This document shows, piece by piece, positions 1 to 64,000 of a DNA stretch of 64,000 nt. The DNA lies in assembly GCF_000568815.1 (NCBI RefSeq), contig NZ_CP007201.1:124001-188000 (forward strand), read 5' to 3'. The notes beneath the pieces are model-generated. The model worked only from the letters and a program-made list of their open reading frames with translations, did no database searches and was not told the DNA's origin. Both the position numbers and the translations under genes were made by a program. Origin of the DNA: Sulfurospirillum multivorans DSM 12446. Its GTDB lineage: Bacteria > Campylobacterota > Campylobacteria > Campylobacterales > Sulfurospirillaceae. Each line of letters begins with the position of its first letter. Within the stretch, counting starts at the first letter, position 1.

Positions 1-15
1 TCTTTACATGTAAGC

Positions 16-801
16 CTAAATCCCTCGAAGTTTTAAACTCAACAACCCAACATATTCATGCAGTGCAATGTAACTTTTGTAAAACGAGTGCGCATTTGGA
101 AGGTAATCCCAAGTATCTTTGGCTCTGTGATTGATTTTAAAGTTCGTCGCAGCAGGAATGACGTTGAAGCCAAAGTGCTCATAAAGGCGGATAGATCGTC
201 TCATGTGATACGCAGAGGTTACAAGGTAAATGGTCGGTGTAGCCAGTCCTGCTTTTTCAAACGCAACTTTGCAAAACTGTGCATTTTGATAGGTATCGAG
301 GCTTTTATCTTCTACATGTAAAGAGAACTCTTTGGATCCTAAGCTTTTAGACGTGGGTGTTGGGATTTCGAGGTAGAGTTTTAACTCTTTAAGGCTATCC
401 AAAAAGGCATCGCTTTCCAAATACTCTTTTTGCATACCGCCGCCGCTAAATAAAAGTGGCACATTGTTCGACTTTGCAACCATCAATCCCCACATCATAC
501 GCTTATACGCATCGCTGCTCAGTGGTAAATTGGCAACCCCTTGCGTGTGCCCTCCTCCAAGGACGATCACCGCGTCTACGGGCGCTTTGGTGATATTTTG
601 GTTAAAAGGCTCTTCCAGAGGTTTTAAAAGCCAGTCGGCGACATAAGCGTTGCTCAAAAGATAAAAAATGACAGCATTGGCTACAAAGAAAAGACGAAAA
701 CGTTTGGCATAGAATGAGGCAACTAAAAAGAGGATAATAAAAATACCTGGCGGTAAAACCAGGTATGTAAAAAGCTTTGAGAAGAGGTAAACGTTACTCA
801 T
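16..801 (-). CDS. ElyC/SanA/YdcF-family (DUF218) membrane-anchored protein
   Basis: This 261-residue protein has two hydrophobic segments in its first 60 residues, then a DUF218 domain starting with the typical DAVIVLGGG strand near residue 77. The family is associated with envelope biogenesis (ElyC influences undecaprenyl-phosphate and peptidoglycan metabolism in E. coli), but the reaction is not established and no specific substrate can be read here. Its ATG overlaps the last base of the purM stop codon, so the two genes are probably co-transcribed and translationally coupled. Length fits the family. Confidence 0.8.
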   Translation of the reverse strand: MSNVYLFSKLFTYLVLPPGIFIILFLVASFYAKRFRLFFVANAVIFYLLSNAYVADWLLKPLEEPFNQNITKAPVDAVIVLGGGHTQGVANLPLSSDAYKRMMWGLMVAKSNNVPLLFSGGGMQKEYLESDAFLDSLKELKLYLEIPTPTSKSLGSKEFSLHVEDKSLDTYQNAQFCKVAFEKAGLATPTIYLVTSAYHMRRSIRLYEHFGFNVIPAATNFKINHRAKDTWDYLPNAHSFYKSYIALHEYVGLLSLKLRGI

Positions 802-1796
802 TAGAGCATAATGGCACTACGTTCGCCAGCTTTAAGTTCCCCGATGACATAGCCATCACTGTTTGCAAGGACATCATCGACATTCTCAGGACTGACCACG
901 AGAATCATTCCTACGCCCATATTGAACGTGCGGTGCATTTCGCTCTCTTCGACGTATTGACTCATAAAGTCAAAAATGGGGAGGGTTTTGATTTTAGATT
1001 TATACACCTGCGCTTGTAATCCCTCAGGAAGAACACGCGGAAGGTTCTCAACGATGCCACCGCCTGTGATATGTGCTAAAGCGTTGATCTTGGGTTTAAG
1101 CGCTTTAAAGAGTTTCACGTAGATACGTGTGGGGGTTAAAAGCGTCTCGATAAGTGGTTTGCCATCAAACTCTGTCTTAAAGGTGTAGCCTAATTTGTCA
1201 AAAAACAGTTTACGAACGAGTGAAAAACCATTAGAGTGAACACCTGAACTTGGAAGTGCTATAAGAACATCACCAGCTTTAACGTGTGGAAGACGGTTCA
1301 TTTCATCTTTTTCAGCGATTCCAACTGCAAAACCTGCAAGATCAAAATCTTTACCGTGATACATGCCTGGCATTTCAGCCGTTTCGCCACCAATGAGAGA
1401 ACATTCGGCTTGAATACACCCTTGCGCAATACCTTTGACAATGTTCACAGCAGCATCGATCTCAAGCTTGCTCATTGCATAGTAATCCAAGAAGAAAAGT
1501 GGCGTTCCAAAGTTACAGATAAGATCGTTCGCACACATAGCAACTAAGTCGATACCAACAGTATCATAAATCCCTGAATCGATTGCCAGTTTAAGTTTGG
1601 TTCCAACGCCATCGGTTGCGCCTAAAATAACAGGTTTTTGATACCCCAAAGGTAGCTCATAAGCACCTGCAAAAGAGCCAATGCCTCCGATAACATTTTT
1701 ATCAAAAGTGGACTTGACGAGTGGTTTAATATTTTCGACAAATTGGTTTCCCGCGTCTATATCGACACCAGCGTCTTTGTAGCTGACAGTGCTCAT
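801..1796 (-). CDS. purM: Phosphoribosylformylglycinamidine cyclo-ligase (AIR synthetase)
   Basis: PurM closes the imidazole ring of FGAM to give AIR in purine biosynthesis, using ATP in the cytoplasm. The 331-residue protein starts with the family N-terminus SYKDAGVDIDAG and shows GATDGVGTKLKLA near residue 60, the VAMCANDL segment, GGETAEMPGMY near residue 137 and GGGIVENLPRVLP near residue 246. Length is normal. It is divergent from coaE across about 94 bp that must hold promoters for both directions. Confidence 0.95.
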   Translation of the reverse strand: MSTVSYKDAGVDIDAGNQFVENIKPLVKSTFDKNVIGGIGSFAGAYELPLGYQKPVILGATDGVGTKLKLAIDSGIYDTVGIDLVAMCANDLICNFGTPLFFLDYYAMSKLEIDAAVNIVKGIAQGCIQAECSLIGGETAEMPGMYHGKDFDLAGFAVGIAEKDEMNRLPHVKAGDVLIALPSSGVHSNGFSLVRKLFFDKLGYTFKTEFDGKPLIETLLTPTRIYVKLFKALKPKINALAHITGGGIVENLPRVLPEGLQAQVYKSKIKTLPIFDFMSQYVEESEMHRTFNMGVGMILVVSPENVDDVLANSDGYVIGELKAGERSAIML

Positions 1797-1890
1797 GGAT
1801 ATGCCTTTAGTGAGGTTATTTATTGTTTAATAGATTTTAACAAAAGTATGTTAAAATCGTTATAAAAATAGCAAAAGGTGTTAGGATTCT

Positions 1891-2496
1891 ATGGCGTATG
1901 AACATGCGATTGTTTTAACGGGTGGGATTGCCACTGGCAAAAGTACGGTCTCGTCAATGCTAAAATCACATGGTTTTGATGTGATTGACGCGGACGTCAT
2001 CGCAAAAGAGGTTTTACCTTTACATGTAAAAGAGGTGGAAGCACTTTTTGGGGATCGTGTCATTAAAGAGGGCACGATTGATCGTAAAGCACTTGGTGCA
2101 TTGATTTTTAATGATAAAAAAGAGCGTGAAAAACTCAATGCTTTTTTGCATCCGTTGATTCGTCAAGAGATTTTCAGACGTTGTGACCTGTTAGAAGCGA
2201 AGCAGAAGCCTTATATCATCGATATTCCGCTCTATTTTGAGAGTGATGGCTACGCGTGTAAGCTCGTCGCTGTCGTCTATGCACCTGTTGAGGTTCAGCG
2301 CAAACGGTTAATGGTGCGGGAAAACTTTACCAAAGAAGAGGCGCAAAAGCGCATTGATGCGCAAATTAGCATTGAAGAGAAGAAAATCTTAGCTGATTTT
2401 CTGATTAACAACTCCTTTGATATGAAATTCTTAGAGAGTGAAATCGAAAAATTTATCAAATTTGTACGAGGTATCTATGCACATTGCAAAATATAA
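1891..2496 (+). CDS. coaE: Dephospho-CoA kinase
   Basis: CoaE phosphorylates dephospho-CoA at the ribose 3'-hydroxyl in the last step of CoA synthesis. The 201-residue protein has a P-loop (GGIATGKST) near residue 11, the family DADVIAKEV motif near residue 33, and the HPLIR helix near residue 86. One copy of the TTACATGTAA palindrome lies inside the gene and reads Leu-His-Val. The 3' end overlaps the proposed dapF start by 20 bp, suggesting coupling. A TATAAA-like box precedes the start around 1861. Confidence 0.93.
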   Translation: MAYEHAIVLTGGIATGKSTVSSMLKSHGFDVIDADVIAKEVLPLHVKEVEALFGDRVIKEGTIDRKALGALIFNDKKEREKLNAFLHPLIRQEIFRRCDLLEAKQKPYIIDIPLYFESDGYACKLVAVVYAPVEVQRKRLMVRENFTKEEAQKRIDAQISIEEKKILADFLINNSFDMKFLESEIEKFIKFVRGIYAHCKI

Positions 2497-3220
2497 TGCG
2501 AATGGAAATGATTTTATTATTTTTCATACTTTTGTTGAGGTGGATCGAAGCACACTCGCCCAACAGCTCTGCGATAGACAAAAAGGTGTGGGTGCAGATG
2601 GATTAATTGTGTTGCTTCCCCACAGTGAATATGACTTTAAATGGCAATTTTACAATAACGATGGCAGCATCGCTTCGATGTGTGGTAATGGTACGCGTGC
2701 TTGTGCACATTATGCGTTTACGAATCAGCTTGCAGACGCTTCGATGCGTTTTTTAACAGGCGCTGGGGTGATTACTTCCGTGGTCGAAAACGATGTGGTC
2801 GAAACAGAGTTGACAACGCCCAAAGTGCTCAGCGAATCCTTCGAAGAAAATGGGCTAACATGGCATTTTTGCGATACAGGAGTGCCTCATTTGGTGACAT
2901 TCGTTGAGGATATTGGCTGTTTTGACAAAGTGATTGCACGCCAAATGCGCTACAAATACAATGCCAATGTCAATTACGCGAGACTTGAAAAAAATGCTTT
3001 ACATGTAAGAACGTATGAGCGTGGGGTCGAAGATGAGACTTTGGCATGTGGGACGGGCATGGCGGCATGTTTTTACAGTGCGTATCGTCAAAAACTCGTC
3101 GGGACGAGCGCTACGATTTACCCTATCAGTGGTGATGAGTTAAGTTTGCGTATTGTGGATCAAAAACTTTTTTTCAAAGGTAGCGTTCAAAAAGTCTTTG
3201 AAACGGTGTTGGACCTCTAA
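2477..3220 (+). CDS. dapF: Diaminopimelate epimerase
   Basis: DapF converts LL- to meso-diaminopimelate for lysine and peptidoglycan synthesis. Both catalytic cysteines are visible: the first in MCGNGTRACAHYA near residue 70, the second in ACGTGMAAC near residue 195. The ATG at 2477 is chosen because MHIAKYNANGNDF is the conserved family N-terminus; an upstream in-frame ATG at 2438 would add 13 residues lying inside coaE. At 247 residues it matches the family. A TTACATGTAA copy near the 3' end reads Ala-Leu-His-Val-Arg. Confidence 0.93.
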   Translation: MHIAKYNANGNDFIIFHTFVEVDRSTLAQQLCDRQKGVGADGLIVLLPHSEYDFKWQFYNNDGSIASMCGNGTRACAHYAFTNQLADASMRFLTGAGVITSVVENDVVETELTTPKVLSESFEENGLTWHFCDTGVPHLVTFVEDIGCFDKVIARQMRYKYNANVNYARLEKNALHVRTYERGVEDETLACGTGMAACFYSAYRQKLVGTSATIYPISGDELSLRIVDQKLFFKGSVQKVFETVLDL

Positions 3221-3224
3221 TTTC

Positions 3225-3944
3225 GTGAAAGTATTTTCTACTTTTTTGATCGCCTCGTGTCTGCTTTTGCAAAGCGTACTTCATGCAGGAGGTTTATCTT
3301 CAGAGTATTATCAGATTGATGACAGCGCTAAACAAAAAGAGGAATTTATTCGCCAGATGAAAATTCTTGTGGATAAAAGCAACGAAGAGATTCGTAAAGA
3401 TCGTGAGTTTATTACCAATTTTTTTGCCAAAGCAATGCCCGATGCGTTTCGGGGGCTTAATCAGCAAAATGTAGGTTATTTGATCTCATTACGCAATAAA
3501 TATGGCATAGAATCGCTCTTTGACAGGGATGAATACTTCAAACGTATTGACGTTATTCCAACTTCATTAGCCCTCGCACAAGCCTCTCTTGAGAGTGGGT
3601 GGGGAAAGAGTCGTTTTGCCAGAGAAGCGAACAACCTTTTTGGCCACTGGACTTACTCCGGTGTTGGTTTGATGCCTCAAAATCGAATGATTGGTAAAAC
3701 GCATATGATTCGTATTTTTGGTTCGCTTCAAAAATCCGTTAACGCCTATATGCTCAATCTCAATACCAATGACGCGTACAGCCTCTTTCGTGAAAGAAGA
3801 CTCATCGCACGTAACAGTGGGAAAGCATATACGGGAATGGATGCGGCTAAGACGATGGTCAATTATTCAGAACTAAAAGAAGAGTATAACAAAATGATTA
3901 AAGAGATGATTGAGCAAAACAATCTCCTGATCTACGATCAATAG
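3225..3944 (+). CDS. Secreted glucosaminidase-domain protein (Bax/FlgJ-like peptidoglycan hydrolase)
   Basis: A signal peptide (KVFSTFLIASCLLLQSVLHA) is followed from about residue 100 by a glucosaminidase/mannosyl-glycoprotein endo-beta-N-acetylglucosaminidase domain containing ALAQASLESGWGKSRFA and the NNLFGHW motif typical of Bax-like proteins. The GTG at 3225 is preferred because it places the signal peptide at the N-terminus; the open frame extends upstream into dapF without a plausible start. About 239 residues. It follows dapF by 4 bp and converges with prfA, with stops 3 bp apart. The exact bond cleaved cannot be deduced. Confidence 0.8.
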   Translation: MKVFSTFLIASCLLLQSVLHAGGLSSEYYQIDDSAKQKEEFIRQMKILVDKSNEEIRKDREFITNFFAKAMPDAFRGLNQQNVGYLISLRNKYGIESLFDRDEYFKRIDVIPTSLALAQASLESGWGKSRFAREANNLFGHWTYSGVGLMPQNRMIGKTHMIRIFGSLQKSVNAYMLNLNTNDAYSLFRERRLIARNSGKAYTGMDAAKTMVNYSELKEEYNKMIKEMIEQNNLLIYDQ

Positions 3945-3947
3945 ACG

Positions 3948-5015
3948 TTAGAGATTTGCTTCTTTCATAAGCTCAGTTTGATAGTGTGTGATAATCGGGT
4001 CAATAATCTCATCGTACAAGCCACCTTCCATAATCGCATCCAAACGGTACAACGTTAGCCCTACTCTGTGGTCCGTAATGCGGTTTTGTGGATAGTTATA
4101 GGTTCGAATTCTAGCACTTCTATCGCCTGAACCGACTTGAGTTTTTCGCGCTTCACTCTCTTTGGCATTGCGTTCTTGCATCTGCATGTCGTAAAGCTTT
4201 GCTTTAAGAACTTTCATTGCGGCATCTTTGTTTTTGTGCTGAGATTTGCCATCTTGATTGACAACAACAAGTCCTGTGGGTAAGTGCGTGATTCTTACGG
4301 CACTATCGGTCGTATTAACCGATTGACCGCCATTTCCAGAAGATCTCATAACATCAATTTTGAGGTCTTTTTCCAATATCTCAATTTCAACATCATCCAC
4401 TTCGGGCATAACCGCAACGGTAACCGCTGAAGTATGTACCCTGCCCTGAGATTCCGTTAATGGAACCCTTTGGACTCGGTGTACACCGCCTTCGTATTTG
4501 AGGCGTGAAAAAGCACCCTGCCCTTTAATAAGCGCGATAACCTCTTTATAGCCGTTAAGTACGCCTTCACTTAAAGAGACCACTTCGACTTTCCAACCAC
4601 GGTTTTCAGCGTAACGAAGATACGATTTGAAAAGATCTGCCGAAAAAATAGCAGCTTCATCGCCACCTGTTCCTGCGCGAATTTCCAAAAAGATATTGCG
4701 ATCATCATTGGGGTCGGTTGGGAGTAAAAGAAGTTTAATCTCTTCTTCAATCTCCTCTTTGCGAGGTTCAAGAATTCGAAGTTCATCTTTAGCAAGTTCA
4801 CCGAGTTCTTCATCATCAAAAAGAAGTTTGTTCTCCTCAATTTGCTCTAGTGTTGAAAGATATTCCAATGTTTTATCTTTGATTTTCTCTAATCCTGACT
4901 GCTCTTTAGAAAGTGCGGTCATTTTTTTAATATCAGTAGCGATATTAGGATCACTTAAAAGTGTAGAGAGCTCGTTGTAACGTTCAAGAAATGGGAGTAA
5001 TTTATCTTTCAGCAT
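3948..5015 (-). CDS. prfA: Peptide chain release factor 1
   Basis: RF1 recognises UAA/UAG and triggers peptidyl-tRNA hydrolysis. The 355-residue protein has the catalytic GGQ in [19 protein letters not shown] near residue 225. The recognition loop has PLT in [16 protein letters not shown], where many RF1 proteins have PAT; the first and third positions of the P-x-T tripeptide are kept. It sits just downstream of rpsT on the same strand (36 bp gap), a pairing common in this phylum. Confidence 0.95.
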
Positions 5016-5051
5016 GAGAGGAGACTAAAATAAAGAGGGAGTTGCCGCACG

Positions 5052-5327
5052 TTATGCAGCAACACTACCTAGCGTATTAACAAGTTGTGACAATCTGCTT
5101 ACACGACGCGCAGCTGTATTTTTAGTTAAAATACCTTTGCCTGCATAAGAGTGAAAGTTTTTATTCACATTTTTCAACGCAACTTCAGCTGCCGCTTGAT
5201 CACCTGCCTCAACAGCTTCTCTTACAGCACGGGTTAGATTTTTGATTCTAGTTTTATAAAATCTATTTCTTTCAGTGCGTTTTTTTGTTTGTCTAATACG
5301 CTTTTCTGCTGACTTGTGGTTTGCCAT
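5052..5327 (-). CDS. rpsT: 30S ribosomal protein S20
   Basis: This 91-residue, very basic protein begins [21 protein letters not shown], the conserved S20 N-terminus, and ends with the helical [12 protein letters not shown] segment. S20 binds 16S rRNA in the small subunit. It is first in an rpsT-prfA unit, with a TATAAT -10 element 34 bp upstream of the start. Confidence 0.96.
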
Positions 5328-5360
5328 AGATAAGCCTTTCGTTTTTAAATTTAGGCGTAG

Positions 5361-5366
5361 ATTATA
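5361..5366 (-). promoter_or_regulatory. -10 box upstream of rpsT
   Basis: The minus strand reads TATAAT here, 34 bp before the rpsT start, within an AT-rich stretch. Spacing and sequence fit a sigma-70 extended promoter; no convincing -35 was identified, as is common in Campylobacterota. Confidence 0.55.
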
Positions 5367-5428
5367 TAAAAATAAATATTAAATAGAACTTATTTTAAGG
5401 ACATTTTAAAATAGAAAGAGCAATCTTT

Positions 5429-7153
5429 TCATCCATTTGAGAGGTTTTTCGCCGAAATAGGCTTTTTTTGCCAGAGTTTGTTTAAAAAACTCTTCTCTTC
5501 TCCATAATAAGCATAGTGAAATTCATAAAAATTATTGGCAATGTACTCTAAATGATCTTGTGCATTGGCATCACCTGCAAATAAGAAGAGGTCGTTTCGC
5601 TCCAAAGAACTTTCCCAATCAGGCAGTATCTCAATCTCTTTATGACGCACGCGCATAAGAGGAATGAGATTGTTATTAAAATTTCTATCTTTGAGCGATC
5701 GTTTAAGCAATGAGAGCTTGAATGACAATGTTTGAATGTTTTGAACGAGCATTGGTGCTTGTGCCTCATCAATTTTAAGGGTAAAAAGAAGCGGGTGCAA
5801 ATTGATCTCTAAAAGTTTTTTGGTTAAGCTCATCACTTCATCTTCTGCTAAACGGTGAACATGTTTAATGAAAAGGTCCAAAGTAGGATTTAAAATGGCA
5901 TTCACCGTTTTATTAATCAGCACTTTGGCGGGAATAAAGATCGTATCAATATTGGAGCTTTCGAAAATGGAAAAATCTTCGAGCTCATTTTCGCGCGCGA
6001 TGGTAATAATATGAGGATTCAACTTTTTGGCGGTTGCTAAGATCGAAAGGTTATTGGTGTCATCGTCAGTTCCTGCAATAATGGCTACACAGCTATCAAT
6101 ACCCAGTTGTTTGAGGATCTCTTTATCGTCTCCATCGCCAATCATGATCTTGGGGTGATCGTTGCTAGCAGCATTAGGATGAGATATCTTTTGAGGATCA
6201 ATTTCGGCAAAAGCAATCTCAAAATTATTTTGCTTGAGGACTTCATAAATACTTTTTCCCATTCGCCCGTATCCACAAACAATGTATTTGCCATGCGGAA
6301 GGCTTAATAGAGGATCAAAAAGGGTGCCAAGACCATAAATCCAGCGCACCAGTCGCAGTCTATGCGGCGTATTGATTGCCATATTGATGTGCTCTGCAAT
6401 AATCTCAAAAGGATTTTCAATGATTTGAACTCCCACATCCATCAGATTTTCTGTTTGATTTTTAGTGGTTGATTTAATTGCCATAAAGATAGTGGGGTTG
6501 AGAACTTTCGATGTTAATGCGATGCGAAGATTGAGGGCATCGTTTTCAAAAAGACTCACAATCGCGCGGCAATAGGGCGACTTGATTCCTGCACGCTCAA
6601 GCGCTTCTGGGTTGTACGCATCGGCATTGAGGCAAAAAACAGGCGGTGTAAAGTTTTCCAAAAGCAGATGATCTCTCTTTTGCTCCTCTTTTTCAATCAC
6701 AACCGAACGAAGACCATACTCATTAGCTTTCTTAATAATTTCACTTGTAATGCTGTTATAGCCTAAGATAATAATATATTTCTCTTTGAGATATGCCACT
6801 TTACGTGTAAATTTGGCTTTTTCAAACTCTTCTAAAAAAAGTTTATTTTGCAAGAGCGCGATGAGGGTTCCCACACTGTAAAACCACCCAGTTACGGTAA
6901 AGAAGATCGACATCGAGACCCAAATACGTTGAGGATAGGTAAAAACAAAAGGTGTCTCTCCAAAGCCAATGGTTGTAGCGGTGTAACTGATAAAATAAAA
7001 AGCATCAAAAATAGTGAGATGATACACATTCCCTTCATTATCAACCCCATCAATCAGTAAAAGACCAATAATGGAAAGTGTGTATGTGAAAATTATCACC
7101 AAAAAAGGGGTGCGCATCCGCTGTAAAATGAGCCATAGTGAGCTGTGTTTCAC
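5429..7153 (-). CDS. Potassium channel protein with two RCK (TrkA-N) domains
   Basis: The 574-residue protein has an N-terminal two-helix pore module with the selectivity-filter segment TATTIGFGET near residue 60, where most K+ channels have T-V-G-Y-G-D. Two cytoplasmic Rossmann domains follow: one with IIILGYNSI near residue 127, the second with YIVCGYGRMGKS near residue 290. Both should bind nucleotide and gate the pore, as in MthK-like and Kch-like channels. Having both RCK units in one chain with a GFGE filter is a recognisable bacterial variant. The downstream-overlapping partner is the small membrane protein at 7163. Confidence 0.85.
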   Translation of the reverse strand: MKHSSLWLILQRMRTPFLVIIFTYTLSIIGLLLIDGVDNEGNVYHLTIFDAFYFISYTATTIGFGETPFVFTYPQRIWVSMSIFFTVTGWFYSVGTLIALLQNKLFLEEFEKAKFTRKVAYLKEKYIIILGYNSITSEIIKKANEYGLRSVVIEKEEQKRDHLLLENFTPPVFCLNADAYNPEALERAGIKSPYCRAIVSLFENDALNLRIALTSKVLNPTIFMAIKSTTKNQTENLMDVGVQIIENPFEIIAEHINMAINTPHRLRLVRWIYGLGTLFDPLLSLPHGKYIVCGYGRMGKSIYEVLKQNNFEIAFAEIDPQKISHPNAASNDHPKIMIGDGDDKEILKQLGIDSCVAIIAGTDDDTNNLSILATAKKLNPHIITIARENELEDFSIFESSNIDTIFIPAKVLINKTVNAILNPTLDLFIKHVHRLAEDEVMSLTKKLLEINLHPLLFTLKIDEAQAPMLVQNIQTLSFKLSLLKRSLKDRNFNNNLIPLMRVRHKEIEILPDWESSLERNDLFLFAGDANAQDHLEYIANNFYEFHYAYYGEEKSFLNKLWQKKPISAKNLSNG

Positions 7154-7162
7154 GTAGCTTCT

Positions 7163-7540
7163 CTAGCGCTTGGATTTGAGCGTATCACCGATGTAGAGCA
7201 AAACGCTGGTAATATTGGCAAGCAGTGCGCCTCCACTGAGGCTGATAATCATCGAGGTCACTTCACGATCAATACTGTAAGCATACGCTGCAACCGTCCA
7301 AATCGTTGCCGAAGCGATGAGTTGAATATCAGCAACTAAACTGGTGGCTAAGAGTACCGAGCCTAATTGTGTTTTATCACCAATTTTAAGTGTTGTAGCG
7401 ATAATATTTACAACCAATGCGGCAAAAAGTTCATATTTACTGTGTAATTCCAGGTCGCCCAAATCGCCGTAAAAAAATCCAAAGTTAAGCGTCATGGCTA
7501 AAATAATAAAGAATCCAGAGATCACTTTATCTAAATTCAT
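7163..7540 (-). CDS. Small integral membrane protein (possibly DUF6394 family)
   Basis: The 125-residue protein has about four hydrophobic helices: near residues 7-25, 38-52, 62-88 and 97-118. It resembles DUF6394-type proteins, but I assign this only tentatively. It lies 9 bp upstream of the K+ channel gene on the same strand, so the two are probably co-transcribed; a function in ion homeostasis would be inference from context only. Confidence 0.7.
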   Translation of the reverse strand: MNLDKVISGFFIILAMTLNFGFFYGDLGDLELHSKYELFAALVVNIIATTLKIGDKTQLGSVLLATSLVADIQLIASATIWTVAAYAYSIDREVTSMIISLSGGALLANITSVLLYIGDTLKSKR

Positions 7541-7661
7541 TCATTTCTCCTCGTGGTGTTAGGGTGCTAAAGTACCATTATACCCTTTACATGTAAAGAT
7601 TAAAAAAGTTTTGTTACAATTTGCGTATCATTTTACATGTAAAGAGAAAACAGGAAAAACA

Positions 7662-9002
7662 ATGAAACTTTTTGGAACTGATGGTGTACGAGGCAAAGCA
7701 GGTAAAAAACTGAGTGCTTTTATGGCAATGCGTTTGGCTATGGCTGCTGGGATCTATTTTCGTAAAAACTCCATTACCAATAAAATCTTAGTGGGAAAAG
7801 ATACCAGACGCAGTGGTTATATGATCGAAAATGCGATTGTCTCAGGCTTAACGGCTGTGGGGTACGATGTACGACAAATTGGACCTATGCCCACACCTGC
7901 CATTGCATTTTTAACCGAAGACATGCGTTGTGACGCGGGTATTATGATCAGTGCATCACACAATCCTTATTTTGATAATGGCATCAAATTTTTTGACTCT
8001 TTGGGCAATAAACTTGGTGAAGTGGAAGAAGCGGCGATTGAGAAGATCTATTTTGATGATGAGCTTATTGAAGCCAATCAAAAAATCGAATTTGACATCG
8101 GACGATCTAAACGAGTCGATGATGTTATTGGACGTTATATCGTTCAGATCAAAAACTCCTTTCCAAAAAACTTAACCCTTAAAGGGCTGCGCATTGTGCT
8201 TGATACTGCCAATGGTGCAGCGTATAAAGTCGCACCGACGATTTTTAATGAACTGGGTGCGGATGTGATTATGATCCACGATGATCCGAATGGAAGCAAT
8301 ATCAATCTTAATTGCGGTGCTTTGCATCCTGAAGAGTTAGGCGAAGAGGTGAGACGCTTGCGAGCAGATGTGGGATTTGCCTTTGATGGTGATGCCGATA
8401 GACTGGTTGTTGTGGATGAAAATGGAAATCCTATTCACGGCGATAAGCTTTTAGGGAAGATTGCAACCTTTTTGCAAAGCCAAAACAGGCTGACTAACAA
8501 AGGCGTGTGTGTTACGGTTATGAGTAACCAAGCGTTAGAAGATTATTTGAAAAAAGCAGGGATTAAAACGTACCGATGTGATGTGGGCGATAAAAATGTT
8601 CTAGAGACCTTGTACAGGGAAAAAATTAACTTTGGAGGCGAGCAAAGTGGGCATATTATTCTCTCCGATTTTGCCAAAACAGGCGATGCGTTAGTTGCAG
8701 CACTTTCTGTTATGCACTGTATGCTCACAGAAAAGAAAAAAGTGAGCCAACTGCTCAATCCTTTTGAGCTTTATCCGCAGTTACAACAAAATATTAAAAT
8801 TGACAATAAAATTCCTCTGAACGAACTCAAAGGCTACACCACCCTCGTCTCAGAATTGGAAAGTAAAAAAATCAGAGTGCTGATTCGCTACTCGGGAACT
8901 GAAAATTTACTGCGCATTTTACTGGAAGGTCAAGATGAAAAAACGCTCGAAGAGCAGATGGAAAAAACCGTTAAATTTTTCAAAAGTGCCTTAAATGAAT
9001 AG
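7662..9002 (+). CDS. glmM: Phosphoglucosamine mutase
   Basis: GlmM interconverts glucosamine-6-phosphate and glucosamine-1-phosphate for UDP-GlcNAc and the cell wall. [14 protein letters not shown] is the conserved start, so the ATG at 7662 is chosen over an upstream in-frame ATG at 7611. The phosphoserine loop is in [19 protein letters not shown] near residue 100, the metal-binding DGDADRL near residue 240, and the phosphate-binding [10 protein letters not shown] near residue 410. The 446-residue length is normal. The palindrome TTACATGTAA lies 20 bp before the start. The stop overlaps the lspA start by 8 bp. Confidence 0.95.
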
Positions 9003-9444
9003 AGCTTGGATTGTTGTTTTGGGAGTCGGGTGTTTCATTTTTTTCGCGGATCAATGGATAAAAATGTTTTTTTTAGAAGGTTTTCGCTGGCAGGGAGAAT
9101 TTTTTTCTTTAATTCTAACCTATAATAAAGGCGTTGCTTTCTCGATGTTTGCCTTTTTAGAAGAGTACCTTAAATACATACAGTTATTGTTAGTGGGTGG
9201 CTTAGGGATTTACCTATTTTTTAATAAAGAGATACTTCGTATGTACGCGCTTCCTATTGGAATTATCGCAGGAGCTGCGCTTAGCAATATTTTTGATCGG
9301 TTTATTCATGGCGGAGTGGTTGATTATTTCTTTTGGCATTATGGCTTTGAATTTGCCGTTTTTAATTTTGCCGATGTTATGATTGACTTGGGGGTGGTTT
9401 TGATTTTATACCGTTCATGGAGAGCGCCTAAAAAAGTGTTTTAA
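8995..9444 (+). CDS. lspA: Lipoprotein signal peptidase (signal peptidase II)
   Basis: LspA is an inner-membrane aspartyl protease that cleaves prolipoproteins before the lipidated cysteine. The 149-residue protein has four hydrophobic helices. The two catalytic aspartates lie in [15 protein letters not shown] (near residue 100) and [11 protein letters not shown] (near residue 125). It overlaps glmM, so is translationally coupled. Several lipoproteins encoded in this window are likely substrates. Confidence 0.95.
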
Positions 9445-9464
9445 TCTTACATGTAAAGATTTTT
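9441..9464 (+). terminator. Palindrome plus T-run after lspA (possible weak terminator)
   Basis: Immediately after the lspA stop, an imperfect inverted repeat built on a TTACATGTAA copy (ATCTT...AAAGAT arms) is followed by six T residues. This could act as an intrinsic terminator for glmM-lspA, but the stem is AT-rich, so strength is doubtful. Confidence 0.4.
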
Positions 9465-9498
9465 TCACAAAAAACGTTGCATTTTCGTTTTTTTTTGG

Positions 9499-9504
9499 TA
9501 TAAT
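9499..9504 (+). promoter_or_regulatory. -10 box of tRNA-Val promoter
   Basis: TATAAT lies 20 bp before the mature tRNA 5' end, preceded by GG and a T-rich tract. It is well placed to drive the tRNA and probably the thrS-infC-rpmI-rplT genes behind it. Confidence 0.65.
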
Positions 9505-9523
9505 CTCAGCTCTTAAATTGTGT

Positions 9524-9599
9524 GGCCGCGTAGCTCAGTTGGTAGAGCACTACCTCGACAAGGTAGTGGTCGGAGGTTCGAATCCTCTCGCGACCACCA
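9524..9599 (+). tRNA. tRNA-Val (anticodon GAC)
   Basis: A 76-nt cloverleaf with encoded CCA. The D arm contains AGCTCAGTTGGTAGAGC, the anticodon stem CTACC/GGTAG closes a 7-nt loop TCGACAA with GAC at 9557-9559, and the T arm has the TTCGAAT loop. The variable loop is short, so a serine tRNA reading CGA is excluded. Two oddities: position 33 is C rather than the nearly universal U, and the acceptor stem has a C3/A70 mismatch. It is directly upstream of thrS. Confidence 0.9.
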
Positions 9600-9609
9600 T
9601 TTTTTTGTT

Positions 9610-9627
9610 CTCCCGTCTGTTTGGGAG
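9610..9627 (+). other. Short hairpin in the tRNA-thrS spacer
   Basis: CTCCC and GGGAG arms with an 8-nt loop lie between the tRNA 3' end and the thrS ribosome-binding site (AAAAGGA near 9639). It may be an RNA-processing signal or a leader hairpin; no T-run follows, so it is not a terminator. Confidence 0.4.
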
Positions 9628-9651
9628 TTCATACAAGTAAAAGGATTTATT

Positions 9652-11469
9652 ATGATGAATGATGTTATAGCCTACAAAGATGGCGCCCTTATCATCGACA
9701 CCCAAACCGCTGCTGTTTCCTCAAAGACTTACGAAGACAAAATCTTATTTGACAACTCTAAAGAGGCTCTTGAAGTGATTCGTCACTCCTGTGCACACTT
9801 AATGGCTCAAGCCATCAAAGCGCTGTATAAAGATACACAATTTTTTGTTGGACCGGTCATTGAAGACGGTTTTTACTACGATTTTCGTGTGAATGAAAAG
9901 ATCGGTGATGCTGATCTTAAAGAGATCGAGAAAAAGATGGCAGAACTTGCTAATGCCAAGTTACCCATTGAAAAAAGTTATACGACAAAAACGGCTGTTA
10001 TTAAACATTTTGAACACGATGATCTGAAACAAGAAGTGTTGCTTCGCATCCCTGATGGTGAAGTTTCCATCTACAAACAAGGGGATTTTGAAGATTTATG
10101 TCGTGGCCCTCACGTTCCAAATACCAAATATCTTAGATTTTTTAAATTGATCAAAGTCGCGGGTGCTTACCTTGGCGGTGATGAAAAACGTGAGATGCTG
10201 ACACGCATCTACGGTATAGCTTTTGCAGATAAAGAGAGTCTCAAAGATTATGTAACCATGATTGAAGAGGCGAAGAAGCGCGATCATCGTAAAATCGGTA
10301 ATGAACTTAAACTCTTTACCTTTGATGATGAAGTAGGCGCAGGACTTCCTATTTGGTTACCTAATGGTGGAAAATTAAGAAGCAAATTAGAGCAACTTTT
10401 ATTCAAAGCGCATAGACAACGTGGTTACTTGCCTGTACGTGGTCCTGAGATTTTGAAATCAGAAGCGTGGAAAATTAGCGGGCATTATCAAAATTACGGT
10501 GAAAACATGTATTTTACAGTAATTGATGAAACAGAATATGGTATTAAACCGATGAACTGCTTAGGCCATATAAAAGTGTTCCAAAGTGAAGTCAGAAGTT
10601 ACCGTGATTTACCGCTGAAGTTCTTTGAGTACGGTGTTGTTCATCGTCATGAAAAAAGTGGAGTACTTCATGGACTCTTTAGGGTTCGTGAATTTACGCA
10701 AGATGATGCACATATTTTCTGTACACCGGATCAAATTAAAGAGAACGTTTTAGAAATTTTAAGTTTTGTCGATTCTATTATGAAGACTTTTGGATTTAAG
10801 TACGAGATGGAGATCTCCACACGTCCTGAAAAATCAATCGGCGATGAAAAATACTGGATAGCAGCAACAGAAGGGCTTAAAAACGCGTTAGATGAAAATG
10901 GCATCCATTACGGTATTGATGAAGGTGGAGGAGCGTTCTATGGTCCTAAAATTGACATCAAAATTACCGATGCGCTTAAACGTAAATGGCAATGTGGTAC
11001 TATTCAAGTTGATTTTAATTTGCCTGAGCGTTTTGATATCTCGTATGTGGATGCCAACAATGAACATGCGCGCCCCGTAATGCTCCATCGTGCCATTTTA
11101 GGTTCATTTGAGCGTTTTATTGGTATTTTGATTGAGCACACCTCTGGTGAGTTTCCATTCTTTATAGCGCCAATTCAAGCGGTGATTATTCCTATTTCTG
11201 ATGCGCATTTGGATTATGCGAAAACATTAGCCAATGCATTGATGGCTGAAGGAATTGACGTTGAGGTCTCTTCTAAAAATGAGAGTCTGAATAAACGTAT
11301 TCGTAACGCTGAAACCATGCGTGTACCGATGATTTTGGTGATTGGTGATGCCGAAGTTGAAGGACAGAGCGTTGCAGTGAGAGATAGACGCGAAAGAATA
11401 CAGTATAATTTGACAAAAGAAGCATTAATATCAAATATGAAGGATAAACTTAGTGAGGTACACTTTTGA
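9652..11469 (+). CDS. thrS: Threonyl-tRNA synthetase
   Basis: ThrRS charges tRNA-Thr. The open frame runs back through the tRNA, but the real start is the ATG at 9652 (or the adjacent ATG at 9655) behind AAAAGGA. The 605-residue protein lacks the usual N-terminal TGS domain and begins almost directly with the editing domain (HSCAH near residue 44). Class II catalytic motifs include PMNCLGH near residue 300, with Leu where Pro is usual, and [15 protein letters not shown] near residue 345. The C-terminal anticodon-binding domain is present. TGS-less ThrRS is known in this phylum. It overlaps infC by 4 bp. Confidence 0.95.
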
Positions 11470-11981
11470 GTAAAGACAAAGACGTTATGCTAAACGACGA
11501 AATCAGGGCAGCTGAGGTAAGATGTGTTGGCGATGATGGCACACAATATGGCATCATTACCAGAAATGAAGCTCTTGCGAAAGCAGACGAGCTAGGATTA
11601 GATCTCGTTTTAATTGCACCTGATGCAAAACCACCTGTTTGTAAAATTATGAACTATGGTAAGTTTAAGTATCAACAAGAAAAGAAGTTAAAAGAAGCGC
11701 GTAAAAATCAGAAAATTATTGAGATCAAAGAGATCAAACTTTCTGTTAAAATTGCGGCGAATGATGTTAACTATAAAGTCAAACATGCTAGAGAATTTCT
11801 AGAAGAGGGTAAACATGTTCGTTTTAGGGTTTTCCTAAAAGGGCGTGAGATGTCTAATCCAGAGATTGGTGAGCAGGTTTTAGAGACTCTTTGGCCACTC
11901 ATAGAAGATATCGCCGAACGCGAGAAAGCGCCAAAGCTTGAAGGACGTTATATTAATATGCTGGTGACTCCTAAAAAGTAA
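11466..11981 (+). CDS. infC: Translation initiation factor IF-3
   Basis: IF-3 checks initiator tRNA and start codon on the 30S subunit. The likely start is TTG at 11466, overlapping the thrS stop; it gives [19 protein letters not shown], matching relatives. An ATG at 11490 would remove the first eight residues. An unusual infC start codon fits the known autoregulation of infC, in which IF-3 discriminates against its own non-canonical initiation codon, although here the codon is TTG rather than ATT. Motifs include [16 protein letters not shown] and [13 protein letters not shown]. 171 residues. Confidence 0.93.
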
Positions 11982-12013
11982 CTCCAGTTTATCGCAATCT
12001 TTCCACTCTTTTA

Positions 12014-12068
12014 ATCCCCTCTAAGGAAAATTAAGCTATTATAGCCGTTTTCTAACGCTAGAGGGGAT
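12014..12068 (+). promoter_or_regulatory. Inverted repeat bracketing a promoter-like sequence before rpmI
   Basis: A perfect 10-bp inverted repeat (ATCCCCTCTA at 12014-12023, TAGAGGGGAT at 12059-12068) surrounds CTATTATAG, which resembles a -10 element. The left arm is followed by AGGAAA and the right by TTTCCT, giving an alternative pairing. It may be a leader RNA controlling rpmI/rplT or an operator pair; the position before the r-protein genes fits autogenous control by L20, which is inference. Confidence 0.5.
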
Positions 12069-12108
12069 ATTTCCTCATTAGATTTTAGAATAATCACAAG
12101 GAGTAAGC

Positions 12109-12303
12109 ATGCCGAAAATGAAAACGGTACGCGGTGCAGCCAAACGCTTTAGAGCAGGTAAGAACAGAATCAAAAGAGGCGCTGCCTTTAGAAGTCATAT
12201 TCTTACTAAAAAACCATCGAAAAGAATGCGTGGTTTGAAAGTCGCTAAAACAGTTGATGCACGCGATGAGAAGTCCGTTAAATTAATGCTTTGTAAAGCG
12301 TAA
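12109..12303 (+). CDS. rpmI: 50S ribosomal protein L35
   Basis: A 64-residue basic protein beginning [19 protein letters not shown], the standard L35 N-terminus, preceded by an AAGGAG ribosome-binding site. Gene order infC-rpmI-rplT is the conserved bacterial order. Confidence 0.95.
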
Positions 12304-12344
12304 TTTAAAAAGAGTTTTTGACAAGAGTCATTCACCCAACATGT

Positions 12345-12393
12345 AATGTTCCCCTCATTATGAGGGCAAGTTCCCCCGCGGGACACCGACATT
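12345..12393 (+). ncRNA. Structured rpmI-rplT spacer (candidate r-protein autoregulatory element)
   Basis: An outer stem AATGT (12345-12349) / ACATT (12389-12393) encloses two hairpins: CCCTC/GAGGG (12352-12366) and GTTCC/GGGAC (12370-12384). The three-way-junction layout just upstream of rplT suggests an L20-responsive or RNA-processing element. In E. coli and Bacillus the L20-binding leaders lie upstream of rpmI or infC, so this placement would differ. Confidence 0.45.
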
Positions 12394-12417
12394 GATTTAT
12401 TTGGTCAAGGAGACACC

Positions 12418-12771
12418 ATGGCAAGAGTAAAAACAGGTATCGTCAGAAGAAGACGTCACAAGAAAATTTTAAAGATGGCAAGAGGCTTCTTTAGTGGAAG
12501 AAGAAAACACTTTAGAAAAGCGAAAGAGCAAATAGAGAGAAGTTTAGTTTATGCATTCCGTGATCGAAGACAAAAGAAAAGAGATTTTAGAAGACTTTGG
12601 ATCACACGTATCAATGCAGCATGTAGACTTAACGACATTAGCTACTCACGCTTCATCAATGCCCTAAACAAAGCAAATATTGATTTAGACAGAAAGATTC
12701 TTGCAGATATGGCGATGAATGACCCTGAAGCCTTTGCAACCGTTGTAAAACAAGCAAAAGCAGCGATTTAA
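12418..12771 (+). CDS. rplT: 50S ribosomal protein L20
   Basis: A 117-residue basic protein beginning [24 protein letters not shown] with the family motif [21 protein letters not shown] near residue 49. L20 is essential for early 50S assembly and represses its own operon in well-studied bacteria. AAGGAGACACC precedes the ATG. Confidence 0.96.
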
Positions 12772-12783
12772 TACCTCTACACA

Positions 12784-12821
12784 CTAGATGGTGGTTTAAC
12801 CATCATCTAGCCCCTTTTTTT
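12784..12821 (+). terminator. Intrinsic terminator of the thrS-infC-rpmI-rplT operon
   Basis: An 11-bp stem (CTAGATGGTGG / CCATCATCTAG, with one G-T pair) and a short loop are followed by CCCC and seven T residues, 13 bp after the rplT stop. Confidence 0.9.
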
Positions 12822-12949
12822 ACCTTCACTTTTTTATTCCACTATCCAGACTTGTTTTGTAAATAAGAAGTAATGAAGATATAAAAAATAACTATTGCAG
12901 TATTGAAAAAGTGTGTAAGGAAAAAGTTTCCTTACACACTTTACTCTTT

Positions 12950-14317
12950 CTAAGGTTGGACATCACTTTTTTTAGGATAGATAAAAATCGTATGTCGTTC
13001 TACAATGATGGTCTCTTTTGCATCAACGGCAAAGGCTTTCACCGTAATAGGAAGATCCTCGCCTTCGACTTTAAGCTCTTTAGGCACAGAAACGAGAATC
13101 ACAACTTTTTTGACTTTTTCACCCGCTTTGAGTAAAAAAGGCTCGCTTGGTTTCTCTATTTTTATATCATTATTGGAAATGTCAAAATAATAAAGATGGT
13201 CTTTTGAATCCGTATTTTGAAACAAGAAGGTATAGACATTTTCAACAGTTTTACCATCGTCTGCCATTTTGTAAAGTTGGCTGGTACGGTTAATATTTAA
13301 GAGCATATACTCTTTTTGCGTTCCCATAGCAAAAAGTCCGATAAGCGCAATACTTAGCGCCACCATATAGGCAATGGTTCTAAAGCGGAAATATTGTGTT
13401 TTAACACCTTTTTCTGCCGCATTATAGCTTGTCCATGTGATCAGAGACGTTTTACCTAATTTTTCCATCACTGGAGTACACGCATCCGCACACTCTAAAC
13501 AGTTGATACACTCTAATTGCATACCTTTACGAATATCAATATGCGTTGGACAGACGCGAACACATGCTTCGCACCCTGTACAGTCATCGGTTGCCAAAGG
13601 AGGTTTGCTTCCGAGTTTGTGACCTTTTTCATCGTAAATCTTTCCACCACGCTTTTCATCATAAATGGTTTGGATGGTATTTTCATCAAAGAGTGCGGAT
13701 TGAATACGTGCATAAGGGCAAATATAGACACAAAAATTTTCTTTAAGCGTAACAACATCGTACACTAAAAAAGCAGTGATACCTATCAAAAAGCCATACA
13801 TAATGCTATTATCAAGAGGGTTTTGAAGGTAAACAAAAAAGTCTTCTGGTGGAATAAAATACCACAAGAAGTTCGATGCTGCGAGCAATGCTAAACAGGC
13901 CCAAATGACCACTGCTACAAAGCGTTTTAGTATTTGACCCTCGGGCTCTTTTTGTTTATTATGAATATTTTTTCGGATTCCTAGGAGTTGTGTCTGGATG
14001 AGATCGCGAAAAATAACTCTGAAAATGGTTTGGGGACATGACCAGCCGCACCAAACTCTACCACCAAGGGTGGTGATAAAAAAGATGCCTAAGAAAAAGA
14101 GCATGATAACAAAAGGCATTAAATAAAGTTCTTGCATATCAAAAGCAGTAAAAAAAAGATTTAACTGTTTTTTGTCAAAACTCAGTAAAAAAAAGTGTTT
14201 CCCCTCTATGGTAATAAATGGCAAAATCAGTGCAATAAGTGTAATGATGCCAAAAACAACATAGCGTTTTATCCTATAATAGATTGGTTGTGTTGAACAA
14301 TCGCTATTACAATTCAT
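12950..14317 (-). CDS. ccoG: Cytochrome oxidase accessory protein CcoG (RdxA/FixG)
   Basis: CcoG is a membrane ferredoxin-like protein that reduces copper for cbb3-type oxidase assembly. The 455-residue protein has N-terminal membrane helices, CGWSCPQTIF near residue 90, a [4Fe-4S] ferredoxin motif CTGCEACVRVCP near residue 248 and CINCLECADACTPVM near residue 270, then a further helix near residue 317 and a periplasmic Ig-like C-terminus. Its start overlaps the stop of the recombinase-like gene by 11 bp, so both should come from one transcript. In C. jejuni the homologue also neighbours rpsU. Confidence 0.93.
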   Translation of the reverse strand: MNCNSDCSTQPIYYRIKRYVVFGIITLIALILPFITIEGKHFFLLSFDKKQLNLFFTAFDMQELYLMPFVIMLFFLGIFFITTLGGRVWCGWSCPQTIFRVIFRDLIQTQLLGIRKNIHNKQKEPEGQILKRFVAVVIWACLALLAASNFLWYFIPPEDFFVYLQNPLDNSIMYGFLIGITAFLVYDVVTLKENFCVYICPYARIQSALFDENTIQTIYDEKRGGKIYDEKGHKLGSKPPLATDDCTGCEACVRVCPTHIDIRKGMQLECINCLECADACTPVMEKLGKTSLITWTSYNAAEKGVKTQYFRFRTIAYMVALSIALIGLFAMGTQKEYMLLNINRTSQLYKMADDGKTVENVYTFLFQNTDSKDHLYYFDISNNDIKIEKPSEPFLLKAGEKVKKVVILVSVPKELKVEGEDLPITVKAFAVDAKETIIVERHTIFIYPKKSDVQP

Positions 14318-15005
14318 GGTGTAATCCTTCTGGTTGATCTATGATTTGCGTAATGAGTGAGCACTCTTTCGCGGTTTGAGCTTTCGTAAGTGTTAGTGGT
14401 CGTTGACGAGGAGATTGAAGTAAGGTTGCTTTTGCTTTAACAAGTTCTTTTAAGCCTCTTGAATTGACATAATCTTTTAAAGACGTACGGCTTACATGTA
14501 AGATTTTTGCAATCTCACTAATGGACGTGCGATTTTCAAGCAGTTCAATCACTTGAGGACGATACGCATCAAATTTGGATTTGGACATACGCCCTTTTGG
14601 TCTTCCTTGCGCTTTTTCTTTGTCCAATTTTTTATTGAACTCGCGTTGTTTTACCAGAAGATCCAGTAAGACTAAGGGTTTTGAGTCAACATGAATACAG
14701 GCATTTGCATCGGCAATGTGTATCGAAATGGAACGTGTTAGCAAGCACTCAAATACTTTGACTAATTCTTCCACATTGTTGGAAAAGGTTGATAGATCAA
14801 AAATGATAATATGATCATTTTTGGAAAGTGATCGTAAAAAACCTTTAAACTCTTTACGCTCTTCTAACTCCAACGTAGAATCGGAGTTCTCAATCTCTGT
14901 TGTATCGATTTTGAGATCGTGATGATGAGCGTACTTCATGATCTGTTTTTGCTGAACAATGATGGGAGCATCATCGCTTCTGTTTTTTAAAAGGACAATA
15001 TTCAT
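14307..15005 (-). CDS. Degenerate serine-recombinase-fold protein with HTH (probable regulator)
   Basis: The 232-residue protein follows the layout of small resolvase/invertase proteins. Residues 1-115 form the catalytic-like domain, a GRPKGR linker lies near residue 136, and an HTH (SISEIAKILHVSRTSLKDY) near residue 160. Ser10 is present, but the segment that should read D-R-x-x-R is FDLSTFSNN, so both catalytic arginines are missing, and the R-V-S motif at residues 8-10 reads N-R-S. It therefore probably binds DNA without recombining it. It overlaps ccoG and lies directly behind a large palindromic site, suggesting autoregulation and control of ccoG. A TTACATGTAA copy falls in the HTH. Confidence 0.75.
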   Translation of the reverse strand: MNIVLLKNRSDDAPIIVQQKQIMKYAHHHDLKIDTTEIENSDSTLELEERKEFKGFLRSLSKNDHIIIFDLSTFSNNVEELVKVFECLLTRSISIHIADANACIHVDSKPLVLLDLLVKQREFNKKLDKEKAQGRPKGRMSKSKFDAYRPQVIELLENRTSISEIAKILHVSRTSLKDYVNSRGLKELVKAKATLLQSPRQRPLTLTKAQTAKECSLITQIIDQPEGLHHEL

Positions 15006-15050
15006 AAAAATGTCACCTTTTTATCATTTATATAAACGAAAGTATACAGA

Positions 15051-15095
15051 TATTGACGTAGAAAGTCAATATAAAATTGAATTTCTACGTCAATA
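15051..15095. promoter_or_regulatory. Nested palindromic operator upstream of the recombinase-like gene/ccoG operon
   Basis: Outer 14-bp arms TATTGACGTAGAAA (15051-15064) and TTTCTACGTCAATA (15082-15095) form a perfect inverted repeat. Inside it, ATTGAC (15052) and GTCAAT (15065) make one 6-7-6 dyad, and ATTGAA (15076) with GTCAAT (15089) makes a second, their starts 24 bp apart. This looks like two adjacent protein-binding dyads arranged symmetrically. It lies 46 bp upstream of the recombinase-like start and about 110 bp before rpsU. The cognate protein is inferred to be the recombinase-like regulator. Confidence 0.75.
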
Positions 15096-15207
15096 TTCAT
15101 AATAATATAGTATTAGTATAAAAGTAATAAGTTGTTTTAAGCTTACATGTAAAAAGAGTTGGCTAAAATGCAACCCTAAATTCATCCAGAAAGGTGGTGG
15201 ATAGAGT

Positions 15208-15420
15208 ATGCCAGGAATTAAAGTACATCCTAACGATTCGTTTGACGAAGCGTATAGAAAGTTTAAAAAACAAGTTGATCGTAACCTAGTTGTAACCGAA
15301 GTGCGTGCAAGACGTTTCTATGAAACAGCAACCGAAAAACGCAAAAAAGATAAAATTAGTGCGCGCAAAAAACAGTTGAAAAGACTTTATATGCTTCGCC
15401 GTTACGAGTCGAGACTCTAA
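15208..15420 (+). CDS. rpsU: 30S ribosomal protein S21
   Basis: A 70-residue basic protein with [20 protein letters not shown] and the arginine/lysine-rich tail [17 protein letters not shown] typical of S21. A strong AAGGTGGTG ribosome-binding site precedes the start. It is divergent from the recombinase-like/ccoG operon. Confidence 0.95.
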
Positions 15421-15428
15421 CACACACA

Positions 15429-15460
15429 GCCAAGAAGTTAGCTTCTTGGCTTCTTCTCTT
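15429..15460 (+). terminator. Intrinsic terminator of rpsU
   Basis: A perfect 9-bp stem (GCCAAGAAG / CTTCTTGGC) with a TTAG loop is followed by TTCTTCTCTT, 8 bp after the rpsU stop. Confidence 0.8.
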
Positions 15461-15553
15461 CACTCTCCAAAAAACTTTCTCAAAATAAACTAAACAAACC
15501 TATGATAACATGAATGCAAATATATTTCTCTTTGTTAGCAAAAGGGTCACAAG

Positions 15554-16273
15554 ATGGATAAAAAACTAACCGTTATTGAGGCGGCAAAGCTTTTAGGCGT
15601 GAGTAAAGAGGCTATCTACAATCGTTTGCGAAGAGGGTCGTTACAAAGCGTTGTTGAAAATGGAGTAAAGTACATTTTACTAACAAAAAATAGTCTCAAA
15701 GAAGGAACGCCTGCGCGCAAAATCCAGAGTCCTACCGAGAGTGCTTATGTTGAGCTTCTTAAACTACAGCTTGAAGAGATGAAGCTTAAAAACGAGAAGC
15801 TAGAAGGAGATAAAGAGCGACTGATTGCCGATAAAGAGCGTTTATTAATCGAATCCAAAGAAAAAATCGAGATGATCTATAAAGAGAGAGATGAACAGCT
15901 CAAAGCCATTCTTACGTTAGCCAATCGCCAAATCGTGCATGCTCCCATAAATGAAACCGTCACAGCGGCTAACGCATCTACGACAGATGCTTCTATGCCA
16001 AAGAGTCCTAGTGAAGACACTTTTTCTTTCGAAGAGGCGGATGTCTTAGATGAAGAGGAAGAGGGTGGTGTTTTGGAAAATAGGTTTGAGGCATACAGTG
16101 ACTGGAGAGATTTGCGCAGTTATCTTAAGGAAAAAGGATTTTCTAAAAAAGAAAAACAGTATATTAGCGATAAAGTAGGTAAAAAAGTAGGTCAGCTGAA
16201 TGATGTGATGGATAAAAATGGCAAACTTTTTATCAAAAAAGGAAAAAAGCTTAAAGAGATATTGGGAGAATAA
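15554..16273 (+). CDS. Excisionase/MerR-like DNA-binding protein with coiled coil
   Basis: The first 55 residues form a helix-turn-helix of the excisionase/MerR type (TVIEAAKLLGVSKEAIYNRLRRG plus a wing). Residues 68-125 are a charged coiled coil (many E/K repeats). Residues 150-180 are acidic, and the basic C-terminus (from about residue 190) carries YLKEKGFSKKEKQYISDKVGKK. The architecture suggests a DNA-binding protein that oligomerises; target and role are unknown. It is followed at 4 bp by the UPF0323 lipoprotein, so they are likely co-transcribed. Confidence 0.75.
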   Translation: MDKKLTVIEAAKLLGVSKEAIYNRLRRGSLQSVVENGVKYILLTKNSLKEGTPARKIQSPTESAYVELLKLQLEEMKLKNEKLEGDKERLIADKERLLIESKEKIEMIYKERDEQLKAILTLANRQIVHAPINETVTAANASTTDASMPKSPSEDTFSFEEADVLDEEEEGGVLENRFEAYSDWRDLRSYLKEKGFSKKEKQYISDKVGKKVGQLNDVMDKNGKLFIKKGKKLKEILGE

Positions 16274-16277
16274 AAAA

Positions 16278-16904
16278 ATGAAGTATATTCGTAAAATTTC
16301 AGACTATATGATTGCCGGAGGCATAGGTGTGCTTGTGATTGCCAGCATGCAAGGGTGCGATCAAAAAGATGAGAATAAAAATGTTCTATCCGATGCCGCT
16401 AAAACACAAGGGGCATTGGTCATTGTCGATGAAAGTGCTACAGGTGAGTATAAAATCGCAGAAGAATACCCAAGCTCAACAACACGGGTCATTGTGCGAA
16501 AGCCCGATGGAAGCGAGCGTATTTTATCGCAAACCGAAATTGATGCACTCGTCAAAGAAGAAGCCGCTAAAATTGATAACAACACATCTGCGCTCACAAA
16601 TCCAAGCATGGGTACAGGTCAAATGGGATTAGGTGGTATTTTACTCTCCAGTATCGCTGGTGCGATGATTGGTAGTTGGATAGGCAATAAACTTTTTAAC
16701 AACCAAAATTTTCAAAATCAACGTGCAGCAACGTATAAATCTCCACAAGCTTACTCACGAAGTACCAGCAGTTTTAACAAACCGATGTCAACATCAGGCA
16801 GCAGTAGCGCTACTAAAAGCAGCGGGTTCTTTGGTTCTTCAGGCTCAAGTAGTGGCTCTTCATCCAGTGGTACTTCAAGTGTACCTAGAAGTTCAGGAAG
16901 TTAA
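16278..16904 (+). CDS. UPF0323-family lipoprotein
   Basis: The ATG at 16278 is chosen because it places a signal sequence with lipobox IASMQGC (Cys27) at the N-terminus; the longer open frame begins inside the upstream gene. The mature 180-residue protein has a glycine-rich helix near residues 118-140 (GLGGILLSSIAGAMIGSWIG) and a Ser/Gly-rich low-complexity tail. It corresponds to C. jejuni Cj0371-type lipoproteins at the same syntenic position. Function unknown; a membrane-anchored periplasmic location is likely. Confidence 0.82.
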   Translation: MKYIRKISDYMIAGGIGVLVIASMQGCDQKDENKNVLSDAAKTQGALVIVDESATGEYKIAEEYPSSTTRVIVRKPDGSERILSQTEIDALVKEEAAKIDNNTSALTNPSMGTGQMGLGGILLSSIAGAMIGSWIGNKLFNNQNFQNQRAATYKSPQAYSRSTSSFNKPMSTSGSSSATKSSGFFGSSGSSSGSSSSGTSSVPRSSGS

Positions 16905-16906
16905 TC

Positions 16907-18085
16907 ATGTTACATGTAGAAAAAATTAAACCTTTAAGCAGAGAATTTTTAGAGTCGATCGGCTTTTACTGGCATACCGATGCCGATCAAACATCGTATG
17001 TTGCGGACGAGCTTGTTCTTGTCAGCAACGATGAAGTGGAAGCGTATTATGAAGCGGCTAACACGCTGTACGATATGTTTGCACAGGCAGGTCAGCATGT
17101 GATCGATAACAATCTTTTTCATGAGCTAAACATCCCTTTTAATTTAGTGGAACTGATCAGAAACTCATGGGCAAATGATGTGCATTGGCATCTGTATGGT
17201 CGTTTTGATTTTGCAGGTGGTGTGGATGGTAAGCCAATTAAACTCATCGAATTTAATGCCGATACACCAACCTCACTTTATGAGACAGCCATTATTCAAT
17301 GGGCAATGCTTAAAGCCAATGGTATGGATGAAGCGAAACAATTCAATACCGTTTTTGAAGCGCTAAAAGAGAATTTTAAACGCCTTGTTGTACTGGGTGG
17401 AAATACAGAAGATTTTGCTGAGTATTACGATGGTTGGAAGATTTTGTTCTCTTCAATTCGCGGAAACATTGAAGATGAAAATACTACACGGTTACTTCAA
17501 ACAGCCGCAAATGAGGCGGGATTTCATACCGATTTTGCGTACGTGGATGAGGTAGGATTTAATGCCGAAGGGATTTTTAAAGAAGATGAAAATTTCGAAT
17601 TTTGGTTTAAATTGATTCCTTGGGAAAATATCGCCATCGAAGAGGGAGATTTAGCTCTTATTTTAGATGAAATTGTGCGAGAGCAAAAAGCGATTATTCT
17701 CAATCCTGCCTATACACTGTTGTTTCAAAGCAAGGCATTTATGAAAATTCTATGGGATCTTTTTCCTAACCATCCGCTATTGTTAGAGACATCGTATGAG
17801 CCACTAAAAGGCAAAAAACAGGTTGAAAAACGGGCGTTTGGACGGGAAGGTGCTAACACGGTTATTTACAATACCGATATGTCTGTTATGGCAAAAGTTG
17901 AGGGTGATTATGGCAATTTTAAACCCATTTACCAAGAATATGTGGAACTTCCCAAAGACAATGAAGGTAAATCCTACCAAGCAGGGGTCTTCTTTGCTTA
18001 TGAAGGGTGTGGTCTTGGTTTTAGAAGAGGAGGGCTCATTATGGAGAATTTCTCCAAATTTGTGGGTCACCGCATTAACGATTAA
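16907..18085 (+). CDS. Glutathionylspermidine synthase-family ATP-grasp protein
   Basis: The 392-residue protein matches the C-terminal (synthetase) half of glutathionylspermidine synthase. It has GRFDFAGG near residue 98 and LIEFNADTPTSLYETA near residue 112, plus a KPxxGREGAN-like segment near residue 310 (RAFGREGANTVIY). It lacks the amidase domain of E. coli Gsp, as is usual for short bacterial relatives, so the real amide product is uncertain. It starts 2 bp after the lipoprotein stop, at an ATG adjoining a TTACATGTAG variant. Confidence 0.82.
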   Translation: MLHVEKIKPLSREFLESIGFYWHTDADQTSYVADELVLVSNDEVEAYYEAANTLYDMFAQAGQHVIDNNLFHELNIPFNLVELIRNSWANDVHWHLYGRFDFAGGVDGKPIKLIEFNADTPTSLYETAIIQWAMLKANGMDEAKQFNTVFEALKENFKRLVVLGGNTEDFAEYYDGWKILFSSIRGNIEDENTTRLLQTAANEAGFHTDFAYVDEVGFNAEGIFKEDENFEFWFKLIPWENIAIEEGDLALILDEIVREQKAIILNPAYTLLFQSKAFMKILWDLFPNHPLLLETSYEPLKGKKQVEKRAFGREGANTVIYNTDMSVMAKVEGDYGNFKPIYQEYVELPKDNEGKSYQAGVFFAYEGCGLGFRRGGLIMENFSKFVGHRIND

Positions 18086-18091
18086 AGTATG

Positions 18092-18229
18092 AGACTTCTT
18101 GCAAAACTTAATTTTGTAAGAAGAAAAAGCACCAAAGGTGCGTGGGCACTCTGCCGAAGAGAACCCAGTGTTAACGTAGTCTTTAGAGCTTTGCTTTAAA
18201 GACGTGTAAAGAGTTCTGCAAGAACTCTA
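18092..18229 (+). repeat. Structured leader-like element, copy A (upstream of yajQ)
   Basis: This fills the spacer before yajQ. It begins AGACTTCTTGCAAAAC, forming a 12-bp hairpin with TTTTGTAAGAAG. It then has a GCACC/GGTGC hairpin, CGTAG, a GTCTTTA/TAAAGAC hairpin and the terminal AGAGTTCT-GCA-AGAACTCT hairpin, ending 24 bp before the yajQ ATG. A diverged copy with the same order of parts lies at 52891-53017 on the minus strand. I see no coding potential. Confidence 0.7.
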
Positions 18230-18253
18230 TTGATAAGATTATAAGGAGAAAAA

Positions 18254-18751
18254 ATGGCAAAAGAGCATAGTTTTGACATTACTGCAGAGATAGACAAACA
18301 AAAATTTAAAGATGCGTATGAGCAAGCTAAAAAAGTCATCACCAATCGATGGGATTTTAAAGGCATTACGTGTGAATTTGAACACAATGAAAAAGCCAAA
18401 ACGGTGACGTTGTTGACGACAAGCGATACAAAAGCGGATGCTATGGTGGAGTCATTGATTTCCGAAGCGATTAAACGTGACATCTCTTCAAAAGCACTCA
18501 AAGAGACCAAGCGAGAAGTCGCAGGTGGCAATAAAACCAAAGTCACCGTCAGCATTGTTGATGCGATTTCCGGTGAAGATGCGAAAAAAATTGTCAAAGA
18601 GATTAAAGAACTTAAACTCAAAGTGCAAGCTTCCATTCGAGGCGATGTGGTACGTGTGGAGGGCAAAGCGATCGATGATCTGCAAGAGGCGATCAAAGCG
18701 ATTCGCGGATGCGATTTTGACTTTCCTGTCAATTTTACCAATCTTAAGTAG
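18254..18751 (+). CDS. yajQ: YajQ-family nucleotide-binding protein
   Basis: The 165-residue protein begins AKEHSFDITAEIDKQKFKDAYEQA and has RWDFKGI near residue 34 and the DGDDL-region equivalent AIDDLQEAIKAIRGCDFDFPVNF at the C-terminus. YajQ proteins bind nucleotides, and some bind cyclic di-GMP and act as regulators; which applies here is unknown. The start is behind AAGGAGAAAAA. The conserved structured element immediately upstream may be its leader. Confidence 0.9.
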   Translation: MAKEHSFDITAEIDKQKFKDAYEQAKKVITNRWDFKGITCEFEHNEKAKTVTLLTTSDTKADAMVESLISEAIKRDISSKALKETKREVAGGNKTKVTVSIVDAISGEDAKKIVKEIKELKLKVQASIRGDVVRVEGKAIDDLQEAIKAIRGCDFDFPVNFTNLK

Positions 18752-18753
18752 CT

Positions 18754-19056
18754 ATGGAGCAGATACCTCCTATTCTTGAGCTCGTTCCCAAGATCAAAGG
18801 ATTTTGGTGTAGGATTTTAATGTTTAGCCTTTATGGTGCGTTAACCTTCATCCCTTTGATTGTGGGACTGTGGATAGGCTATGTGTACAATATCTGGATA
18901 GGCATCGCTTTTTTTCTGTTTTTGACGCTTGTAAGCGGCGTCATAAGCTCGAAAATGCGTGTCTGTTCCATTCCTTTTGACCAACGCGAAATGAACTATT
19001 CGACGATGGCGATTGTGAAGTGGTATTTGGCGCGAAATATCTGTTTCAAAGCGTAA
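18754..19056 (+). CDS. Small membrane protein of unknown function
   Basis: The 100-residue protein has two strong hydrophobic helices, around residues 22-42 and 46-65 (YGALTFIPLIVGLWIGY and NIWIGIAFFLFLTLVSG), with a short cytoplasmic N-terminus. It starts 2 bp after the yajQ stop, so is likely in the same transcript. I do not recognise the family. Confidence 0.7.
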   Translation: MEQIPPILELVPKIKGFWCRILMFSLYGALTFIPLIVGLWIGYVYNIWIGIAFFLFLTLVSGVISSKMRVCSIPFDQREMNYSTMAIVKWYLARNICFKA

Positions 19057-19094
19057 TCAATCCTTACATGTAAAATTTTGATATAAGGCTTAGT

Positions 19095-19460
19095 GTGCGA
19101 AATCAACCTAAATACCATTTTATAAAAAATACAACCTACGCTCTTAAAGGGCTTAGGGATATTATTGTCAATGAGACCTCTTTTCGCTTGGAATTGATCA
19201 TTGTGTTGTGTTTATTGCCTGTGAATTTTTTAGTGCCTTTGGAGCTTTCGTATAAACTATTGATGTTTATTGCTTTGATGGGAATGCCTTTGGCGGAGGC
19301 AATCAACAGTGCCATTGAGCGAGTGACGGATTTGGTCACGCTTGAGTACCACGAAATGGCAGGGCGCGCGAAAGATGCAGGAAGTGCGGTTGTGTTTTTA
19401 AGCATCGTGATTGTTGTGGTTGTATGGGGTGCTTGTTTTATTAAAATTATTTTTGGGTAA
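19095..19460 (+). CDS. dgkA: Diacylglycerol kinase
   Basis: DgkA phosphorylates diacylglycerol in the inner membrane, recycling lipid from envelope glycan synthesis. The 121-residue protein has the catalytic motif EAINSAIERVTDLV near residue 75, the EMAGRAKDAGSAVV segment near residue 94, and three hydrophobic helices. The likely start is GTG at 19095, since MRNQPKYHFIKNTTYALKGLRDI matches family N-termini. Confidence 0.93.
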   Translation: MRNQPKYHFIKNTTYALKGLRDIIVNETSFRLELIIVLCLLPVNFLVPLELSYKLLMFIALMGMPLAEAINSAIERVTDLVTLEYHEMAGRAKDAGSAVVFLSIVIVVVVWGACFIKIIFG

Positions 19461-19568
19461 TTTTTACACGACCGTTGCGTTGTGTGTGAACATTTGTGTC
19501 AAACATCGCAAGATTGTCATGCGGTTGTGTTAGCCTTTACGAAAAGAGAGATTCGTAGGAGGCAAAAC

Positions 19569-21737
19569 GTGTCAGATAAAATTTTTGTAGGTCATTTAGC
19601 CATTGATAGCGTACTGTATGATTTTATGATCAATGAGGCACTTCCCCAAACGGGTATTTTGCCAGAGCGATTTTGGAGTGGGTTTGAACAAACCGTACAA
19701 AGCCTTGCTCCGTTAAACAAAGCCCTTTTAGACAAACGAGATGCGTTTCAAGCAACTTTGGATGCGTGGTATAAAGCGCGTCGTGGTACTTCGTTGTCAT
19801 TTGAGGAACATCACGCTTTCTTGCGCTCTATTGATTATCTGATCACCCCTCCATCACCTTCTTTCATTGCACCGTTACATGTAGATCCTGAAATCGCTCA
19901 TTGTGCCGCACCTCAGTTAGTCGTCCCCGCAGACAATGCCCGTTATGCGCTCAATGCCGCCAATGCACGGTGGGGAAGTTTATTGGACGTTTTTTATGGA
20001 ACCGACGTAGTAGAAGAGGCAGTGGGGTATGAAAAACAAAAGGACTATAACCCCAAGCGAGGTGAAAAAGTCTTTGCGCTGACGTATGATTTTTTAGATG
20101 TTATTATCCCGTTAAAACAAGGCTCTTATCGTGATGTGAAATCCTTTACAGTGCGAGATAAAGCCGTAATTATGACGCTTTTATCAGGAACTGATACAAC
20201 GCTCAAGGTGCCTGAACAATGGGTGGCTTACCTTGAAAAAGAGGGTGTGTTAACTTCGCTTGTTTTTAAACATCATGGTTTACATGTAGAGATTCAATTC
20301 GATGCAAAAAGTCCGATAGGGCAGAGCAATGCCGCTGGTATCAAGGATGTTATTTTAGAATCGGCGCTTAGCGCTATTCAAGATTGTGAAGACTCGGTTG
20401 CGGCGGTAGACAGTGCGGATAAGGTGAATATTTATCGTAATTGGAATGGACTAATGAAAGGTGATTTGTCTGTTGATTTTGAAAACAGAGGCAAAAGGAT
20501 TCATCGTACCCTCAATCCCGATAAGCACTTTTTAACCCCCGATGGACAAACACTCACGCTCAAAGGTAGGGTGTTGTTATTGATTCGTAATGTGGGAATG
20601 CACATGTACACCGATACCATCACCTACCGAGGCGAAGCCATTCCCGAGGGTTTTTTAGATGCGTTTGTCACCACGTTGTGTGCTATACATGATGTGCGTA
20701 AACGTGAGGGCATTCGCAACAGCGTGGAGGGGAGTGTTTATATCGTAAAACCAAAATGCCATGGTCCAGAAGAGATAGCTTTTGTAAGCACTCTTTTTGC
20801 GCAGGTTGAAGAGGTTTTGGGGCTTCCTGCATACACCATTAAAATGGGCATTATGGATGAGGAGAGGCGTACCAGTGTCAATCTCCAAGCATGCATTGAA
20901 GCGGCAAAAGAGAGCGTCTTTTTTATCAATACAGGATTTCTTGATCGAACGGGCGATGAAATTCATTCGTGCATGGAATTGGGCGTCGTTGTTCCCAAAG
21001 AAGAGATGAAAAAAGAAGTTTGGTTGAAGGCCTATGAAGACCAAAATGTCGATATTGGACTTCTTTTAGGGTTTAAAGGAAAGGCTCAAATTGGGAAAGG
21101 TATGTGGACGATGCCCGATGCTATGAAAAAGATGGTAGAGATCAAAATCGCTCATCCCCAAGCGGGAGCTACCACAGCATGGGTGCCTTCTCCTACGGCG
21201 GCGACATTGCATGCGTTGCATTATCATTATGTGGATGTGATGGCAAAACAAGATGAACTGATGACACGGCAAAAAGCGTCACTGGAAGCATTGCTGACAC
21301 CGCCTCTTTTGAAACGTGCATTGAGCGCAGAGGAGAAAACCAAAGAGATTGAAAATAACATCCAGAGTATTTTAGGGTATGTTGTGAGATGGATAGATCA
21401 AGGTGTTGGATGCTCTAAAGTACCTGATATTAACAATGTTGAACTGATGGAAGATAGGGCGACGTTACGCATTTCAAGCCAACATCTTGCGAACTGGTTG
21501 CACCATGGATTGGTGAGCGAAACAGAGGTGAGAGAGGCGTTTAAAAAGATGGCGATAATCGTCGATCGTCAAAACAGTCATGATCAACAGTATAAACCAA
21601 TGGCACCCCATTTTGAAAAAAGTGTTGCGTTTCAAGCTGCATGTGATTTGGTTTTTAAAGGAAGAGTTCAACCCAATGGCTATACGGAATTTATTTTACA
21701 TGTAAAGAGAAAAGAGGCTAAAAAAGAGAGAACGTGA
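19569..21737 (+). CDS. glcB: Malate synthase G
   Basis: GlcB condenses glyoxylate and acetyl-CoA to malate. The GTG at 19569 is chosen because it sits behind a strong AGGAGG and gives the family start SDKIFVGHLAIDSVLYDF; the open frame extends 87 bp upstream without support. At 722 residues it has the expected isoform-G length. Key segments include RNVGMHMYTD near residue 340 and GMWTMPDAM near residue 510. No isocitrate lyase is present in the window, so it may serve glycolate/glyoxylate use. It contains one exact and two variant TTACATGTAA copies. Confidence 0.95.
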   Translation: MSDKIFVGHLAIDSVLYDFMINEALPQTGILPERFWSGFEQTVQSLAPLNKALLDKRDAFQATLDAWYKARRGTSLSFEEHHAFLRSIDYLITPPSPSFIAPLHVDPEIAHCAAPQLVVPADNARYALNAANARWGSLLDVFYGTDVVEEAVGYEKQKDYNPKRGEKVFALTYDFLDVIIPLKQGSYRDVKSFTVRDKAVIMTLLSGTDTTLKVPEQWVAYLEKEGVLTSLVFKHHGLHVEIQFDAKSPIGQSNAAGIKDVILESALSAIQDCEDSVAAVDSADKVNIYRNWNGLMKGDLSVDFENRGKRIHRTLNPDKHFLTPDGQTLTLKGRVLLLIRNVGMHMYTDTITYRGEAIPEGFLDAFVTTLCAIHDVRKREGIRNSVEGSVYIVKPKCHGPEEIAFVSTLFAQVEEVLGLPAYTIKMGIMDEERRTSVNLQACIEAAKESVFFINTGFLDRTGDEIHSCMELGVVVPKEEMKKEVWLKAYEDQNVDIGLLLGFKGKAQIGKGMWTMPDAMKKMVEIKIAHPQAGATTAWVPSPTAATLHALHYHYVDVMAKQDELMTRQKASLEALLTPPLLKRALSAEEKTKEIENNIQSILGYVVRWIDQGVGCSKVPDINNVELMEDRATLRISSQHLANWLHHGLVSETEVREAFKKMAIIVDRQNSHDQQYKPMAPHFEKSVAFQAACDLVFKGRVQPNGYTEFILHVKRKEAKKERT

Positions 21738-21802
21738 AACGATCTTAACTCTTCGGACGCAGCTCGTTTTGTGAGAATGTATTGGATGAATGGTTACATG
21801 TA

Positions 21803-21837
21803 AAGTATCGCAAGGCTCATTGAGCCTTGCGATACTT
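21803..21837. terminator. Bidirectional terminator between glcB and the bd-like oxidase operon
   Basis: A perfect 17-bp inverted repeat with arms AAGTATCGCAAGGCTCA and TGAGCCTTGCGATACTT separated by a single T lies between the two convergent genes, directly abutting a TTACATGTAA copy. It has no long T-run, but its symmetry and position suit a shared terminator. Confidence 0.7.
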
Positions 21838-21852
21838 CAATAGAAGACGCGC

Positions 21853-23043
21853 TTAGAGTGTATTTTTAAAGACGACAACAAGTCCCCATGCAATAAAGAC
21901 TAATGCCCAAATAATCGTAATGCCAACCGTAGCATTGGCCAGTTTAGTAACGGTACCATCTGCCGTATAAAGACCTTTGGTTCGTCCTGCCCTCCATGCT
22001 AATGTCAACATAAATCCAACGCCCGTAAAGCCAACGCAGACAAATGTTGATAAGAACATAATCACAGTTGGCCAGTCGATATTCATTGGATAATCATAGA
22101 TACTGTAGCCGTATTTGCTCATGATATTCATGCGAATGACTTCACGCAGTGTTGAAATGAGAAGTGCCGTTACCACTAAAACAAGGGTTGTAATGTAACT
22201 GTTGATCTCTTTGATCACCATAAAAAGCAAAATAAGCACAAAAAGTACAATAGCAAGCACCAATGGATGAAATAACATATGAAGTGTAAGAACCCATGCT
22301 GCAAAAAGAACAGCACTGATCAGTAAGCCTACAATAGCTATTTTCTTACCAAGGCTCTTCACAAATGCGAGATATTCAGCCGTATAGCCATCGCATTTTG
22401 ATGTGTAATCTGTATAGTTGAGCAAAAAGATACCCACAACAGGTGTACTAAGGCTCACCATAAAGGCTAAGCGTAGAATATCAATATGCAAAACAGTACC
22501 AGATGTGTCTACCACGCCATTGGGGGCGTACCAGTTCATCCACTGATCGGGTTGAATGGATTCGTTGGCAAAAGCATGCATCAAAACCCCTGCTGCGATA
22601 AAAGCAACAAAAGAGACGCTACCGATAAGCCATGTAAACGAAGAATTGCCTTTATTGGCATAATAGAACCAATACCAAAGTGAGTACGCTAAAATCAGGA
22701 TATAGATAAAAGCAACAACCCAAAGTCCTGATAATGTGTTGGTGACGTACCAATTCGCATCATAGATGACTTGCGTAAATAAAAGAGGAGCGACCCCTAA
22801 AACAATGAGCAAAGAGACGCTGATTTTGGCAACCTGTGTCATATGCGCACCTAGTTTTTTCCAGTTTTCATCAATGGATTTTTTAGCATTACCAATCAAT
22901 GCAAGGGGTATTCCACCAAGCGCTAACAAAACAAAGGCGATATGCAATGCCCATGTTAGAATATAAAGTGCTTGAAATACAATGGGATAAAAGGGTACGC
23001 CCGCAGGATCGCGAAGCGTATTTAAAACAAGACCAATATCCAT
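21853..23043 (-). CDS. Membrane subunit II of a cytochrome bd-like oxidase
   Basis: The 396-residue, very hydrophobic protein has about nine membrane helices and sits 9 bp downstream of the subunit I-like gene. It is not a textbook CydB in sequence, and I infer its role mainly from pairing with the CydA-like protein. A CydA'-like or divergent CydB role is possible. A His in ALHIAFVLLALGG near residue 34 resembles a heme-ligand position but is unproven. It ends at the bidirectional terminator. Confidence 0.65.
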   Translation of the reverse strand: MDIGLVLNTLRDPAGVPFYPIVFQALYILTWALHIAFVLLALGGIPLALIGNAKKSIDENWKKLGAHMTQVAKISVSLLIVLGVAPLLFTQVIYDANWYVTNTLSGLWVVAFIYILILAYSLWYWFYYANKGNSSFTWLIGSVSFVAFIAAGVLMHAFANESIQPDQWMNWYAPNGVVDTSGTVLHIDILRLAFMVSLSTPVVGIFLLNYTDYTSKCDGYTAEYLAFVKSLGKKIAIVGLLISAVLFAAWVLTLHMLFHPLVLAIVLFVLILLFMVIKEINSYITTLVLVVTALLISTLREVIRMNIMSKYGYSIYDYPMNIDWPTVIMFLSTFVCVGFTGVGFMLTLAWRAGRTKGLYTADGTVTKLANATVGITIIWALVFIAWGLVVVFKNTL

Positions 23044-23052
23044 GTCGTCCTC

Positions 23053-24390
23053 CTATTTATTTTGCGTAGCAAGCCAAGCTGCTAACGCTTTAGTTTCATC
23101 TGCAGGTAGTTTAATCGGTGGTATATAACTACGAACTCCCGTTGCAATAACCTCTGTTAGTACCATTTCAATCGTATCCTCATCCATTTCTGGAAACTTA
23201 TCGGGTAATGGTCTAAATTTAGCTCCTTTTTCCAAGGAGTGGCAATTGGAACAAGCGATTTTGGCGAGCAACTGTCCTGCTTCAAGTTGATTTTCAGGCG
23301 TAATGGTTCGCAGACGATCAGGAATAAAAGGGGCTAGCTTTAACAAGCCTTTTTCTGCGACAAGCGCCATTTCAGATTTGACATGTTTACCAGGAACATC
23401 TCTTGAAATCAGTTGATTACTGTAAATATAGCGACCTGCAACATAAGGTTTACGCATACTCTCTCGCATTTTTTCACCCGGCCAAACTCCGATAACGCCA
23501 ATAACGAGCATCATCACGACGGCTAAGACTGTATTGATAGATCGAGGGAGTGCAAACGCTAACAGTAGATAGAATGCAATAACGCTTACGACAATAATTC
23601 GTGTCATTCCATCACGTTCCCAGAGCACATCATGGAAAAGATCCCATGCGCTTTGTGGCAATGTTTGCACATACCATAAGAACGACATCATGACCGTAAG
23701 CCCACCAATCATTCCAACAACCGCAAGTTTACGCGTTAGCTCAGCTCTAAGATCTTGTTCTTTTAGGCTACTACTGATAATAAATCCAATGATAGCTGAC
23801 ATAACAATCATAAAGCCAATGCGTAGAAACATATGTGGGAATGTATTGATACCAAAAAACGCGTCGCTGGCTGAACCTGTTTGATACCATGCTTCCGTTC
23901 CAGGCCACATCATAAAGCTGATGATGCCGATAATGAGGAATAGGGTAGAAATGGAAGCTAACGCAAACATATAAGTAAGCTTTAGATGTGTTTTGCGATC
24001 AATCTTCCCAATCGTATAAATGAGTGTAAAGATACCAATCACTTCAACAATAAAGAAGACCCATTCAGTTGCCCACACCCAAACGAAGTTATGAATCAAC
24101 GCGCTAATACCACGAGGACTCGCCGCTGTGGCGGTATACCAAATACCAGGCCCCGTAATAGAACCGATAACATAAGAGAAGATCACCAAAAACATACCAT
24201 ACTTTTTCATATAGTCATAAAGTTCTGGTCGGTCTTCGTGGTATGCTTTGTGTGCTAAAAAAGCAAACAATAAAGCCGCGCCAACAGACGTATGCGACGC
24301 CATAATATGTATGCTGCCCGTAATTCCCATCAGCCAAGCTGAGCCAATTTCTGGAAAATAGAATAGAGGATATAATCCAATGTATTCCAC
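23053..24390 (-). CDS. Cytochrome bd-like oxidase subunit I with C-terminal heme-c domain
   Basis: The 445-residue protein has a CydA-like membrane part: GSIHIMASHTSVGA near residue 25 (possible heme ligand), WVWATEWVFFIVEVIG near residue 105 with the paired glutamates of bd oxidases, and NTFPHMFLRIGFMI near residue 185. The quinol-binding Q-loop motif (G-R-Q/E-P-W) is absent. The last 70 residues form a cytochrome c domain with CSNCH near residue 382. This fits the group of bd-superfamily oxidases that carry heme c and may take electrons from cytochrome c instead of quinol. Confidence 0.75.
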   Translation of the reverse strand: MEYIGLYPLFYFPEIGSAWLMGITGSIHIMASHTSVGAALLFAFLAHKAYHEDRPELYDYMKKYGMFLVIFSYVIGSITGPGIWYTATAASPRGISALIHNFVWVWATEWVFFIVEVIGIFTLIYTIGKIDRKTHLKLTYMFALASISTLFLIIGIISFMMWPGTEAWYQTGSASDAFFGINTFPHMFLRIGFMIVMSAIIGFIISSSLKEQDLRAELTRKLAVVGMIGGLTVMMSFLWYVQTLPQSAWDLFHDVLWERDGMTRIIVVSVIAFYLLLAFALPRSINTVLAVVMMLVIGVIGVWPGEKMRESMRKPYVAGRYIYSNQLISRDVPGKHVKSEMALVAEKGLLKLAPFIPDRLRTITPENQLEAGQLLAKIACSNCHSLEKGAKFRPLPDKFPEMDEDTIEMVLTEVIATGVRSYIPPIKLPADETKALAAWLATQNK

Positions 24391-24417
24391 CTAACACCTC
24401 CTTAAGATTTTAAAATG

Positions 24418-24503
24418 GTTTGCAAAAGCAGAGCCTCTTAATACGTACTATTTTTGTGACATAATGGTGCACCAAGAGGGGAGGTGTCTCTGCCTTTGCA
24501 AAC
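24418..24503. promoter_or_regulatory. Long inverted repeat around the oxidase operon promoter region
   Basis: GTTTGCAAAAGCAGAG (24418-24433) is complementary, with one mismatch, to CTCTGCCTTTGCAAAC (24488-24503). Inner CCTCTT (24434-24439) pairs with AAGAGG (24474-24479). The roughly 34-bp centre contains TTGTGACATAAT. The start of the downstream oxidase gene is 28 bp away. It could be a large leader hairpin or a pair of operator half-sites around the promoter. Confidence 0.55.
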
Positions 24504-24589
24504 TATTTTTAGATATTACATGTAAAAGGTACTTGTGGTTAATGCAGAAATAGCTTAGTCTTTAAGCCAATGATTGAGTAGAATATTTC

Positions 24590-24675
24590 CACGTTGCAAC
24601 AAGCACGTTGTGCTTACCCGATGTAGGTTTGGCGATCACTTCGGGTAAGCGGCATTTTGAAACTAAAAGTTTCCT
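24590..24675. other. Hairpin-rich non-coding stretch between cytochrome c and oxidase genes
   Basis: The 24391-24854 gap holds no gene that I can support. In addition to the inverted repeat and a TTACATGTAA copy (24516), it contains a perfect 9-bp stem GCTTACCCG (24612-24620) / CGGGTAAGC (24642-24650), and a GAAACT/AGTTTC hairpin near 24659-24673. A small RNA or leader is possible; no family was recognised. Confidence 0.4.
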
Positions 24676-24821
24676 TGTGTAAAAGAATGACATATAAGTG
24701 TTAATTTAATGTTAAATTTAGAGCCGTTAGAAAAGGGTTAGAGGATGTGTTTGTAGATGAACAGATAAGGATTTTGGATAAATAGGATTTTAAAAGAGTT
24801 TAAACAGAAAGAAGTGGGAGC

Positions 24822-24843
24822 GGAGGGGAAAAATTTCCCCTCG
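24822..24843 (-). terminator. Terminator-like palindrome after the c-type cytochrome
   Basis: Arms GAGGGGAAA and TTTCCCCTC separated by two A residues lie 12 bp beyond the stop of the minus-strand cytochrome gene. No clean T-run follows on the minus strand, so efficiency is uncertain. Confidence 0.55.
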
Positions 24844-24854
24844 GAAAGGTAAGG

Positions 24855-25151
24855 CTATTTAAGTGTAGGGATGTACTCTGAGAGTACTTTAATGTCGTCT
24901 GCGCTCAGGTTCTTAACCTGTGGTGTCATAGTGCCCTTTAGTGGACCACCGTAAGTGCCTGCTTTATAACCATTTAGTGCGGCGGTGATTTTAGCAGCAT
25001 CCCAACCCGCGATAATTTGCGATTTGTTTAGGGCTGCTTTTTCTGCTTTCATCCCATGACAGGCAGTACATGTTTTAAAAAGTGTTGCCCCATCTGCTGC
25101 AAAAATAGAAGTAACACACACAAGACCTGCCAAGAATACTGTTTTTTTCAT
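24855..25151 (-). CDS. Small monoheme cytochrome c (c553 type)
   Basis: A 98-residue periplasmic cytochrome: signal peptide MKKTVFLAGLVCVTSIFA, heme-binding CTACH near residue 31, and a GTMTPQVKNLSADDI segment near residue 77 supplying the likely methionine ligand. It resembles the second small cytochrome at 53166. It could donate electrons to the heme-c-bearing oxidase encoded next to it, which is inference from proximity. Confidence 0.88.
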   Translation of the reverse strand: MKKTVFLAGLVCVTSIFAADGATLFKTCTACHGMKAEKAALNKSQIIAGWDAAKITAALNGYKAGTYGGPLKGTMTPQVKNLSADDIKVLSEYIPTLK

Positions 25152-25230
25152 CTTTCATCGAATCTCCTTATATAAATAATAGAAGAATTATATAGCTTAA
25201 AAGTGAATCTATTGTGAAATAAAAAAGTAG

Positions 25231-25566
25231 TTATTTTAATTTATTAAAAACTTGGTATTTTAGCCAATACGTATCGAGGGCTTCTTGGAGTTCTGTGTCG
25301 CTGAGTGTTGTTTTTTTCTTGACACCAAAGCGGTTAATCAGTCCATCGACCAAGATAGAGTTCTCCGCTTTTGGGTTTTTAAGATACTTTGTCATCGCGT
25401 TTTTCACTTCCATTTCACTGCTGTATTTCAGTAAATAACGGTAGAAAAATTTATCGATTTTAACCGCCATATCTTCATGACACGGGAGGCAATTTTTCTC
25501 ATAAACGCCTGTTTTTGCATCAAGGAAAGAGATGACAAGCGTGAAAATAAGCGCTTTTTTTACCAT
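25231..25566 (-). CDS. Periplasmic monoheme c-type protein in the kinase operon
   Basis: The 111-residue protein has a short signal sequence and a single CLPCH near residue 26, so covalent heme attachment is likely. The rest is helical and does not look like a standard c553, with no obvious methionine ligand. Its start overlaps the kinase stop by 7 bp, so it is made with the sensor system. It might carry a redox cue or be an electron carrier controlled by the kinase; neither can be shown from sequence. Confidence 0.72.
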   Translation of the reverse strand: MVKKALIFTLVISFLDAKTGVYEKNCLPCHEDMAVKIDKFFYRYLLKYSSEMEVKNAMTKYLKNPKAENSILVDGLINRFGVKKKTTLSDTELQEALDTYWLKYQVFNKLK

Positions 25567-26747
25567 GAAATCCTCACTGTCGTTCCTTCATCAAGTACCG
25601 ATTCTAGCTTTACATGTAAAGCATACTCCTTCGCAATGCTCGCCACAATACTCAGCCCAATACCAAAGCCTCCCACACTACGATCAAAGCGTGAATAGCG
25701 CTCAAAGACTTGGTTGATTTGACTCTTCTCAATGCCTCTACCACTGTCTTTGATCGCGATGCCCTGCTGGCCGAGGGTGACTTCAATGAAACCACCAATT
25801 TTATTGTATTTTATCGCGTTGGAGAGAATATTGTCGATGAGTTTTGTCATCTTTTTACGATCAATAGTGAGGTAAACTCCCTCTTCAAGCGTATGGGTAA
25901 GTTGGATTTTTTTAGATTCAAAGAGCAGAGAAAAATACTCCAACCTCTCCTCAAGAAGCAGTTTAAGATCAATCGTTTCATCTTGAGAGAGAATTTTGTG
26001 GGAAAGCACCAAATAGGTCAGATCATCGTAGAGGTTGCAAATCGTTTTCGATGCGATCGTAATGCGTTTGATCTTCTTAAGCATATTCTCATCAAGGCTT
26101 TGAAGGTCCATCATCTCGATGTTGGAGAGAATGGCATTGACGGGTGTATTGAGTTCATGCGTTGTGTCTTTGATAAAACGATCTAAAAGGGCTATCGTGT
26201 CTTTCATGGGACGCAGAAGAAGACCCAGCAGAAAATAGCCAATCACCACCAAAATAGAAAAGATAAGCGCGCCATAACCTAAGAGTTTACGAAAAACTTT
26301 TTCGCTCCATGCTGGGGGTGCAGGTACTTCCAAAACGATGTAACGCGCTCCTAAATAGTAAGACTCGAGCTCTTTAATAAAATAGATACGGTCGTTTTTA
26401 AGGTAAATATCCTCATAAAGATTGACTTTGTGTGTGCTCAATGTTGAGAAAATTTGCTTAAGACTGCTGTCATAAATGGCAGAGTTGAAACGCTCATCTC
26501 TAGGATATATTTGCTCTTTTTCAAGGTTTACATGTAAAGATTTTAAGCGCGCGATCTGTTCATTGGTCAGGTTTGAAAGCGCTTCTCTTTGGTTTTGAAG
26601 CATCAAATCACGCTCCAAGCCATAGTATAAAAATGCAACAAAGGCTAAGATCAGCAGTGTTAAAAAGGCGTAAAGAAATAAAAACGATCGAAGCGTCTTT
26701 TTTTCACGCGAGCGTAAATTTATATCCCAGTTTTTTAATACTAACAA
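25560..26747 (-). CDS. Sensor histidine kinase
   Basis: The protein has two membrane helices (near residues 18-40 and 160-180) around a periplasmic sensor domain. It then has a HisKA box FIKDTTHELNTPVNAI near residue 205, the N-box DNILSNAIKYN near residue 300, and GRGIEK and GFGIGLSIV in the ATP-binding domain. The only plausible start is TTG at 26747 behind GGAAGGA, overlapping the response regulator by 44 bp; this gives 395 residues. It forms a pair with the upstream regulator and resembles the pair at 47.6-49.1 kb. Two TTACATGTAA copies lie inside. Confidence 0.88.
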   Translation of the reverse strand: MLVLKNWDINLRSREKKTLRSFLFLYAFLTLLILAFVAFLYYGLERDLMLQNQREALSNLTNEQIARLKSLHVNLEKEQIYPRDERFNSAIYDSSLKQIFSTLSTHKVNLYEDIYLKNDRIYFIKELESYYLGARYIVLEVPAPPAWSEKVFRKLLGYGALIFSILVVIGYFLLGLLLRPMKDTIALLDRFIKDTTHELNTPVNAILSNIEMMDLQSLDENMLKKIKRITIASKTICNLYDDLTYLVLSHKILSQDETIDLKLLLEERLEYFSLLFESKKIQLTHTLEEGVYLTIDRKKMTKLIDNILSNAIKYNKIGGFIEVTLGQQGIAIKDSGRGIEKSQINQVFERYSRFDRSVGGFGIGLSIVASIAKEYALHVKLESVLDEGTTVRISW

Positions 26748-27378
26748 TGCGGTCCTTCCCCATAATTTTACGAAGGTTTTTGATGTAAGTGCGAAGGGTT
26801 TCGTCACTGCCTTGTTCGTCGTATTCCCATAAATGCGTCATAAGCATCTCATGACTGATAATCTCATTCTTCTTTTGCAAAAAGAGTTTAAGCAGTTTTG
26901 CCTCTTTGTTTTGAAGTTGTACTGCTGTTTGATTGATGAAGAGTTGGTTACTCATCGAATCATACGCGATGCGCTCATCTATCTGTATTCTAGGACTTAT
27001 TGCGTGGAAAAACTCCCGTTTTAAAATGGTTTCGATGCGAAAAAGCAACTCTTTAAGGGCAAAAGGTTTGCGCAAATAGTCATCGCATCCACTCTCATAG
27101 CCTTGTTCTAAATCTTCAATCGCATTAAGGGATGTGAGAAAAATGGCAGGCGTTGTATTGCCCTCTTTTCTCACGTTTTTCAAAAGCTCAAAACCATTTA
27201 ATAAAGGAACATTGACATCGAGTAAAAAAAGATCAAAATGATGCTCATAGATGAGTGTTTCGGCGGCTTCTCCATCGTAAATGGGCGTTATTTCATACCC
27301 TTTAGACTCCAAAAACTCACACATAGTTTCACTGAGATTGGTATCATCTTCCAAAAGGAGAAGCTTAGTTTTGGGCAT
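26704..27378 (-). CDS. OmpR-family response regulator
   Basis: The 224-residue protein has a receiver domain (LLLLEDDTNLSETM; phosphoacceptor Asp in LFLLDVNVPLLNG near residue 50; the Lys in DDYLRKPF near residue 101) and a C-terminal winged-helix domain ending GRDRIVSIKKLGYKF-like. The ATG at 27378 is chosen as MPKTKLLLLEDD; the upstream open frame is not needed. It overlaps the DUF1104-like gene by 14 bp. Confidence 0.9.
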   Translation of the reverse strand: MPKTKLLLLEDDTNLSETMCEFLESKGYEITPIYDGEAAETLIYEHHFDLFLLDVNVPLLNGFELLKNVRKEGNTTPAIFLTSLNAIEDLEQGYESGCDDYLRKPFALKELLFRIETILKREFFHAISPRIQIDERIAYDSMSNQLFINQTAVQLQNKEAKLLKLFLQKKNEIISHEMLMTHLWEYDEQGSDETLRTYIKNLRKIMGKDRIVSIKKLGYKFTLA

Positions 27379-27592
27379 GGTCTCTTCTTCGTTTATCTTC
27401 CTCGTAAAGCGCTTTTTGTGCTTCACTCATCTGCTGGGTTCGACGCTCTAGCTCTTCATAAAAGCGCTCCTCTTTTGTCTTATCCACATAGCCCATCAAG
27501 GCGACAAGCTCTTCGGTACTCATTTCACTAAAATCCGTTTTAGCGAATAGAAACGAGAGCGTGCATAAGACTAAAAAGAGAATTTTTTTCAT
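27365..27592 (-). CDS. Small secreted protein, DUF1104-like
   Basis: A 75-residue protein with a signal peptide (KKILFLVLCTLSFLFA) and a charged helical body containing FSEMSTEELVALMGYV and YEEDKRRRDHAQN. The pattern resembles DUF1104 proteins of Campylobacter and Helicobacter. It starts 2 bp after the upstream lipoprotein gene and overlaps the response regulator. It may be the periplasmic partner of the kinase sensor domain, which is a guess from context. Confidence 0.7.
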   Translation of the reverse strand: MKKILFLVLCTLSFLFAKTDFSEMSTEELVALMGYVDKTKEERFYEELERRTQQMSEAQKALYEEDKRRRDHAQN

Positions 27593-27594
27593 CG

Positions 27595-28191
27595 TTACTT
27601 GCGAACCTCATTGATCCAGGTGGCGAGGCTTTGGATGACATCGGCAGTTGCTAAATTAAACGCTTCAACCGTTCCTACTGCACCGTTGGTGTTGGTAACC
27701 TCTTCTTTGGAGGAGAGTTTGATACTGCCTAAGACGTCACCATTTTTGATTTCGACGACGCGAAAACGTAGGCTAACATGGACATAGGATGTTCCATCTT
27801 CTCTAAAAACTTCTTCAAAATTTTGAAGGACAGGCTCCAATACAAGGTTATTGGCTGCCATGGACGTTCCTGAAATAACCGAACTAAAATGGTGTTGATC
27901 CATCAAGGCTTCGGTGATGAGGTGCTGGAGTTTTAAAGGGGGAGTTTCGCTCCATGTTCCGTATTTGTAAGGTTGCATCGCACCATCTTTTTTGTACAAG
28001 ATCGCTCGGCTATTGAGCCCACTAGGCGCATCGATGTAGGCAACTTTGAGCACATCTTGGTTTTGGACGCTAACGTGTTTTAGCTTTAACATGGGCTCTA
28101 GAGTATAGTTGTAGGGTTTCAAAGAGGTCTCTTTGACGCTACATCCACTGAGTATGAAGAGTGTGAAAATTGCAAGCAGTATCGGTTTCAT
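27595..28191 (-). CDS. ABC-type transport auxiliary lipoprotein (PqiC/MlaD-operon type)
   Basis: The ATG at 28191 gives a lipoprotein signal with lipobox FILSGC (Cys17); the longer frame would bury it. The 198-residue protein has the ABC_trans_aux pattern with YIDAPSGLNSRAILYKKDG near residue 52 and W-S-E-T-P near residue 77. It likely bridges the MCE-domain protein to the outer membrane in lipid transport. Located 10 bp after mlaD-like. Confidence 0.82.
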   Translation of the reverse strand: MKPILLAIFTLFILSGCSVKETSLKPYNYTLEPMLKLKHVSVQNQDVLKVAYIDAPSGLNSRAILYKKDGAMQPYKYGTWSETPPLKLQHLITEALMDQHHFSSVISGTSMAANNLVLEPVLQNFEEVFREDGTSYVHVSLRFRVVEIKNGDVLGSIKLSSKEEVTNTNGAVGTVEAFNLATADVIQSLATWINEVRK

Positions 28192-28201
28192 TCTTTTTCC
28201 T

Positions 28202-29155
28202 TTATCGTTCATTTGGAGCAGGTTTGATGGTCTCTTCTTTGAAGAGAAGGTCACTTGGACTATCTTTGAGGTTACTGACAAGACCTTGTGTTTCATTCAG
28301 CAGTACCTGTAACTCTTGAAGCGTTTGGTGTAAAGGCATCAGGTTCTCTTTCAGTAAAATATCGACATCGAAGGAGCCTTTCTCAAGTTTTTGATTGAGT
28401 CCTCCCATAACATTCGTAATGCTTTGAGAGGCTTTACTCACGTCACGCATCATTGTAACGCCCGTGGTATCAACGGCGGTTGAGAACGAATGCGACATAT
28501 CTTTAACCCCTTTGACAGCAGCAGTAGCTTCTTGTAAGAGTTGATTGATCTCTTTGTTGTGTGCTTCGATGTTTGCCATGGTTTTGCTGGTAGATTCAGC
28601 TATCTTGGCACTATTTTCAATGATAATCTCCAAGTTTTTGACATTTTTCTCACTCATAATGCGCTCAGCCCGCTCAAAAATCATCTCTGCTTTGGTGCTT
28701 AACGAGGTGATTGTTTTATCGAGCCTTGAAAAGGTTGAAGGTTTAGAGTAGATAATGCCATACTCTTCGACTTTACCGCTGGTTTTAAGCTCTTTGGCTT
28801 CGTTGGTTCCGCCTTGAAGCTGAATAAAACTAAGCCCCGTAATCCCTTGTGCTTCGATAACAGCATACGTATTTTCTTTAATAGGTGCGTCATCTTGAAT
28901 ACGAATGGTAACTAAAACTTCTTCAGCATTTTTGGGGTTAATGGTGATGGCGCGTACTTCACCGATTTGAACACCTCGAAGTTTGACAGGTGCTTTTTCA
29001 TTGAGTCCTGAAACAGACTCTTTGGTCGCCACCCTGTAAAATTTAAAGGTTCCTTCATCGGAATAGTTTCCCAACCAAAAGATCGCCAAAACACCTCCGA
29101 TGAGCAATATAAAAATAAATGCGCCTACTAAAATATAACTGAGTCTATTTTCCAT
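28202..29155 (-). CDS. mlaD: MlaD/MCE-domain lipid transport protein
   Basis: The 317-residue protein has one N-terminal membrane helix (ILVGAFIFILLIGGVLAIFWLG) and an MCE domain from about residue 35 (VSGLNEKAPVKLRGVQIGEVRAI; VIEAQGITGLSFIQLQGG). A long alpha-helical C-terminal region follows that may form a periplasmic tunnel. MCE proteins carry phospholipids across the periplasm with MlaEF-type ABC transporters. Longer than E. coli MlaD (183 residues) owing to the helical tail. Confidence 0.87.
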   Translation of the reverse strand: MENRLSYILVGAFIFILLIGGVLAIFWLGNYSDEGTFKFYRVATKESVSGLNEKAPVKLRGVQIGEVRAITINPKNAEEVLVTIRIQDDAPIKENTYAVIEAQGITGLSFIQLQGGTNEAKELKTSGKVEEYGIIYSKPSTFSRLDKTITSLSTKAEMIFERAERIMSEKNVKNLEIIIENSAKIAESTSKTMANIEAHNKEINQLLQEATAAVKGVKDMSHSFSTAVDTTGVTMMRDVSKASQSITNVMGGLNQKLEKGSFDVDILLKENLMPLHQTLQELQVLLNETQGLVSNLKDSPSDLLFKEETIKPAPNER

Positions 29156-29162
29156 GTTTTCC

Positions 29163-29897
29163 TCAACTTAAAAATTTTTTCAATTCGTCGTTCGTTGTCT
29201 GTTTTAACTGTTCCATATTGCCTTCAAAGAGCACTTTCTTATTGCCTAAAATGACAAAGCGATCAAGGACATTTGCCATCGTGTCTTTATCGTGCGTGAC
29301 CATCACCACGGTAATGCCTAGGGTGTCTCGAAGCGTGAGTATAAGCTCATCAAAGGCTCTTGCACTTTGAGGATCAAGTCCCGAGGTTGGTTCATCTAAA
29401 AAAAGTAGTTTTGGATCAAGTGCAAGAGCCCTCGCAAGTCCTGCTCTTTTTTTCATACCACCGCTGAGTTCTGAGGGAAACATCGTGGCTACTTTGGGAG
29501 GAAGTCCTACCATGGAGAGTTTCATCAAAGCAGATTCTTCGATAATCCAAGCAGGAAGATCTGTGTATTCACGCATCGCGATGGTTATATTTTCTAAAAT
29601 GGTTAACGAGGTGAACAGAGCGCCAAATTGGAACAGCACGCCCCATTTTTGCCTTAACTTTTGAGCCATTTTGGATGAAGCTTTCATCACATCGGTGCCT
29701 AAAACAAGCATCTGCCCCTCGGTTGTTCTTTGGAGCATGATCATCTCTCGAAGCAGGGTTGTTTTACCGCTACCGCTACCACCCAAGAGTCCGAAAATCT
29801 CCCCTTTTTGGATTTTAAAGCTGATGCCATCGTGAATGACATTTTTGCCAAACGAGGTCACAATCTCTTTTGCTTCAATAACAACATGATTTTTCAT
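29163..29897 (-). CDS. mlaF: MlaF-type lipid ABC transporter ATPase
   Basis: The 244-residue ATPase has Walker A GGSGSGKTT near residue 35, the signature LSGGMKKRAGLARA near residue 144, Walker B LLFLDEPTSGLDP near residue 164, and the switch His in VMVTHDKD near residue 200. It couples ATP hydrolysis to lipid movement by MlaE. Overlaps the mlaE stop by 4 bp. Homologous to iamA of C. jejuni. Confidence 0.92.
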   Translation of the reverse strand: MKNHVVIEAKEIVTSFGKNVIHDGISFKIQKGEIFGLLGGSGSGKTTLLREMIMLQRTTEGQMLVLGTDVMKASSKMAQKLRQKWGVLFQFGALFTSLTILENITIAMREYTDLPAWIIEESALMKLSMVGLPPKVATMFPSELSGGMKKRAGLARALALDPKLLFLDEPTSGLDPQSARAFDELILTLRDTLGITVVMVTHDKDTMANVLDRFVILGNKKVLFEGNMEQLKQTTNDELKKFLS

Positions 29898-31036
29898 AGG
29901 CCGATCTCCGTTAAAAGAACAGAGATAATCGCATCAATGGCGATCACCCAAAAAATAGCATTGACGACGCTAATCGTGGTGTATTTACCGACACTCTCGG
30001 TGCTACTGTCGATCTGAAAGCCACGAAAACAGCCAATGGTTGCGATAACAGCTCCAAAAATAGGCGCTTTAATCAATCCAATTATAAGGTGTTTAAGCGC
30101 AACGGTCTCTTTAATGCGGTCAATAAATTCGACAAAACTCACATCCAGTTTGGTTGTAGCGATGACCATACCGCCAAAAATCGAGACAATATCAGCAAAA
30201 AAGACTAAAAGAGGCATGGAGAGTATCAAAGCAAAAAGGCGAGGTAAGACCAAAAAATTCCATGGCGAAAAGCCCATGGAGCTCATGGCATCGACTTCAT
30301 CGGTGATTTTCATAACACCAATTTGCGCGGTGTAGGCAGAAGCACTTCGTCCTGCTACAACGATGGCGGTTAAAAGCGGTGCTAACTCACGCACCGCAGA
30401 GATCGTGACCATCTCGACAATGAAAATATTGGCGCCAAATTTTTCCAGTTGGGCTGCCCCTTGATACGCAATGACAATACCAATCAAAAAAGAGGTGAGT
30501 AAAATGATAGGGATAGCCCCAGCACCGCTTTGCTCAATGTGATACAGCGTTGCTTTCAGACGAATGGTAAAAGGTTTTAGAAAAGCAGCAATAACAAAAT
30601 GGGTCAACTCTCCTGTAAAAGCGAAGAAAAAAGAGAGGGTTTTGTAGCCTTCAAATATGTGTTTACCGACGTTTTCTAAATACGAGAGTATAAAATTTTC
30701 GTGAGGGAGAATGATCTTGTCTGCGGGGTAGTTTTGCTCACAAACCGCGAATAGCTTTTCGAACGATTCACTCGCACCCACTTTTGAGACAGTGCATTTG
30801 TGTGCTTCCAGTTTTTTAGCATAGTGCAAAATAAGCATAATACCATGCGTGTCAAATTCACGAATGCCTGAGAGATCAAATGTATAAGCAGTTTCTGGTT
30901 TACATGTAAGCGCGTTAAATGCCAGGTCAAGCGCTTTGACCGCCTCTTTGACCCATTGACCCTGCAATGCCACCGTAAAACCATCGTTTGTTTGTGTTAC
31001 TTGCAGTGAGGGTTTGCTTTTCATTTTGACATACAC
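29894..31036 (-). CDS. mlaE: MlaE-type lipid ABC permease with N-terminal STAS-like domain
   Basis: The 380-residue protein starts with a STAS-like domain (about residues 10-105, FDLSGIREFDTHGIMLILHYAKKL) fused to an MlaE permease (from about residue 125; GAIPIILLTSFLIGIVIAYQG, ELAPLLTAIVVAGRSASAYTAQIG). In E. coli MlaB is a separate STAS protein, so this is a fused form. First gene of an eight-gene minus-strand unit running to 25231. Confidence 0.9.
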   Translation of the reverse strand: MYVKMKSKPSLQVTQTNDGFTVALQGQWVKEAVKALDLAFNALTCKPETAYTFDLSGIREFDTHGIMLILHYAKKLEAHKCTVSKVGASESFEKLFAVCEQNYPADKIILPHENFILSYLENVGKHIFEGYKTLSFFFAFTGELTHFVIAAFLKPFTIRLKATLYHIEQSGAGAIPIILLTSFLIGIVIAYQGAAQLEKFGANIFIVEMVTISAVRELAPLLTAIVVAGRSASAYTAQIGVMKITDEVDAMSSMGFSPWNFLVLPRLFALILSMPLLVFFADIVSIFGGMVIATTKLDVSFVEFIDRIKETVALKHLIIGLIKAPIFGAVIATIGCFRGFQIDSSTESVGKYTTISVVNAIFWVIAIDAIISVLLTEIGL

Positions 31037-31108
31037 CCTATTTTTTTGGTTATTATAACATAATTAGATTACTCGAAACGGCACAGATTAGGTTTTATCA
31101 GCAGATGC

Positions 31109-31114
31109 TATAAT
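31109..31114 (+). promoter_or_regulatory. -10 box of msrA
   Basis: TATAAT in GATGCTATAATCTTTGG, 22 bp upstream of the msrA start, followed by a good AAAGGGAG ribosome-binding site. Confidence 0.6.
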
Positions 31115-31136
31115 CTTTGGTAAAAGGGAGTTATTC

Positions 31137-31736
31137 ATGAAAAAAGTGCTCTTTTTAATGCTGCTTTCACTGAGTGTTATCACTCACGTGAGTGCAAAGG
31201 AGGCAGAGATGAAATACGAAGTTGCAACATTGGGTGGTGGCTGTTTTTGGTGCTTGGAAGCGGTTTTTGAAGAGACACGCGGTGTGATAGACGTGGTGAG
31301 TGGTTACGCAGGAGGAATGCTTCACACTCCAAGCTATGAGCAGGTCAGCAGTGGCGCCACAGGACACGCTGAAGTGGTGCAAGTGACGTTTGATCCTAGC
31401 ATCATTTCGTATAAAGCACTGCTAAAAATCTTTTGGCTCATTCACGACCCCACCACGCTTAATCGCCAAGGAAACGATGTCGGAACCCAGTACCGCTCTG
31501 TCATTTTTTACCACGATGAACACCAAAAAGAGCAAGCAGAAGCTTCGCTCAAAGCATTTTCAAGCAAATTTACCAAGCCCGTTGTCACCGAAATAAAGCC
31601 TTTGGAAACGTTCTACAAAGCCGAAGCTTACCATCAAGACTATTTCAAAAACAACCCAAACCAAGGCTATTGCATGTTTGTCGTTTCCCCTAAAGTAGAG
31701 CATTTTAAGCATGAATATAAGGATTTGGTGAAATAG
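31137..31736 (+). CDS. msrA: Peptide methionine sulfoxide reductase MsrA (exported)
   Basis: MsrA reduces methionine-S-sulfoxide in proteins. The 199-residue protein has a signal peptide (VLFLMLLSLSVITHVSA) and the catalytic motif GGGCFWCLEAVFEETRGV near residue 33. It also has GHAEVVQVTFDP near residue 80 and YHQDYFKNNPNQGYC near residue 165. A periplasmic location is implied. The stop codon falls in the loop of a terminator hairpin. Confidence 0.93.
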   Translation: MKKVLFLMLLSLSVITHVSAKEAEMKYEVATLGGGCFWCLEAVFEETRGVIDVVSGYAGGMLHTPSYEQVSSGATGHAEVVQVTFDPSIISYKALLKIFWLIHDPTTLNRQGNDVGTQYRSVIFYHDEHQKEQAEASLKAFSSKFTKPVVTEIKPLETFYKAEAYHQDYFKNNPNQGYCMFVVSPKVEHFKHEYKDLVK

Positions 31737-31746
31737 CCAAATCCTT
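31719..31746 (+). terminator. Hairpin overlapping the msrA stop codon
   Basis: AAGGATTTGG and CCAAATCCTT form a perfect 10-bp stem around an 8-nt loop holding the msrA TAG. A TTACATGTAA copy begins at its last base. It lies between convergent msrA and marC. Confidence 0.65.
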
Positions 31747-31757
31747 TACATGTAAAC

Positions 31758-32369
31758 CTAAAACGTGTGAATAAGCCCTCGTATACCGTCTATAAACATC
31801 TGCACCGACATCATTAAAAGTAACATTCCCATCAAGCGTTCAAGCGCTGAGAGTCCTTTTTCGCGTAGCAGTTTGTAGAGTAGGGGCGAGAGGTACATGA
31901 TGAGTGCGGAGGCAAGCCATGCTAAAATGAGCGCGGCAAAGACACCGCCTAGTTCGTGCGTGTGTGCTTTTCCAAGGACTAAGAGCGTTGCGAGTGTTGA
32001 GGGGCCTGCGATGAGTGGCATCGCGATAGGTACCATAAAAGGCTCTTTAGATGAGCCGTACAGTCCGCTACTGCCTTCGTTTCCTGGGAAAATCATCTTG
32101 ATGCCAATGACAAAAAAGATCACCGCTCCTGCGATGCGAACCGACTCTGTTTCCAAGTGAAAAATACTTAAAAAGAGCTCTCCACCAAAAAGAAAAAGCA
32201 TCAAAATAACAAGTCCAAAAAGCATTTCTCGGATAATAATAATCCTTCGGCGCGCGATGTCTACATCTTTGAGGATGGAGAGAATCACTGGAACCGCGCC
32301 AAAAGGATCAATCACGAACATCAATAGAATAGCCGTCGAAACAATGGAAAAATCAGCGTTCATTCGCAC
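31758..32369 (-). CDS. MarC-family integral membrane protein
   Basis: The 203-residue protein has six hydrophobic segments and the MarC features FVIDPFGAVPVIL near residue 18 and PIAMPLIAGPSTLATLL near residue 112. The family's transport function is not established. Convergent with msrA and 7 bp downstream of the chemotaxis receptor stop. Confidence 0.85.
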   Translation of the reverse strand: MRMNADFSIVSTAILLMFVIDPFGAVPVILSILKDVDIARRRIIIIREMLFGLVILMLFLFGGELFLSIFHLETESVRIAGAVIFFVIGIKMIFPGNEGSSGLYGSSKEPFMVPIAMPLIAGPSTLATLLVLGKAHTHELGGVFAALILAWLASALIMYLSPLLYKLLREKGLSALERLMGMLLLMMSVQMFIDGIRGLIHTF

Positions 32370-32376
32370 ACATCCA

Positions 32377-34069
32377 TCATGTTCTAAACTCAGAAAGTTT
32401 GAGGTTGAGTGTTTCGGTCATACGGCTGAGGTGTTCCGCCGCACTCGCGATCTCTTCAACACTTCTAGCATTTTGAGAGGAGATGTCGTTAATGCGACTG
32501 ACATCATCAATCATCGATTCGATGTCGGAGCCAGTTTTGAGGTAATTTTCTGCAGTTTTATCGGAAACTTTGGTGGCATTGCCCATGACGTTGAACATAT
32601 TGTTGATTTTTGTCTCAACATCACTCGCCGTGGTGGCAAGGGATTCTACTTTTTTGGAGTTAGAGGTCATTTGATCGCTACTGTCCGCGATGGCTTGGAC
32701 AATGACATTGATGGTTGCATTGATCTCTTGCAGACTTTTTTGGGTTCGCTCTGCTAGTTTTCGCACCTCATCCGCAACAACGGCAAAGCCTCGTCCATGC
32801 TCACCTGCACGCGCTGCTTCAATGGCAGCATTGAGCGCAAGCAGATTGGTCTGATCGGCAATATCGCCAATAACGACCAAGATGTCTTTGACTTGGCTGG
32901 CATCGGAGCTGAGTTGTTGAACACGGTGTGCGAGTTCAATCTCGGTGCTTGCGCTAATTTGAATCTCTTTGGTCAGCTCAAGTATGGCATGGTTGGCTTC
33001 TGTGAGATAGTTGTTGGCTTTTAGAAGCTCCTCTTTTCCTGACTTGGCTTCATTCATCCCCGCATTCATCTCTTGTTTGAGTGTTGTGGCTTTGCCCGTG
33101 GTGTTGCCTACAATGTTCATAGATGTTTCAACCGAACGTCCTACTTCAAGGGATGTTGAAGAGAGTTCATGCGAAATAGAAGAGTTTTCGTTCGAGAGGT
33201 TCTTCGCTTCCGCGATTAAAATACGCACTTTTTCGATAAAACGGTTAATGCTCGTACTCGCTTCTGCGATCTCATCGCGTCCGACCACTTCAAGTTTGCG
33301 CGTCAAGTCGCCATCGCCACTGGAGAGGTTGTCTGCTCGGAGAATCAGTGCGTTCAAAGGGTTTGAAATCGTTCGTTTGATGATAACCATGGTTCCTGCG
33401 ATGCTGAAAACCACAAGGACTAAAGAGATGAGCAAGAACGAGCGAATCTGAGAAGCAACATTGTCACTGATTTGTGTTTTGATTTTACCCACTTCCGCTT
33501 CGACATTATCGACATAAATACCCGTTCCTAGCGTCCATTTGTAGGGTTCAAAGGGTACGGCGTAGGCAAATTTCAAAAACGGTTGTCCATCTTTGATTTT
33601 TGGGAAAAAGTATTTCACAAGACCGCCACCTTTTTGTGCCATTGCAATGAGTTCTTTCACAAAAAAGACGCCATTAGAGTCTTTTAATCCAATGAGGCTT
33701 TTACCTTGTAGTGATTTATTGGTGGGGAGAAGAACGTTAGTGCCATCATTTTCATAAATAAAAACATAACCGCTTTTGTCATTGAAAAAACGCAGTTCAT
33801 CCAATTGTGCCAAAATAGCTTCTTTAATGGTTGCATCAGAGCTGCCTTTGGCTTTTTCTGCTTTATAGATGGTGTTTGCATTGTGTTGCATCATCTCCAT
33901 AATTGTTTTGAGTTCATTTTCATAAAAGGTATAGGCACTTTTTTCATAATCACTGACAAAGGTCTCGGCGTTACTTTTGGTATTGCTATTAAGATATACC
34001 AATTAAACATCCACCTAAGAGTAGCAGTGATAGAACGAGCGAGATTAAAATCCGCGTTGAAATTTTCAT
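32377..34069 (-). pseudogene. Methyl-accepting chemotaxis protein, frameshifted near its N-terminus
   Basis: The intact part (32377-34002) encodes a Cache-type ligand domain ([35 protein letters not shown]), a membrane helix, HAMP, and the MCP signalling hairpin ([42 protein letters not shown]). The first membrane helix is encoded just upstream in another frame: ATG at 34069 gives MKISTRILISLVLSLLLLGG and runs into TAA near 33994. A one-base gain or two-base loss near 34000 would join them. This may be a pseudogene or a sequencing error; translation from TTG 34002 would lack the first helix. Confidence 0.75.
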
Positions 34070-34212
34070 TTTTCCCCCTTATTGCTAGTGTCTTTTATTG
34101 TAACACAAAATACGATTTATTGCGATATATCTTTAGGACTAATTAATACCCACAAAAGCTTAAAAGAGCGTATGAAAAGTTACAATGGCGGTGAAAAAAT
34201 TTAGGAGAAGAA

Positions 34213-35403
34213 ATGAATCAGTATGTTGAGTTGTTACGCAACAACACAACGCTTCGTCGCTTAAGCATTATCCAGCTTATTAGCTATTTTGGCGCATGGT
34301 TTAGCCACATGGGAATTTATACCCTTTTGATACAGTTAGATGCACCTGTTTGGGCACTCAGTGCGGCGGCGGGATTTACCTTTTTGCCTTCGATGCTTTT
34401 AGCCCCTTTTAGTGGCGCGATCATCGATAAAGTTGATACGAAAAAGTTTATGCTTTTTTTAACAGCGATCGAAATTGTAACAGTTTTTTGGCTTATGTTT
34501 ATCACGTCACTGGACGCTCTGTGGATTTTACTGGGATTGATTTTTATTCGCATGGGAACGGGAAGTATCTACTTTCAAACAGAGATGTCGCTTTTACCCA
34601 AACTTTTAAACAATGACGAACTTAAACTTGCCAATGAAATTCACTCGATGATCTGGTCTATTTCGTATGCGTTTGGAATGGCGGTGGCGGGGTTTTATAT
34701 TCACTACTTTGGAACAACCAGTGCTTTTATTGCCGATATGGTTCTTTATTGCATCAGTTTTTACCTGCTGTTGGGCTTAGATATTCCCTCCATTGCAAGC
34801 CAACATGCTTTACATGTAAAGGCAATGATCTGGAGTGGGTTTGTCTATATCAAAGAAAATCCAAAGATTATGCATCTGATTTTTCTGCACGCGAGTGTGG
34901 GGCTAACGGCGTATGATGCGCTCATCGCTCTTTTGGCGGATCATCAATACAAACAGTTCTTATCGATTGCGCTCGTGATGGGTTTTATCAACGCTTCGCG
35001 TGCGCTCTCTCAGGTTTTAGGGCAATTTTTACTCAGTCGTTATATCACGAAAGAGACTCTTTTTTACATTTTTATCGTTCAAGGTATAGGCATTATCCTC
35101 TGGGGTGTGTTGCAGTATGATTTTTACCTCAGTTTTATCGGGATCTTTGTGTGCGGGCTTTTTACGACAAGTTTATGGTCGTACACCTACACGCTTTTAC
35201 AATACGAAACCGATGAAGCCTTTTATGGCAGGGTGATTGCCTATAACGATATGGTTTTTATGGGCATGTGTACACTCGTCTCTTTTGCCATTGGGATCTT
35301 GTTTGAATGGGGGCTTTCGTTGTCACTGATTACAGGTGGGTTGGGATTCTTTTTTATCGTGTTTGGGTTCTATTGGAAGTGGGTTCAAAAAGTGATAAAA
35401 TAG
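34213..35403 (+). CDS. MFS transporter
   Basis: The 396-residue protein has about eleven to twelve membrane helices and the MFS loop-2 motif region GAIIDKVDTKKFM near residue 65. The substrate is not evident; the layout resembles small-molecule or drug exporters (MFS_3/EmrB-like). Preceded by AGGAGAAG. A TTACATGTAA copy reads Ala-Leu-His-Val. Confidence 0.82.
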   Translation: MNQYVELLRNNTTLRRLSIIQLISYFGAWFSHMGIYTLLIQLDAPVWALSAAAGFTFLPSMLLAPFSGAIIDKVDTKKFMLFLTAIEIVTVFWLMFITSLDALWILLGLIFIRMGTGSIYFQTEMSLLPKLLNNDELKLANEIHSMIWSISYAFGMAVAGFYIHYFGTTSAFIADMVLYCISFYLLLGLDIPSIASQHALHVKAMIWSGFVYIKENPKIMHLIFLHASVGLTAYDALIALLADHQYKQFLSIALVMGFINASRALSQVLGQFLLSRYITKETLFYIFIVQGIGIILWGVLQYDFYLSFIGIFVCGLFTTSLWSYTYTLLQYETDEAFYGRVIAYNDMVFMGMCTLVSFAIGILFEWGLSLSLITGGLGFFFIVFGFYWKWVQKVIK

Positions 35404-35425
35404 TTTTTTAGCTCAAAGGAGTGTT

Positions 35426-37017
35426 ATGAATATTCGCACGAAAGTCAAACTGAGCTTTGTTGTGGTTGTTGCAATGTTGCTTTTTTTAGGGGGCATTAGT
35501 ACGATTATCACCTATCAGATTAAAGAAAATAACATGTTTCGAGAGAACATCTCTTTTATTCTGCTGATGCAAGAAGGCATGAATGATATCATCCTTGAAA
35601 GCACTAAACAAGGCGATGCTCTTAAATTAGAACAATTGCATACAGAATTTATGATGTATGAAAAGAATTTTGAAGATTTACGCGCCATACTCTCTTCGCA
35701 CGTTCATGCTCCTATGCTCAATACGTTTATCGTCAATATTCGCGAAGATAAAATGATCCAAAATTACCTGAATGCGCTGTATGCCAATGAGCATCGCATC
35801 GAGTTGATGTACAGTGCGCTTTTTAACCTTGAACGTGAGAAGCTTGATTATGTCACGATCTTTAATGCACTTTATCCCGAAGAAAATCGCGCGCGTCTTG
35901 AAATTCAAGAACATCTTTTGCACAATAATCACTTAGATCAGATCAAAGCTTTGAGTGATTTAAGGTACTATAGCAAAGAGACGCTTTACCAACATGGCAA
36001 TGAAGCCACACTGCAAAAATGGCTCGCACCTATTAATGAGCTTCTTGATGCAACTGCGAATGAAACCGAGGGTGATTTGCATGAAAATTTGCTCTATTAC
36101 AAGGAAGTTGTCGGCATTATCGCGGAAAAAGCCATTAGCATTGAACGAACCAAAGCGATTGAAAATGAGACGATCACCGAAGCATCTAACGTGTTGGATG
36201 AAAACAAAAATGTCAGCATTGCCTTAGAAAAAACGATCTCACAATTATCAAATGAGTTTATTGACCAAATGCGTCTTATTCAGCTTTTTGTCGGTATGGC
36301 AACGATTGTATTTATTGTGCTTCTTGCCATCAAAGTTTCACGCAATGTCTCGCTGAGCATGGATGAGGTGGAAGCGAAAATAGAAGAGGGTTTGCAAGAG
36401 GTAAATGCGCTCAATCAAGAGATCGAAGACACGCAAAAAGAGGTTATTTTTACGATGGGTGCCATTGGCGAAAGTCGCTCCCAGGAGACAGGAAATCATG
36501 TAAAGCGTGTTGCGGAGTACTCTAAGATTCTTGCGTTGCATTACGGGTTGGATGAAGAAGAGGCAGAAATGCTCAAACTGGCGTCTCCAATGCACGACAT
36601 CGGTAAAATAGGCATCCCTGACGTGTTTTAAACAAGCCGGGCCGGTTTGATGAAGAAGAGCGCGCAATCATGGACACCCACGCAATGCTAGGGTATGAGA
36701 TGCTCAAATATTCCACACGCCCTTTGCTGAAAATTGCAGCGATTGTAGCCAAAGAGCATCATGAAAAGTACGATGGCACAGGCTATCCTGAGCAAAAAAG
36801 TGGTGAGGAGATTCATATTTACGGTCGTATTACCGCACTCGCAGATGTTTTTGACGCCCTTGGAAGCGAGCGCGTGTATAAATCTGCATGGGATGATGAG
36901 AAAATTTTCGCACTTTTCCAGAGCGAAAGAGGGAAGCATTTCGATCCTAAGCTGGTCGATATTTTCTTTGAGCACTTGGATGAATTTTTACATGTAAGAG
37001 AGCAAATGCGCGATTGA
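35426..37017 (+). pseudogene. Membrane HD-GYP phosphodiesterase, frameshifted in the HD domain
   Basis: The N-terminal part (35426-36631) has two membrane helices (near residues 8-28 and 285-305), a helical periplasmic sensor and HD-GYP residues SPMHDIGKIGIPD, then stops. The rest continues in another frame as LNKPGRFDEEERAIMDTH... EHHEKYDGTGYP to 37017. The break is at a run of four T residues (36626-36629); a fifth T restores a continuous HD-GYP domain. HD-GYP enzymes degrade cyclic di-GMP. A true mutation and a sequencing error cannot be told apart here. Confidence 0.8.
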
Positions 37018-37078
37018 TTTCACAAATACTTCACAATTATCTGTTAAGATTCTACCAAATAAACGAAAGGAGTATCCA

Positions 37079-37411
37079 ATGAAAATGTTAAAAATGAGTT
37101 TAGTTTCAATCCTGTTGGTGCTCGGTGTAACTACGAATTCTTATGCGTGGGGCGATAGAGAACAAGGTGTATTGCTTGGTGCAGGTGCTGCTGTTTTATT
37201 AGGCGGCATTATTAATGCGGCTCAACAACCAACACGATACGTCGAAAGCCCTGCTGTCTATTATGAACCAAGACCGACCGTGGTTTACAGAGAGCCTGTT
37301 TATGTTCAAGAAAGAGTGATCTATGTTGATCCTCCACGTTACTATTATCCACCGCGTCATCATCGTGATCGTTACGACCGTTATGATCGCTATGATCGTC
37401 ACTACCGATAA
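37079..37411 (+). CDS. Secreted Tyr/Arg-rich protein with RYD repeats
   Basis: A 110-residue protein with a signal peptide (ending ATNSYAWG), a glycine/alanine hydrophobic stretch near residues 32-48 (LLGAGAAVLLGGIINAA), then a Pro/Tyr-rich region and a C-terminal RYDRYDRYDRHYR tail encoded by tandem 9-bp repeats. It resembles low-complexity envelope proteins; function unknown. Start behind AAAGGAG. Confidence 0.7.
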   Translation: MKMLKMSLVSILLVLGVTTNSYAWGDREQGVLLGAGAAVLLGGIINAAQQPTRYVESPAVYYEPRPTVVYREPVYVQERVIYVDPPRYYYPPRHHRDRYDRYDRYDRHYR

Positions 37412-37430
37412 GCACTCAAAGTTCAAATCA

Positions 37431-37460
37431 GAGGTAGCGCCACCCATCGCTACCTTTTTC
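37431..37460 (+). terminator. Intrinsic terminator of the RYD-repeat gene
   Basis: Perfect stem AGGTAGCG (37432-37439) / CGCTACCT (37448-37455) with an 8-nt loop, followed by a T-run. It overlaps the 3' end of the convergent methyltransferase gene. Confidence 0.82.
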
Positions 37461-38088
37461 TTAAAATTGCGATCCGCTTTCCATCCGTTTTAACAACGTC
37501 CAATCCACATTTTTTAGCTAAAACATCAAGCGTATGCGGCGTGTAAAATGTAATATGCGTAGGATCTCTTCGGTACCACCATGTTAAAAAAGAGGCTTCG
37601 TCATTAGTATGAAACAGTGTCATCAGTGCGATCATTCCCTCTGGTTTAAGATGCTGATTTAAAAGACTGAGTGTTGCCACAGGATCTTCTAAATGTTCAA
37701 AAACTTCAGTGGAAGTGATGAAGTCATAGGATTGATTTTCAAAGCATTTGATCGGTTGATAAAACTTATCGTAATGATCAACATTCACGCCTCGTTGACG
37801 AAGAAGTTCCGCTAAAACAGGCGTTGGGCCAGATCCAAAGTCGAGCCCTTTTTCTTTACATGTAAGATCATTCCAAAAGAAATCCAAAAAATCCTCAAAC
37901 ATTTTCACATAGCCTGCATTTTCCAACGAGTTGTGATGGTTGTCGTAGAGGCTATTCTCTTTTTCTAATGAGAGCTGATATCGAGGATCAAGCATGATGC
38001 ACTGGCAGTTTGGGCAGATGTAAAACTGTTTATGAAGGTCTGGATCGTCAAACACTTTTGTATCAAAATCACAAATTTTACAGTTCAT
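37450..38088 (-). CDS. Class I SAM-dependent methyltransferase with N-terminal zinc-binding Cys motif
   Basis: The 212-residue protein starts with a CKICDFDTKVF...CPNCQCIML zinc-ribbon-like segment (residues 3-32). A Rossmann methyltransferase follows with LDFGSGPTPVLAELL near residue 100 and FDFITSTEVFEHLEDP-like near residue 126 (SYDFITSTEVFEHLEDP). It resembles methyltransferase type 11/12 proteins often linked to sugar or lipid modification; substrate unknown. A TTACATGTAA copy reads Leu-Thr-Cys-Lys. Confidence 0.82.
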   Translation of the reverse strand: MNCKICDFDTKVFDDPDLHKQFYICPNCQCIMLDPRYQLSLEKENSLYDNHHNSLENAGYVKMFEDFLDFFWNDLTCKEKGLDFGSGPTPVLAELLRQRGVNVDHYDKFYQPIKCFENQSYDFITSTEVFEHLEDPVATLSLLNQHLKPEGMIALMTLFHTNDEASFLTWWYRRDPTHITFYTPHTLDVLAKKCGLDVVKTDGKRIAILRKR

Positions 38089-38211
38089 TTTTTAACTCTC
38101 TTTCATTTTTTCCGAAAAAAATATTTAAGTAAATATTTTTTTACTATTTAAGCGTTTTTATAAAAAATAGTTGATATTATATCGCTAAAATAAGATGAAA
38201 GCTAAAAAAAG

Positions 38212-39375
38212 ATGCGCAAATTCGTAGGAGTTATCCTTGTCGTGTTAACGCTACTGCTTCCGTACTACTTCTCAAACACAAAATTTGAAGGCAATGTCAT
38301 TCGTTTGGGAATGAGCGGTCCTTTTAGCGGAGGGCTCAATAGCGTTGGCAATCAGTTTCTCTTAGGCGCTGAAATTTATCTGCAAAACCTCAATGATCAA
38401 GGGGGCATTTACGGTCGAAAAATAGAGATCGTTGCCAAAGATGACCGTTATGAGCCTAAAATTGCGATTGAAAATGTTCATGAACTGATTGAAAAAGAGA
38501 AGGTGTTTGCGCTCTTTGGCATTATCGGAACCCCTGTAATAGAAGAAGTTTTTCCTATCGCCATTGAAAAACGCATTCCTTTTGTGGGTGCTTATTCGGG
38601 TGCCGAATTTTTACGCAATCCTCCCAATCCCATTGTCCTCAATGCAAGAGCGGGTGATCTTGATGAAATCGAAAAATTGGTGCAACATTATGCGGATGAT
38701 TTGAAATACAAGCGTTTTGCCCTTTTTTATCAAAACGATAGTTTTGGAAGAGCAGGGCTTAAGGGCGTCAAAACGGCTCTGTCCAAACGTAACTTAGTGC
38801 TTGTTGGCGAAGGAAGCTACAAACGCAATACGCTCTCTGTAGGAAATGCGCTGTATGAAATCGAACTGTGCAACCCTGAAGTGATTTTGATGATAGGCTC
38901 AACCAATCCTACGGCAGAGTTTATCAAGCGAGCACGTAAGAGTACAAAAATACGCCAAGAGGTACAGTTTGGGCTCTTTTCATTTGTTGAACCCAAACCT
39001 TTGATCGATCTTTTGCATGGTCAGGGCAAAGGCATTACGTTTGCGCAAGTGGTGCCTTCTCCTTGGACCTCAGAGGTTGATGAGGTGGAAAATTACCGTC
39101 TGTTGATGCGCACCTATTATCCCAAAGAAGCACTGGGGCATGTCTCATTGGAAGGTTATTTTGCTGCGCGTATGATCACGGAAGTGTTTAAAAGTTTAGG
39201 TCGTGATTTTACGAAAGAGGAATTTATCAAAGCGCTGGGAAACTTTTCTAAAACACTTGATGAGACCGCTGTCTCTAAAAATAGGGATGAACGTTGTAAA
39301 TGTTTGCACCGCGTGCATTTAAGTGAATATGTCGATGACGACTTTTACTCCGTAGGAAAAAGTGATGAACAATAA
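38212..39375 (+). CDS. Periplasmic ligand-binding protein (type I SBP) of a sensory operon
   Basis: The 387-residue protein has a membrane anchor or signal (VGVILVVLTLLLPYYFS) and a Peripla_BP_6/LivJ-like fold: IRLGMSGPFSGGLNSVG near residue 31, LNDQGGIYGRKIEIVAKDDRYEP near residue 61, and FALFGIIGTPVIEEV near residue 101. No ABC permease is nearby. It overlaps the kinase gene by 14 bp, so it is likely the ligand sensor presenting a signal to that kinase rather than a transporter component. Ligand unknown, perhaps an amino acid or other small solute. Confidence 0.85.
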   Translation: MRKFVGVILVVLTLLLPYYFSNTKFEGNVIRLGMSGPFSGGLNSVGNQFLLGAEIYLQNLNDQGGIYGRKIEIVAKDDRYEPKIAIENVHELIEKEKVFALFGIIGTPVIEEVFPIAIEKRIPFVGAYSGAEFLRNPPNPIVLNARAGDLDEIEKLVQHYADDLKYKRFALFYQNDSFGRAGLKGVKTALSKRNLVLVGEGSYKRNTLSVGNALYEIELCNPEVILMIGSTNPTAEFIKRARKSTKIRQEVQFGLFSFVEPKPLIDLLHGQGKGITFAQVVPSPWTSEVDEVENYRLLMRTYYPKEALGHVSLEGYFAARMITEVFKSLGRDFTKEEFIKALGNFSKTLDETAVSKNRDERCKCLHRVHLSEYVDDDFYSVGKSDEQ

Positions 39376-40975
39376 CCCTTTAAGTGATTTTATGGGTAGC
39401 ATCGATGAGATGACCATCGCGAAAAAAACAACGCTTCTTTTTCTCATCATGGTGGTTGGAATGCTTTTTATTGGGAGTTTTGCCCATCTGAGCATTAACC
39501 GCATTAAAGACAATTTCGATATTTTGTATACCAAACGTATGCTCCCAACCATTCGTCTTGAAAACCTAAAAGACATCTACACGGTCAATATCTTAGACAC
39601 GATTCGTGACATCGAAAAAGGTTCCATCAGTGCCCATGAAGGACAAGTCGTGATCGCTCTTGCACAAGAGCTGATCAAGATAGAGTTGCAAGAGTATAAA
39701 AACAGTTTAGGGATTGACGAGAGTGATTGGTTGATCAAGTTAGCGCGTTCGTGGGGATTGATAAATACCACGAGTAAATCTTTTTTTAAAACCAAGGAAG
39801 ATGATGTTTTAACCTTCAAGATAGAACAAAAAATTCACACCATTGATGGCATTTTGCTTAAAATGTTTAGCTATTTTGAAACCAAACAAGCGCTCAAAGC
39901 GATTGACACGCTCCAAAATGAGCTCTATCCCAGTGTTTATTCTATCAACATTGATCTTACGGGGCTGATTAACCTCAATTTGGATGGTGCAAAAGAGGGC
40001 TATGCGCGCACAACAAAAGTGTATGACAATACGTTTGAGTGGATCGTTGTAGCAACGCTGGGTACAATTGCATTTGCCGCACTTTTGGCAATTGTGTTAT
40101 TGCAAAATATTCGTTTACTTCACGCCAGACTGGCAAAAATGGTCGATGCCAAAACCAAAGAGTTACAGCAACTGAACCGCGATCTTGAGCTTAAAGTGCA
40201 GCATGAAGTCGAGCAGAGCCGTCAAAAAGATCAGATCATGTTTCGTCAATCAAGACTCGCTTCAATGGGTGAGATGATCGGCAATATTGCCCATCAGTGG
40301 CGTCAACCCCTCAATGCCATTGTGCTTATTATTCAAAGTTTTCAGATGAAACGCATGGCAGGATTAGCGCTGAGTGATGAATTTATCGACAAGCAGGTCA
40401 ATGAAGGTCTTCAACTTGCTTCATTGATGTCGCATACGATTGATGATTTTCGTAACTTCTTCAAACCCAACCACAGTGAAGAGAAATTTAGCGTTAAAGA
40501 GACCGTGTTGTATAGCCTTAAATTGGTGCAAGAGTATTACGCCAAATCGGGGATTGAGATCTTTTTAAATTGCAATCATGATGTGCAGATTTGTGGTTAT
40601 CCCAATGAATTTTCCCAAGTGATAATGAACCTCTTCTCCAATGCCAAAGACGCCCTTGAAGAGCGCGGTGTGGAAGAGAAGTTGATTGAAGTTGTGGTAA
40701 CAAAAGAGGCGAGTAATGCGGTTATTAGCGTGATCGATAATGGAGGTGGCATCAGCGATGAGGTGCAAGATAGGATGTTTGAGCCCTATTTTACGACCAA
40801 ACACAAAGCTTCAGGCACAGGAATTGGACTTTACATGTCAAAACAGATTATTGAAAAACAGATGCAAGGAAGTATGAGTAGCACGAATATCACGTATGTT
40901 TTTCAAAATGGCAAACGCTATGAGAAATGTGCTGTTATGACAATTTTAGTACCACTTGAAAAAAAGGAGGAATAA
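39362..40975 (+). CDS. Sensor histidine kinase paired with a binding protein
   Basis: The 537-residue kinase has two membrane helices (near residues 23-40 and 226-246) around a helical periplasmic region. A coiled coil and the HisKA-type box SRLASMGEMIGNIAHQWRQPLNAI near residue 295 follow. It ends with an ATPase domain with NLFSNAKDAL near residue 417, DNGGGI and ASGTGIGLYMSKQI. It should receive the signal from the overlapping binding-protein gene upstream and phosphorylate the regulator downstream. Confidence 0.9.
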   Translation: MMNNNPLSDFMGSIDEMTIAKKTTLLFLIMVVGMLFIGSFAHLSINRIKDNFDILYTKRMLPTIRLENLKDIYTVNILDTIRDIEKGSISAHEGQVVIALAQELIKIELQEYKNSLGIDESDWLIKLARSWGLINTTSKSFFKTKEDDVLTFKIEQKIHTIDGILLKMFSYFETKQALKAIDTLQNELYPSVYSINIDLTGLINLNLDGAKEGYARTTKVYDNTFEWIVVATLGTIAFAALLAIVLLQNIRLLHARLAKMVDAKTKELQQLNRDLELKVQHEVEQSRQKDQIMFRQSRLASMGEMIGNIAHQWRQPLNAIVLIIQSFQMKRMAGLALSDEFIDKQVNEGLQLASLMSHTIDDFRNFFKPNHSEEKFSVKETVLYSLKLVQEYYAKSGIEIFLNCNHDVQICGYPNEFSQVIMNLFSNAKDALEERGVEEKLIEVVVTKEASNAVISVIDNGGGISDEVQDRMFEPYFTTKHKASGTGIGLYMSKQIIEKQMQGSMSSTNITYVFQNGKRYEKCAVMTILVPLEKKEE

Positions 40976-40979
40976 TAAG

Positions 40980-41639
40980 ATGGATTTTAATGGGTTAAAA
41001 GACTGCGTCGTATTATACGTCGAAGATGAAAAATCAGTTCAGATGCAAACACAGATGATTTTGAAAGATTTTGTGAAAGAGGTGTATCTTGCTTCAAATG
41101 GCGAAGAGGGGCTGAAAATTGCACTTGAAAAAGAGGTTGATATTATCGTGACCGATATTTTAATGCCGGGAATGAATGGCATTGAGATGCTTAAAAAGCT
41201 CAAAAAAGAGTACAACCGTGACATTCCTGTCATCATTACAACAGCGTTCACTGAGACAGAGTATCTTATTGAGGCGATCATGCTGAAGGTGGATGGGTTT
41301 ATAATGAAACCGATTAACGTCAAAGATTTGATTAGCAATATTTACACTACGATGCTTCCAAAACTTCATAGCAAAGAGATCCAAGGGTGCTCATTTATTA
41401 TTGAAGGGCTTGCCGCGCTCATCGGTGGTAAAAAAATTGAAATTTTAAAATACATCATCAACCATCTCGATGAAAACAAGATCTTTAATGGCTCCTACCA
41501 AGATATTATTGACAACATTGGTGTGAGTAAACCAACCGTGGTGCATATGTTTCAACAGCTCATTAAAGTTGGTATATTAGAGAAAGTGAAAAATAAAATG
41601 TATCGATTCCGCAATACAAAACTTATTGGAGATCAGTAA
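40980..41639 (+). CDS. Response regulator with RepL/MarR-like winged-helix output domain
   Basis: Behind AAAAGGAGG, the ATG at 40980 gives 219 residues. The receiver domain has VVLYVEDEKS, phosphoacceptor Asp in DIIVTDILMPGMNG near residue 54, and KPINVKDL. The output domain (about residues 145-212) reads IEILKYIINHLDENKIFNGSYQDIIDNIGVSKPTVV, a winged helix resembling RepL/MarR folds, not OmpR, NarL or NtrC types. A DNA-binding regulator of unusual class. Confidence 0.85.
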   Translation: MDFNGLKDCVVLYVEDEKSVQMQTQMILKDFVKEVYLASNGEEGLKIALEKEVDIIVTDILMPGMNGIEMLKKLKKEYNRDIPVIITTAFTETEYLIEAIMLKVDGFIMKPINVKDLISNIYTTMLPKLHSKEIQGCSFIIEGLAALIGGKKIEILKYIINHLDENKIFNGSYQDIIDNIGVSKPTVVHMFQQLIKVGILEKVKNKMYRFRNTKLIGDQ

Positions 41640-42158
41640 ATGAAAAAAGTGATTTTTGTTCTATTTTTAGGGCTTTGGAGCGCACTTCTTGCCAAAGAGG
41701 TGGTGTTTGAAACAACGCAAGGAACCATTATTTTTGCTCTCAAACCAGACGTTGCACCTAAAGCGTGCGAGAATTTTGAGGGATTGGTGAAAAAAGGGTA
41801 CTACGATGGCATTAGCTTTCACCGTATTATCAAAAATTTTATGATTCAAGGTGGAGATCCTACAGGAACAGGTCGTGGTGGCGAATCGTTGAATGGAGCG
41901 CCATTTGAAGATGAGTTTAAACCCAACGTGACATTTACAAAAGCAGGGATTTTAGCGATGGCAAATGCAGGTCGAAATACCAATGGAAGCCAGTTTTTTA
42001 TCACCACGGTTCCAACTCCGCACCTCAATGGCAGACATACTATTTTTGGTGAAGTCGTGGAAGGAATGGATGTTGTTCGCAAGCTTGAAAATGTTGCGAC
42101 CGATGGTAGAGATAAGCCCATGCAACCACAAAAAATTCTCAAAGCATATTTAAAATAA
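41640..42158 (+). CDS. Periplasmic cyclophilin-type peptidyl-prolyl isomerase
   Basis: A 172-residue protein with a signal peptide (VIFVLFLGLWSALLA) and a cyclophilin domain: SFHRIIKNFMIQGGDPTGTGRGG near residue 61, MANAGRNTNGSQFFIT near residue 107 and LNGRHTIFGEV near residue 127. It assists folding in the periplasm. It starts directly after the regulator stop codon. Confidence 0.93.
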   Translation: MKKVIFVLFLGLWSALLAKEVVFETTQGTIIFALKPDVAPKACENFEGLVKKGYYDGISFHRIIKNFMIQGGDPTGTGRGGESLNGAPFEDEFKPNVTFTKAGILAMANAGRNTNGSQFFITTVPTPHLNGRHTIFGEVVEGMDVVRKLENVATDGRDKPMQPQKILKAYLK

Positions 42159-42192
42159 TTTAAGGTAAAATAGACCCAATTTGAAACATTAG

Positions 42193-42543
<351 letters not shown>

Positions 42544-42554
42544 AAACTAACAAA

Positions 42555-42577
42555 AGGTGATTAAATTTTAATCACCT
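42555..42577 (+). other. Inverted repeat between glnB and amt
   Basis: AGGTGATTA and TAATCACCT arms around an AT-rich centre, 11 bp after the glnB stop. A T-run occurs 16 bp further on, so it may attenuate or regulate read-through to amt; a regulator operator is also possible. Confidence 0.45.
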
Positions 42578-42639
42578 GCCATCCTCCCTTTTTTGTACAA
42601 TCCTCCATTACATTTTAGTTCACACAAAGGTTACATGTA

Positions 42640-43821
42640 ATGGATGTATCTTCAATTCACTATGTCATTGACACCTTCTTTCTTCTTTTTGCGGCTGTCT
42701 TAATTCTTTTGATGGTTCCAGGTTTTGCCATGCTTGAAGCAGGGCTGGTTCGTAGTAAAAATGCCTCAGCCGTTTTGACAGGCAATGTGATGCTCTACGC
42801 GATTACGTCGTTTGTTTTTCTGCTGTGGGGTTATAATCTCATGTTTGGTGGCAGCGGCTTTTTTTTAAACGGTGTCGCCGTTGAGGGTTACAGTGCGTAT
42901 GCGTATTTTCTCTTTCAGATGGCATTTGTAAGTAAAACGGTTTCTATTATGAGTGGTGGTGTGAGCGAGCGTATTCGCATTGTTCCTTTTATGATTTTTG
43001 CCGTTCTTATGAGCGGATTTATCTACCCTATGGTCGGCAATGCGATTTGGGGCGGAGGCTTTTTAAAAGAGGTGCATGATCTTGCGGGCTGTACGGTGAT
43101 TCACTCTGTTGGTGGTTGGGCACTGCTAGCAGGTATTTTAGTCTTAGGTGCAAGGCGAGGGCGTTATGGTAAAGAGGGACAGGTACGTGCCATTCCTGCG
43201 TCTAACATTCCTTTGGTAACCCTTGGTGCGATGCTCCTTTGGATTGGTTGGTTTGGCTTCAATGGTGGCAGTGCTTTTACGATTTCCAGTGTTGAAAAAG
43301 CAGACTTGGTTGGACTCATTATCGTCAATACCAACACCGCTGGGCTTGCAGGAGCGATAAGTGCTGCGTTTATTATCTATTTTCAGTATAAAAAACTGGA
43401 CATTACGATGATACTCAATGGTGCATTGGGCGGACTCGTCGCTATTACCGCAAGTGCCGATGTCGTTGGACTTTGGGAGCCCATTATCATCGGTGCCATT
43501 GGTGGGACATTGGTCGTTTTTGCCGTTCCTCTTTTTGATAAATTAAAAATCGATGATCCTGTAGGTGCGCTTTCTGTTCACTTGGTCAATGGCATTTGGG
43601 GCACGCTTGCAGTGGCACTCTTTGCCGATTTCTCACTGCTTACACAACTCAAAGGCATTGCATTAACAGGATTGTTTACCTTCCCAATTTCCTATATTGC
43701 GTTTGTTCTGATTAAGAAAATGATTGGTCTGCGAAGTGACGAAGAACACGAATACGTAGGGCTTGATCTCGAAGAGTGTGGCTTGGAAGCGTATCCAGAA
43801 TTTGCCAAATCCAAAGTCTAA
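42640..43821 (+). CDS. amt: Ammonium transporter
   Basis: The 393-residue protein has eleven membrane helices with MVPGFAMLEAGLVRSKN near residue 27. The conserved pore histidines are in CTVIHSVGGW (near residue 155) and LSVHLVNGIWG (near residue 315). It conducts ammonium into the cell under PII control. Its ATG is immediately after a TTACATGTAA copy (the last A is shared). Slightly short C-terminus but complete. Confidence 0.94.
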   Translation: MDVSSIHYVIDTFFLLFAAVLILLMVPGFAMLEAGLVRSKNASAVLTGNVMLYAITSFVFLLWGYNLMFGGSGFFLNGVAVEGYSAYAYFLFQMAFVSKTVSIMSGGVSERIRIVPFMIFAVLMSGFIYPMVGNAIWGGGFLKEVHDLAGCTVIHSVGGWALLAGILVLGARRGRYGKEGQVRAIPASNIPLVTLGAMLLWIGWFGFNGGSAFTISSVEKADLVGLIIVNTNTAGLAGAISAAFIIYFQYKKLDITMILNGALGGLVAITASADVVGLWEPIIIGAIGGTLVVFAVPLFDKLKIDDPVGALSVHLVNGIWGTLAVALFADFSLLTQLKGIALTGLFTFPISYIAFVLIKKMIGLRSDEEHEYVGLDLEECGLEAYPEFAKSKV

Positions 43822-43828
43822 AAAATCT

Positions 43829-43930
43829 TTACATGTAAGGGATATCCTTACATGTAAACTCACTATCTCTTTTATTCCATCCTGAAATATTTTCAAACAA
43901 TCCAAGAAGATTATGGTACGTTACATGTAA
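43829..43930. repeat. Cluster of three TTACATGTAA palindromes after amt
   Basis: Copies at 43829-43838, 43848-43857 and 43921-43930. The first two are arranged head to head around GATATC to give a near-perfect 31-bp compound palindrome 8 bp after the amt stop, well placed as a terminator. The third precedes the Bro-N gene start by 20 bp. Confidence 0.8.
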
Positions 43931-43949
43931 AGATTATGAGGAGTGTAAC

Positions 43950-44777
43950 ATGAACAATATCAAGCTCTTTGAAGATAAAAAAATTCGCAGTCATTATGAT
44001 GAAGAGCATGAAAAATGGTTTTTTAGCGTGGTGGATGTCGTAGGCGTATTGACACAAAGTGTTGATGGTAGAAAATACTGGAATAAACTCAAACAAAGAC
44101 TAAAAAAAGAAGGTAATGAAACGGTGACAAATTGTCACCAGTTGAAACTGAAAGCCGAAGATGGCAAACAAAGGCTCACGGATGTAGCCGATGCAGAACA
44201 ACTTTTACGCCTTATACAGTCTATTCCCTCTCCTAAAGCAGAACCTTTTAAACTCTGGCTTGCCAAAGTGGGGTATGAGCGCATTCAAGATATGAGCGAC
44301 CCATCATTAAGCGTTGATAGAGCTAGAGGCTTTTGGAAAAGTGCAGGTAGAAGCGAAAAGTGGATACAACAACGCATGATGGGACAAGAAACGCGCAATA
44401 AGTTGACTGATTATTGGCAAGAAAATGGGGTTGAGAAGCCCAATGAATTTGCTCTTTTAACAAACATCATTCATCAAGAATGGAGCGGACTGAGTGTACA
44501 AAAACACAAAGCCATCAAGGGACTTAAAACGCAAAACCTTAGAGATCACATGAGCGAAGCAGAACTCATCTTCACCGCACTCGCAGAACTCTCAACTCGG
44601 CAGATTGCCGAAGTTGAAGAGGCAAAAGGTCTGGATGACAATGCAAAAGCTGGCAAAAAAGGTGGAGGCATTGCCAAAAAAGCCCGCTTAGAGTTGGAAC
44701 ACACGACAGGTAAAAGTGTGGTAAGTGGCAAGAATTTTTTACCACCTAAAAAGAAGAATAATATTAAAAAGGTTTGA
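43950..44777 (+). CDS. Bro-N domain protein (phage antirepressor/DinD-like)
   Basis: The 275-residue protein opens with a Bro-N domain (IRSHYDEEHEKWFFSVVDVVGVLT near residue 12; RKYWNKLKQRLKKEGNE near residue 47). It continues with a conserved C-terminal part seen in DNA-damage-inducible protein D-like proteins (FWKSAGRSEKWIQQRMMGQETRNKLTDYW near residue 129; GGGIAKKARLELE near residue 236). Such proteins are common on phages and islands; here it stands alone, suggesting a transferred gene. Start behind GAGGAG. Confidence 0.82.
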   Translation: MNNIKLFEDKKIRSHYDEEHEKWFFSVVDVVGVLTQSVDGRKYWNKLKQRLKKEGNETVTNCHQLKLKAEDGKQRLTDVADAEQLLRLIQSIPSPKAEPFKLWLAKVGYERIQDMSDPSLSVDRARGFWKSAGRSEKWIQQRMMGQETRNKLTDYWQENGVEKPNEFALLTNIIHQEWSGLSVQKHKAIKGLKTQNLRDHMSEAELIFTALAELSTRQIAEVEEAKGLDDNAKAGKKGGGIAKKARLELEHTTGKSVVSGKNFLPPKKKNNIKKV

Positions 44778-44836
44778 AGTTTAAAAGTCTCAGCTTTTTG
44801 TACCTAGAGATAGAAAGCCAAAGTTCTATTTTGCTT

Positions 44837-45496
44837 TTATTTTCCATAATATCCTCCATTCAAAATAAGTCTATTGATTAATGAGTTCCACACAAAACTT
44901 ATATTTGTTATTGATATTCCATTTCTAACAGGGATAGCCATAACACCATCATTAAATCTAAGTAAAATATAACGTTCTATTTTGAAATTCAAAATAATAT
45001 AAAGACATTGCATTATCAACGTAATTCCTACATATAAAAAAGAAAAAAGCCAAGCCCAATGCTTTTTATCTCTTTCTTTAATATCAGTAATCCATATTTC
45101 ATCAGTCATCACAGAATAAGGAAAAAAACTCCAACTAACTTTTTCTATTTGAGTGTAAAAAAGTGTGTGAGTCTTTTTTTCACCTTTTTCTGTGATATAT
45201 TCATAAGCAATTTGATCTTTATTAAGTGTGATAAAAAGTTTATTTTTTATCAATCCAATGAGCATTTTTCCATGCCCTAAAAAACTCCAAAATAGACCAG
45301 AAATAAAAGTTCCTAAAGCCATTTTTCGATACAGCTCATTTAATGAATCTTCTTCTACTACTAAATTAGAACTGATACCCCAAGTAAAAAGAACTATCAA
45401 AATAATTCTTAGCATTAAATCAACTCTTAACAAATAATTGTTTTGAATTTGAAGAGGCAATATTTCTTCAGGAACACCTAATGCTGAATAGTTCAT
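44837..45496 (-). CDS. AT-rich membrane protein of unknown function
   Basis: The 219-residue protein has four likely helices, two near residues 25-45 and 60-80 and two near 145-175, with an intervening beta-rich region (LFITLNKDQIAYEYITEKGEKKTHTLFYT). Codon use is more AT-rich than that of its neighbours, and it adjoins the Bro-N gene, so it may have arrived with it. No family recognised. Confidence 0.6.
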   Translation of the reverse strand: MNYSALGVPEEILPLQIQNNYLLRVDLMLRIILIVLFTWGISSNLVVEEDSLNELYRKMALGTFISGLFWSFLGHGKMLIGLIKNKLFITLNKDQIAYEYITEKGEKKTHTLFYTQIEKVSWSFFPYSVMTDEIWITDIKERDKKHWAWLFSFLYVGITLIMQCLYIILNFKIERYILLRFNDGVMAIPVRNGISITNISFVWNSLINRLILNGGYYGK

Positions 45497-45526
45497 TTTA
45501 ACCTTTCATTTTTTTACATGTAAAGC

Positions 45527-46546
45527 TTACCCCATCGGGTATAAAATCTCTTTTTGCACCTTCTCACATTCGTTTAAAATTTCAGGGCTGAGTTTGAGTT
45601 CAAGCGCTTTAAAACTCTCTTCTAGCTGTGTGGCATAGCGCGCGCCGATGATGGTAGATGCTACAAAATCAAAGTGCATGCTCCACGCAATAGCGAGGGT
45701 GACAGGACTCATGCCGTATTTTTTGGCAATGTCGAGGTATTTGGCGGTTGCGCCGAGTGATTTTTCATTGACGAAGCGTTTATACATCGCTTTTTGTCTG
45801 GGTTCTTTTGCTTGAAGGTATTCGCCAAAACGACTTTTGGGGTCGATGAAGGCTTGATTGTATTTACCGCTCAAAACGCCTCCAGCCATCGGCGAGTAAG
45901 GAAGCAGTGAGACATTTTCTTTACGGCACACGTTGGAGAGTTCATCCAAAAAGCGAGGATTGAGCAGTGAAAAGTTGTTTTGGATCGACTCAAAGTGAGC
46001 GAGTTTTTCATACTGCGCAATCGTGTTGGATTTGGTCAGTCCATATGCGGTGTCATTGGATGTGCCGAGGTAGCGTACTTTTCCACTTTTGACCAGTTCA
46101 TCGAGTGCGCGCATCGACTCTTCTTTGGGAACAAGCTCATCGGGCCAATGCACTTGGTAAAGGTCGATGTAGTCCGTTTTAAGACGCTTCAAACTTCCTT
46201 CTATGGCTCGTTGAATGTGAAAACGATCGATCGCAGTGAGTCCATGACGAATCGGTGGAACAAACCAACCGTTCGCTGCACCTGCCATTTTGGTTGCTAA
46301 AATAATGCTTTCACGCGGTTTCGTCGCAAGCCACTCAGAAATAATTTTCTCAGTCTCCCCTGCATAATCACCACGAGGAGGAACGGGATACAGCTCTGCG
46401 GTATCAAAAAAATTGATACCACGATCGTACGCCGTGTCGAGGATTTTAAAGGATTCGGCTTTGTCGCTCCAGCTTCCAAAACTCATCGTTCCCATACAAA
46501 TAGGGGTTACTCTTAGTCCGCTTTTCCCAATGTAACGAAATTCCAT
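45527..46546 (-). CDS. Aldo/keto reductase
   Basis: A 339-residue NADPH-dependent (beta/alpha)8 oxidoreductase. The catalytic tetrad is visible: Asp in NFFDTAELYP near residue 48, Tyr in the same segment, Lys in ILATKMAG near residue 84, and His in YQVHWPDELVP near residue 131. Similar to Tas-like reductases; the substrate is unknown. Divergent from pyrC with about 80 bp between. Confidence 0.9.
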   Translation of the reverse strand: MEFRYIGKSGLRVTPICMGTMSFGSWSDKAESFKILDTAYDRGINFFDTAELYPVPPRGDYAGETEKIISEWLATKPRESIILATKMAGAANGWFVPPIRHGLTAIDRFHIQRAIEGSLKRLKTDYIDLYQVHWPDELVPKEESMRALDELVKSGKVRYLGTSNDTAYGLTKSNTIAQYEKLAHFESIQNNFSLLNPRFLDELSNVCRKENVSLLPYSPMAGGVLSGKYNQAFIDPKSRFGEYLQAKEPRQKAMYKRFVNEKSLGATAKYLDIAKKYGMSPVTLAIAWSMHFDFVASTIIGARYATQLEESFKALELKLSPEILNECEKVQKEILYPMG

Positions 46547-46598
46547 AGGTATGCCTTAACATTTTTGATGGAAGTATAACATTTTGGGCTTGCTTTGA

Positions 46599-46604
46599 TA
46601 TAAT
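46599..46604 (+). promoter_or_regulatory. -10 box of pyrC
   Basis: TATAAT in TTTGATATAATTAAAA, 22 bp before the pyrC start, in the divergent spacer with the aldo/keto reductase. Confidence 0.6.
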
Positions 46605-46626
46605 TAAAACCAAAAAGGCATGCGTA

Positions 46627-47634
46627 ATGACCCACACTCTGATTTCTCCTCTTGATATGCACCTGCATTTACGTGATGAAGCGATGCTCAAGGTGGTGGC
46701 ACCTTTGAGTGCGCACAGCTTTGTGGGTGGTATCATTATGCCCAATGTTGTTCCTCCTATTACGACCATTGAAGCAGTCATTGCCTATAAAGAGCGCATT
46801 ATGAGCGCCATTGGCAACAACGTGTTTGAGCCTTTGATGACACTTTTTTTTCGTTCGGATTACACGCGTGAATTTTTAGAAAAAGCGGCGTTACATGTAA
46901 AGGCGTTGAAGCTCTACCCTTCAGGCATTACGACCAATTCTGAAGGTGGTGTGGCGAGCATGGACATTGAAGTTTTGCGCCCTGTGTTAGACGCGATGAG
47001 CGATTTGGGACTGATTTTATGCGTGCACGGTGAGACCAATGGATTTGTGATGGATCGGGAAAAAGAGTTTGGCTCCATTTATGAAAGTCTAGCTTCGTCT
47101 TTTCCAAAACTGAAAATTGTGATGGAACACATCACCACCAAAGAGAGCGTGGCGCTTTTAGACCGATATGAAAATCTTTATGCCACGATTACACTCCACC
47201 ATCTTTTAATTACGTTGGATGATGTCGCAGGTGGCATGCTTCAGCCGCATCTTTTCTGTAAACCGATTGCGAAGCGTTATGAAGACAGAGACGCACTTTT
47301 ACATGTAAGCCTTAAAGCCCATCCTAAAGTGATGTTTGGAAGTGATTCTGCTCCACATCCGATTCATAAGAAAGAGTGCTGTGGCTGTGCAGCGGGTGTT
47401 TTCACAGCACCCATCGCACTACAGGCGTTGGTTGAACTCTTTGACAAACATAACGCCTTAGCAAACCTACAAGCGTTTGTGAGTAACACTGCACAAACCA
47501 TTTATGGCTATAAAGCCCCACATAAAGAGGTTGTTTTAGAAAAAACACCCTTTGTAGTAACACACAGTTATGGTGACGTTGTTCCTATGTTTGCAAACGA
47601 AACATTAGCTTGGAGTATCAAACATGTCCTATAA
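46627..47634 (+). CDS. pyrC: Dihydroorotase
   Basis: PyrC cyclises carbamoyl-aspartate in pyrimidine synthesis. The 335-residue, E. coli-type enzyme has the metal-binding MHLHLRD near residue 12, the carbamylated lysine region ALKLYPSG near residue 96, and the catalytic Asp in [10 protein letters not shown] near residue 240. Two TTACATGTAA copies both read Leu-His-Val. It overlaps the next response regulator by 11 bp. Confidence 0.95.
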
Positions 47635-48289
47635 AATTCTCATCTTAGAAGATAACACACTACTGCTGCAAACACTCGAAGATTTTTTGAGCGGGCATGG
47701 GTACGAATGTACGTTGGTGAAAAGTGGCGAAGAAGCGCTGAAACAGTGTTATGAACATAAATTTGATCTCTATCTTTTAGATGTCAAAGTGCCAGATATG
47801 AACGGATTTGACTTCTTAAAAGAGCTTCGCGCTGCTGGGGATCGCACGCCTGCTATTTTTGTGACATCACTCAATGATCAAGAGAGCCTTGCGAAAGGTT
47901 TTATGTTGGGTGGGGATGACTACATCAAAAAACCGTTTGATTTGGAAGAGGTATTGCTGCGCATTAAAGCGTTGCTAGCGCGTGCAAAAGGGATTGTGGA
48001 TGATTGGCTAAGCATCGATGAAGCGTATAAACTCAATCTTGCGCGCAAACGTCTTTTTTGCAATAAAGAGGAACTTGATATTAACCTCAAAGATTTTGAA
48101 CTGCTTTATTTACTGGTTAAAGAGCGCGGAAACGTGGTCACTAAAGAGATGATTCATGAGCGCCTTTGGAGCAGTAGTGAAGAGATTAATGAGGGTTCTA
48201 TTCGTGTCTATATCAATAATCTTAAAAAGATTTTTGGTAAAGAAGTCATCGTCAATATTCGAGGAATTGGGTATCGTTTTGAGAAGTAG
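47624..48289 (+). CDS. OmpR-family response regulator
   Basis: A 221-residue regulator with [19 protein letters not shown], phosphoacceptor Asp in [13 protein letters not shown] near residue 51, and [12 protein letters not shown] near residue 100. The winged helix ends [29 protein letters not shown]. Sequence and domain layout are close to the regulator at 26704. It overlaps pyrC, which is an unusual partner. Confidence 0.92.
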
Positions 48290-49124
48290 TGGTCGTTATT
48301 TTTTAGTGAGGACTATTATAGGGCTGAGTCTAGGTTTGTTTGTTTCCATGACATTTACAGCGGTATTGTGTTTTTGGATTGATTCATGGGCTTGGATATT
48401 AGGTTTAAGCATTGTATTTGCCACGATTGTTGGTTATGTAACGGTAACATCGTGTCTCTCTACGCTTTTGAAAACCAACCGTTTTTTAGATATTTTACTC
48501 AAAGACACACTCCATGAGCTCAATATCCCTCTTTCTGTCATCAATGCCAATCTGCAGATGCTTCAAGCTGATGAACAAGATGAAAAGAGGCTCAAACGTT
48601 TAGGGCGTATTGATTTGGCGAGTAAAGATCTGTATGCGCTTTACAAAGAGGTGGATTATTACATCAAAAAAGAGATTCAAGAAGATGTTCGCGAGAAGTT
48701 TTACCTTGATGAGCTCATTGTAAGCGTTGTTGAAAAACAACAGGAGATGGCGGAAGGTGTTGCCATCATCCAGACTCTTTTACATGTAGAGATTTTTGCC
48801 GATAAGCACGGCTTCGCCAAAGTCATTTCAAACCTTGTACATAATGCGTTGAAATACAATAAAGATCATAATGAGATTCATATTTTTCAAGAAAAAGAGA
48901 ATCTTATCATTAAAGATCAAGGGTTAGGTATGAGTGAAGCAGAGCTCTTTTTGGCGTTTGATCGCTACTACCAAGCCGATACAACCAAAGAGGGATATGG
49001 CATAGGGTTGAGTCTTGTTAAAGCTTATTGCGATGAGTTTAAGATTACCATGCGGATCCATTCTCAAAAAAATGTGGGCACCGAAGTCATCTTGGATATT
49101 TCACATCTTCTGAATAAAAAATGA
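48279..49124 (+). CDS. Sensor histidine kinase
   Basis: The frame is open from 48156, but that overlaps most of the upstream regulator. TTG at 48279 (or 48267) is proposed, giving about 281 residues with two N-terminal membrane helices and almost no periplasmic loop. The HisKA box is DTLHELNIPLSVINANLQML near residue 72, the N-box SNLVHNALKYN near residue 183 and the G-box GYGIGLSLVKAY near residue 234. The tiny sensor part suggests membrane-intrinsic or partner-mediated sensing. Pairs with the regulator at 47624. Confidence 0.8.
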   Translation: MRSSGRYFLVRTIIGLSLGLFVSMTFTAVLCFWIDSWAWILGLSIVFATIVGYVTVTSCLSTLLKTNRFLDILLKDTLHELNIPLSVINANLQMLQADEQDEKRLKRLGRIDLASKDLYALYKEVDYYIKKEIQEDVREKFYLDELIVSVVEKQQEMAEGVAIIQTLLHVEIFADKHGFAKVISNLVHNALKYNKDHNEIHIFQEKENLIIKDQGLGMSEAELFLAFDRYYQADTTKEGYGIGLSLVKAYCDEFKITMRIHSQKNVGTEVILDISHLLNKK

Positions 49125-49130
49125 TATAAT
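49125..49130 (+). promoter_or_regulatory. -10 box of the PilZ-domain gene
   Basis: TATAAT immediately after the kinase stop, 33 bp before the next start. Confidence 0.55.
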
Positions 49131-49163
49131 CAAGCCAAAATCAACAATCAACGGGACATTACG

Positions 49164-50318
49164 ATGGAAAAAGAAGTTATCTCCTCCAGCGACAAAGAGA
49201 AATTTTTAGCTGCTTCTGCACTTTTTTTGAAAGAGTTTGAGCTCTCTTTTACAGAATATTTTACCTGCTTGTGCATGAATTACGCTAAGGCTGTGAGTAA
49301 GGATGAGGCAAAAGAGATCGCCTTAACGATTTATCACGGGCTTTTTAAGTGTGATTATGACATTGAAGAAATCAGAGAAGATCTTTTTGTCCGTATGGGG
49401 CATGATGGTGTTATGATTGGTTTTTTGATCAATCGCATTCTTTTTTATGTGATTGAAAACTATCTCTCTTTTGTGCGGAAACAAGAGATTGATTCACAAG
49501 TGGAACTTTTGATTGGGTGTGTGAGTCATTTTATCCATGTCATTGAAAGTGAAGTAATGCCTAAAGTGTGCAATGCCACAGCTGCTTTTGATGTCAGTTT
49601 TAGCAGTGATGTGATGTTTACCCCCACCAACAATATTATTGAAGCCTTTCATACGATGCGAGACGATAATCAAAGCGTTACCTTTCTGAACCTCTATAAA
49701 GGTGTTCCGATCAGTTCTGAAGCGAGTATTGTCGAGATTGAGGGTGAGCAAGTAACCTTTCGCATCGATAAATTGCAAGAGATTGCGATGAAATTAGATG
49801 CGCAAGCGTTCATTGTCAAAAATAACTATTTTAATAAACACCTCAAAGCGGACATCGTTCACAGCGATTTTCAAAACAATACGGTGGTGTTAAAAAACTT
49901 TATTTATCTTTTAAATATGCCTGCACTGCAACGTGAGTTTATTCGCGTCCATCCGGATATTATCGCCAATGTTTATCTGCATCAGTTTGACAATATGCAA
50001 ACCATAGGGCGTTTGTATGATCTCTCTATGAACGGTTTAGGTGTTGTGAGTAGTGAGAATAATGGTATTTTTGTAGGTGCAAAAGTCTTGGTTGCGTTTG
50101 AACTTAACAGCGCTTCCATTTCTTCTGTGAAGGGAGATAAAAAGATTGAAGTTCAAGGTGAAGTCATTAATGTGATTGAGTATAAGGACTCTTACCGCTA
50201 TTGTATGCGTATTGTTCCCAATCGCGAGATGAGTGACAAGATTCTGCACTATATTACTAAACGTGAGCGTGAAATTTTAGAAGATCTCAATAATGAATTA
50301 AACGAATACAGGGTGTGA
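49164..50318 (+). CDS. PilZ-domain protein (putative c-di-GMP receptor)
   Basis: The 384-residue protein has a helical N-terminal half of unknown fold. Residues 250-365 form a YcgR-like/PilZ domain with the cyclic di-GMP-binding motifs REFIRVHP near residue 254 (R-x-x-x-R-like) and DLSMNGLGV near residue 287 (D-x-S-x-x-G). It would act as a cyclic di-GMP effector in motility or adhesion; the truncated HD-GYP enzyme in the window belongs to the same signalling network. Confidence 0.85.
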   Translation: MEKEVISSSDKEKFLAASALFLKEFELSFTEYFTCLCMNYAKAVSKDEAKEIALTIYHGLFKCDYDIEEIREDLFVRMGHDGVMIGFLINRILFYVIENYLSFVRKQEIDSQVELLIGCVSHFIHVIESEVMPKVCNATAAFDVSFSSDVMFTPTNNIIEAFHTMRDDNQSVTFLNLYKGVPISSEASIVEIEGEQVTFRIDKLQEIAMKLDAQAFIVKNNYFNKHLKADIVHSDFQNNTVVLKNFIYLLNMPALQREFIRVHPDIIANVYLHQFDNMQTIGRLYDLSMNGLGVVSSENNGIFVGAKVLVAFELNSASISSVKGDKKIEVQGEVINVIEYKDSYRYCMRIVPNREMSDKILHYITKREREILEDLNNELNEYRV

Positions 50319-50338
50319 TGGCACGTAAGCTTTGGTGC

Positions 50339-51304
50339 TTACATACCACCTTGTTTTTTCATTTTCATTTCGATTTTATGTCCGAGTACTGAGAGTAAAA
50401 ATGTAATTGCAAAATAGACTGCTGCAATAATAAGCCATGTTTCAAAGGGTGAAAAGGTGTTAGCAACGATCTCGCGGCCTACTTTGGTTAGATCGGTTAT
50501 GGAGATAACAGAGACGAGTGAAGAGTCCTTAACAAGCGCGATCATCTCTCCTACTAAGGTTGGGAGGGCACGTTTCAGTGCTTGAGGCATAATAATATAA
50601 ATCATCGTTTGCGTATAGTTCATACCCAAAGATTTTGCAGCTTCATATTGCCCTTTATCGATGGATTGAATCGCACCTCGTAAAACTTCAGCTATGTAAG
50701 CTCCAAAGAAGAGTCCGAGTGATATGGCACCTGCTAGAAAGCGTTCAAGCTCAAAGATTGTAGCAATAATAAAATAGAAGATAAAAATTTGAACCAGAAG
50801 AGGCGTTCCTCTGATGACTGCAATGTAAACGGTTGCAATATCTTTTAAAAATTGGTAATTCGAGATACGCATAAAGGCAAGCAGTGTGCCTATCGAAAAG
50901 GCTAAGATCGCAGCAAGACCTGAGATCTCAAGTGTTACAATTAAGCCCTCAAGCAAAGGTCCCATTTGCATGGATGTTTTTTTAGCAAGGGTATCATTTT
51001 CATAAACACTATCACCCTCTTTGACACTCAAAGAGTACCCTGAGTCAATGGTAACCTCTTTGCTGTCATCACGTCCTTGAATAACCAGTGCAGATCCTCG
51101 CACTTGGATGACGCCATCAAGCGGTGCTGTAATAGTCTCTGTTTTTTCATAGGCAAAGTATTGTGGTACGCTCGTCCACTTCCAAATGTAGTTCATGTTA
51201 GAAGCTGCTGTAAAGAGCAAGTAGCCAAATGTAACATAAAAAGCAACGGCCACAAAGTGACCGAATGCTTTATTATGCAAAAGATTTTGTTTTGTCTTTG
51301 CCAC
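50339..51304 (-). CDS. Polar amino-acid ABC transporter permease with an extra domain
   Basis: The 321-residue permease has the HisM-type EAA loop (EVLRGAIQSIDKGQYEAAKSLGMN near residue 208). Between its first helix (residues 10-35) and the rest it carries about 80 residues reading TITAPLDGVIQV...VKEGDSVYENDTLAKK, resembling a biotinyl/lipoyl-like barrel and probably periplasmic. This insert is absent from ordinary permeases (220-250 residues). Works with the following binding protein and ATPase genes. Confidence 0.87.
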   Translation of the reverse strand: MAKTKQNLLHNKAFGHFVAVAFYVTFGYLLFTAASNMNYIWKWTSVPQYFAYEKTETITAPLDGVIQVRGSALVIQGRDDSKEVTIDSGYSLSVKEGDSVYENDTLAKKTSMQMGPLLEGLIVTLEISGLAAILAFSIGTLLAFMRISNYQFLKDIATVYIAVIRGTPLLVQIFIFYFIIATIFELERFLAGAISLGLFFGAYIAEVLRGAIQSIDKGQYEAAKSLGMNYTQTMIYIIMPQALKRALPTLVGEMIALVKDSSLVSVISITDLTKVGREIVANTFSPFETWLIIAAVYFAITFLLSVLGHKIEMKMKKQGGM

Positions 51305-51307
51305 TGC

Positions 51308-52108
51308 TTACATTACCTTTTTTTGCCAAGCGGTATCTGCAAACCATCTGTCATAGATTTTTTTGTACGTACCATCATTTTTTGCTTGATTTAGGAAGTT
51401 GTTGAGCCAGTTAAGAAAATCTGGATCGCCTTTACGAATGGCAAAACCAAGAGGTTCATAGGTAAGTTCATCACTTAGGTGTGCTAATTTATCGGCACCT
51501 TTTTCAGCGAAGAAGATAGCATTGTAAGGTTTGTCATAGACCATTCCATCTGCATTGCCATTAAGCACTTCTTGTGCAGCATCTGCTTCTGTCTCAAAGG
51601 TTCTGATTTTTGCTTTTTTAAACATTTTACGTGTTGCGATTTCGCCGGTTACACCGATTTTTGTGACGATGGTGTATTCTGGTTTATCCAAATCACTCCA
51701 TTTTTTACCCGCATGTTTTTTGCTAGCAAGAATGGTTTGACCCACACTGATGTAAGGATCAGCAAAGTTGATTTTGAGGTTTCTCTCTTGAGTAATCGTC
51801 ATACCCGACATAATGATGTCATATTTGCCTGTCAAAAGTCCTGCAATAATGCCATCCCATGCGGTTGGAACCAGTTGGAGTTTGACACCCATTGCTTTTG
51901 CCATTTCATTCGCCATATCAACATCAAAACCGATGATGTTTCCTTGTTTGTCTTTCATCTCAAATGGCATATAACCAGGCTCCAAGCCTACCGTTAAAAC
52001 CCCTTTTTGCACGATGCTGTTGAGGGTTGATTTTTGCCATAGGTTGATATCATCAGCCATAGCGTTAATGCCTAGCATTACAAGTAATGCTGCTAAAAGT
52101 TTTTTCAT
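51308..52108 (-). CDS. Amino-acid ABC transporter substrate-binding protein
   Basis: A 266-residue protein with a signal peptide (LLAALLVMLGINAMA) and an SBP_bac_3 fold: GVLTVGLEPGYMPFEMKDKQGNIIGFDVDMANEM near residue 36 and FADPYISVGQTIL near residue 115. The arginine near GMTITQERNLKINF fits an amino-acid carboxylate contact. Ligand unknown. Confidence 0.9.
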   Translation of the reverse strand: MKKLLAALLVMLGINAMADDINLWQKSTLNSIVQKGVLTVGLEPGYMPFEMKDKQGNIIGFDVDMANEMAKAMGVKLQLVPTAWDGIIAGLLTGKYDIIMSGMTITQERNLKINFADPYISVGQTILASKKHAGKKWSDLDKPEYTIVTKIGVTGEIATRKMFKKAKIRTFETEADAAQEVLNGNADGMVYDKPYNAIFFAEKGADKLAHLSDELTYEPLGFAIRKGDPDFLNWLNNFLNQAKNDGTYKKIYDRWFADTAWQKKVM

Positions 52109-52132
52109 TGCTACTCCTTAAAGATTTGGGTT

Positions 52133-52873
52133 TTAGTGTGTTAAGATCTCTTGTAAAAATTTTTGAGCACGTTCTGTTTTGGGGTTGGCAAAAAAAGCTT
52201 CAGGGGTTGCCTCTTCTATAATAACACCCTCGTCCATAAAGACGATGCGATCGCTCACTTCTTTGGCAAAACCCATTTCATGCGTCACACAAACAATCGT
52301 ATAGTTCTCATGGGCAAGTTCGCGCATAACATCCAAAACACCACCGATCATCTCAGGATCAAGCGCACTGGTTGGTTCATCAAAGAGGATAATTTTAGGC
52401 TTCATTGCAAGCGTTCTCGCAATGGCAACGCGCTGTTTTTGCCCACCACTCAGCTCATTTGGGTAACCTTCTGCTTTATGCACCAGTCCAACACGCTCCA
52501 ATAATTTAAGCGCTGCTTCGTTGGCATCGTGTTTGCTCATCCCTTTAACTTTACGTTGAGCGATGGTAATGTTCTCCAGAATCGTTAAATGGGGGAAAAG
52601 ATTGAAGTGCTGAAAGACCATTCCTGTCTCAGCACGCACTTGGTTGACGTTGGTTTTTCGATCGTAAAGATTGTAGTCGTCGATGACAATTTCACCACTA
52701 TCAATCTCTTCAAGTTTATTCATACAGCGAATAAGCGTTGATTTGCCACTGCCACTAGGACCGCAAATGACAACGATTTCACCTTCGGTAACAGAAAAAT
52801 TAATATTTTTAAGCACATGAAACGCGTCATAATATTTATTGACATTTTCCATGCGCACGATCGCTTGACTCAT
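52133..52873 (-). CDS. Amino-acid ABC transporter ATP-binding protein (GlnQ-like)
   Basis: A 246-residue ATPase with [13 protein letters not shown] near residue 38, the signature [17 protein letters not shown] near residue 140, [13 protein letters not shown] near residue 160 and the switch His in CVTHEMGF near residue 198. First gene of the three-gene importer. Its leader is the structured element at 52891-53017. Confidence 0.92.
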
Positions 52874-52890
52874 TCAAACCTTTCATTTAA

Positions 52891-53017
52891 AAGGGTTCGT
52901 GTAGAACTCTTTTTATTACGGCTTTTAGGTAAAGCCTAAAAACCTACGCTAAGCCACGGTAGCACTAAAGCTTGCCTCTGCAGAGGCAGAAGACTTTTGC
53001 CGTTTTGCAAGAAGTCT
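52891..53017 (-). repeat. Structured leader-like element, copy B (upstream of the glnQ-like gene)
   Basis: On the minus strand it opens with AGACTTCTTGCAAAAC, identical to copy A. A GCCTCTGCAGAGGC hairpin, CGTAG, a TTTTTAGG/CCTAAAAG hairpin and GAGTTC/GAACCC follow, ending 17 bp before the glnQ-like start. A TACAAT -10 box at 53038-53043 would put the transcript start about 14 nt before it, so it occupies the whole leader. Confidence 0.7.
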
Positions 53018-53037
53018 ATTACGTGGCGTTGCGCATA

Positions 53038-53043
53038 ATTGTA
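53038..53043 (-). promoter_or_regulatory. -10 box of the amino-acid transporter operon
   Basis: TACAAT on the minus strand, placed so that the structured element forms the 5' untranslated leader. Confidence 0.5.
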
Positions 53044-53165
53044 GCAGTAGAATATAAAAGTAAGATAAAGGAGTTTTTACATGTAAAAAAGCGCAAAAAT
53101 CTTTGTGATTAGTAAAAATATAGACACTTTTTTACCTCAAAAAGGCATGGCAGAGCATGTAAAAG

Positions 53166-53480
53166 CTATTTTTGCAATTTAGAGACATAGGTTGCTATGT
53201 CTTGAAGATCTTGTAGATTCATATTTTTAACCTGTTTGGACATGACCAACGAGGTTCCATGGGTTTTAAATTCGGTCTCTTTATAATATTTAAGGCTTTC
53301 CACCAGCACTTCAGCATCTTGACCTGCAATGATACCACTTTTACCAAAGGCTTTATTGCGTCCATCGGCTCCATGACAGCCTGCACATTGTTTAAAAAGT
53401 ACCTCACCGTTGTTCGCGGCATGTAAAAATGAGCAGAGTAAAAAAAGAGAAAGAAGGGAGATTTTAATGTGTTGTACCAT
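53166..53480 (-). CDS. Small monoheme cytochrome c (c553 type)
   Basis: A 104-residue protein with a signal peptide (ISLLSLFLLCSFLHA), CAGCHGADG near residue 31 and LVMSKQVKNMNLQDL near residue 78 as the probable methionine ligand site. Clearly paralogous to the cytochrome at 24855. Periplasmic electron carrier. Confidence 0.88.
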   Translation of the reverse strand: MVQHIKISLLSLFLLCSFLHAANNGEVLFKQCAGCHGADGRNKAFGKSGIIAGQDAEVLVESLKYYKETEFKTHGTSLVMSKQVKNMNLQDLQDIATYVSKLQK

Positions 53481-53665
53481 AACCCAAAGCCTCCAAAAAT
53501 TAAATAGTCATAAAAATATTTTACTAGGTTTGGATTATAGCATGTTCTGACAAATGAGGTAAAGGAAATTTTCTGAAGCAGAAAAATTTTGAGCGTAGGT
53601 ATTCGGTATTTCACATGTCATTGTGATACAATGCCGATTTTATCTATGGTATGAGGTGTGTGGTG

Positions 53666-54568
53666 ATGAATCATAAATTGCGAGAATTGGGTGCAGATTT
53701 TTTACTTTTAATGGTGGCTGTGGCATGGGGAAGTACCTTTTTTGTGGTACAAGCTGCGGTCAATGAAACACCGGTGTACACTTTTCTATTTTGGCGCTTT
53801 TTCTTAGCCGGCCTTTTGATGGCACTCATTTCATTTAAACACCTGCATTTGATCAATAAAGAGGTTTTAAAAGCGGGAATGCTTTTGGGTCTTTTTATGT
53901 TTTTAGGCTACGCGTTTCAAACCTTTGCACTCACCTATACCTACTCTTCAACGGTTGGCTTTATCACGGGGCTGAGTGTGATTGTGGTTCCTTTTGCTTC
54001 GTATCTTATTTTTAAACATAAAGCTTCAGTTTTCTCCTCTTTAGGGGCGATTGTGGCAGCCATTGGGCTCTATTTTTTAACGCTTAACAGTGAAATTGGA
54101 CTCTCTTTAGGCGAATTGTACGCCTTCATCTGTGCGATGATGTTTGCACTGCATATCGTCTTTACGGGGCATCTTTCCCGAAAGCACAATGTCTATCTTT
54201 TGGTCACCATTCAATTTTTAACCGTGGGCATCTGCTCTTTGATGGGAGGTCTTTTCTTGGAAGGTTCTATCGTTCCGCCTCAAATGGATCTGCTTTTTAT
54301 CAATGCTATTGCGATTACGGTTATTTTTGCGACAATTTTTGCCTTTTGGGTTCAAACGGCGATGCAACGTTTTACAACCGCGGCTAAAACAGCGATTATC
54401 TTTACGATGGAGCCTGTGAGTGCGGGGATTTTTGGCTACTATTTTGCGAACGAGCTTTTAAGCTTTTCTCAAATGTGTGGTGCTGTGATGATTTTGTGCG
54501 GCATGGTGATTGCAGAACTAGGCTCTTACTTTATCGAACAGTACCGAAGACGAAAGAGTAGACTTTAA
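53666..54568 (+). CDS. EamA/DMT-family transporter
   Basis: A 300-residue protein with ten membrane helices and two EamA repeats; LLLMVAVAWGSTFFVVQAAV near residue 12 is typical. The ATG at 53666 is chosen over 53651. Substrate not deducible; such proteins often export amino acids or metabolites. Converges with the zinc permease. Confidence 0.85.
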   Translation: MNHKLRELGADFLLLMVAVAWGSTFFVVQAAVNETPVYTFLFWRFFLAGLLMALISFKHLHLINKEVLKAGMLLGLFMFLGYAFQTFALTYTYSSTVGFITGLSVIVVPFASYLIFKHKASVFSSLGAIVAAIGLYFLTLNSEIGLSLGELYAFICAMMFALHIVFTGHLSRKHNVYLLVTIQFLTVGICSLMGGLFLEGSIVPPQMDLLFINAIAITVIFATIFAFWVQTAMQRFTTAAKTAIIFTMEPVSAGIFGYYFANELLSFSQMCGAVMILCGMVIAELGSYFIEQYRRRKSRL

Positions 54569-54589
54569 TTAGAATTCGTAACACGTGTT

Positions 54590-55396
54590 CTAAGCTTTCG
54601 TCAATCTGCTGTATAAAAGTTGTAGGAAAAAAAGCGTGGTTGCGACGAGAATGATGGATGCACCGCCACTGAGGTTGAAGCGATACGAGAGGTACAGCCC
54701 AAGTATGCAAAAAAGTGCTGAAAGAAGCGAAGATACGACCATCATGCCCCCCACGGAATTGGTGAATTTTTCGGCAATGTAGGGTGGAATGGTCAGCAGT
54801 GCAATGACTAAAATAAGCCCTACCGCGCGAATGATAATGACAACACCCAGCGCTACCATTAAAACCAACGCAAAATAGAGTAGTGTGACATTGATGCCTC
54901 GAAGTTTGGCAAATTGCGCGTCAAAACTCATCGCTAAGAGCTGCTTGTAAAAGATAATGGCAAAGGCTAAAACTAACACCAACACCGTACCCATACTGTA
55001 AAGATCTTCGGGTGTGACCGATAAAATCGCACCAAAAAGATAACTCATCAAATCCACATTGTATCCAGGTGTAAGGTCGGTCATGATGATGCCCAGCGCC
55101 ATACCAAATGCCCATAAAACACCAATCAGTGCATCAAGACGTGCGTTGTTTTGGTGTGTTATATAGGCGATAATGGCTCCTAAAAAAAGCGCAAAAAGTG
55201 AAGCACCTAGCATGGGAGCAATACCAAAATAAAGTGCTAAACCAATGCCACCGTACGAGCCATGTGCAATGCCTCCTGCGATAAACACCATGCGATTGAT
55301 AACAGTGAGTGTTCCAATCACACCACAAATAACGCTGACTAAAAGTGACGCCCAAAGGGCATTTTGCATAAAATCAAAGCTTAGAATATCCATCAT
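54590..55396 (-). CDS. znuB: Zinc ABC transporter permease
   Basis: The approximately 268-residue protein has eight or nine membrane helices and belongs to the ABC-3 family (VICGVIGTLTVINRMVFIAGGIAHGSYGGIGLALYFG near residue 28, a conserved substrate-path segment). The start at 55396 forms an ATGA overlap with the ATPase stop. The genes are linked to zur and controlled, by inference, by its operators. Confidence 0.88.
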   Translation of the reverse strand: MMDILSFDFMQNALWASLLVSVICGVIGTLTVINRMVFIAGGIAHGSYGGIGLALYFGIAPMLGASLFALFLGAIIAYITHQNNARLDALIGVLWAFGMALGIIMTDLTPGYNVDLMSYLFGAILSVTPEDLYSMGTVLVLVLAFAIIFYKQLLAMSFDAQFAKLRGINVTLLYFALVLMVALGVVIIIRAVGLILVIALLTIPPYIAEKFTNSVGGMMVVSSLLSALFCILGLYLSYRFNLSGGASIILVATTLFFLQLLYSRLTKA

Positions 55397-56154
55397 GCGA
55401 GCTCTTTGGGGAAATGATTGCAACGGGTGGCGCTGATGAGTTCAACGGGGCAGACATGTTCGTTTTGATTTTCAAAGACTTTGAAATTTTGGGTTTTTGG
55501 CACATCGTGAACGAAGAGCGTTTTGTTGACATGGACGACTTTTGTGGCGTAATTGAGTGCAACGTTAATGTCATGACTGATGATGACAATGCCGACCGTT
55601 TCATTGAGCGATTTGAGCAGTTTAAACATACTGATCTGCCCTGCAGTGTCAATACTTGCAGTTGGCTCATCTAAAAACATGATTTTAGCTTCACACGCAA
55701 GGGCGCGGGCGATGAAAACACGTTGGCGTTGTCCGCCTGAGAGCGTGTTGATCTTTTGGTTTTCAAACCCTTTCATGCCCACTCGCTCTAACATGCCAAG
55801 CGCAATCGCGCGATCTTCTTTTGAGTACGTTGCAAAGGCTTTGGATTTGGAGAGTCTGCCCATCAAAACAACGTCCATCACTTTAATGGGGAAGTCTTTA
55901 TTGGCGATAGTATCTTGGGGAACATAAGCAATTTCATGGCTTACATGTAAAGGGTTTTCACCAAAAAGAAGCACTTCGCCGCGTTCAGGTTCCAGTAAGC
56001 CTATCATCATTTTTAAGAGGGTGCTTTTACCGCCACCGTTGGGACCAATGATGGCTAAAAATTCGCTCGTGTTGTACTGGAGGTTGATGTCCTCCAGCAC
56101 GCACGCGCCATCATAACTAAAATAGAGGTGATTGATTTGAATATCATTTTGCAT
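55393..56154 (-). CDS. znuC: Zinc ABC transporter ATP-binding protein
   Basis: A 253-residue ATPase with GPNGGGKSTLLKM near residue 37, LSGGQRQRVFIARALA near residue 138, IMFLDEPTASIDTAG near residue 160 and the switch His in IISHDINV near residue 195. A TTACATGTAA copy reads Pro-Leu-His-Val. Located between the permease and binding protein genes. Confidence 0.9.
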   Translation of the reverse strand: MQNDIQINHLYFSYDGACVLEDINLQYNTSEFLAIIGPNGGGKSTLLKMMIGLLEPERGEVLLFGENPLHVSHEIAYVPQDTIANKDFPIKVMDVVLMGRLSKSKAFATYSKEDRAIALGMLERVGMKGFENQKINTLSGGQRQRVFIARALACEAKIMFLDEPTASIDTAGQISMFKLLKSLNETVGIVIISHDINVALNYATKVVHVNKTLFVHDVPKTQNFKVFENQNEHVCPVELISATRCNHFPKELA

Positions 56155-56166
56155 AAAGCGATTATA

Positions 56167-57045
56167 TCATTTTAGTTCTGATTGAAACGTTTTGGCAATG
56201 CTCAAAAGATTTTCACTCCACGCATAAGCTAAAGGATCGATGGGTACTACTTTGCCATTAATTTGCTTGGCAATACTGATGGCACTTTTTTGAGAAAACT
56301 GAGGCGCAACAAAAATCACTTTAGCATTTTCCTCTTTAGCTTCTTTGATGATGGTCGCTAACTCACTTGGTTTTGGCTCTTTTCCACTCACTTCAATCGC
56401 AATTTGCTCTAAATCATAACGTTTTGCAAAGTAGCCATACGAAGGATGAAAGACGATAAATTTACGGCTTTTAATGTCGCTAAGGGTCTTTTGAATAGAC
56501 GTATCTAAAGCATCGATTGAGACGATAAATGCTTCGTAATTTTTGGTAAATTCACTTGCTTGTGCTGGATAAAGTGTGACCAGTGCATTGTAAATGTTTT
56601 TAGCTTGGGTTTTGACTAAAATGGGGTCAAGCCAAACGTGTGGATCGAGAGATTCATCTTCATGGTCGTGATGCGCCTCTTTTTTAGAATCTGCTTTTTC
56701 ATCTTCATGATGATGTTCCGCCATTGCTATTTTTTCAATGCCTTTTACTGTATCGACCATCACCATTTTAGGATTGGTGCTTTGAAATTTAGGAAGCCAC
56801 GCTTTTTCAAACCCATCACCGATGCTAAAGTAGGCATCTGAACTGGCAAGCTCTTTCATTTGCGAAGGCTTCGGCTCATAGGTGTGTTGGTTCGCCCCAG
56901 GCGCTACCATAACGTTTACATGTAAAAAATTTTTCGCGATTTGTTCCACAAAATATTTTTGAGGCAAAATGCTGACCGTGACGGTCTGCGCGGCACTTAA
57001 GAGTGAACCAAAGAGAAGTGTGACGAGAAGAAGAATGTATTTCAT
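56167..57045 (-). CDS. znuA: Zinc ABC transporter substrate-binding protein
   Basis: A 292-residue protein with a signal peptide (ILLLVTLLFGSLLSAA), GANQHTYEPKPSQM near residue 55, a histidine/acid-rich loop (EHHHEDEKADSKKEAHHDH) near residue 115, and DPHVWLDPILV near residue 135. The His-rich loop is a zinc-binding marker, although manganese cannot be excluded. The ATG at 57045 fits the signal peptide. Divergent from zur across Fur-type operators. Confidence 0.9.
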   Translation of the reverse strand: MKYILLLVTLLFGSLLSAAQTVTVSILPQKYFVEQIAKNFLHVNVMVAPGANQHTYEPKPSQMKELASSDAYFSIGDGFEKAWLPKFQSTNPKMVMVDTVKGIEKIAMAEHHHEDEKADSKKEAHHDHEDESLDPHVWLDPILVKTQAKNIYNALVTLYPAQASEFTKNYEAFIVSIDALDTSIQKTLSDIKSRKFIVFHPSYGYFAKRYDLEQIAIEVSGKEPKPSELATIIKEAKEENAKVIFVAPQFSQKSAISIAKQINGKVVPIDPLAYAWSENLLSIAKTFQSELK

Positions 57046-57056
57046 GATGTTTCCTT

Positions 57057-57121
57057 TGCGACTTAGTTGCATAATTTTGTGAAATCTTAATCAAATGCAA
57101 CTTAGTTGTGACTTAGAATGA
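57057..57121. promoter_or_regulatory. Three Fur/Zur-type 7-1-7 operators between znuA and zur
   Basis: TGCGACTTAGTTGCA (57057-57071), TGCAACTTAGTTGTG (57096-57110) and an overlapping weaker TGTGACTTAGAATGA (57107-57121) share the dyad TGCRACT-T-AGTYGCA. The 7-1-7 layout is that of Fur-family boxes. They lie between the divergent starts of znuA (57045) and the regulator (57187), so autorepression and control of zinc uptake is the likely function. Confidence 0.8.
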
Positions 57122-57186
57122 TTCTTTAATCGTATATGAAAAAAAATTGGGTACTATTTCTTAGATTTCATCCCAAAGAGGAAACT

Positions 57187-57558
57187 ATGAGCGAACAGCT
57201 TCAAAACGTGTTTCAAGAATACGACATCAAATTTACAACCGCGCGCGCTTCGATTTTAGAGGTGCTCAAAGTTGCCAACAGTCCGCTAAGTTACGAGCAG
57301 ATCAAAGAAAAAATGAGCGTGAGAATGGACAAAGCGACCTTTTATCGCAACATCGCTAAGTTTGAAGCGTTAGGCATGGTGCATAAGTTTGAGTCGGATG
57401 ATCGTAAGTGGTATTTTGAGCTTTCCAGTACGACACATGCGCATTTTATTTGCGAGCAGTGCCATAAAATCACCTGTATGAACGTCGATATTGGCAATGT
57501 TGAGGGCGAAGTGACCAGCATCGTTTTAAAAGGTACATGTAAGGAGTGTCATTCGTGA
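57187..57558 (+). CDS. zur: Fur-family regulator, probably zinc-responsive (Zur)
   Basis: The 123-residue protein has a winged helix (FTTARASILEVLKVANSPLSYEQIKEKM; DKATFYRNIAKFEALGMV near residue 50) and a metal domain with two Cys pairs: ICEQCHKITC and GTCKECHS, plus THAHF histidines. It is somewhat shorter than typical Fur. The ATG at 57187 behind AAAGAGGAAAC is preferred over 57136. Divergence from znuA and adjacent operators support Zur. Confidence 0.85.
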   Translation: MSEQLQNVFQEYDIKFTTARASILEVLKVANSPLSYEQIKEKMSVRMDKATFYRNIAKFEALGMVHKFESDDRKWYFELSSTTHAHFICEQCHKITCMNVDIGNVEGEVTSIVLKGTCKECHS

Positions 57559-58037
57559 AAAAACTTTTACATGTAAGCTTTTTAGCCTTGCTTTTTTTGA
57601 GCGGATGTGCACTGAAACAAGAGATTACCTCTTCTGAGACGTATGTGATTACCATTAAAAACAAACACGTAGCACTTTCCGATACAGGGTTTATTAACCA
57701 CGGAAATGACTATACGAATGTTCAAATTTTCACGGCAGGCAGTGCTCTTTTCAATCTTGAAATCATGGGAAGCACTATCTGTTTGGATGGGCGTTGTTTG
57801 GACAAACTCGCTTTCAATGAGCAGTTTTTTCAAGAAGAACACTACGCGGAATTGATGCAGGAAATTATCGCCAAAAAGCCTATTTATGAAGGGCTAAATC
57901 TGCTTCAAACTTCTAGTGGCTTTGAGCAAGAGATAGACCGCCCAAACAGCCATCTTATCTACACAGTGCAAGGGCAAATACTGAGCTTTAGAGATACCAA
58001 AAACGGTATTTTGATACGCCTAAAACCATTACCATAA
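57555..58037 (+). CDS. Lipoprotein of unknown function
   Basis: GTG at 57555, behind AAGGAG at 57540, gives [18 protein letters not shown]-type signal with Cys19 as lipidation site. The remaining 140 residues are beta-rich ([45 protein letters not shown]), resembling small outer-membrane lipoproteins. It overlaps zur by 4 bp, so may be zinc-regulated. A TTACATGTAA copy lies in the signal peptide and reads Leu-His-Val-Ser. Confidence 0.75.
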
Positions 58038-58047
58038 AGGAATTTTC

Positions 58048-58890
58048 ATGAAATTTGTCGGGGCACATGTGAGTGCCAGTGGCGGAGTCTTTAATGCTCC
58101 CATTAATGCTACAAAAATCGGAGCCAAAGCGTTTGCGCTTTTTACAAAAAATCAACGTCAGTGGGAAGGAAAGTCTTTAACCCAAGAAGAGATTGATCGT
58201 TTTAAAGCTGAGTTAGAAAAAGCGGAGATTTTACCCAAACATGTGTTACCGCACGACAGTTATCTGATCAATCTTGGGCATCCAGAGCGTGAAGCGCGTG
58301 AAAAATCATTGAACGCCTTTTTGGATGAGGTGCAACGCTGTGAAGCTTTGGGGTTGGATAAGCTCAATTTTCACCCAGGAAGTCATCTTAAACAGATCAG
58401 CGAAGAGGCGTGTTTGGAGCTTATTAGCGCTTCCATGAACGAAGTGCTACGTCAAACAAACGGTGTGACTTTGGTTGTGGAAAATACTGCAGGGCAAGGA
58501 AGCAATATGGGTTACAAAATGGAACACCTAGGCTACCTTATGGAGCACTCCATCGATCAAGAGCGTGTCGGGGTTTGCATCGATACTTGCCATCTGTTTA
58601 CTTCAGGTTACGATATCAGAAGTGAAGAGTCTTATAGGCAAACGATGGAAAAATTTGCTACAATCGTCGGATTTAAGTACCTCAAGGGGATGCATCTTAA
58701 TGATTCTAAGCCAGATTTAGGCACTCACGTTGATAGACATGACTCTATTGGCAAGGGGAAATTAGGCGTAGAACCGTTTGGGTTTATCATGAACGATGCG
58801 CGCATGGATGACATTCCTTTAATACTTGAAACGATCGACGATTCGCTATGGGCAGAAGAAATTGCACTGCTTTATAGTTTCACTCACTAA
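58048..58890 (+). CDS. nfo: Endonuclease IV
   Basis: A 280-residue apurinic/apyrimidinic endonuclease of base excision repair. Zinc-ligand motifs are visible: NFHPGSHL near residue 108, [14 protein letters not shown] near residue 143, [13 protein letters not shown] near residue 177, [22 protein letters not shown] near residue 213 and LILETIDD near residue 258. Confidence 0.95.
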
Positions 58891-58909
58891 AACATTCTAA
58901 GGACAATCT

Positions 58910-60130
58910 ATGACACAAACGGTAAGAGTTGCCACGTTACTCAGTCTGAGTGCGGCGACGCTTTTGGCTTCAGGATACCGTATCCCTGAACAATCTTTAA
59001 ACTCAGTAGCACTCAGTGCAGCGTATGTCGCTAGTGCCAATGGCGCAGATGCGAGTTATTATAACCCTGCCAATATGGCATTTATGGCTGAAGGTGGTTA
59101 TATTGAAACCTCTTTAACGTATATTAATTTATCAGAGGTTAGTTTTGAAGGTGTCTCTTCTTCTATGGATGGAGATTCTAAAGAAGAAGAATTTTTACTT
59201 CCAAATTTGCATTATGTCTCCCCCAAAATGGGTAATTGGCGCTATGGTCTCTCTATTGTTGCTCCTGCAGGTCTTTCAAAGCGTTGGGATGAATCTTTTG
59301 CCAAAGCAAGTTCTGAAGAATTTACGCTTAAAGTCATTGAGGTAAATCCAACAGTGAGTTATCTTGTGAATGAGCAACTCTCACTGGGTTTTGGTTTACG
59401 TGGTGTTTATACGGATGGGGTAGTAAAAAGTGATGCTTCAGGTCTTGGTTCTCAAGCAAACAGGGATCTTACAGGTGATTCGATTGACTTTGGTTACAAT
59501 CTAGCTCTCAGTTACAAGCCGATTAAAGATGTGACCTTAGCTGCAACGTATCGCTCTAAAGTAGATTTGAGTGTTGAAGGTGATGCTACACTTGTCAATG
59601 GAATGTATAATGGAGGTGCAAGTGTAACGATTCCACTTCCTGCCTCCTTAGCATTAGCGGCAGCGTATACCTATGATAAAACAACGGTAGAATTTGTGTT
59701 TGAGCGAACCTATTGGTCAAGCTATAAAGATTTGGATTTTAACTATGATGTTGATTTAACCGCTACGGCTATGGCTGGATTTGATAATCCCATTGCCAAA
59801 AATTGGAAAGATGCTAATGCGTATCGTATTGGTTTAAGTCATCAATGCACCGACAATCTCAAAATGATGCTTGGTTTTGCGATCGATAAATCGCCAGTTC
59901 CTAGCAATACCCTCGGTTTTGAGCTTCCTGATTCGGATGCAAAACTCTACTCCATTGGCTTTGAATACGCCATGAGTCAAAATCTTAAAGTGGGTTTGGC
60001 ATACCTTTATGACGACAAAGAAGATCGAACCGTAAGTAATTATACGGGAGGAACATCGGTAGCGCCATCGGGTACCTTCACCGATTCAGCTGCCCATCTT
60101 TTAACAGCATCACTCAAATATAAGTTTTAA
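58910..60130 (+). CDS. FadL/OmpP1-family outer-membrane transporter
   Basis: A 406-residue beta-barrel protein with a signal peptide (LLSLSAATLLASG) and the family N-terminus YRIPEQSLNSVALSAAYVASANGADASYYNPANMAF. It ends with alternating beta strands and a terminal phenylalanine (ASLKYKF). FadL proteins admit long-chain fatty acids or other hydrophobic molecules. Followed at 2 bp by an acyl-CoA ligase, consistent with uptake and activation. Confidence 0.9.
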   Translation: MTQTVRVATLLSLSAATLLASGYRIPEQSLNSVALSAAYVASANGADASYYNPANMAFMAEGGYIETSLTYINLSEVSFEGVSSSMDGDSKEEEFLLPNLHYVSPKMGNWRYGLSIVAPAGLSKRWDESFAKASSEEFTLKVIEVNPTVSYLVNEQLSLGFGLRGVYTDGVVKSDASGLGSQANRDLTGDSIDFGYNLALSYKPIKDVTLAATYRSKVDLSVEGDATLVNGMYNGGASVTIPLPASLALAAAYTYDKTTVEFVFERTYWSSYKDLDFNYDVDLTATAMAGFDNPIAKNWKDANAYRIGLSHQCTDNLKMMLGFAIDKSPVPSNTLGFELPDSDAKLYSIGFEYAMSQNLKVGLAYLYDDKEDRTVSNYTGGTSVAPSGTFTDSAAHLLTASLKYKF

Positions 60131-60132
60131 AG

Positions 60133-61701
60133 ATGCTCACCTATCCGTATCAAAATTTTTATGAGATCATGGAGGCCAATGCTAAAAATGATCCTAAAAA
60201 AACGGCTATTTTTATGGATGATCACAAAGTATCGTATGTGAAGCTTAAGCATCACATCGATACGTTTGCGCGTTTTTTGGAATTTAGCAGTATCAAAAGT
60301 GGGGATCGGGTTGCCATGATTGTGGGCAACTCGGTGGAGTTTATTGTCTCTTTGTTTGCGATTACGAAGATTGGAGCGATTGCCGTACCTCTGAATACTT
60401 TTTTGAAAAAAGAGGAGTTTGAGTATATTTTGAATGATTGCAGTGCCAAAATGCTGGTTTGCTCCGCATCGTTTGCCAATGAGACCAAAAACTTACTGGA
60501 TACGACGAAGATTGAAAAGATCATTTGGTGCGATGATTACCCGCATTTGGATGAACGCAATTACAGCTTTAGCGAAATTGATGCAAGTGCGGACAGGCAT
60601 GGCTATGGAGCCAAAAAGCCAAAATTGGATGATTTGGCCTGTATCGTTTACACATCAGGCACAACAGGTAAACCCAAAGGCGCTATGCTCTCGTATCGCA
60701 ATATCTTCTCCAATGCGATCTCAGGCGCAGACTCATTTCACATTACATGTAAAGATCGTTTCATCGTTTTTTTACCGATGTTTCACAGCTTTACGCTCTC
60801 CATTATGGTACTTTTGCCCCTCTTTACGTGCTCTAGCATTGTCATCGTGCGTTCGGTTTTTCCTTTTGCCAATGTGCTTAAACAGACCCTACTTAAACGT
60901 GTGACCATTTTCCTTGGCGTTCCAACCTTGTACAACGCGCTGTTGAAAGCAAAAATTCCATGGTATTTTATGTGGTTCAATCAGGTGCGTATTTTTATCT
61001 CAGGCAGTGCGCCACTCAGTGAGCAGTCACTGAATGATTTTAACGCCAAATTTAAAAAAGCGACGCTTTTAGAAGGCTATGGACTCAGTGAGTGTTCGCC
61101 TGCGGTGTGTGTGAACCGATTGGATCACCAAAAACCGCTCTCGGTTGGTTTACCGCTTCCAAGTTATGAAGTGAAAATCGTCAATGAAGAGCGCGTTGAG
61201 GTCAAAACGGGCGAAGTGGGTGAAATTATGGTGAAGGGCGATTGCGTAATGCAAGGGTATCTTAACCATGCCGATGCAACCGATGAGACCATCATCAATG
61301 GCTGGCTTTTAACGGGCGATTTGGGTAAAAAAGATAGCGATGGCTTCATTTACATTGTGGATCGTAAAAAAGATCTGATTATCTCCAAAGGAATCAACAT
61401 TTATCCTAGAGAAATCGAAGAGATTATCTATAAATACGAAGGAATAGATGCGGTTGCGGTGATTGGTATTCGGGATGAACAGACCAAAGATGAAGAGGTT
61501 CTCGCTTTTATTCAACTCAAAGAGGGTATGGAGATTCAAGAGAGCGAATTGCGCGCTTATCTTAAGCAACATGTGGCAAATTTCAAGTTACCGAAGCATA
61601 TTTACTTTGTTGAAGAGCTTCCTAAGAATGCAACGGGTAAGGTTCTAAAGCGTGTTTTAAAAGAAAATGTCAAAAATGGTGGAATCTTACGTAAAAGATA
61701 G
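60133..61701 (+). CDS. Long-chain acyl-CoA ligase (AMP-binding)
   Basis: A 522-residue adenylate-forming enzyme: IVYTSGTTGKPKGAMLSYRN near residue 172 (AMP-binding), YGLSECSPAV near residue 319, LTGDLGKKDSDGFIYIVDRKKDLIISKG near residue 395, and the catalytic Lys in NATGKVLKR near residue 505. It likely activates fatty acids delivered through the upstream porin; a FadD-like role is inferred. A TTACATGTAA copy reads Ile-Thr-Cys-Lys. Confidence 0.92.
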   Translation: MLTYPYQNFYEIMEANAKNDPKKTAIFMDDHKVSYVKLKHHIDTFARFLEFSSIKSGDRVAMIVGNSVEFIVSLFAITKIGAIAVPLNTFLKKEEFEYILNDCSAKMLVCSASFANETKNLLDTTKIEKIIWCDDYPHLDERNYSFSEIDASADRHGYGAKKPKLDDLACIVYTSGTTGKPKGAMLSYRNIFSNAISGADSFHITCKDRFIVFLPMFHSFTLSIMVLLPLFTCSSIVIVRSVFPFANVLKQTLLKRVTIFLGVPTLYNALLKAKIPWYFMWFNQVRIFISGSAPLSEQSLNDFNAKFKKATLLEGYGLSECSPAVCVNRLDHQKPLSVGLPLPSYEVKIVNEERVEVKTGEVGEIMVKGDCVMQGYLNHADATDETIINGWLLTGDLGKKDSDGFIYIVDRKKDLIISKGINIYPREIEEIIYKYEGIDAVAVIGIRDEQTKDEEVLAFIQLKEGMEIQESELRAYLKQHVANFKLPKHIYFVEELPKNATGKVLKRVLKENVKNGGILRKR

Positions 61702-61805
61702 AGATTAACTTTTTAACCAAAGGGTTATTTTATCATCATCTTGTCATCATATATTTCCATGTAGTCGTATAATAATATTTTTACTATGGATCAAAAGGCT
61801 TTGTA

Positions 61806-63539
61806 TTGCAGTATTTGATAGATTTTTTAGAGAGTAAAACGGTTCAAACATCCACAATCTATGAGCATCTTAAGTGTTCGATTGACGAAGCAAAATTTTT
61901 ACAATTGATGACCAAAGAGTACGTGCAAGGCTCTGTTGATCTCGGTGTTGGGGAGATTTTGATCAAACTTTTTGGCGATAAAAAGTATGCGCATCTGCAA
62001 AAACTCTCGTTGGTGAAAGAGTTGATCGAGCAAGGGTGGATTGTTCAAAACAATTTTCTAACCTCAAAGATCATGGATGTCTCCAATTTAGAACTCTTAA
62101 ACAGCAGTGTTACGCTGAGTTCTGCTTTTTTAAAGCTTTTGGAAGAGGGAACCCTAGAGGTTGTGTTACCAGACGTTACGCCATACGCCGATCATCTTGA
62201 ATATCTTAAAGATCAGTTTTTCAGAATTGAGCTGTATCAAAAACTAAGCCAAACCAAACACAATGCAACGGAAAATTCACCCAGCATTGGACGCCTTAAA
62301 AATAAACTCGATCTTTTAGAGAGTCGTATTGTTGAGCGTATTAAAGTCACTCAAAACGAGATCATCGTTGAAACTATTTTCAAAGAAAATGAGTTAAGTC
62401 CTAAAGAACAGCTCATTTTTCTAGCACTTCTCAAAGAGGAGTATGCCGGTGAGTTCGAAAGTTTACGCGATATGAATACACTCATTAGTCTTATCAGCGT
62501 CGATGATTATGAGAAGATTAAAAATCGTTCTTTGTTGGAAGAGGGCTCAAAACTCATCGAAAATCTCATTATTGACTACGATGAGATGCTGAGCACCTTT
62601 GGTGGCGTGACGCGGAGCTTTTTCATCTCTGAAGAGATTTTACAAAAAATCATGCACCCCAATAAAGAGAAAAAAAGCAAGAAAATTAAGCTCGATATGC
62701 TCATTGGCGAGCAAGAGCTTTTTGAACTGATCGACCCTAAGACTAATTTAGATGATGTGATTTTGCATCCAAAAACCAAAGAGGTGCTTGACAATTTACT
62801 CAAACAAATTGATAAAAATGTGGTGAAATTGCTTCGGGAATGGGGGATAAAAGAGCGTCGCAGTGGCATTGATGCTAAGATCATTCTCTACGGTCCTCCG
62901 GGTACGGGTAAAACGATGACAGCGCTCTCTTTAGCGAAGTCGATGAAAAAGCGCGTGCTCAGTTTTGACTGTTCTAAGATTCTCTCCAAGTACGTTGGTG
63001 AGAGTGAAAAAAATGTACGTAGTATCTTTGACACCTACAAAGAGTTGTGTAAAAAGACGAAAAGTGAGCCTCTTTTACTTTTAAATGAGGCGGATCAATT
63101 TTTAAGTGCGCGATCAACCGACAGTGGCGCAAGTGCGGATAAAATGCACAATCAGATGCAAAATATCTTTTTAGAGCAGATTGAGCGTTTTGATGGACTA
63201 CTTATTGCAACTACGAACCTTTTGGAGACGATCGATCCTGCATTTTCAAGGCGTTTTGATTATAAAATCGCGTTTGAAAAGCCTGATTTAAAACAGCGAA
63301 TAGCGCTTTGGAAAAAACTTTTACCTGAAAATGCTACCTATGAAGAGGGTTTAGATATTGAAAAACTCGCTTCGTATCCGCTCACGGGTGGGCAGATCAA
63401 AGTCGTGCTTAAAAACACAGCGCTCAAAGTCGCTGCCAAGGCAAAACCGCTGTTTACGTTTGAAGATTTTAAACTCTCGATTGACCGCGAAACCAAAGGC
63501 GCCTTTGGCGACGCAAAATCCGTTGGATTTATGAATTAA
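61806..63539 (+). CDS. AAA-family ATPase
   Basis: The 577-residue protein begins at TTG 61806 (best available, behind AAAAGG). Residues 1-300 are a helical N-terminal region with no recognised domain. The AAA domain shows Walker A GPPGTGKTMTALSLAKSM near residue 363 and sensor and arginine regions ATTNLLETIDPAFSRRFDY near residue 467. Its Walker B reads LLLLNEADQF near residue 423, with Asn in place of the usual first Asp and the catalytic Glu kept. Substrate unknown; possibly protein remodelling. A 26-bp palindrome follows the stop. Confidence 0.82.
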   Translation: MQYLIDFLESKTVQTSTIYEHLKCSIDEAKFLQLMTKEYVQGSVDLGVGEILIKLFGDKKYAHLQKLSLVKELIEQGWIVQNNFLTSKIMDVSNLELLNSSVTLSSAFLKLLEEGTLEVVLPDVTPYADHLEYLKDQFFRIELYQKLSQTKHNATENSPSIGRLKNKLDLLESRIVERIKVTQNEIIVETIFKENELSPKEQLIFLALLKEEYAGEFESLRDMNTLISLISVDDYEKIKNRSLLEEGSKLIENLIIDYDEMLSTFGGVTRSFFISEEILQKIMHPNKEKKSKKIKLDMLIGEQELFELIDPKTNLDDVILHPKTKEVLDNLLKQIDKNVVKLLREWGIKERRSGIDAKIILYGPPGTGKTMTALSLAKSMKKRVLSFDCSKILSKYVGESEKNVRSIFDTYKELCKKTKSEPLLLLNEADQFLSARSTDSGASADKMHNQMQNIFLEQIERFDGLLIATTNLLETIDPAFSRRFDYKIAFEKPDLKQRIALWKKLLPENATYEEGLDIEKLASYPLTGGQIKVVLKNTALKVAAKAKPLFTFEDFKLSIDRETKGAFGDAKSVGFMN

Positions 63540-63558
63540 AGGCATAAACAAGCCTTTT

Positions 63559-63584
63559 TGAGTGCTTTACATGTAAAGCACTCA
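63559..63584. terminator. Perfect 26-bp palindrome after the AAA gene
   Basis: Centred on a TTACATGTAA copy, the arms TGAGTGCTTTACA and TGTAAAGCACTCA are perfectly complementary. No T-run follows, but the position 20 bp after the stop suits a terminator. It is the longest extension of the dispersed palindrome in the window. Confidence 0.6.
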
Positions 63585-63686
63585 GATGGATTTGTTGTGA
63601 AATGATAGATTCTGCCTTGATAGAGGTAGTAGCGTTTTGGGCTTTGCTCAAATAGCGTTATAAAATGAATGAATGAAGGAATGATG

Positions 63687-64000
63687 ATGACCCCTTTGTC
63701 GCATATGGATTTTGCCCATCCCTATTTTGGAGCTTTTTTCCTCCTTGTTTTTGGCGCCGTTGTCTTTTATGGCATTACCGTCTTAGCACGTCTTGTTAGC
63801 CGTAAAATGGCGCGACTCGATACGGAAAAACTTAAACTCAGCATTTACGAATGCGGTCCTGAAGTGACCAAACAGCCCAATAAAATTTCGGCACATTTTT
63901 ACCTTTTTGCGCTTTTGTTTATTTTATTTGATGTGGAGATTATCTTTATGTTTCCGTGGGCGGTGGATTTTAAAGTTTTAGGCATGTTTGGGTTTGTTGA
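63687..64000 (+). CDS. nuoA: NADH-quinone oxidoreductase subunit A (5' part)
   Basis: The frame begins at ATG ATG ATG (63681, 63684 or 63687); 63687 is best spaced behind GAAGGA. It encodes SHMDFAHPYFGAFFLLVFGAVVFYG (first helix), the conserved YECGPE near residue 54, and FDVEIIFMFPWAV near residue 85, which identify NuoA of complex I. The window ends before the stop. Membrane subunit at the quinone site. Confidence 0.92.
   Translation, partial: MTPLSHMDFAHPYFGAFFLLVFGAVVFYGITVLARLVSRKMARLDTEKLKLSIYECGPEVTKQPNKISAHFYLFALLFILFDVEIIFMFPWAVDFKVLGMFGFV

Follow-up and report, generated by a model that had tools for sequence, protein, structure and literature searches.

Between rpsU and a gene for a resolvase-like protein (here called reg), which is followed by the cbb3 oxidase assembly gene ccoG, the Sulfurospirillum multivorans genome carries an inverted repeat of unusual regularity; the question it raises is what binds there, and what such binding might control. 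A first, sequence-only reading took it for a nested palindromic operator through which the resolvase-like protein would switch itself and ccoG. On the comparisons below it is very probably the operator of the adjacent reg gene, whose product would be a transcription factor domesticated from a serine recombinase. Positions refer to the window, the whole 64,000-nt stretch that was analysed; the features discussed are collected in Table 1.

Table 1. Features of the rpsU-reg-ccoG locus, with window positions and strands
Feature	Position	Strand	Remarks
Inverted repeat of the sequence-only reading	15050..15096		21-nt arms 15050-15070/15076-15096, 5-nt centre
reg promoter, -10 box TATACT	15041..15046	-	78 of 80 loci have one at 17 or 18 bp from TTGACT
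reg promoter, -35 box TTGACT	15064..15069	-	near-constant spacing to -10 and to both half-sites
Promoter-proximal half-site	15054..15064	-	TGACGTAGAAA on + strand, TTTCTACGTCA in reg sense
Distal half-site	15082..15092	-	TGACGTAGAAA in reg sense, upstream of -35; inverted relative to the proximal half-site
reg, proposed regulator, 232 aa	14307..15005	-	degenerate serine recombinase: resolvase fold and Hin-type DNA-binding domain
ccoG (cbb3 oxidase assembly, cupric reductase)	12950..14317	-	Pfam Fer4_18 6.6e-43, FixG_C 1.4e-17
rpsU	15208..15420	+	divergent neighbour; adjoins in own family and in G412; not the operator's constant partner

The repeat was originally described as two 6-7-6 dyads with starts 24 bp apart, and both are present (15052-15070, ATTGACGTAGAAAGTCAAT, and 15076-15094, ATTGAATTTCTACGTCAAT); the perfect 14-bp inverted repeat in which they were said to be arranged is borne out as the perfect outer 14 bp of each arm, the full arms being complementary at 20 of 21 positions (95%). 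Their regularity is indeed unusual: nowhere else in the 64-kb window do 21-nt arms pair at 20 or more positions across a gap of no more than 10, and 30 Markov-shuffled versions of the window, like 20 twelve-kb shuffles with intergenic composition, contain no comparable repeat. The dyad is real, beyond chance. Its placement was also read correctly: roughly 45 bp separate the start codon of the 232-aa gene from the site's edge (46 bp had been given), and this gene overlaps ccoG, by 11 nt.

The 6-7-6 dyad is not, however, the functional unit, since a genome-wide search for ATTGAC-N7-GTCAAT gave no regulon: in the window's genome (G000, one contig of 3,175,729 bp) the exact pattern has a single occurrence in 3.18 Mb, and one-mismatch matches are scattered. 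A pair pattern, TTGACG-N24..34-CGTCAA, finds the window site and one dissimilar other. What is conserved of the dyad is limited to TGACG ... AGTCAA ... CGTCA (window strand), blocks which the intergenic alignment of the window's family shows at constant mutual distances. On the reg strand AGTCAA reads TTGACT, 17 bp (in some cases 18) ahead of TATACT or TATAAT; the window promoter has TTGACT, a 17-bp spacer, and TATACT. The inner dyads come from half-sites lying next to this -35 box. In the first dyad the inner GTCAAT is mostly the box itself, and the ATTGAA of the second is not conserved.

The operator is a pair of inverted half-sites, TGACGAWAAA/TTTWTCGTCA, spanning 38-40 bp end to end, with the TGACG core outermost and the A-tract facing inward towards the centre. 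In the window the outer span is 15054-15092, or 39 bp; measured automatically, 69 of 80 loci fall within 38-40 bp. The CGTCA core of the proximal half-site falls within the -35/-10 spacer, starting 11 bp past the start of the -35 box at nearly every one of the 80 loci examined. This candidate binding site overlaps reg's own promoter, as is typical of TnpR-like autoregulators. In three families extra TGACG half-sites continue upstream, spaced by 20-21 bp in 16 of 17 measured intervals. Of the nested palindromic operator, then, the predicted operator at the reg-ccoG promoter survives, with a single half-site pair around the -35 box as its unit, rather than two dyads.

Some neighbouring features were noted as well. 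The reg leader (15011-15026, TGTCACCTTTTTATCA; TGATAAAAAGGTGACA in reg sense) is unusually conserved family-wide, beyond what a ribosome-binding site would account for; in several genera it is GTGACAAAAAGGTGACA, a direct repeat that is half-site-like. Before rpsU in Sulfurospirillum (15137-15152) there is a conserved TTAAGCTTACATGTAA block with the palindrome TTACATGTAA, distinct from the operator and, in the family's other genera, kept in part (TTAAGCTTA). Downstream of rpsU (15554-16273) is a gene for a protein of 239 aa that has an HTH_17-like stretch at its N terminus and a middle part resembling a coiled coil.

A protein profile search turned up reg homologues across the order, strong ones (profile E below 1e-30) in 153 of 397 genomes. 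In the window's family (f1; f-numbers denote family-level groups of genomes) the protein is present in 41 of 44 genomes, and nearly all loci read preserve the order rpsU-reg-ccoG. In seven other families ccoG is directly downstream of reg, on the same strand, in 40 of 40 fetched loci; upstream of reg in these, mostly without rpsU, come TGACGAWAAA, then TTGACTTTWTCGTCA, then TATAAT. An f13 genome (G412, L271) also has rpsU-reg-ccoG, with TTGATTTTTTTCGTCA and a -10 but with a distal half-site, TAACG, that is weaker; this suggests that the order's ancestral arrangement was of this kind. Among genomes of f8, f10, and f13 the weak homologues proved to be active recombinases or resolvase-like proteins of another sort, and those whose loci were read do not lie beside ccoG. 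The f8 genomes (L126-L134) also have a second conserved resolvase-like protein without a catalytic serine (YVRKNQNN or similar), located away from ccoG in the loci fetched.

The sequence-only reading would have been undermined by relatives that keep the reg-ccoG pair without the dyads; the check was run and did not refute it. A strict operator pattern, TGRCG-N16..19-TKGACWT-N4-CRYCA, which matches the window operator (G000:C1:139054-139092), was found in 113 of the 153 genomes with strong reg vs none of the 244 without it. The site thus occurs only where the protein does, as for a TnpR-like autoregulator, and a reversed control pattern had almost no matches. The strict pattern is missing in 40 of the 153, some of which hold diverged sites (e.g., TAGACG in own-family genome g4). 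Among 50 site-bearing genomes left out of motif derivation, 49 have the operator 37-102 bp upstream of reg and on its strand. Some secondary matches of the pattern or of the site model (G000:C1:1425512, G022:C1:2620214, and G182:C1:729898), in GC-rich or coding-like sequence, were taken as chance.

Most genomes with the operator have a single copy, which lies at the reg promoter. Applied to the window's own genome, a sequence-only model of the site (R1) has one significant place, at 2.7e-9 vs 0.04 for the next elsewhere; the model includes the window site, so that only the gap to the next match is informative. The arms change together in some lineages (TGGCG/CGCCA, TAGACG/CGTCTA), with covariation between columns 3 and 41 (p 0.0025) and columns 5 and 39 (p 0.02) against column shuffles that ignore relatedness; this is statistically weak because the core is nearly invariant.

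Natural losses point the same way. G043 has a broken reg, and its operator is gone. In G037, which has no reg, ccoG retains a TTGACTT...TATACT promoter and the distal TAGACG, while the proximal CGTC is lost. In two f10 genomes rpsU adjoins ccoG without reg, and the operator is absent there too. A contrary case is G041, an incomplete assembly with a split reg and an intact operator; the split may reflect a sequencing error or a recent loss. In G059 reg stands apart from ccoG and the strict site is away from reg, which is itself preceded by a weaker operator-like pair (TGACGATAAA ... TTTCGTCA). The earlier proposal of an operator for the resolvase-like protein, with predicted control of itself and ccoG, is strongly supported by this comparison, both by the 113 of 153 against 0 of 244 and by decay on loss of reg.

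Other lineages have second sites, with proper promoters, before a Pyr_redox_2 flavoprotein resembling sulfide:quinone reductase (SQR; G164, G287, G385, G347, and G081). Second sites are also found before Nitro_FeMo-Co-type proteins (G362, G272, G059), before short relatives of these without a Pfam match (G011, G042), and before a small ORF followed by an M48 peptidase (G155, G112, G058, G173, G135). In G059 (L146, 1501-3043) the gene behind a strong operator encodes a Nitro_FeMo-Co-like protein whose tail is rich in Cys and His, and a cydA-like gene comes next. Target names are from Pfam or from reading the translations, SQR and cydA being assigned by resemblance. A second site was sought in the window's genome and none found, the window operator being its only significant site. 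As a description of the whole order, the dedicated copper/oxygen-respiration switch of the sequence-only reading is too narrow, since in other lineages the site also precedes these further genes.

As to mechanism, reg is most likely an autoregulator of reg-ccoG, and probably a repressor. A reg dimer (or a higher oligomer, where there are extra half-sites at 20-bp steps) would bridge both half-sites, cover the -35 box, and shut off transcription of reg and ccoG, giving negative autoregulation; a signal would then release reg from the operator and restore transcription. Repression is proposed because the proximal core is in the promoter spacer and the -35 box would be covered. Control of ccoG together with reg, via their common promoter, is expected because the promoter is shared and the genes overlap. 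The 39-bp span to be bridged is longer than hix or res site I in their simple form.

Instead of repressing, the protein may activate from the distal half-site or act in both ways. In its explicit form, which we consider unlikely, reg would bind the operator but activate, the distal half-site at about -60 recruiting RNA polymerase while the proximal one distorts the promoter in a MerR-like manner. The distal half-site and the extra ones upstream at 20-bp steps do sit at activator positions, and the proximal core is located in the spacer. However, the -35 and -10 boxes are near consensus with a normal 17/18-bp spacer, so that an activator is not needed, and G037, without reg, keeps its promoter boxes while a half-site decays.

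A considerably less probable alternative is that the operator belongs to another transcription factor (e.g., CRP/FNR, Fur, or a two-component regulator), with the resolvase-like protein a bystander. Palindromic operators of this kind are common to many families, but the strict site is confined to genomes with reg, it decays when reg is lost, and there is mostly one per genome, at the reg promoter. The half-site layout also fits a Hin-type domain, with outer core and inner A-tract.

The reg protein itself resembles a serine recombinase in its fold and in its Hin-like DNA-binding domain. Pfam recognizes a Resolvase domain (PF00239, 2.7e-7) and HTH_7 (PF02796, 5.3e-5, just under its cut-off), and a PHROGs search gave DNA invertase as its only clear match. 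The best PDB matches of the AlphaFold model (pLDDT 82.7, pTM 0.58) by Foldseek are a gamma-delta:Hin chimaera and Tn3 resolvase, with Sin and TP901-1 also found; a PDB sequence search returned mainly designed repeat proteins and was uninformative. The protein thus has the resolvase N-terminal fold followed by an HTH DNA-binding domain that characterizes small serine recombinases, but lacks their nucleophilic serine and catalytic arginines: equivalents of Ser10, Arg68, and Arg71 are found in 0 of 56 reg homologues, vs all three in six active relatives from the same order. The Arg8 position is Lys in the window's reg; the alignment used for catalytic residues is one residue off around Arg45. Near-invariant are a GRPKG-S-SKSKFD segment, the recognition-helix region VSR-SLKDYI-SR, and two cysteines, C87 and C215. 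With these next to a cupric-reductase gene, one might guess at a copper, thiol, or redox signal.

It is extremely improbable that an active resolvase or invertase still recombines DNA at the repeat: the protein is homologous to DNA invertases of the Mpi type (34 of 34 family members match the NCBIfam Mpi model, PRK13413, NF009949, below its cut-off), but the catalytic residues are missing throughout, there is a single significant site in the genome, and gene order is constant across the order. As little likelihood attaches to a role in RNA (hairpin, attenuator, or terminator) or to a dyad formed by chance from overlapping promoter parts, even with the inner dyad partly a -35 box, since the site is upstream of the -10, and so outside the reg transcript, its half-sites and span are conserved in many families, and shuffles gave no comparable repeat.

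If this reading holds, reg would show clearly how a recombinase of mobile elements can become a transcription factor of the chromosome, and its history could be followed, along with that of its operator and target, over at least nine family-level groups. More tentatively, and with rather less confidence, it might represent an undescribed order-wide family of one-component regulators derived from a dead serine recombinase, sensing copper, thiol, or redox state through the two near-invariant cysteines and setting respiratory copper and sulfide handling; its targets would be ccoG nearly everywhere and, in some lineages, the SQR-like flavoprotein, the Nitro_FeMo-Co proteins, and the M48 peptidase. 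In the open-access literature we found no dead recombinase acting as a regulator, and none at ccoG.

CcoG serves cbb3 assembly as a cupric reductase; in Campylobacter jejuni its gene (cj0369c) is separate from the other assembly genes, and no regulator is named (PMC8267372). No resolvase-like regulator features in a review of how respiration is regulated in Campylobacterota (PMC6682613). What regulation of ccoG and cbb3 elsewhere shares with the proposed reg system is that genes for cbb3 assembly are controlled; reg would be the first candidate regulator of this assembly in the order, the literature found naming none.

The nearest parallel in action is Tn3 TnpR, which represses tnpR and tnpA from res (PMC7157771). 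TnpR at res, like the D protein of mini-F, shares the serine resolvase fold with reg, and its inverted half-sites overlap its own promoter, which it binds and represses; the layout at reg is alike, with binding predicted. Site II of Tn3 res has a long AT-rich spacer between its half-sites, resembling the long span of the reg operator, and in a published model a resolvase dimer can bridge half-sites an extra AT-rich turn apart (PMC9943657). TnpR is, however, an active recombinase on a mobile element, whereas reg is chromosomal, has no catalytic residues, and keeps a constant gene order; the co-regulated gene, ccoG, also differs. Among curated families Mpi (NF009949) is the closest to reg. Like the Hin, Gin, and Mpi invertases, reg has a GRPKG minor-groove motif and an HTH, and half-sites with outer core and inner A-tract; unlike them, it has no catalytic serine and no invertible segment, and its half-sites extend over 38-40 bp end to end, the hix layout being 26 bp.
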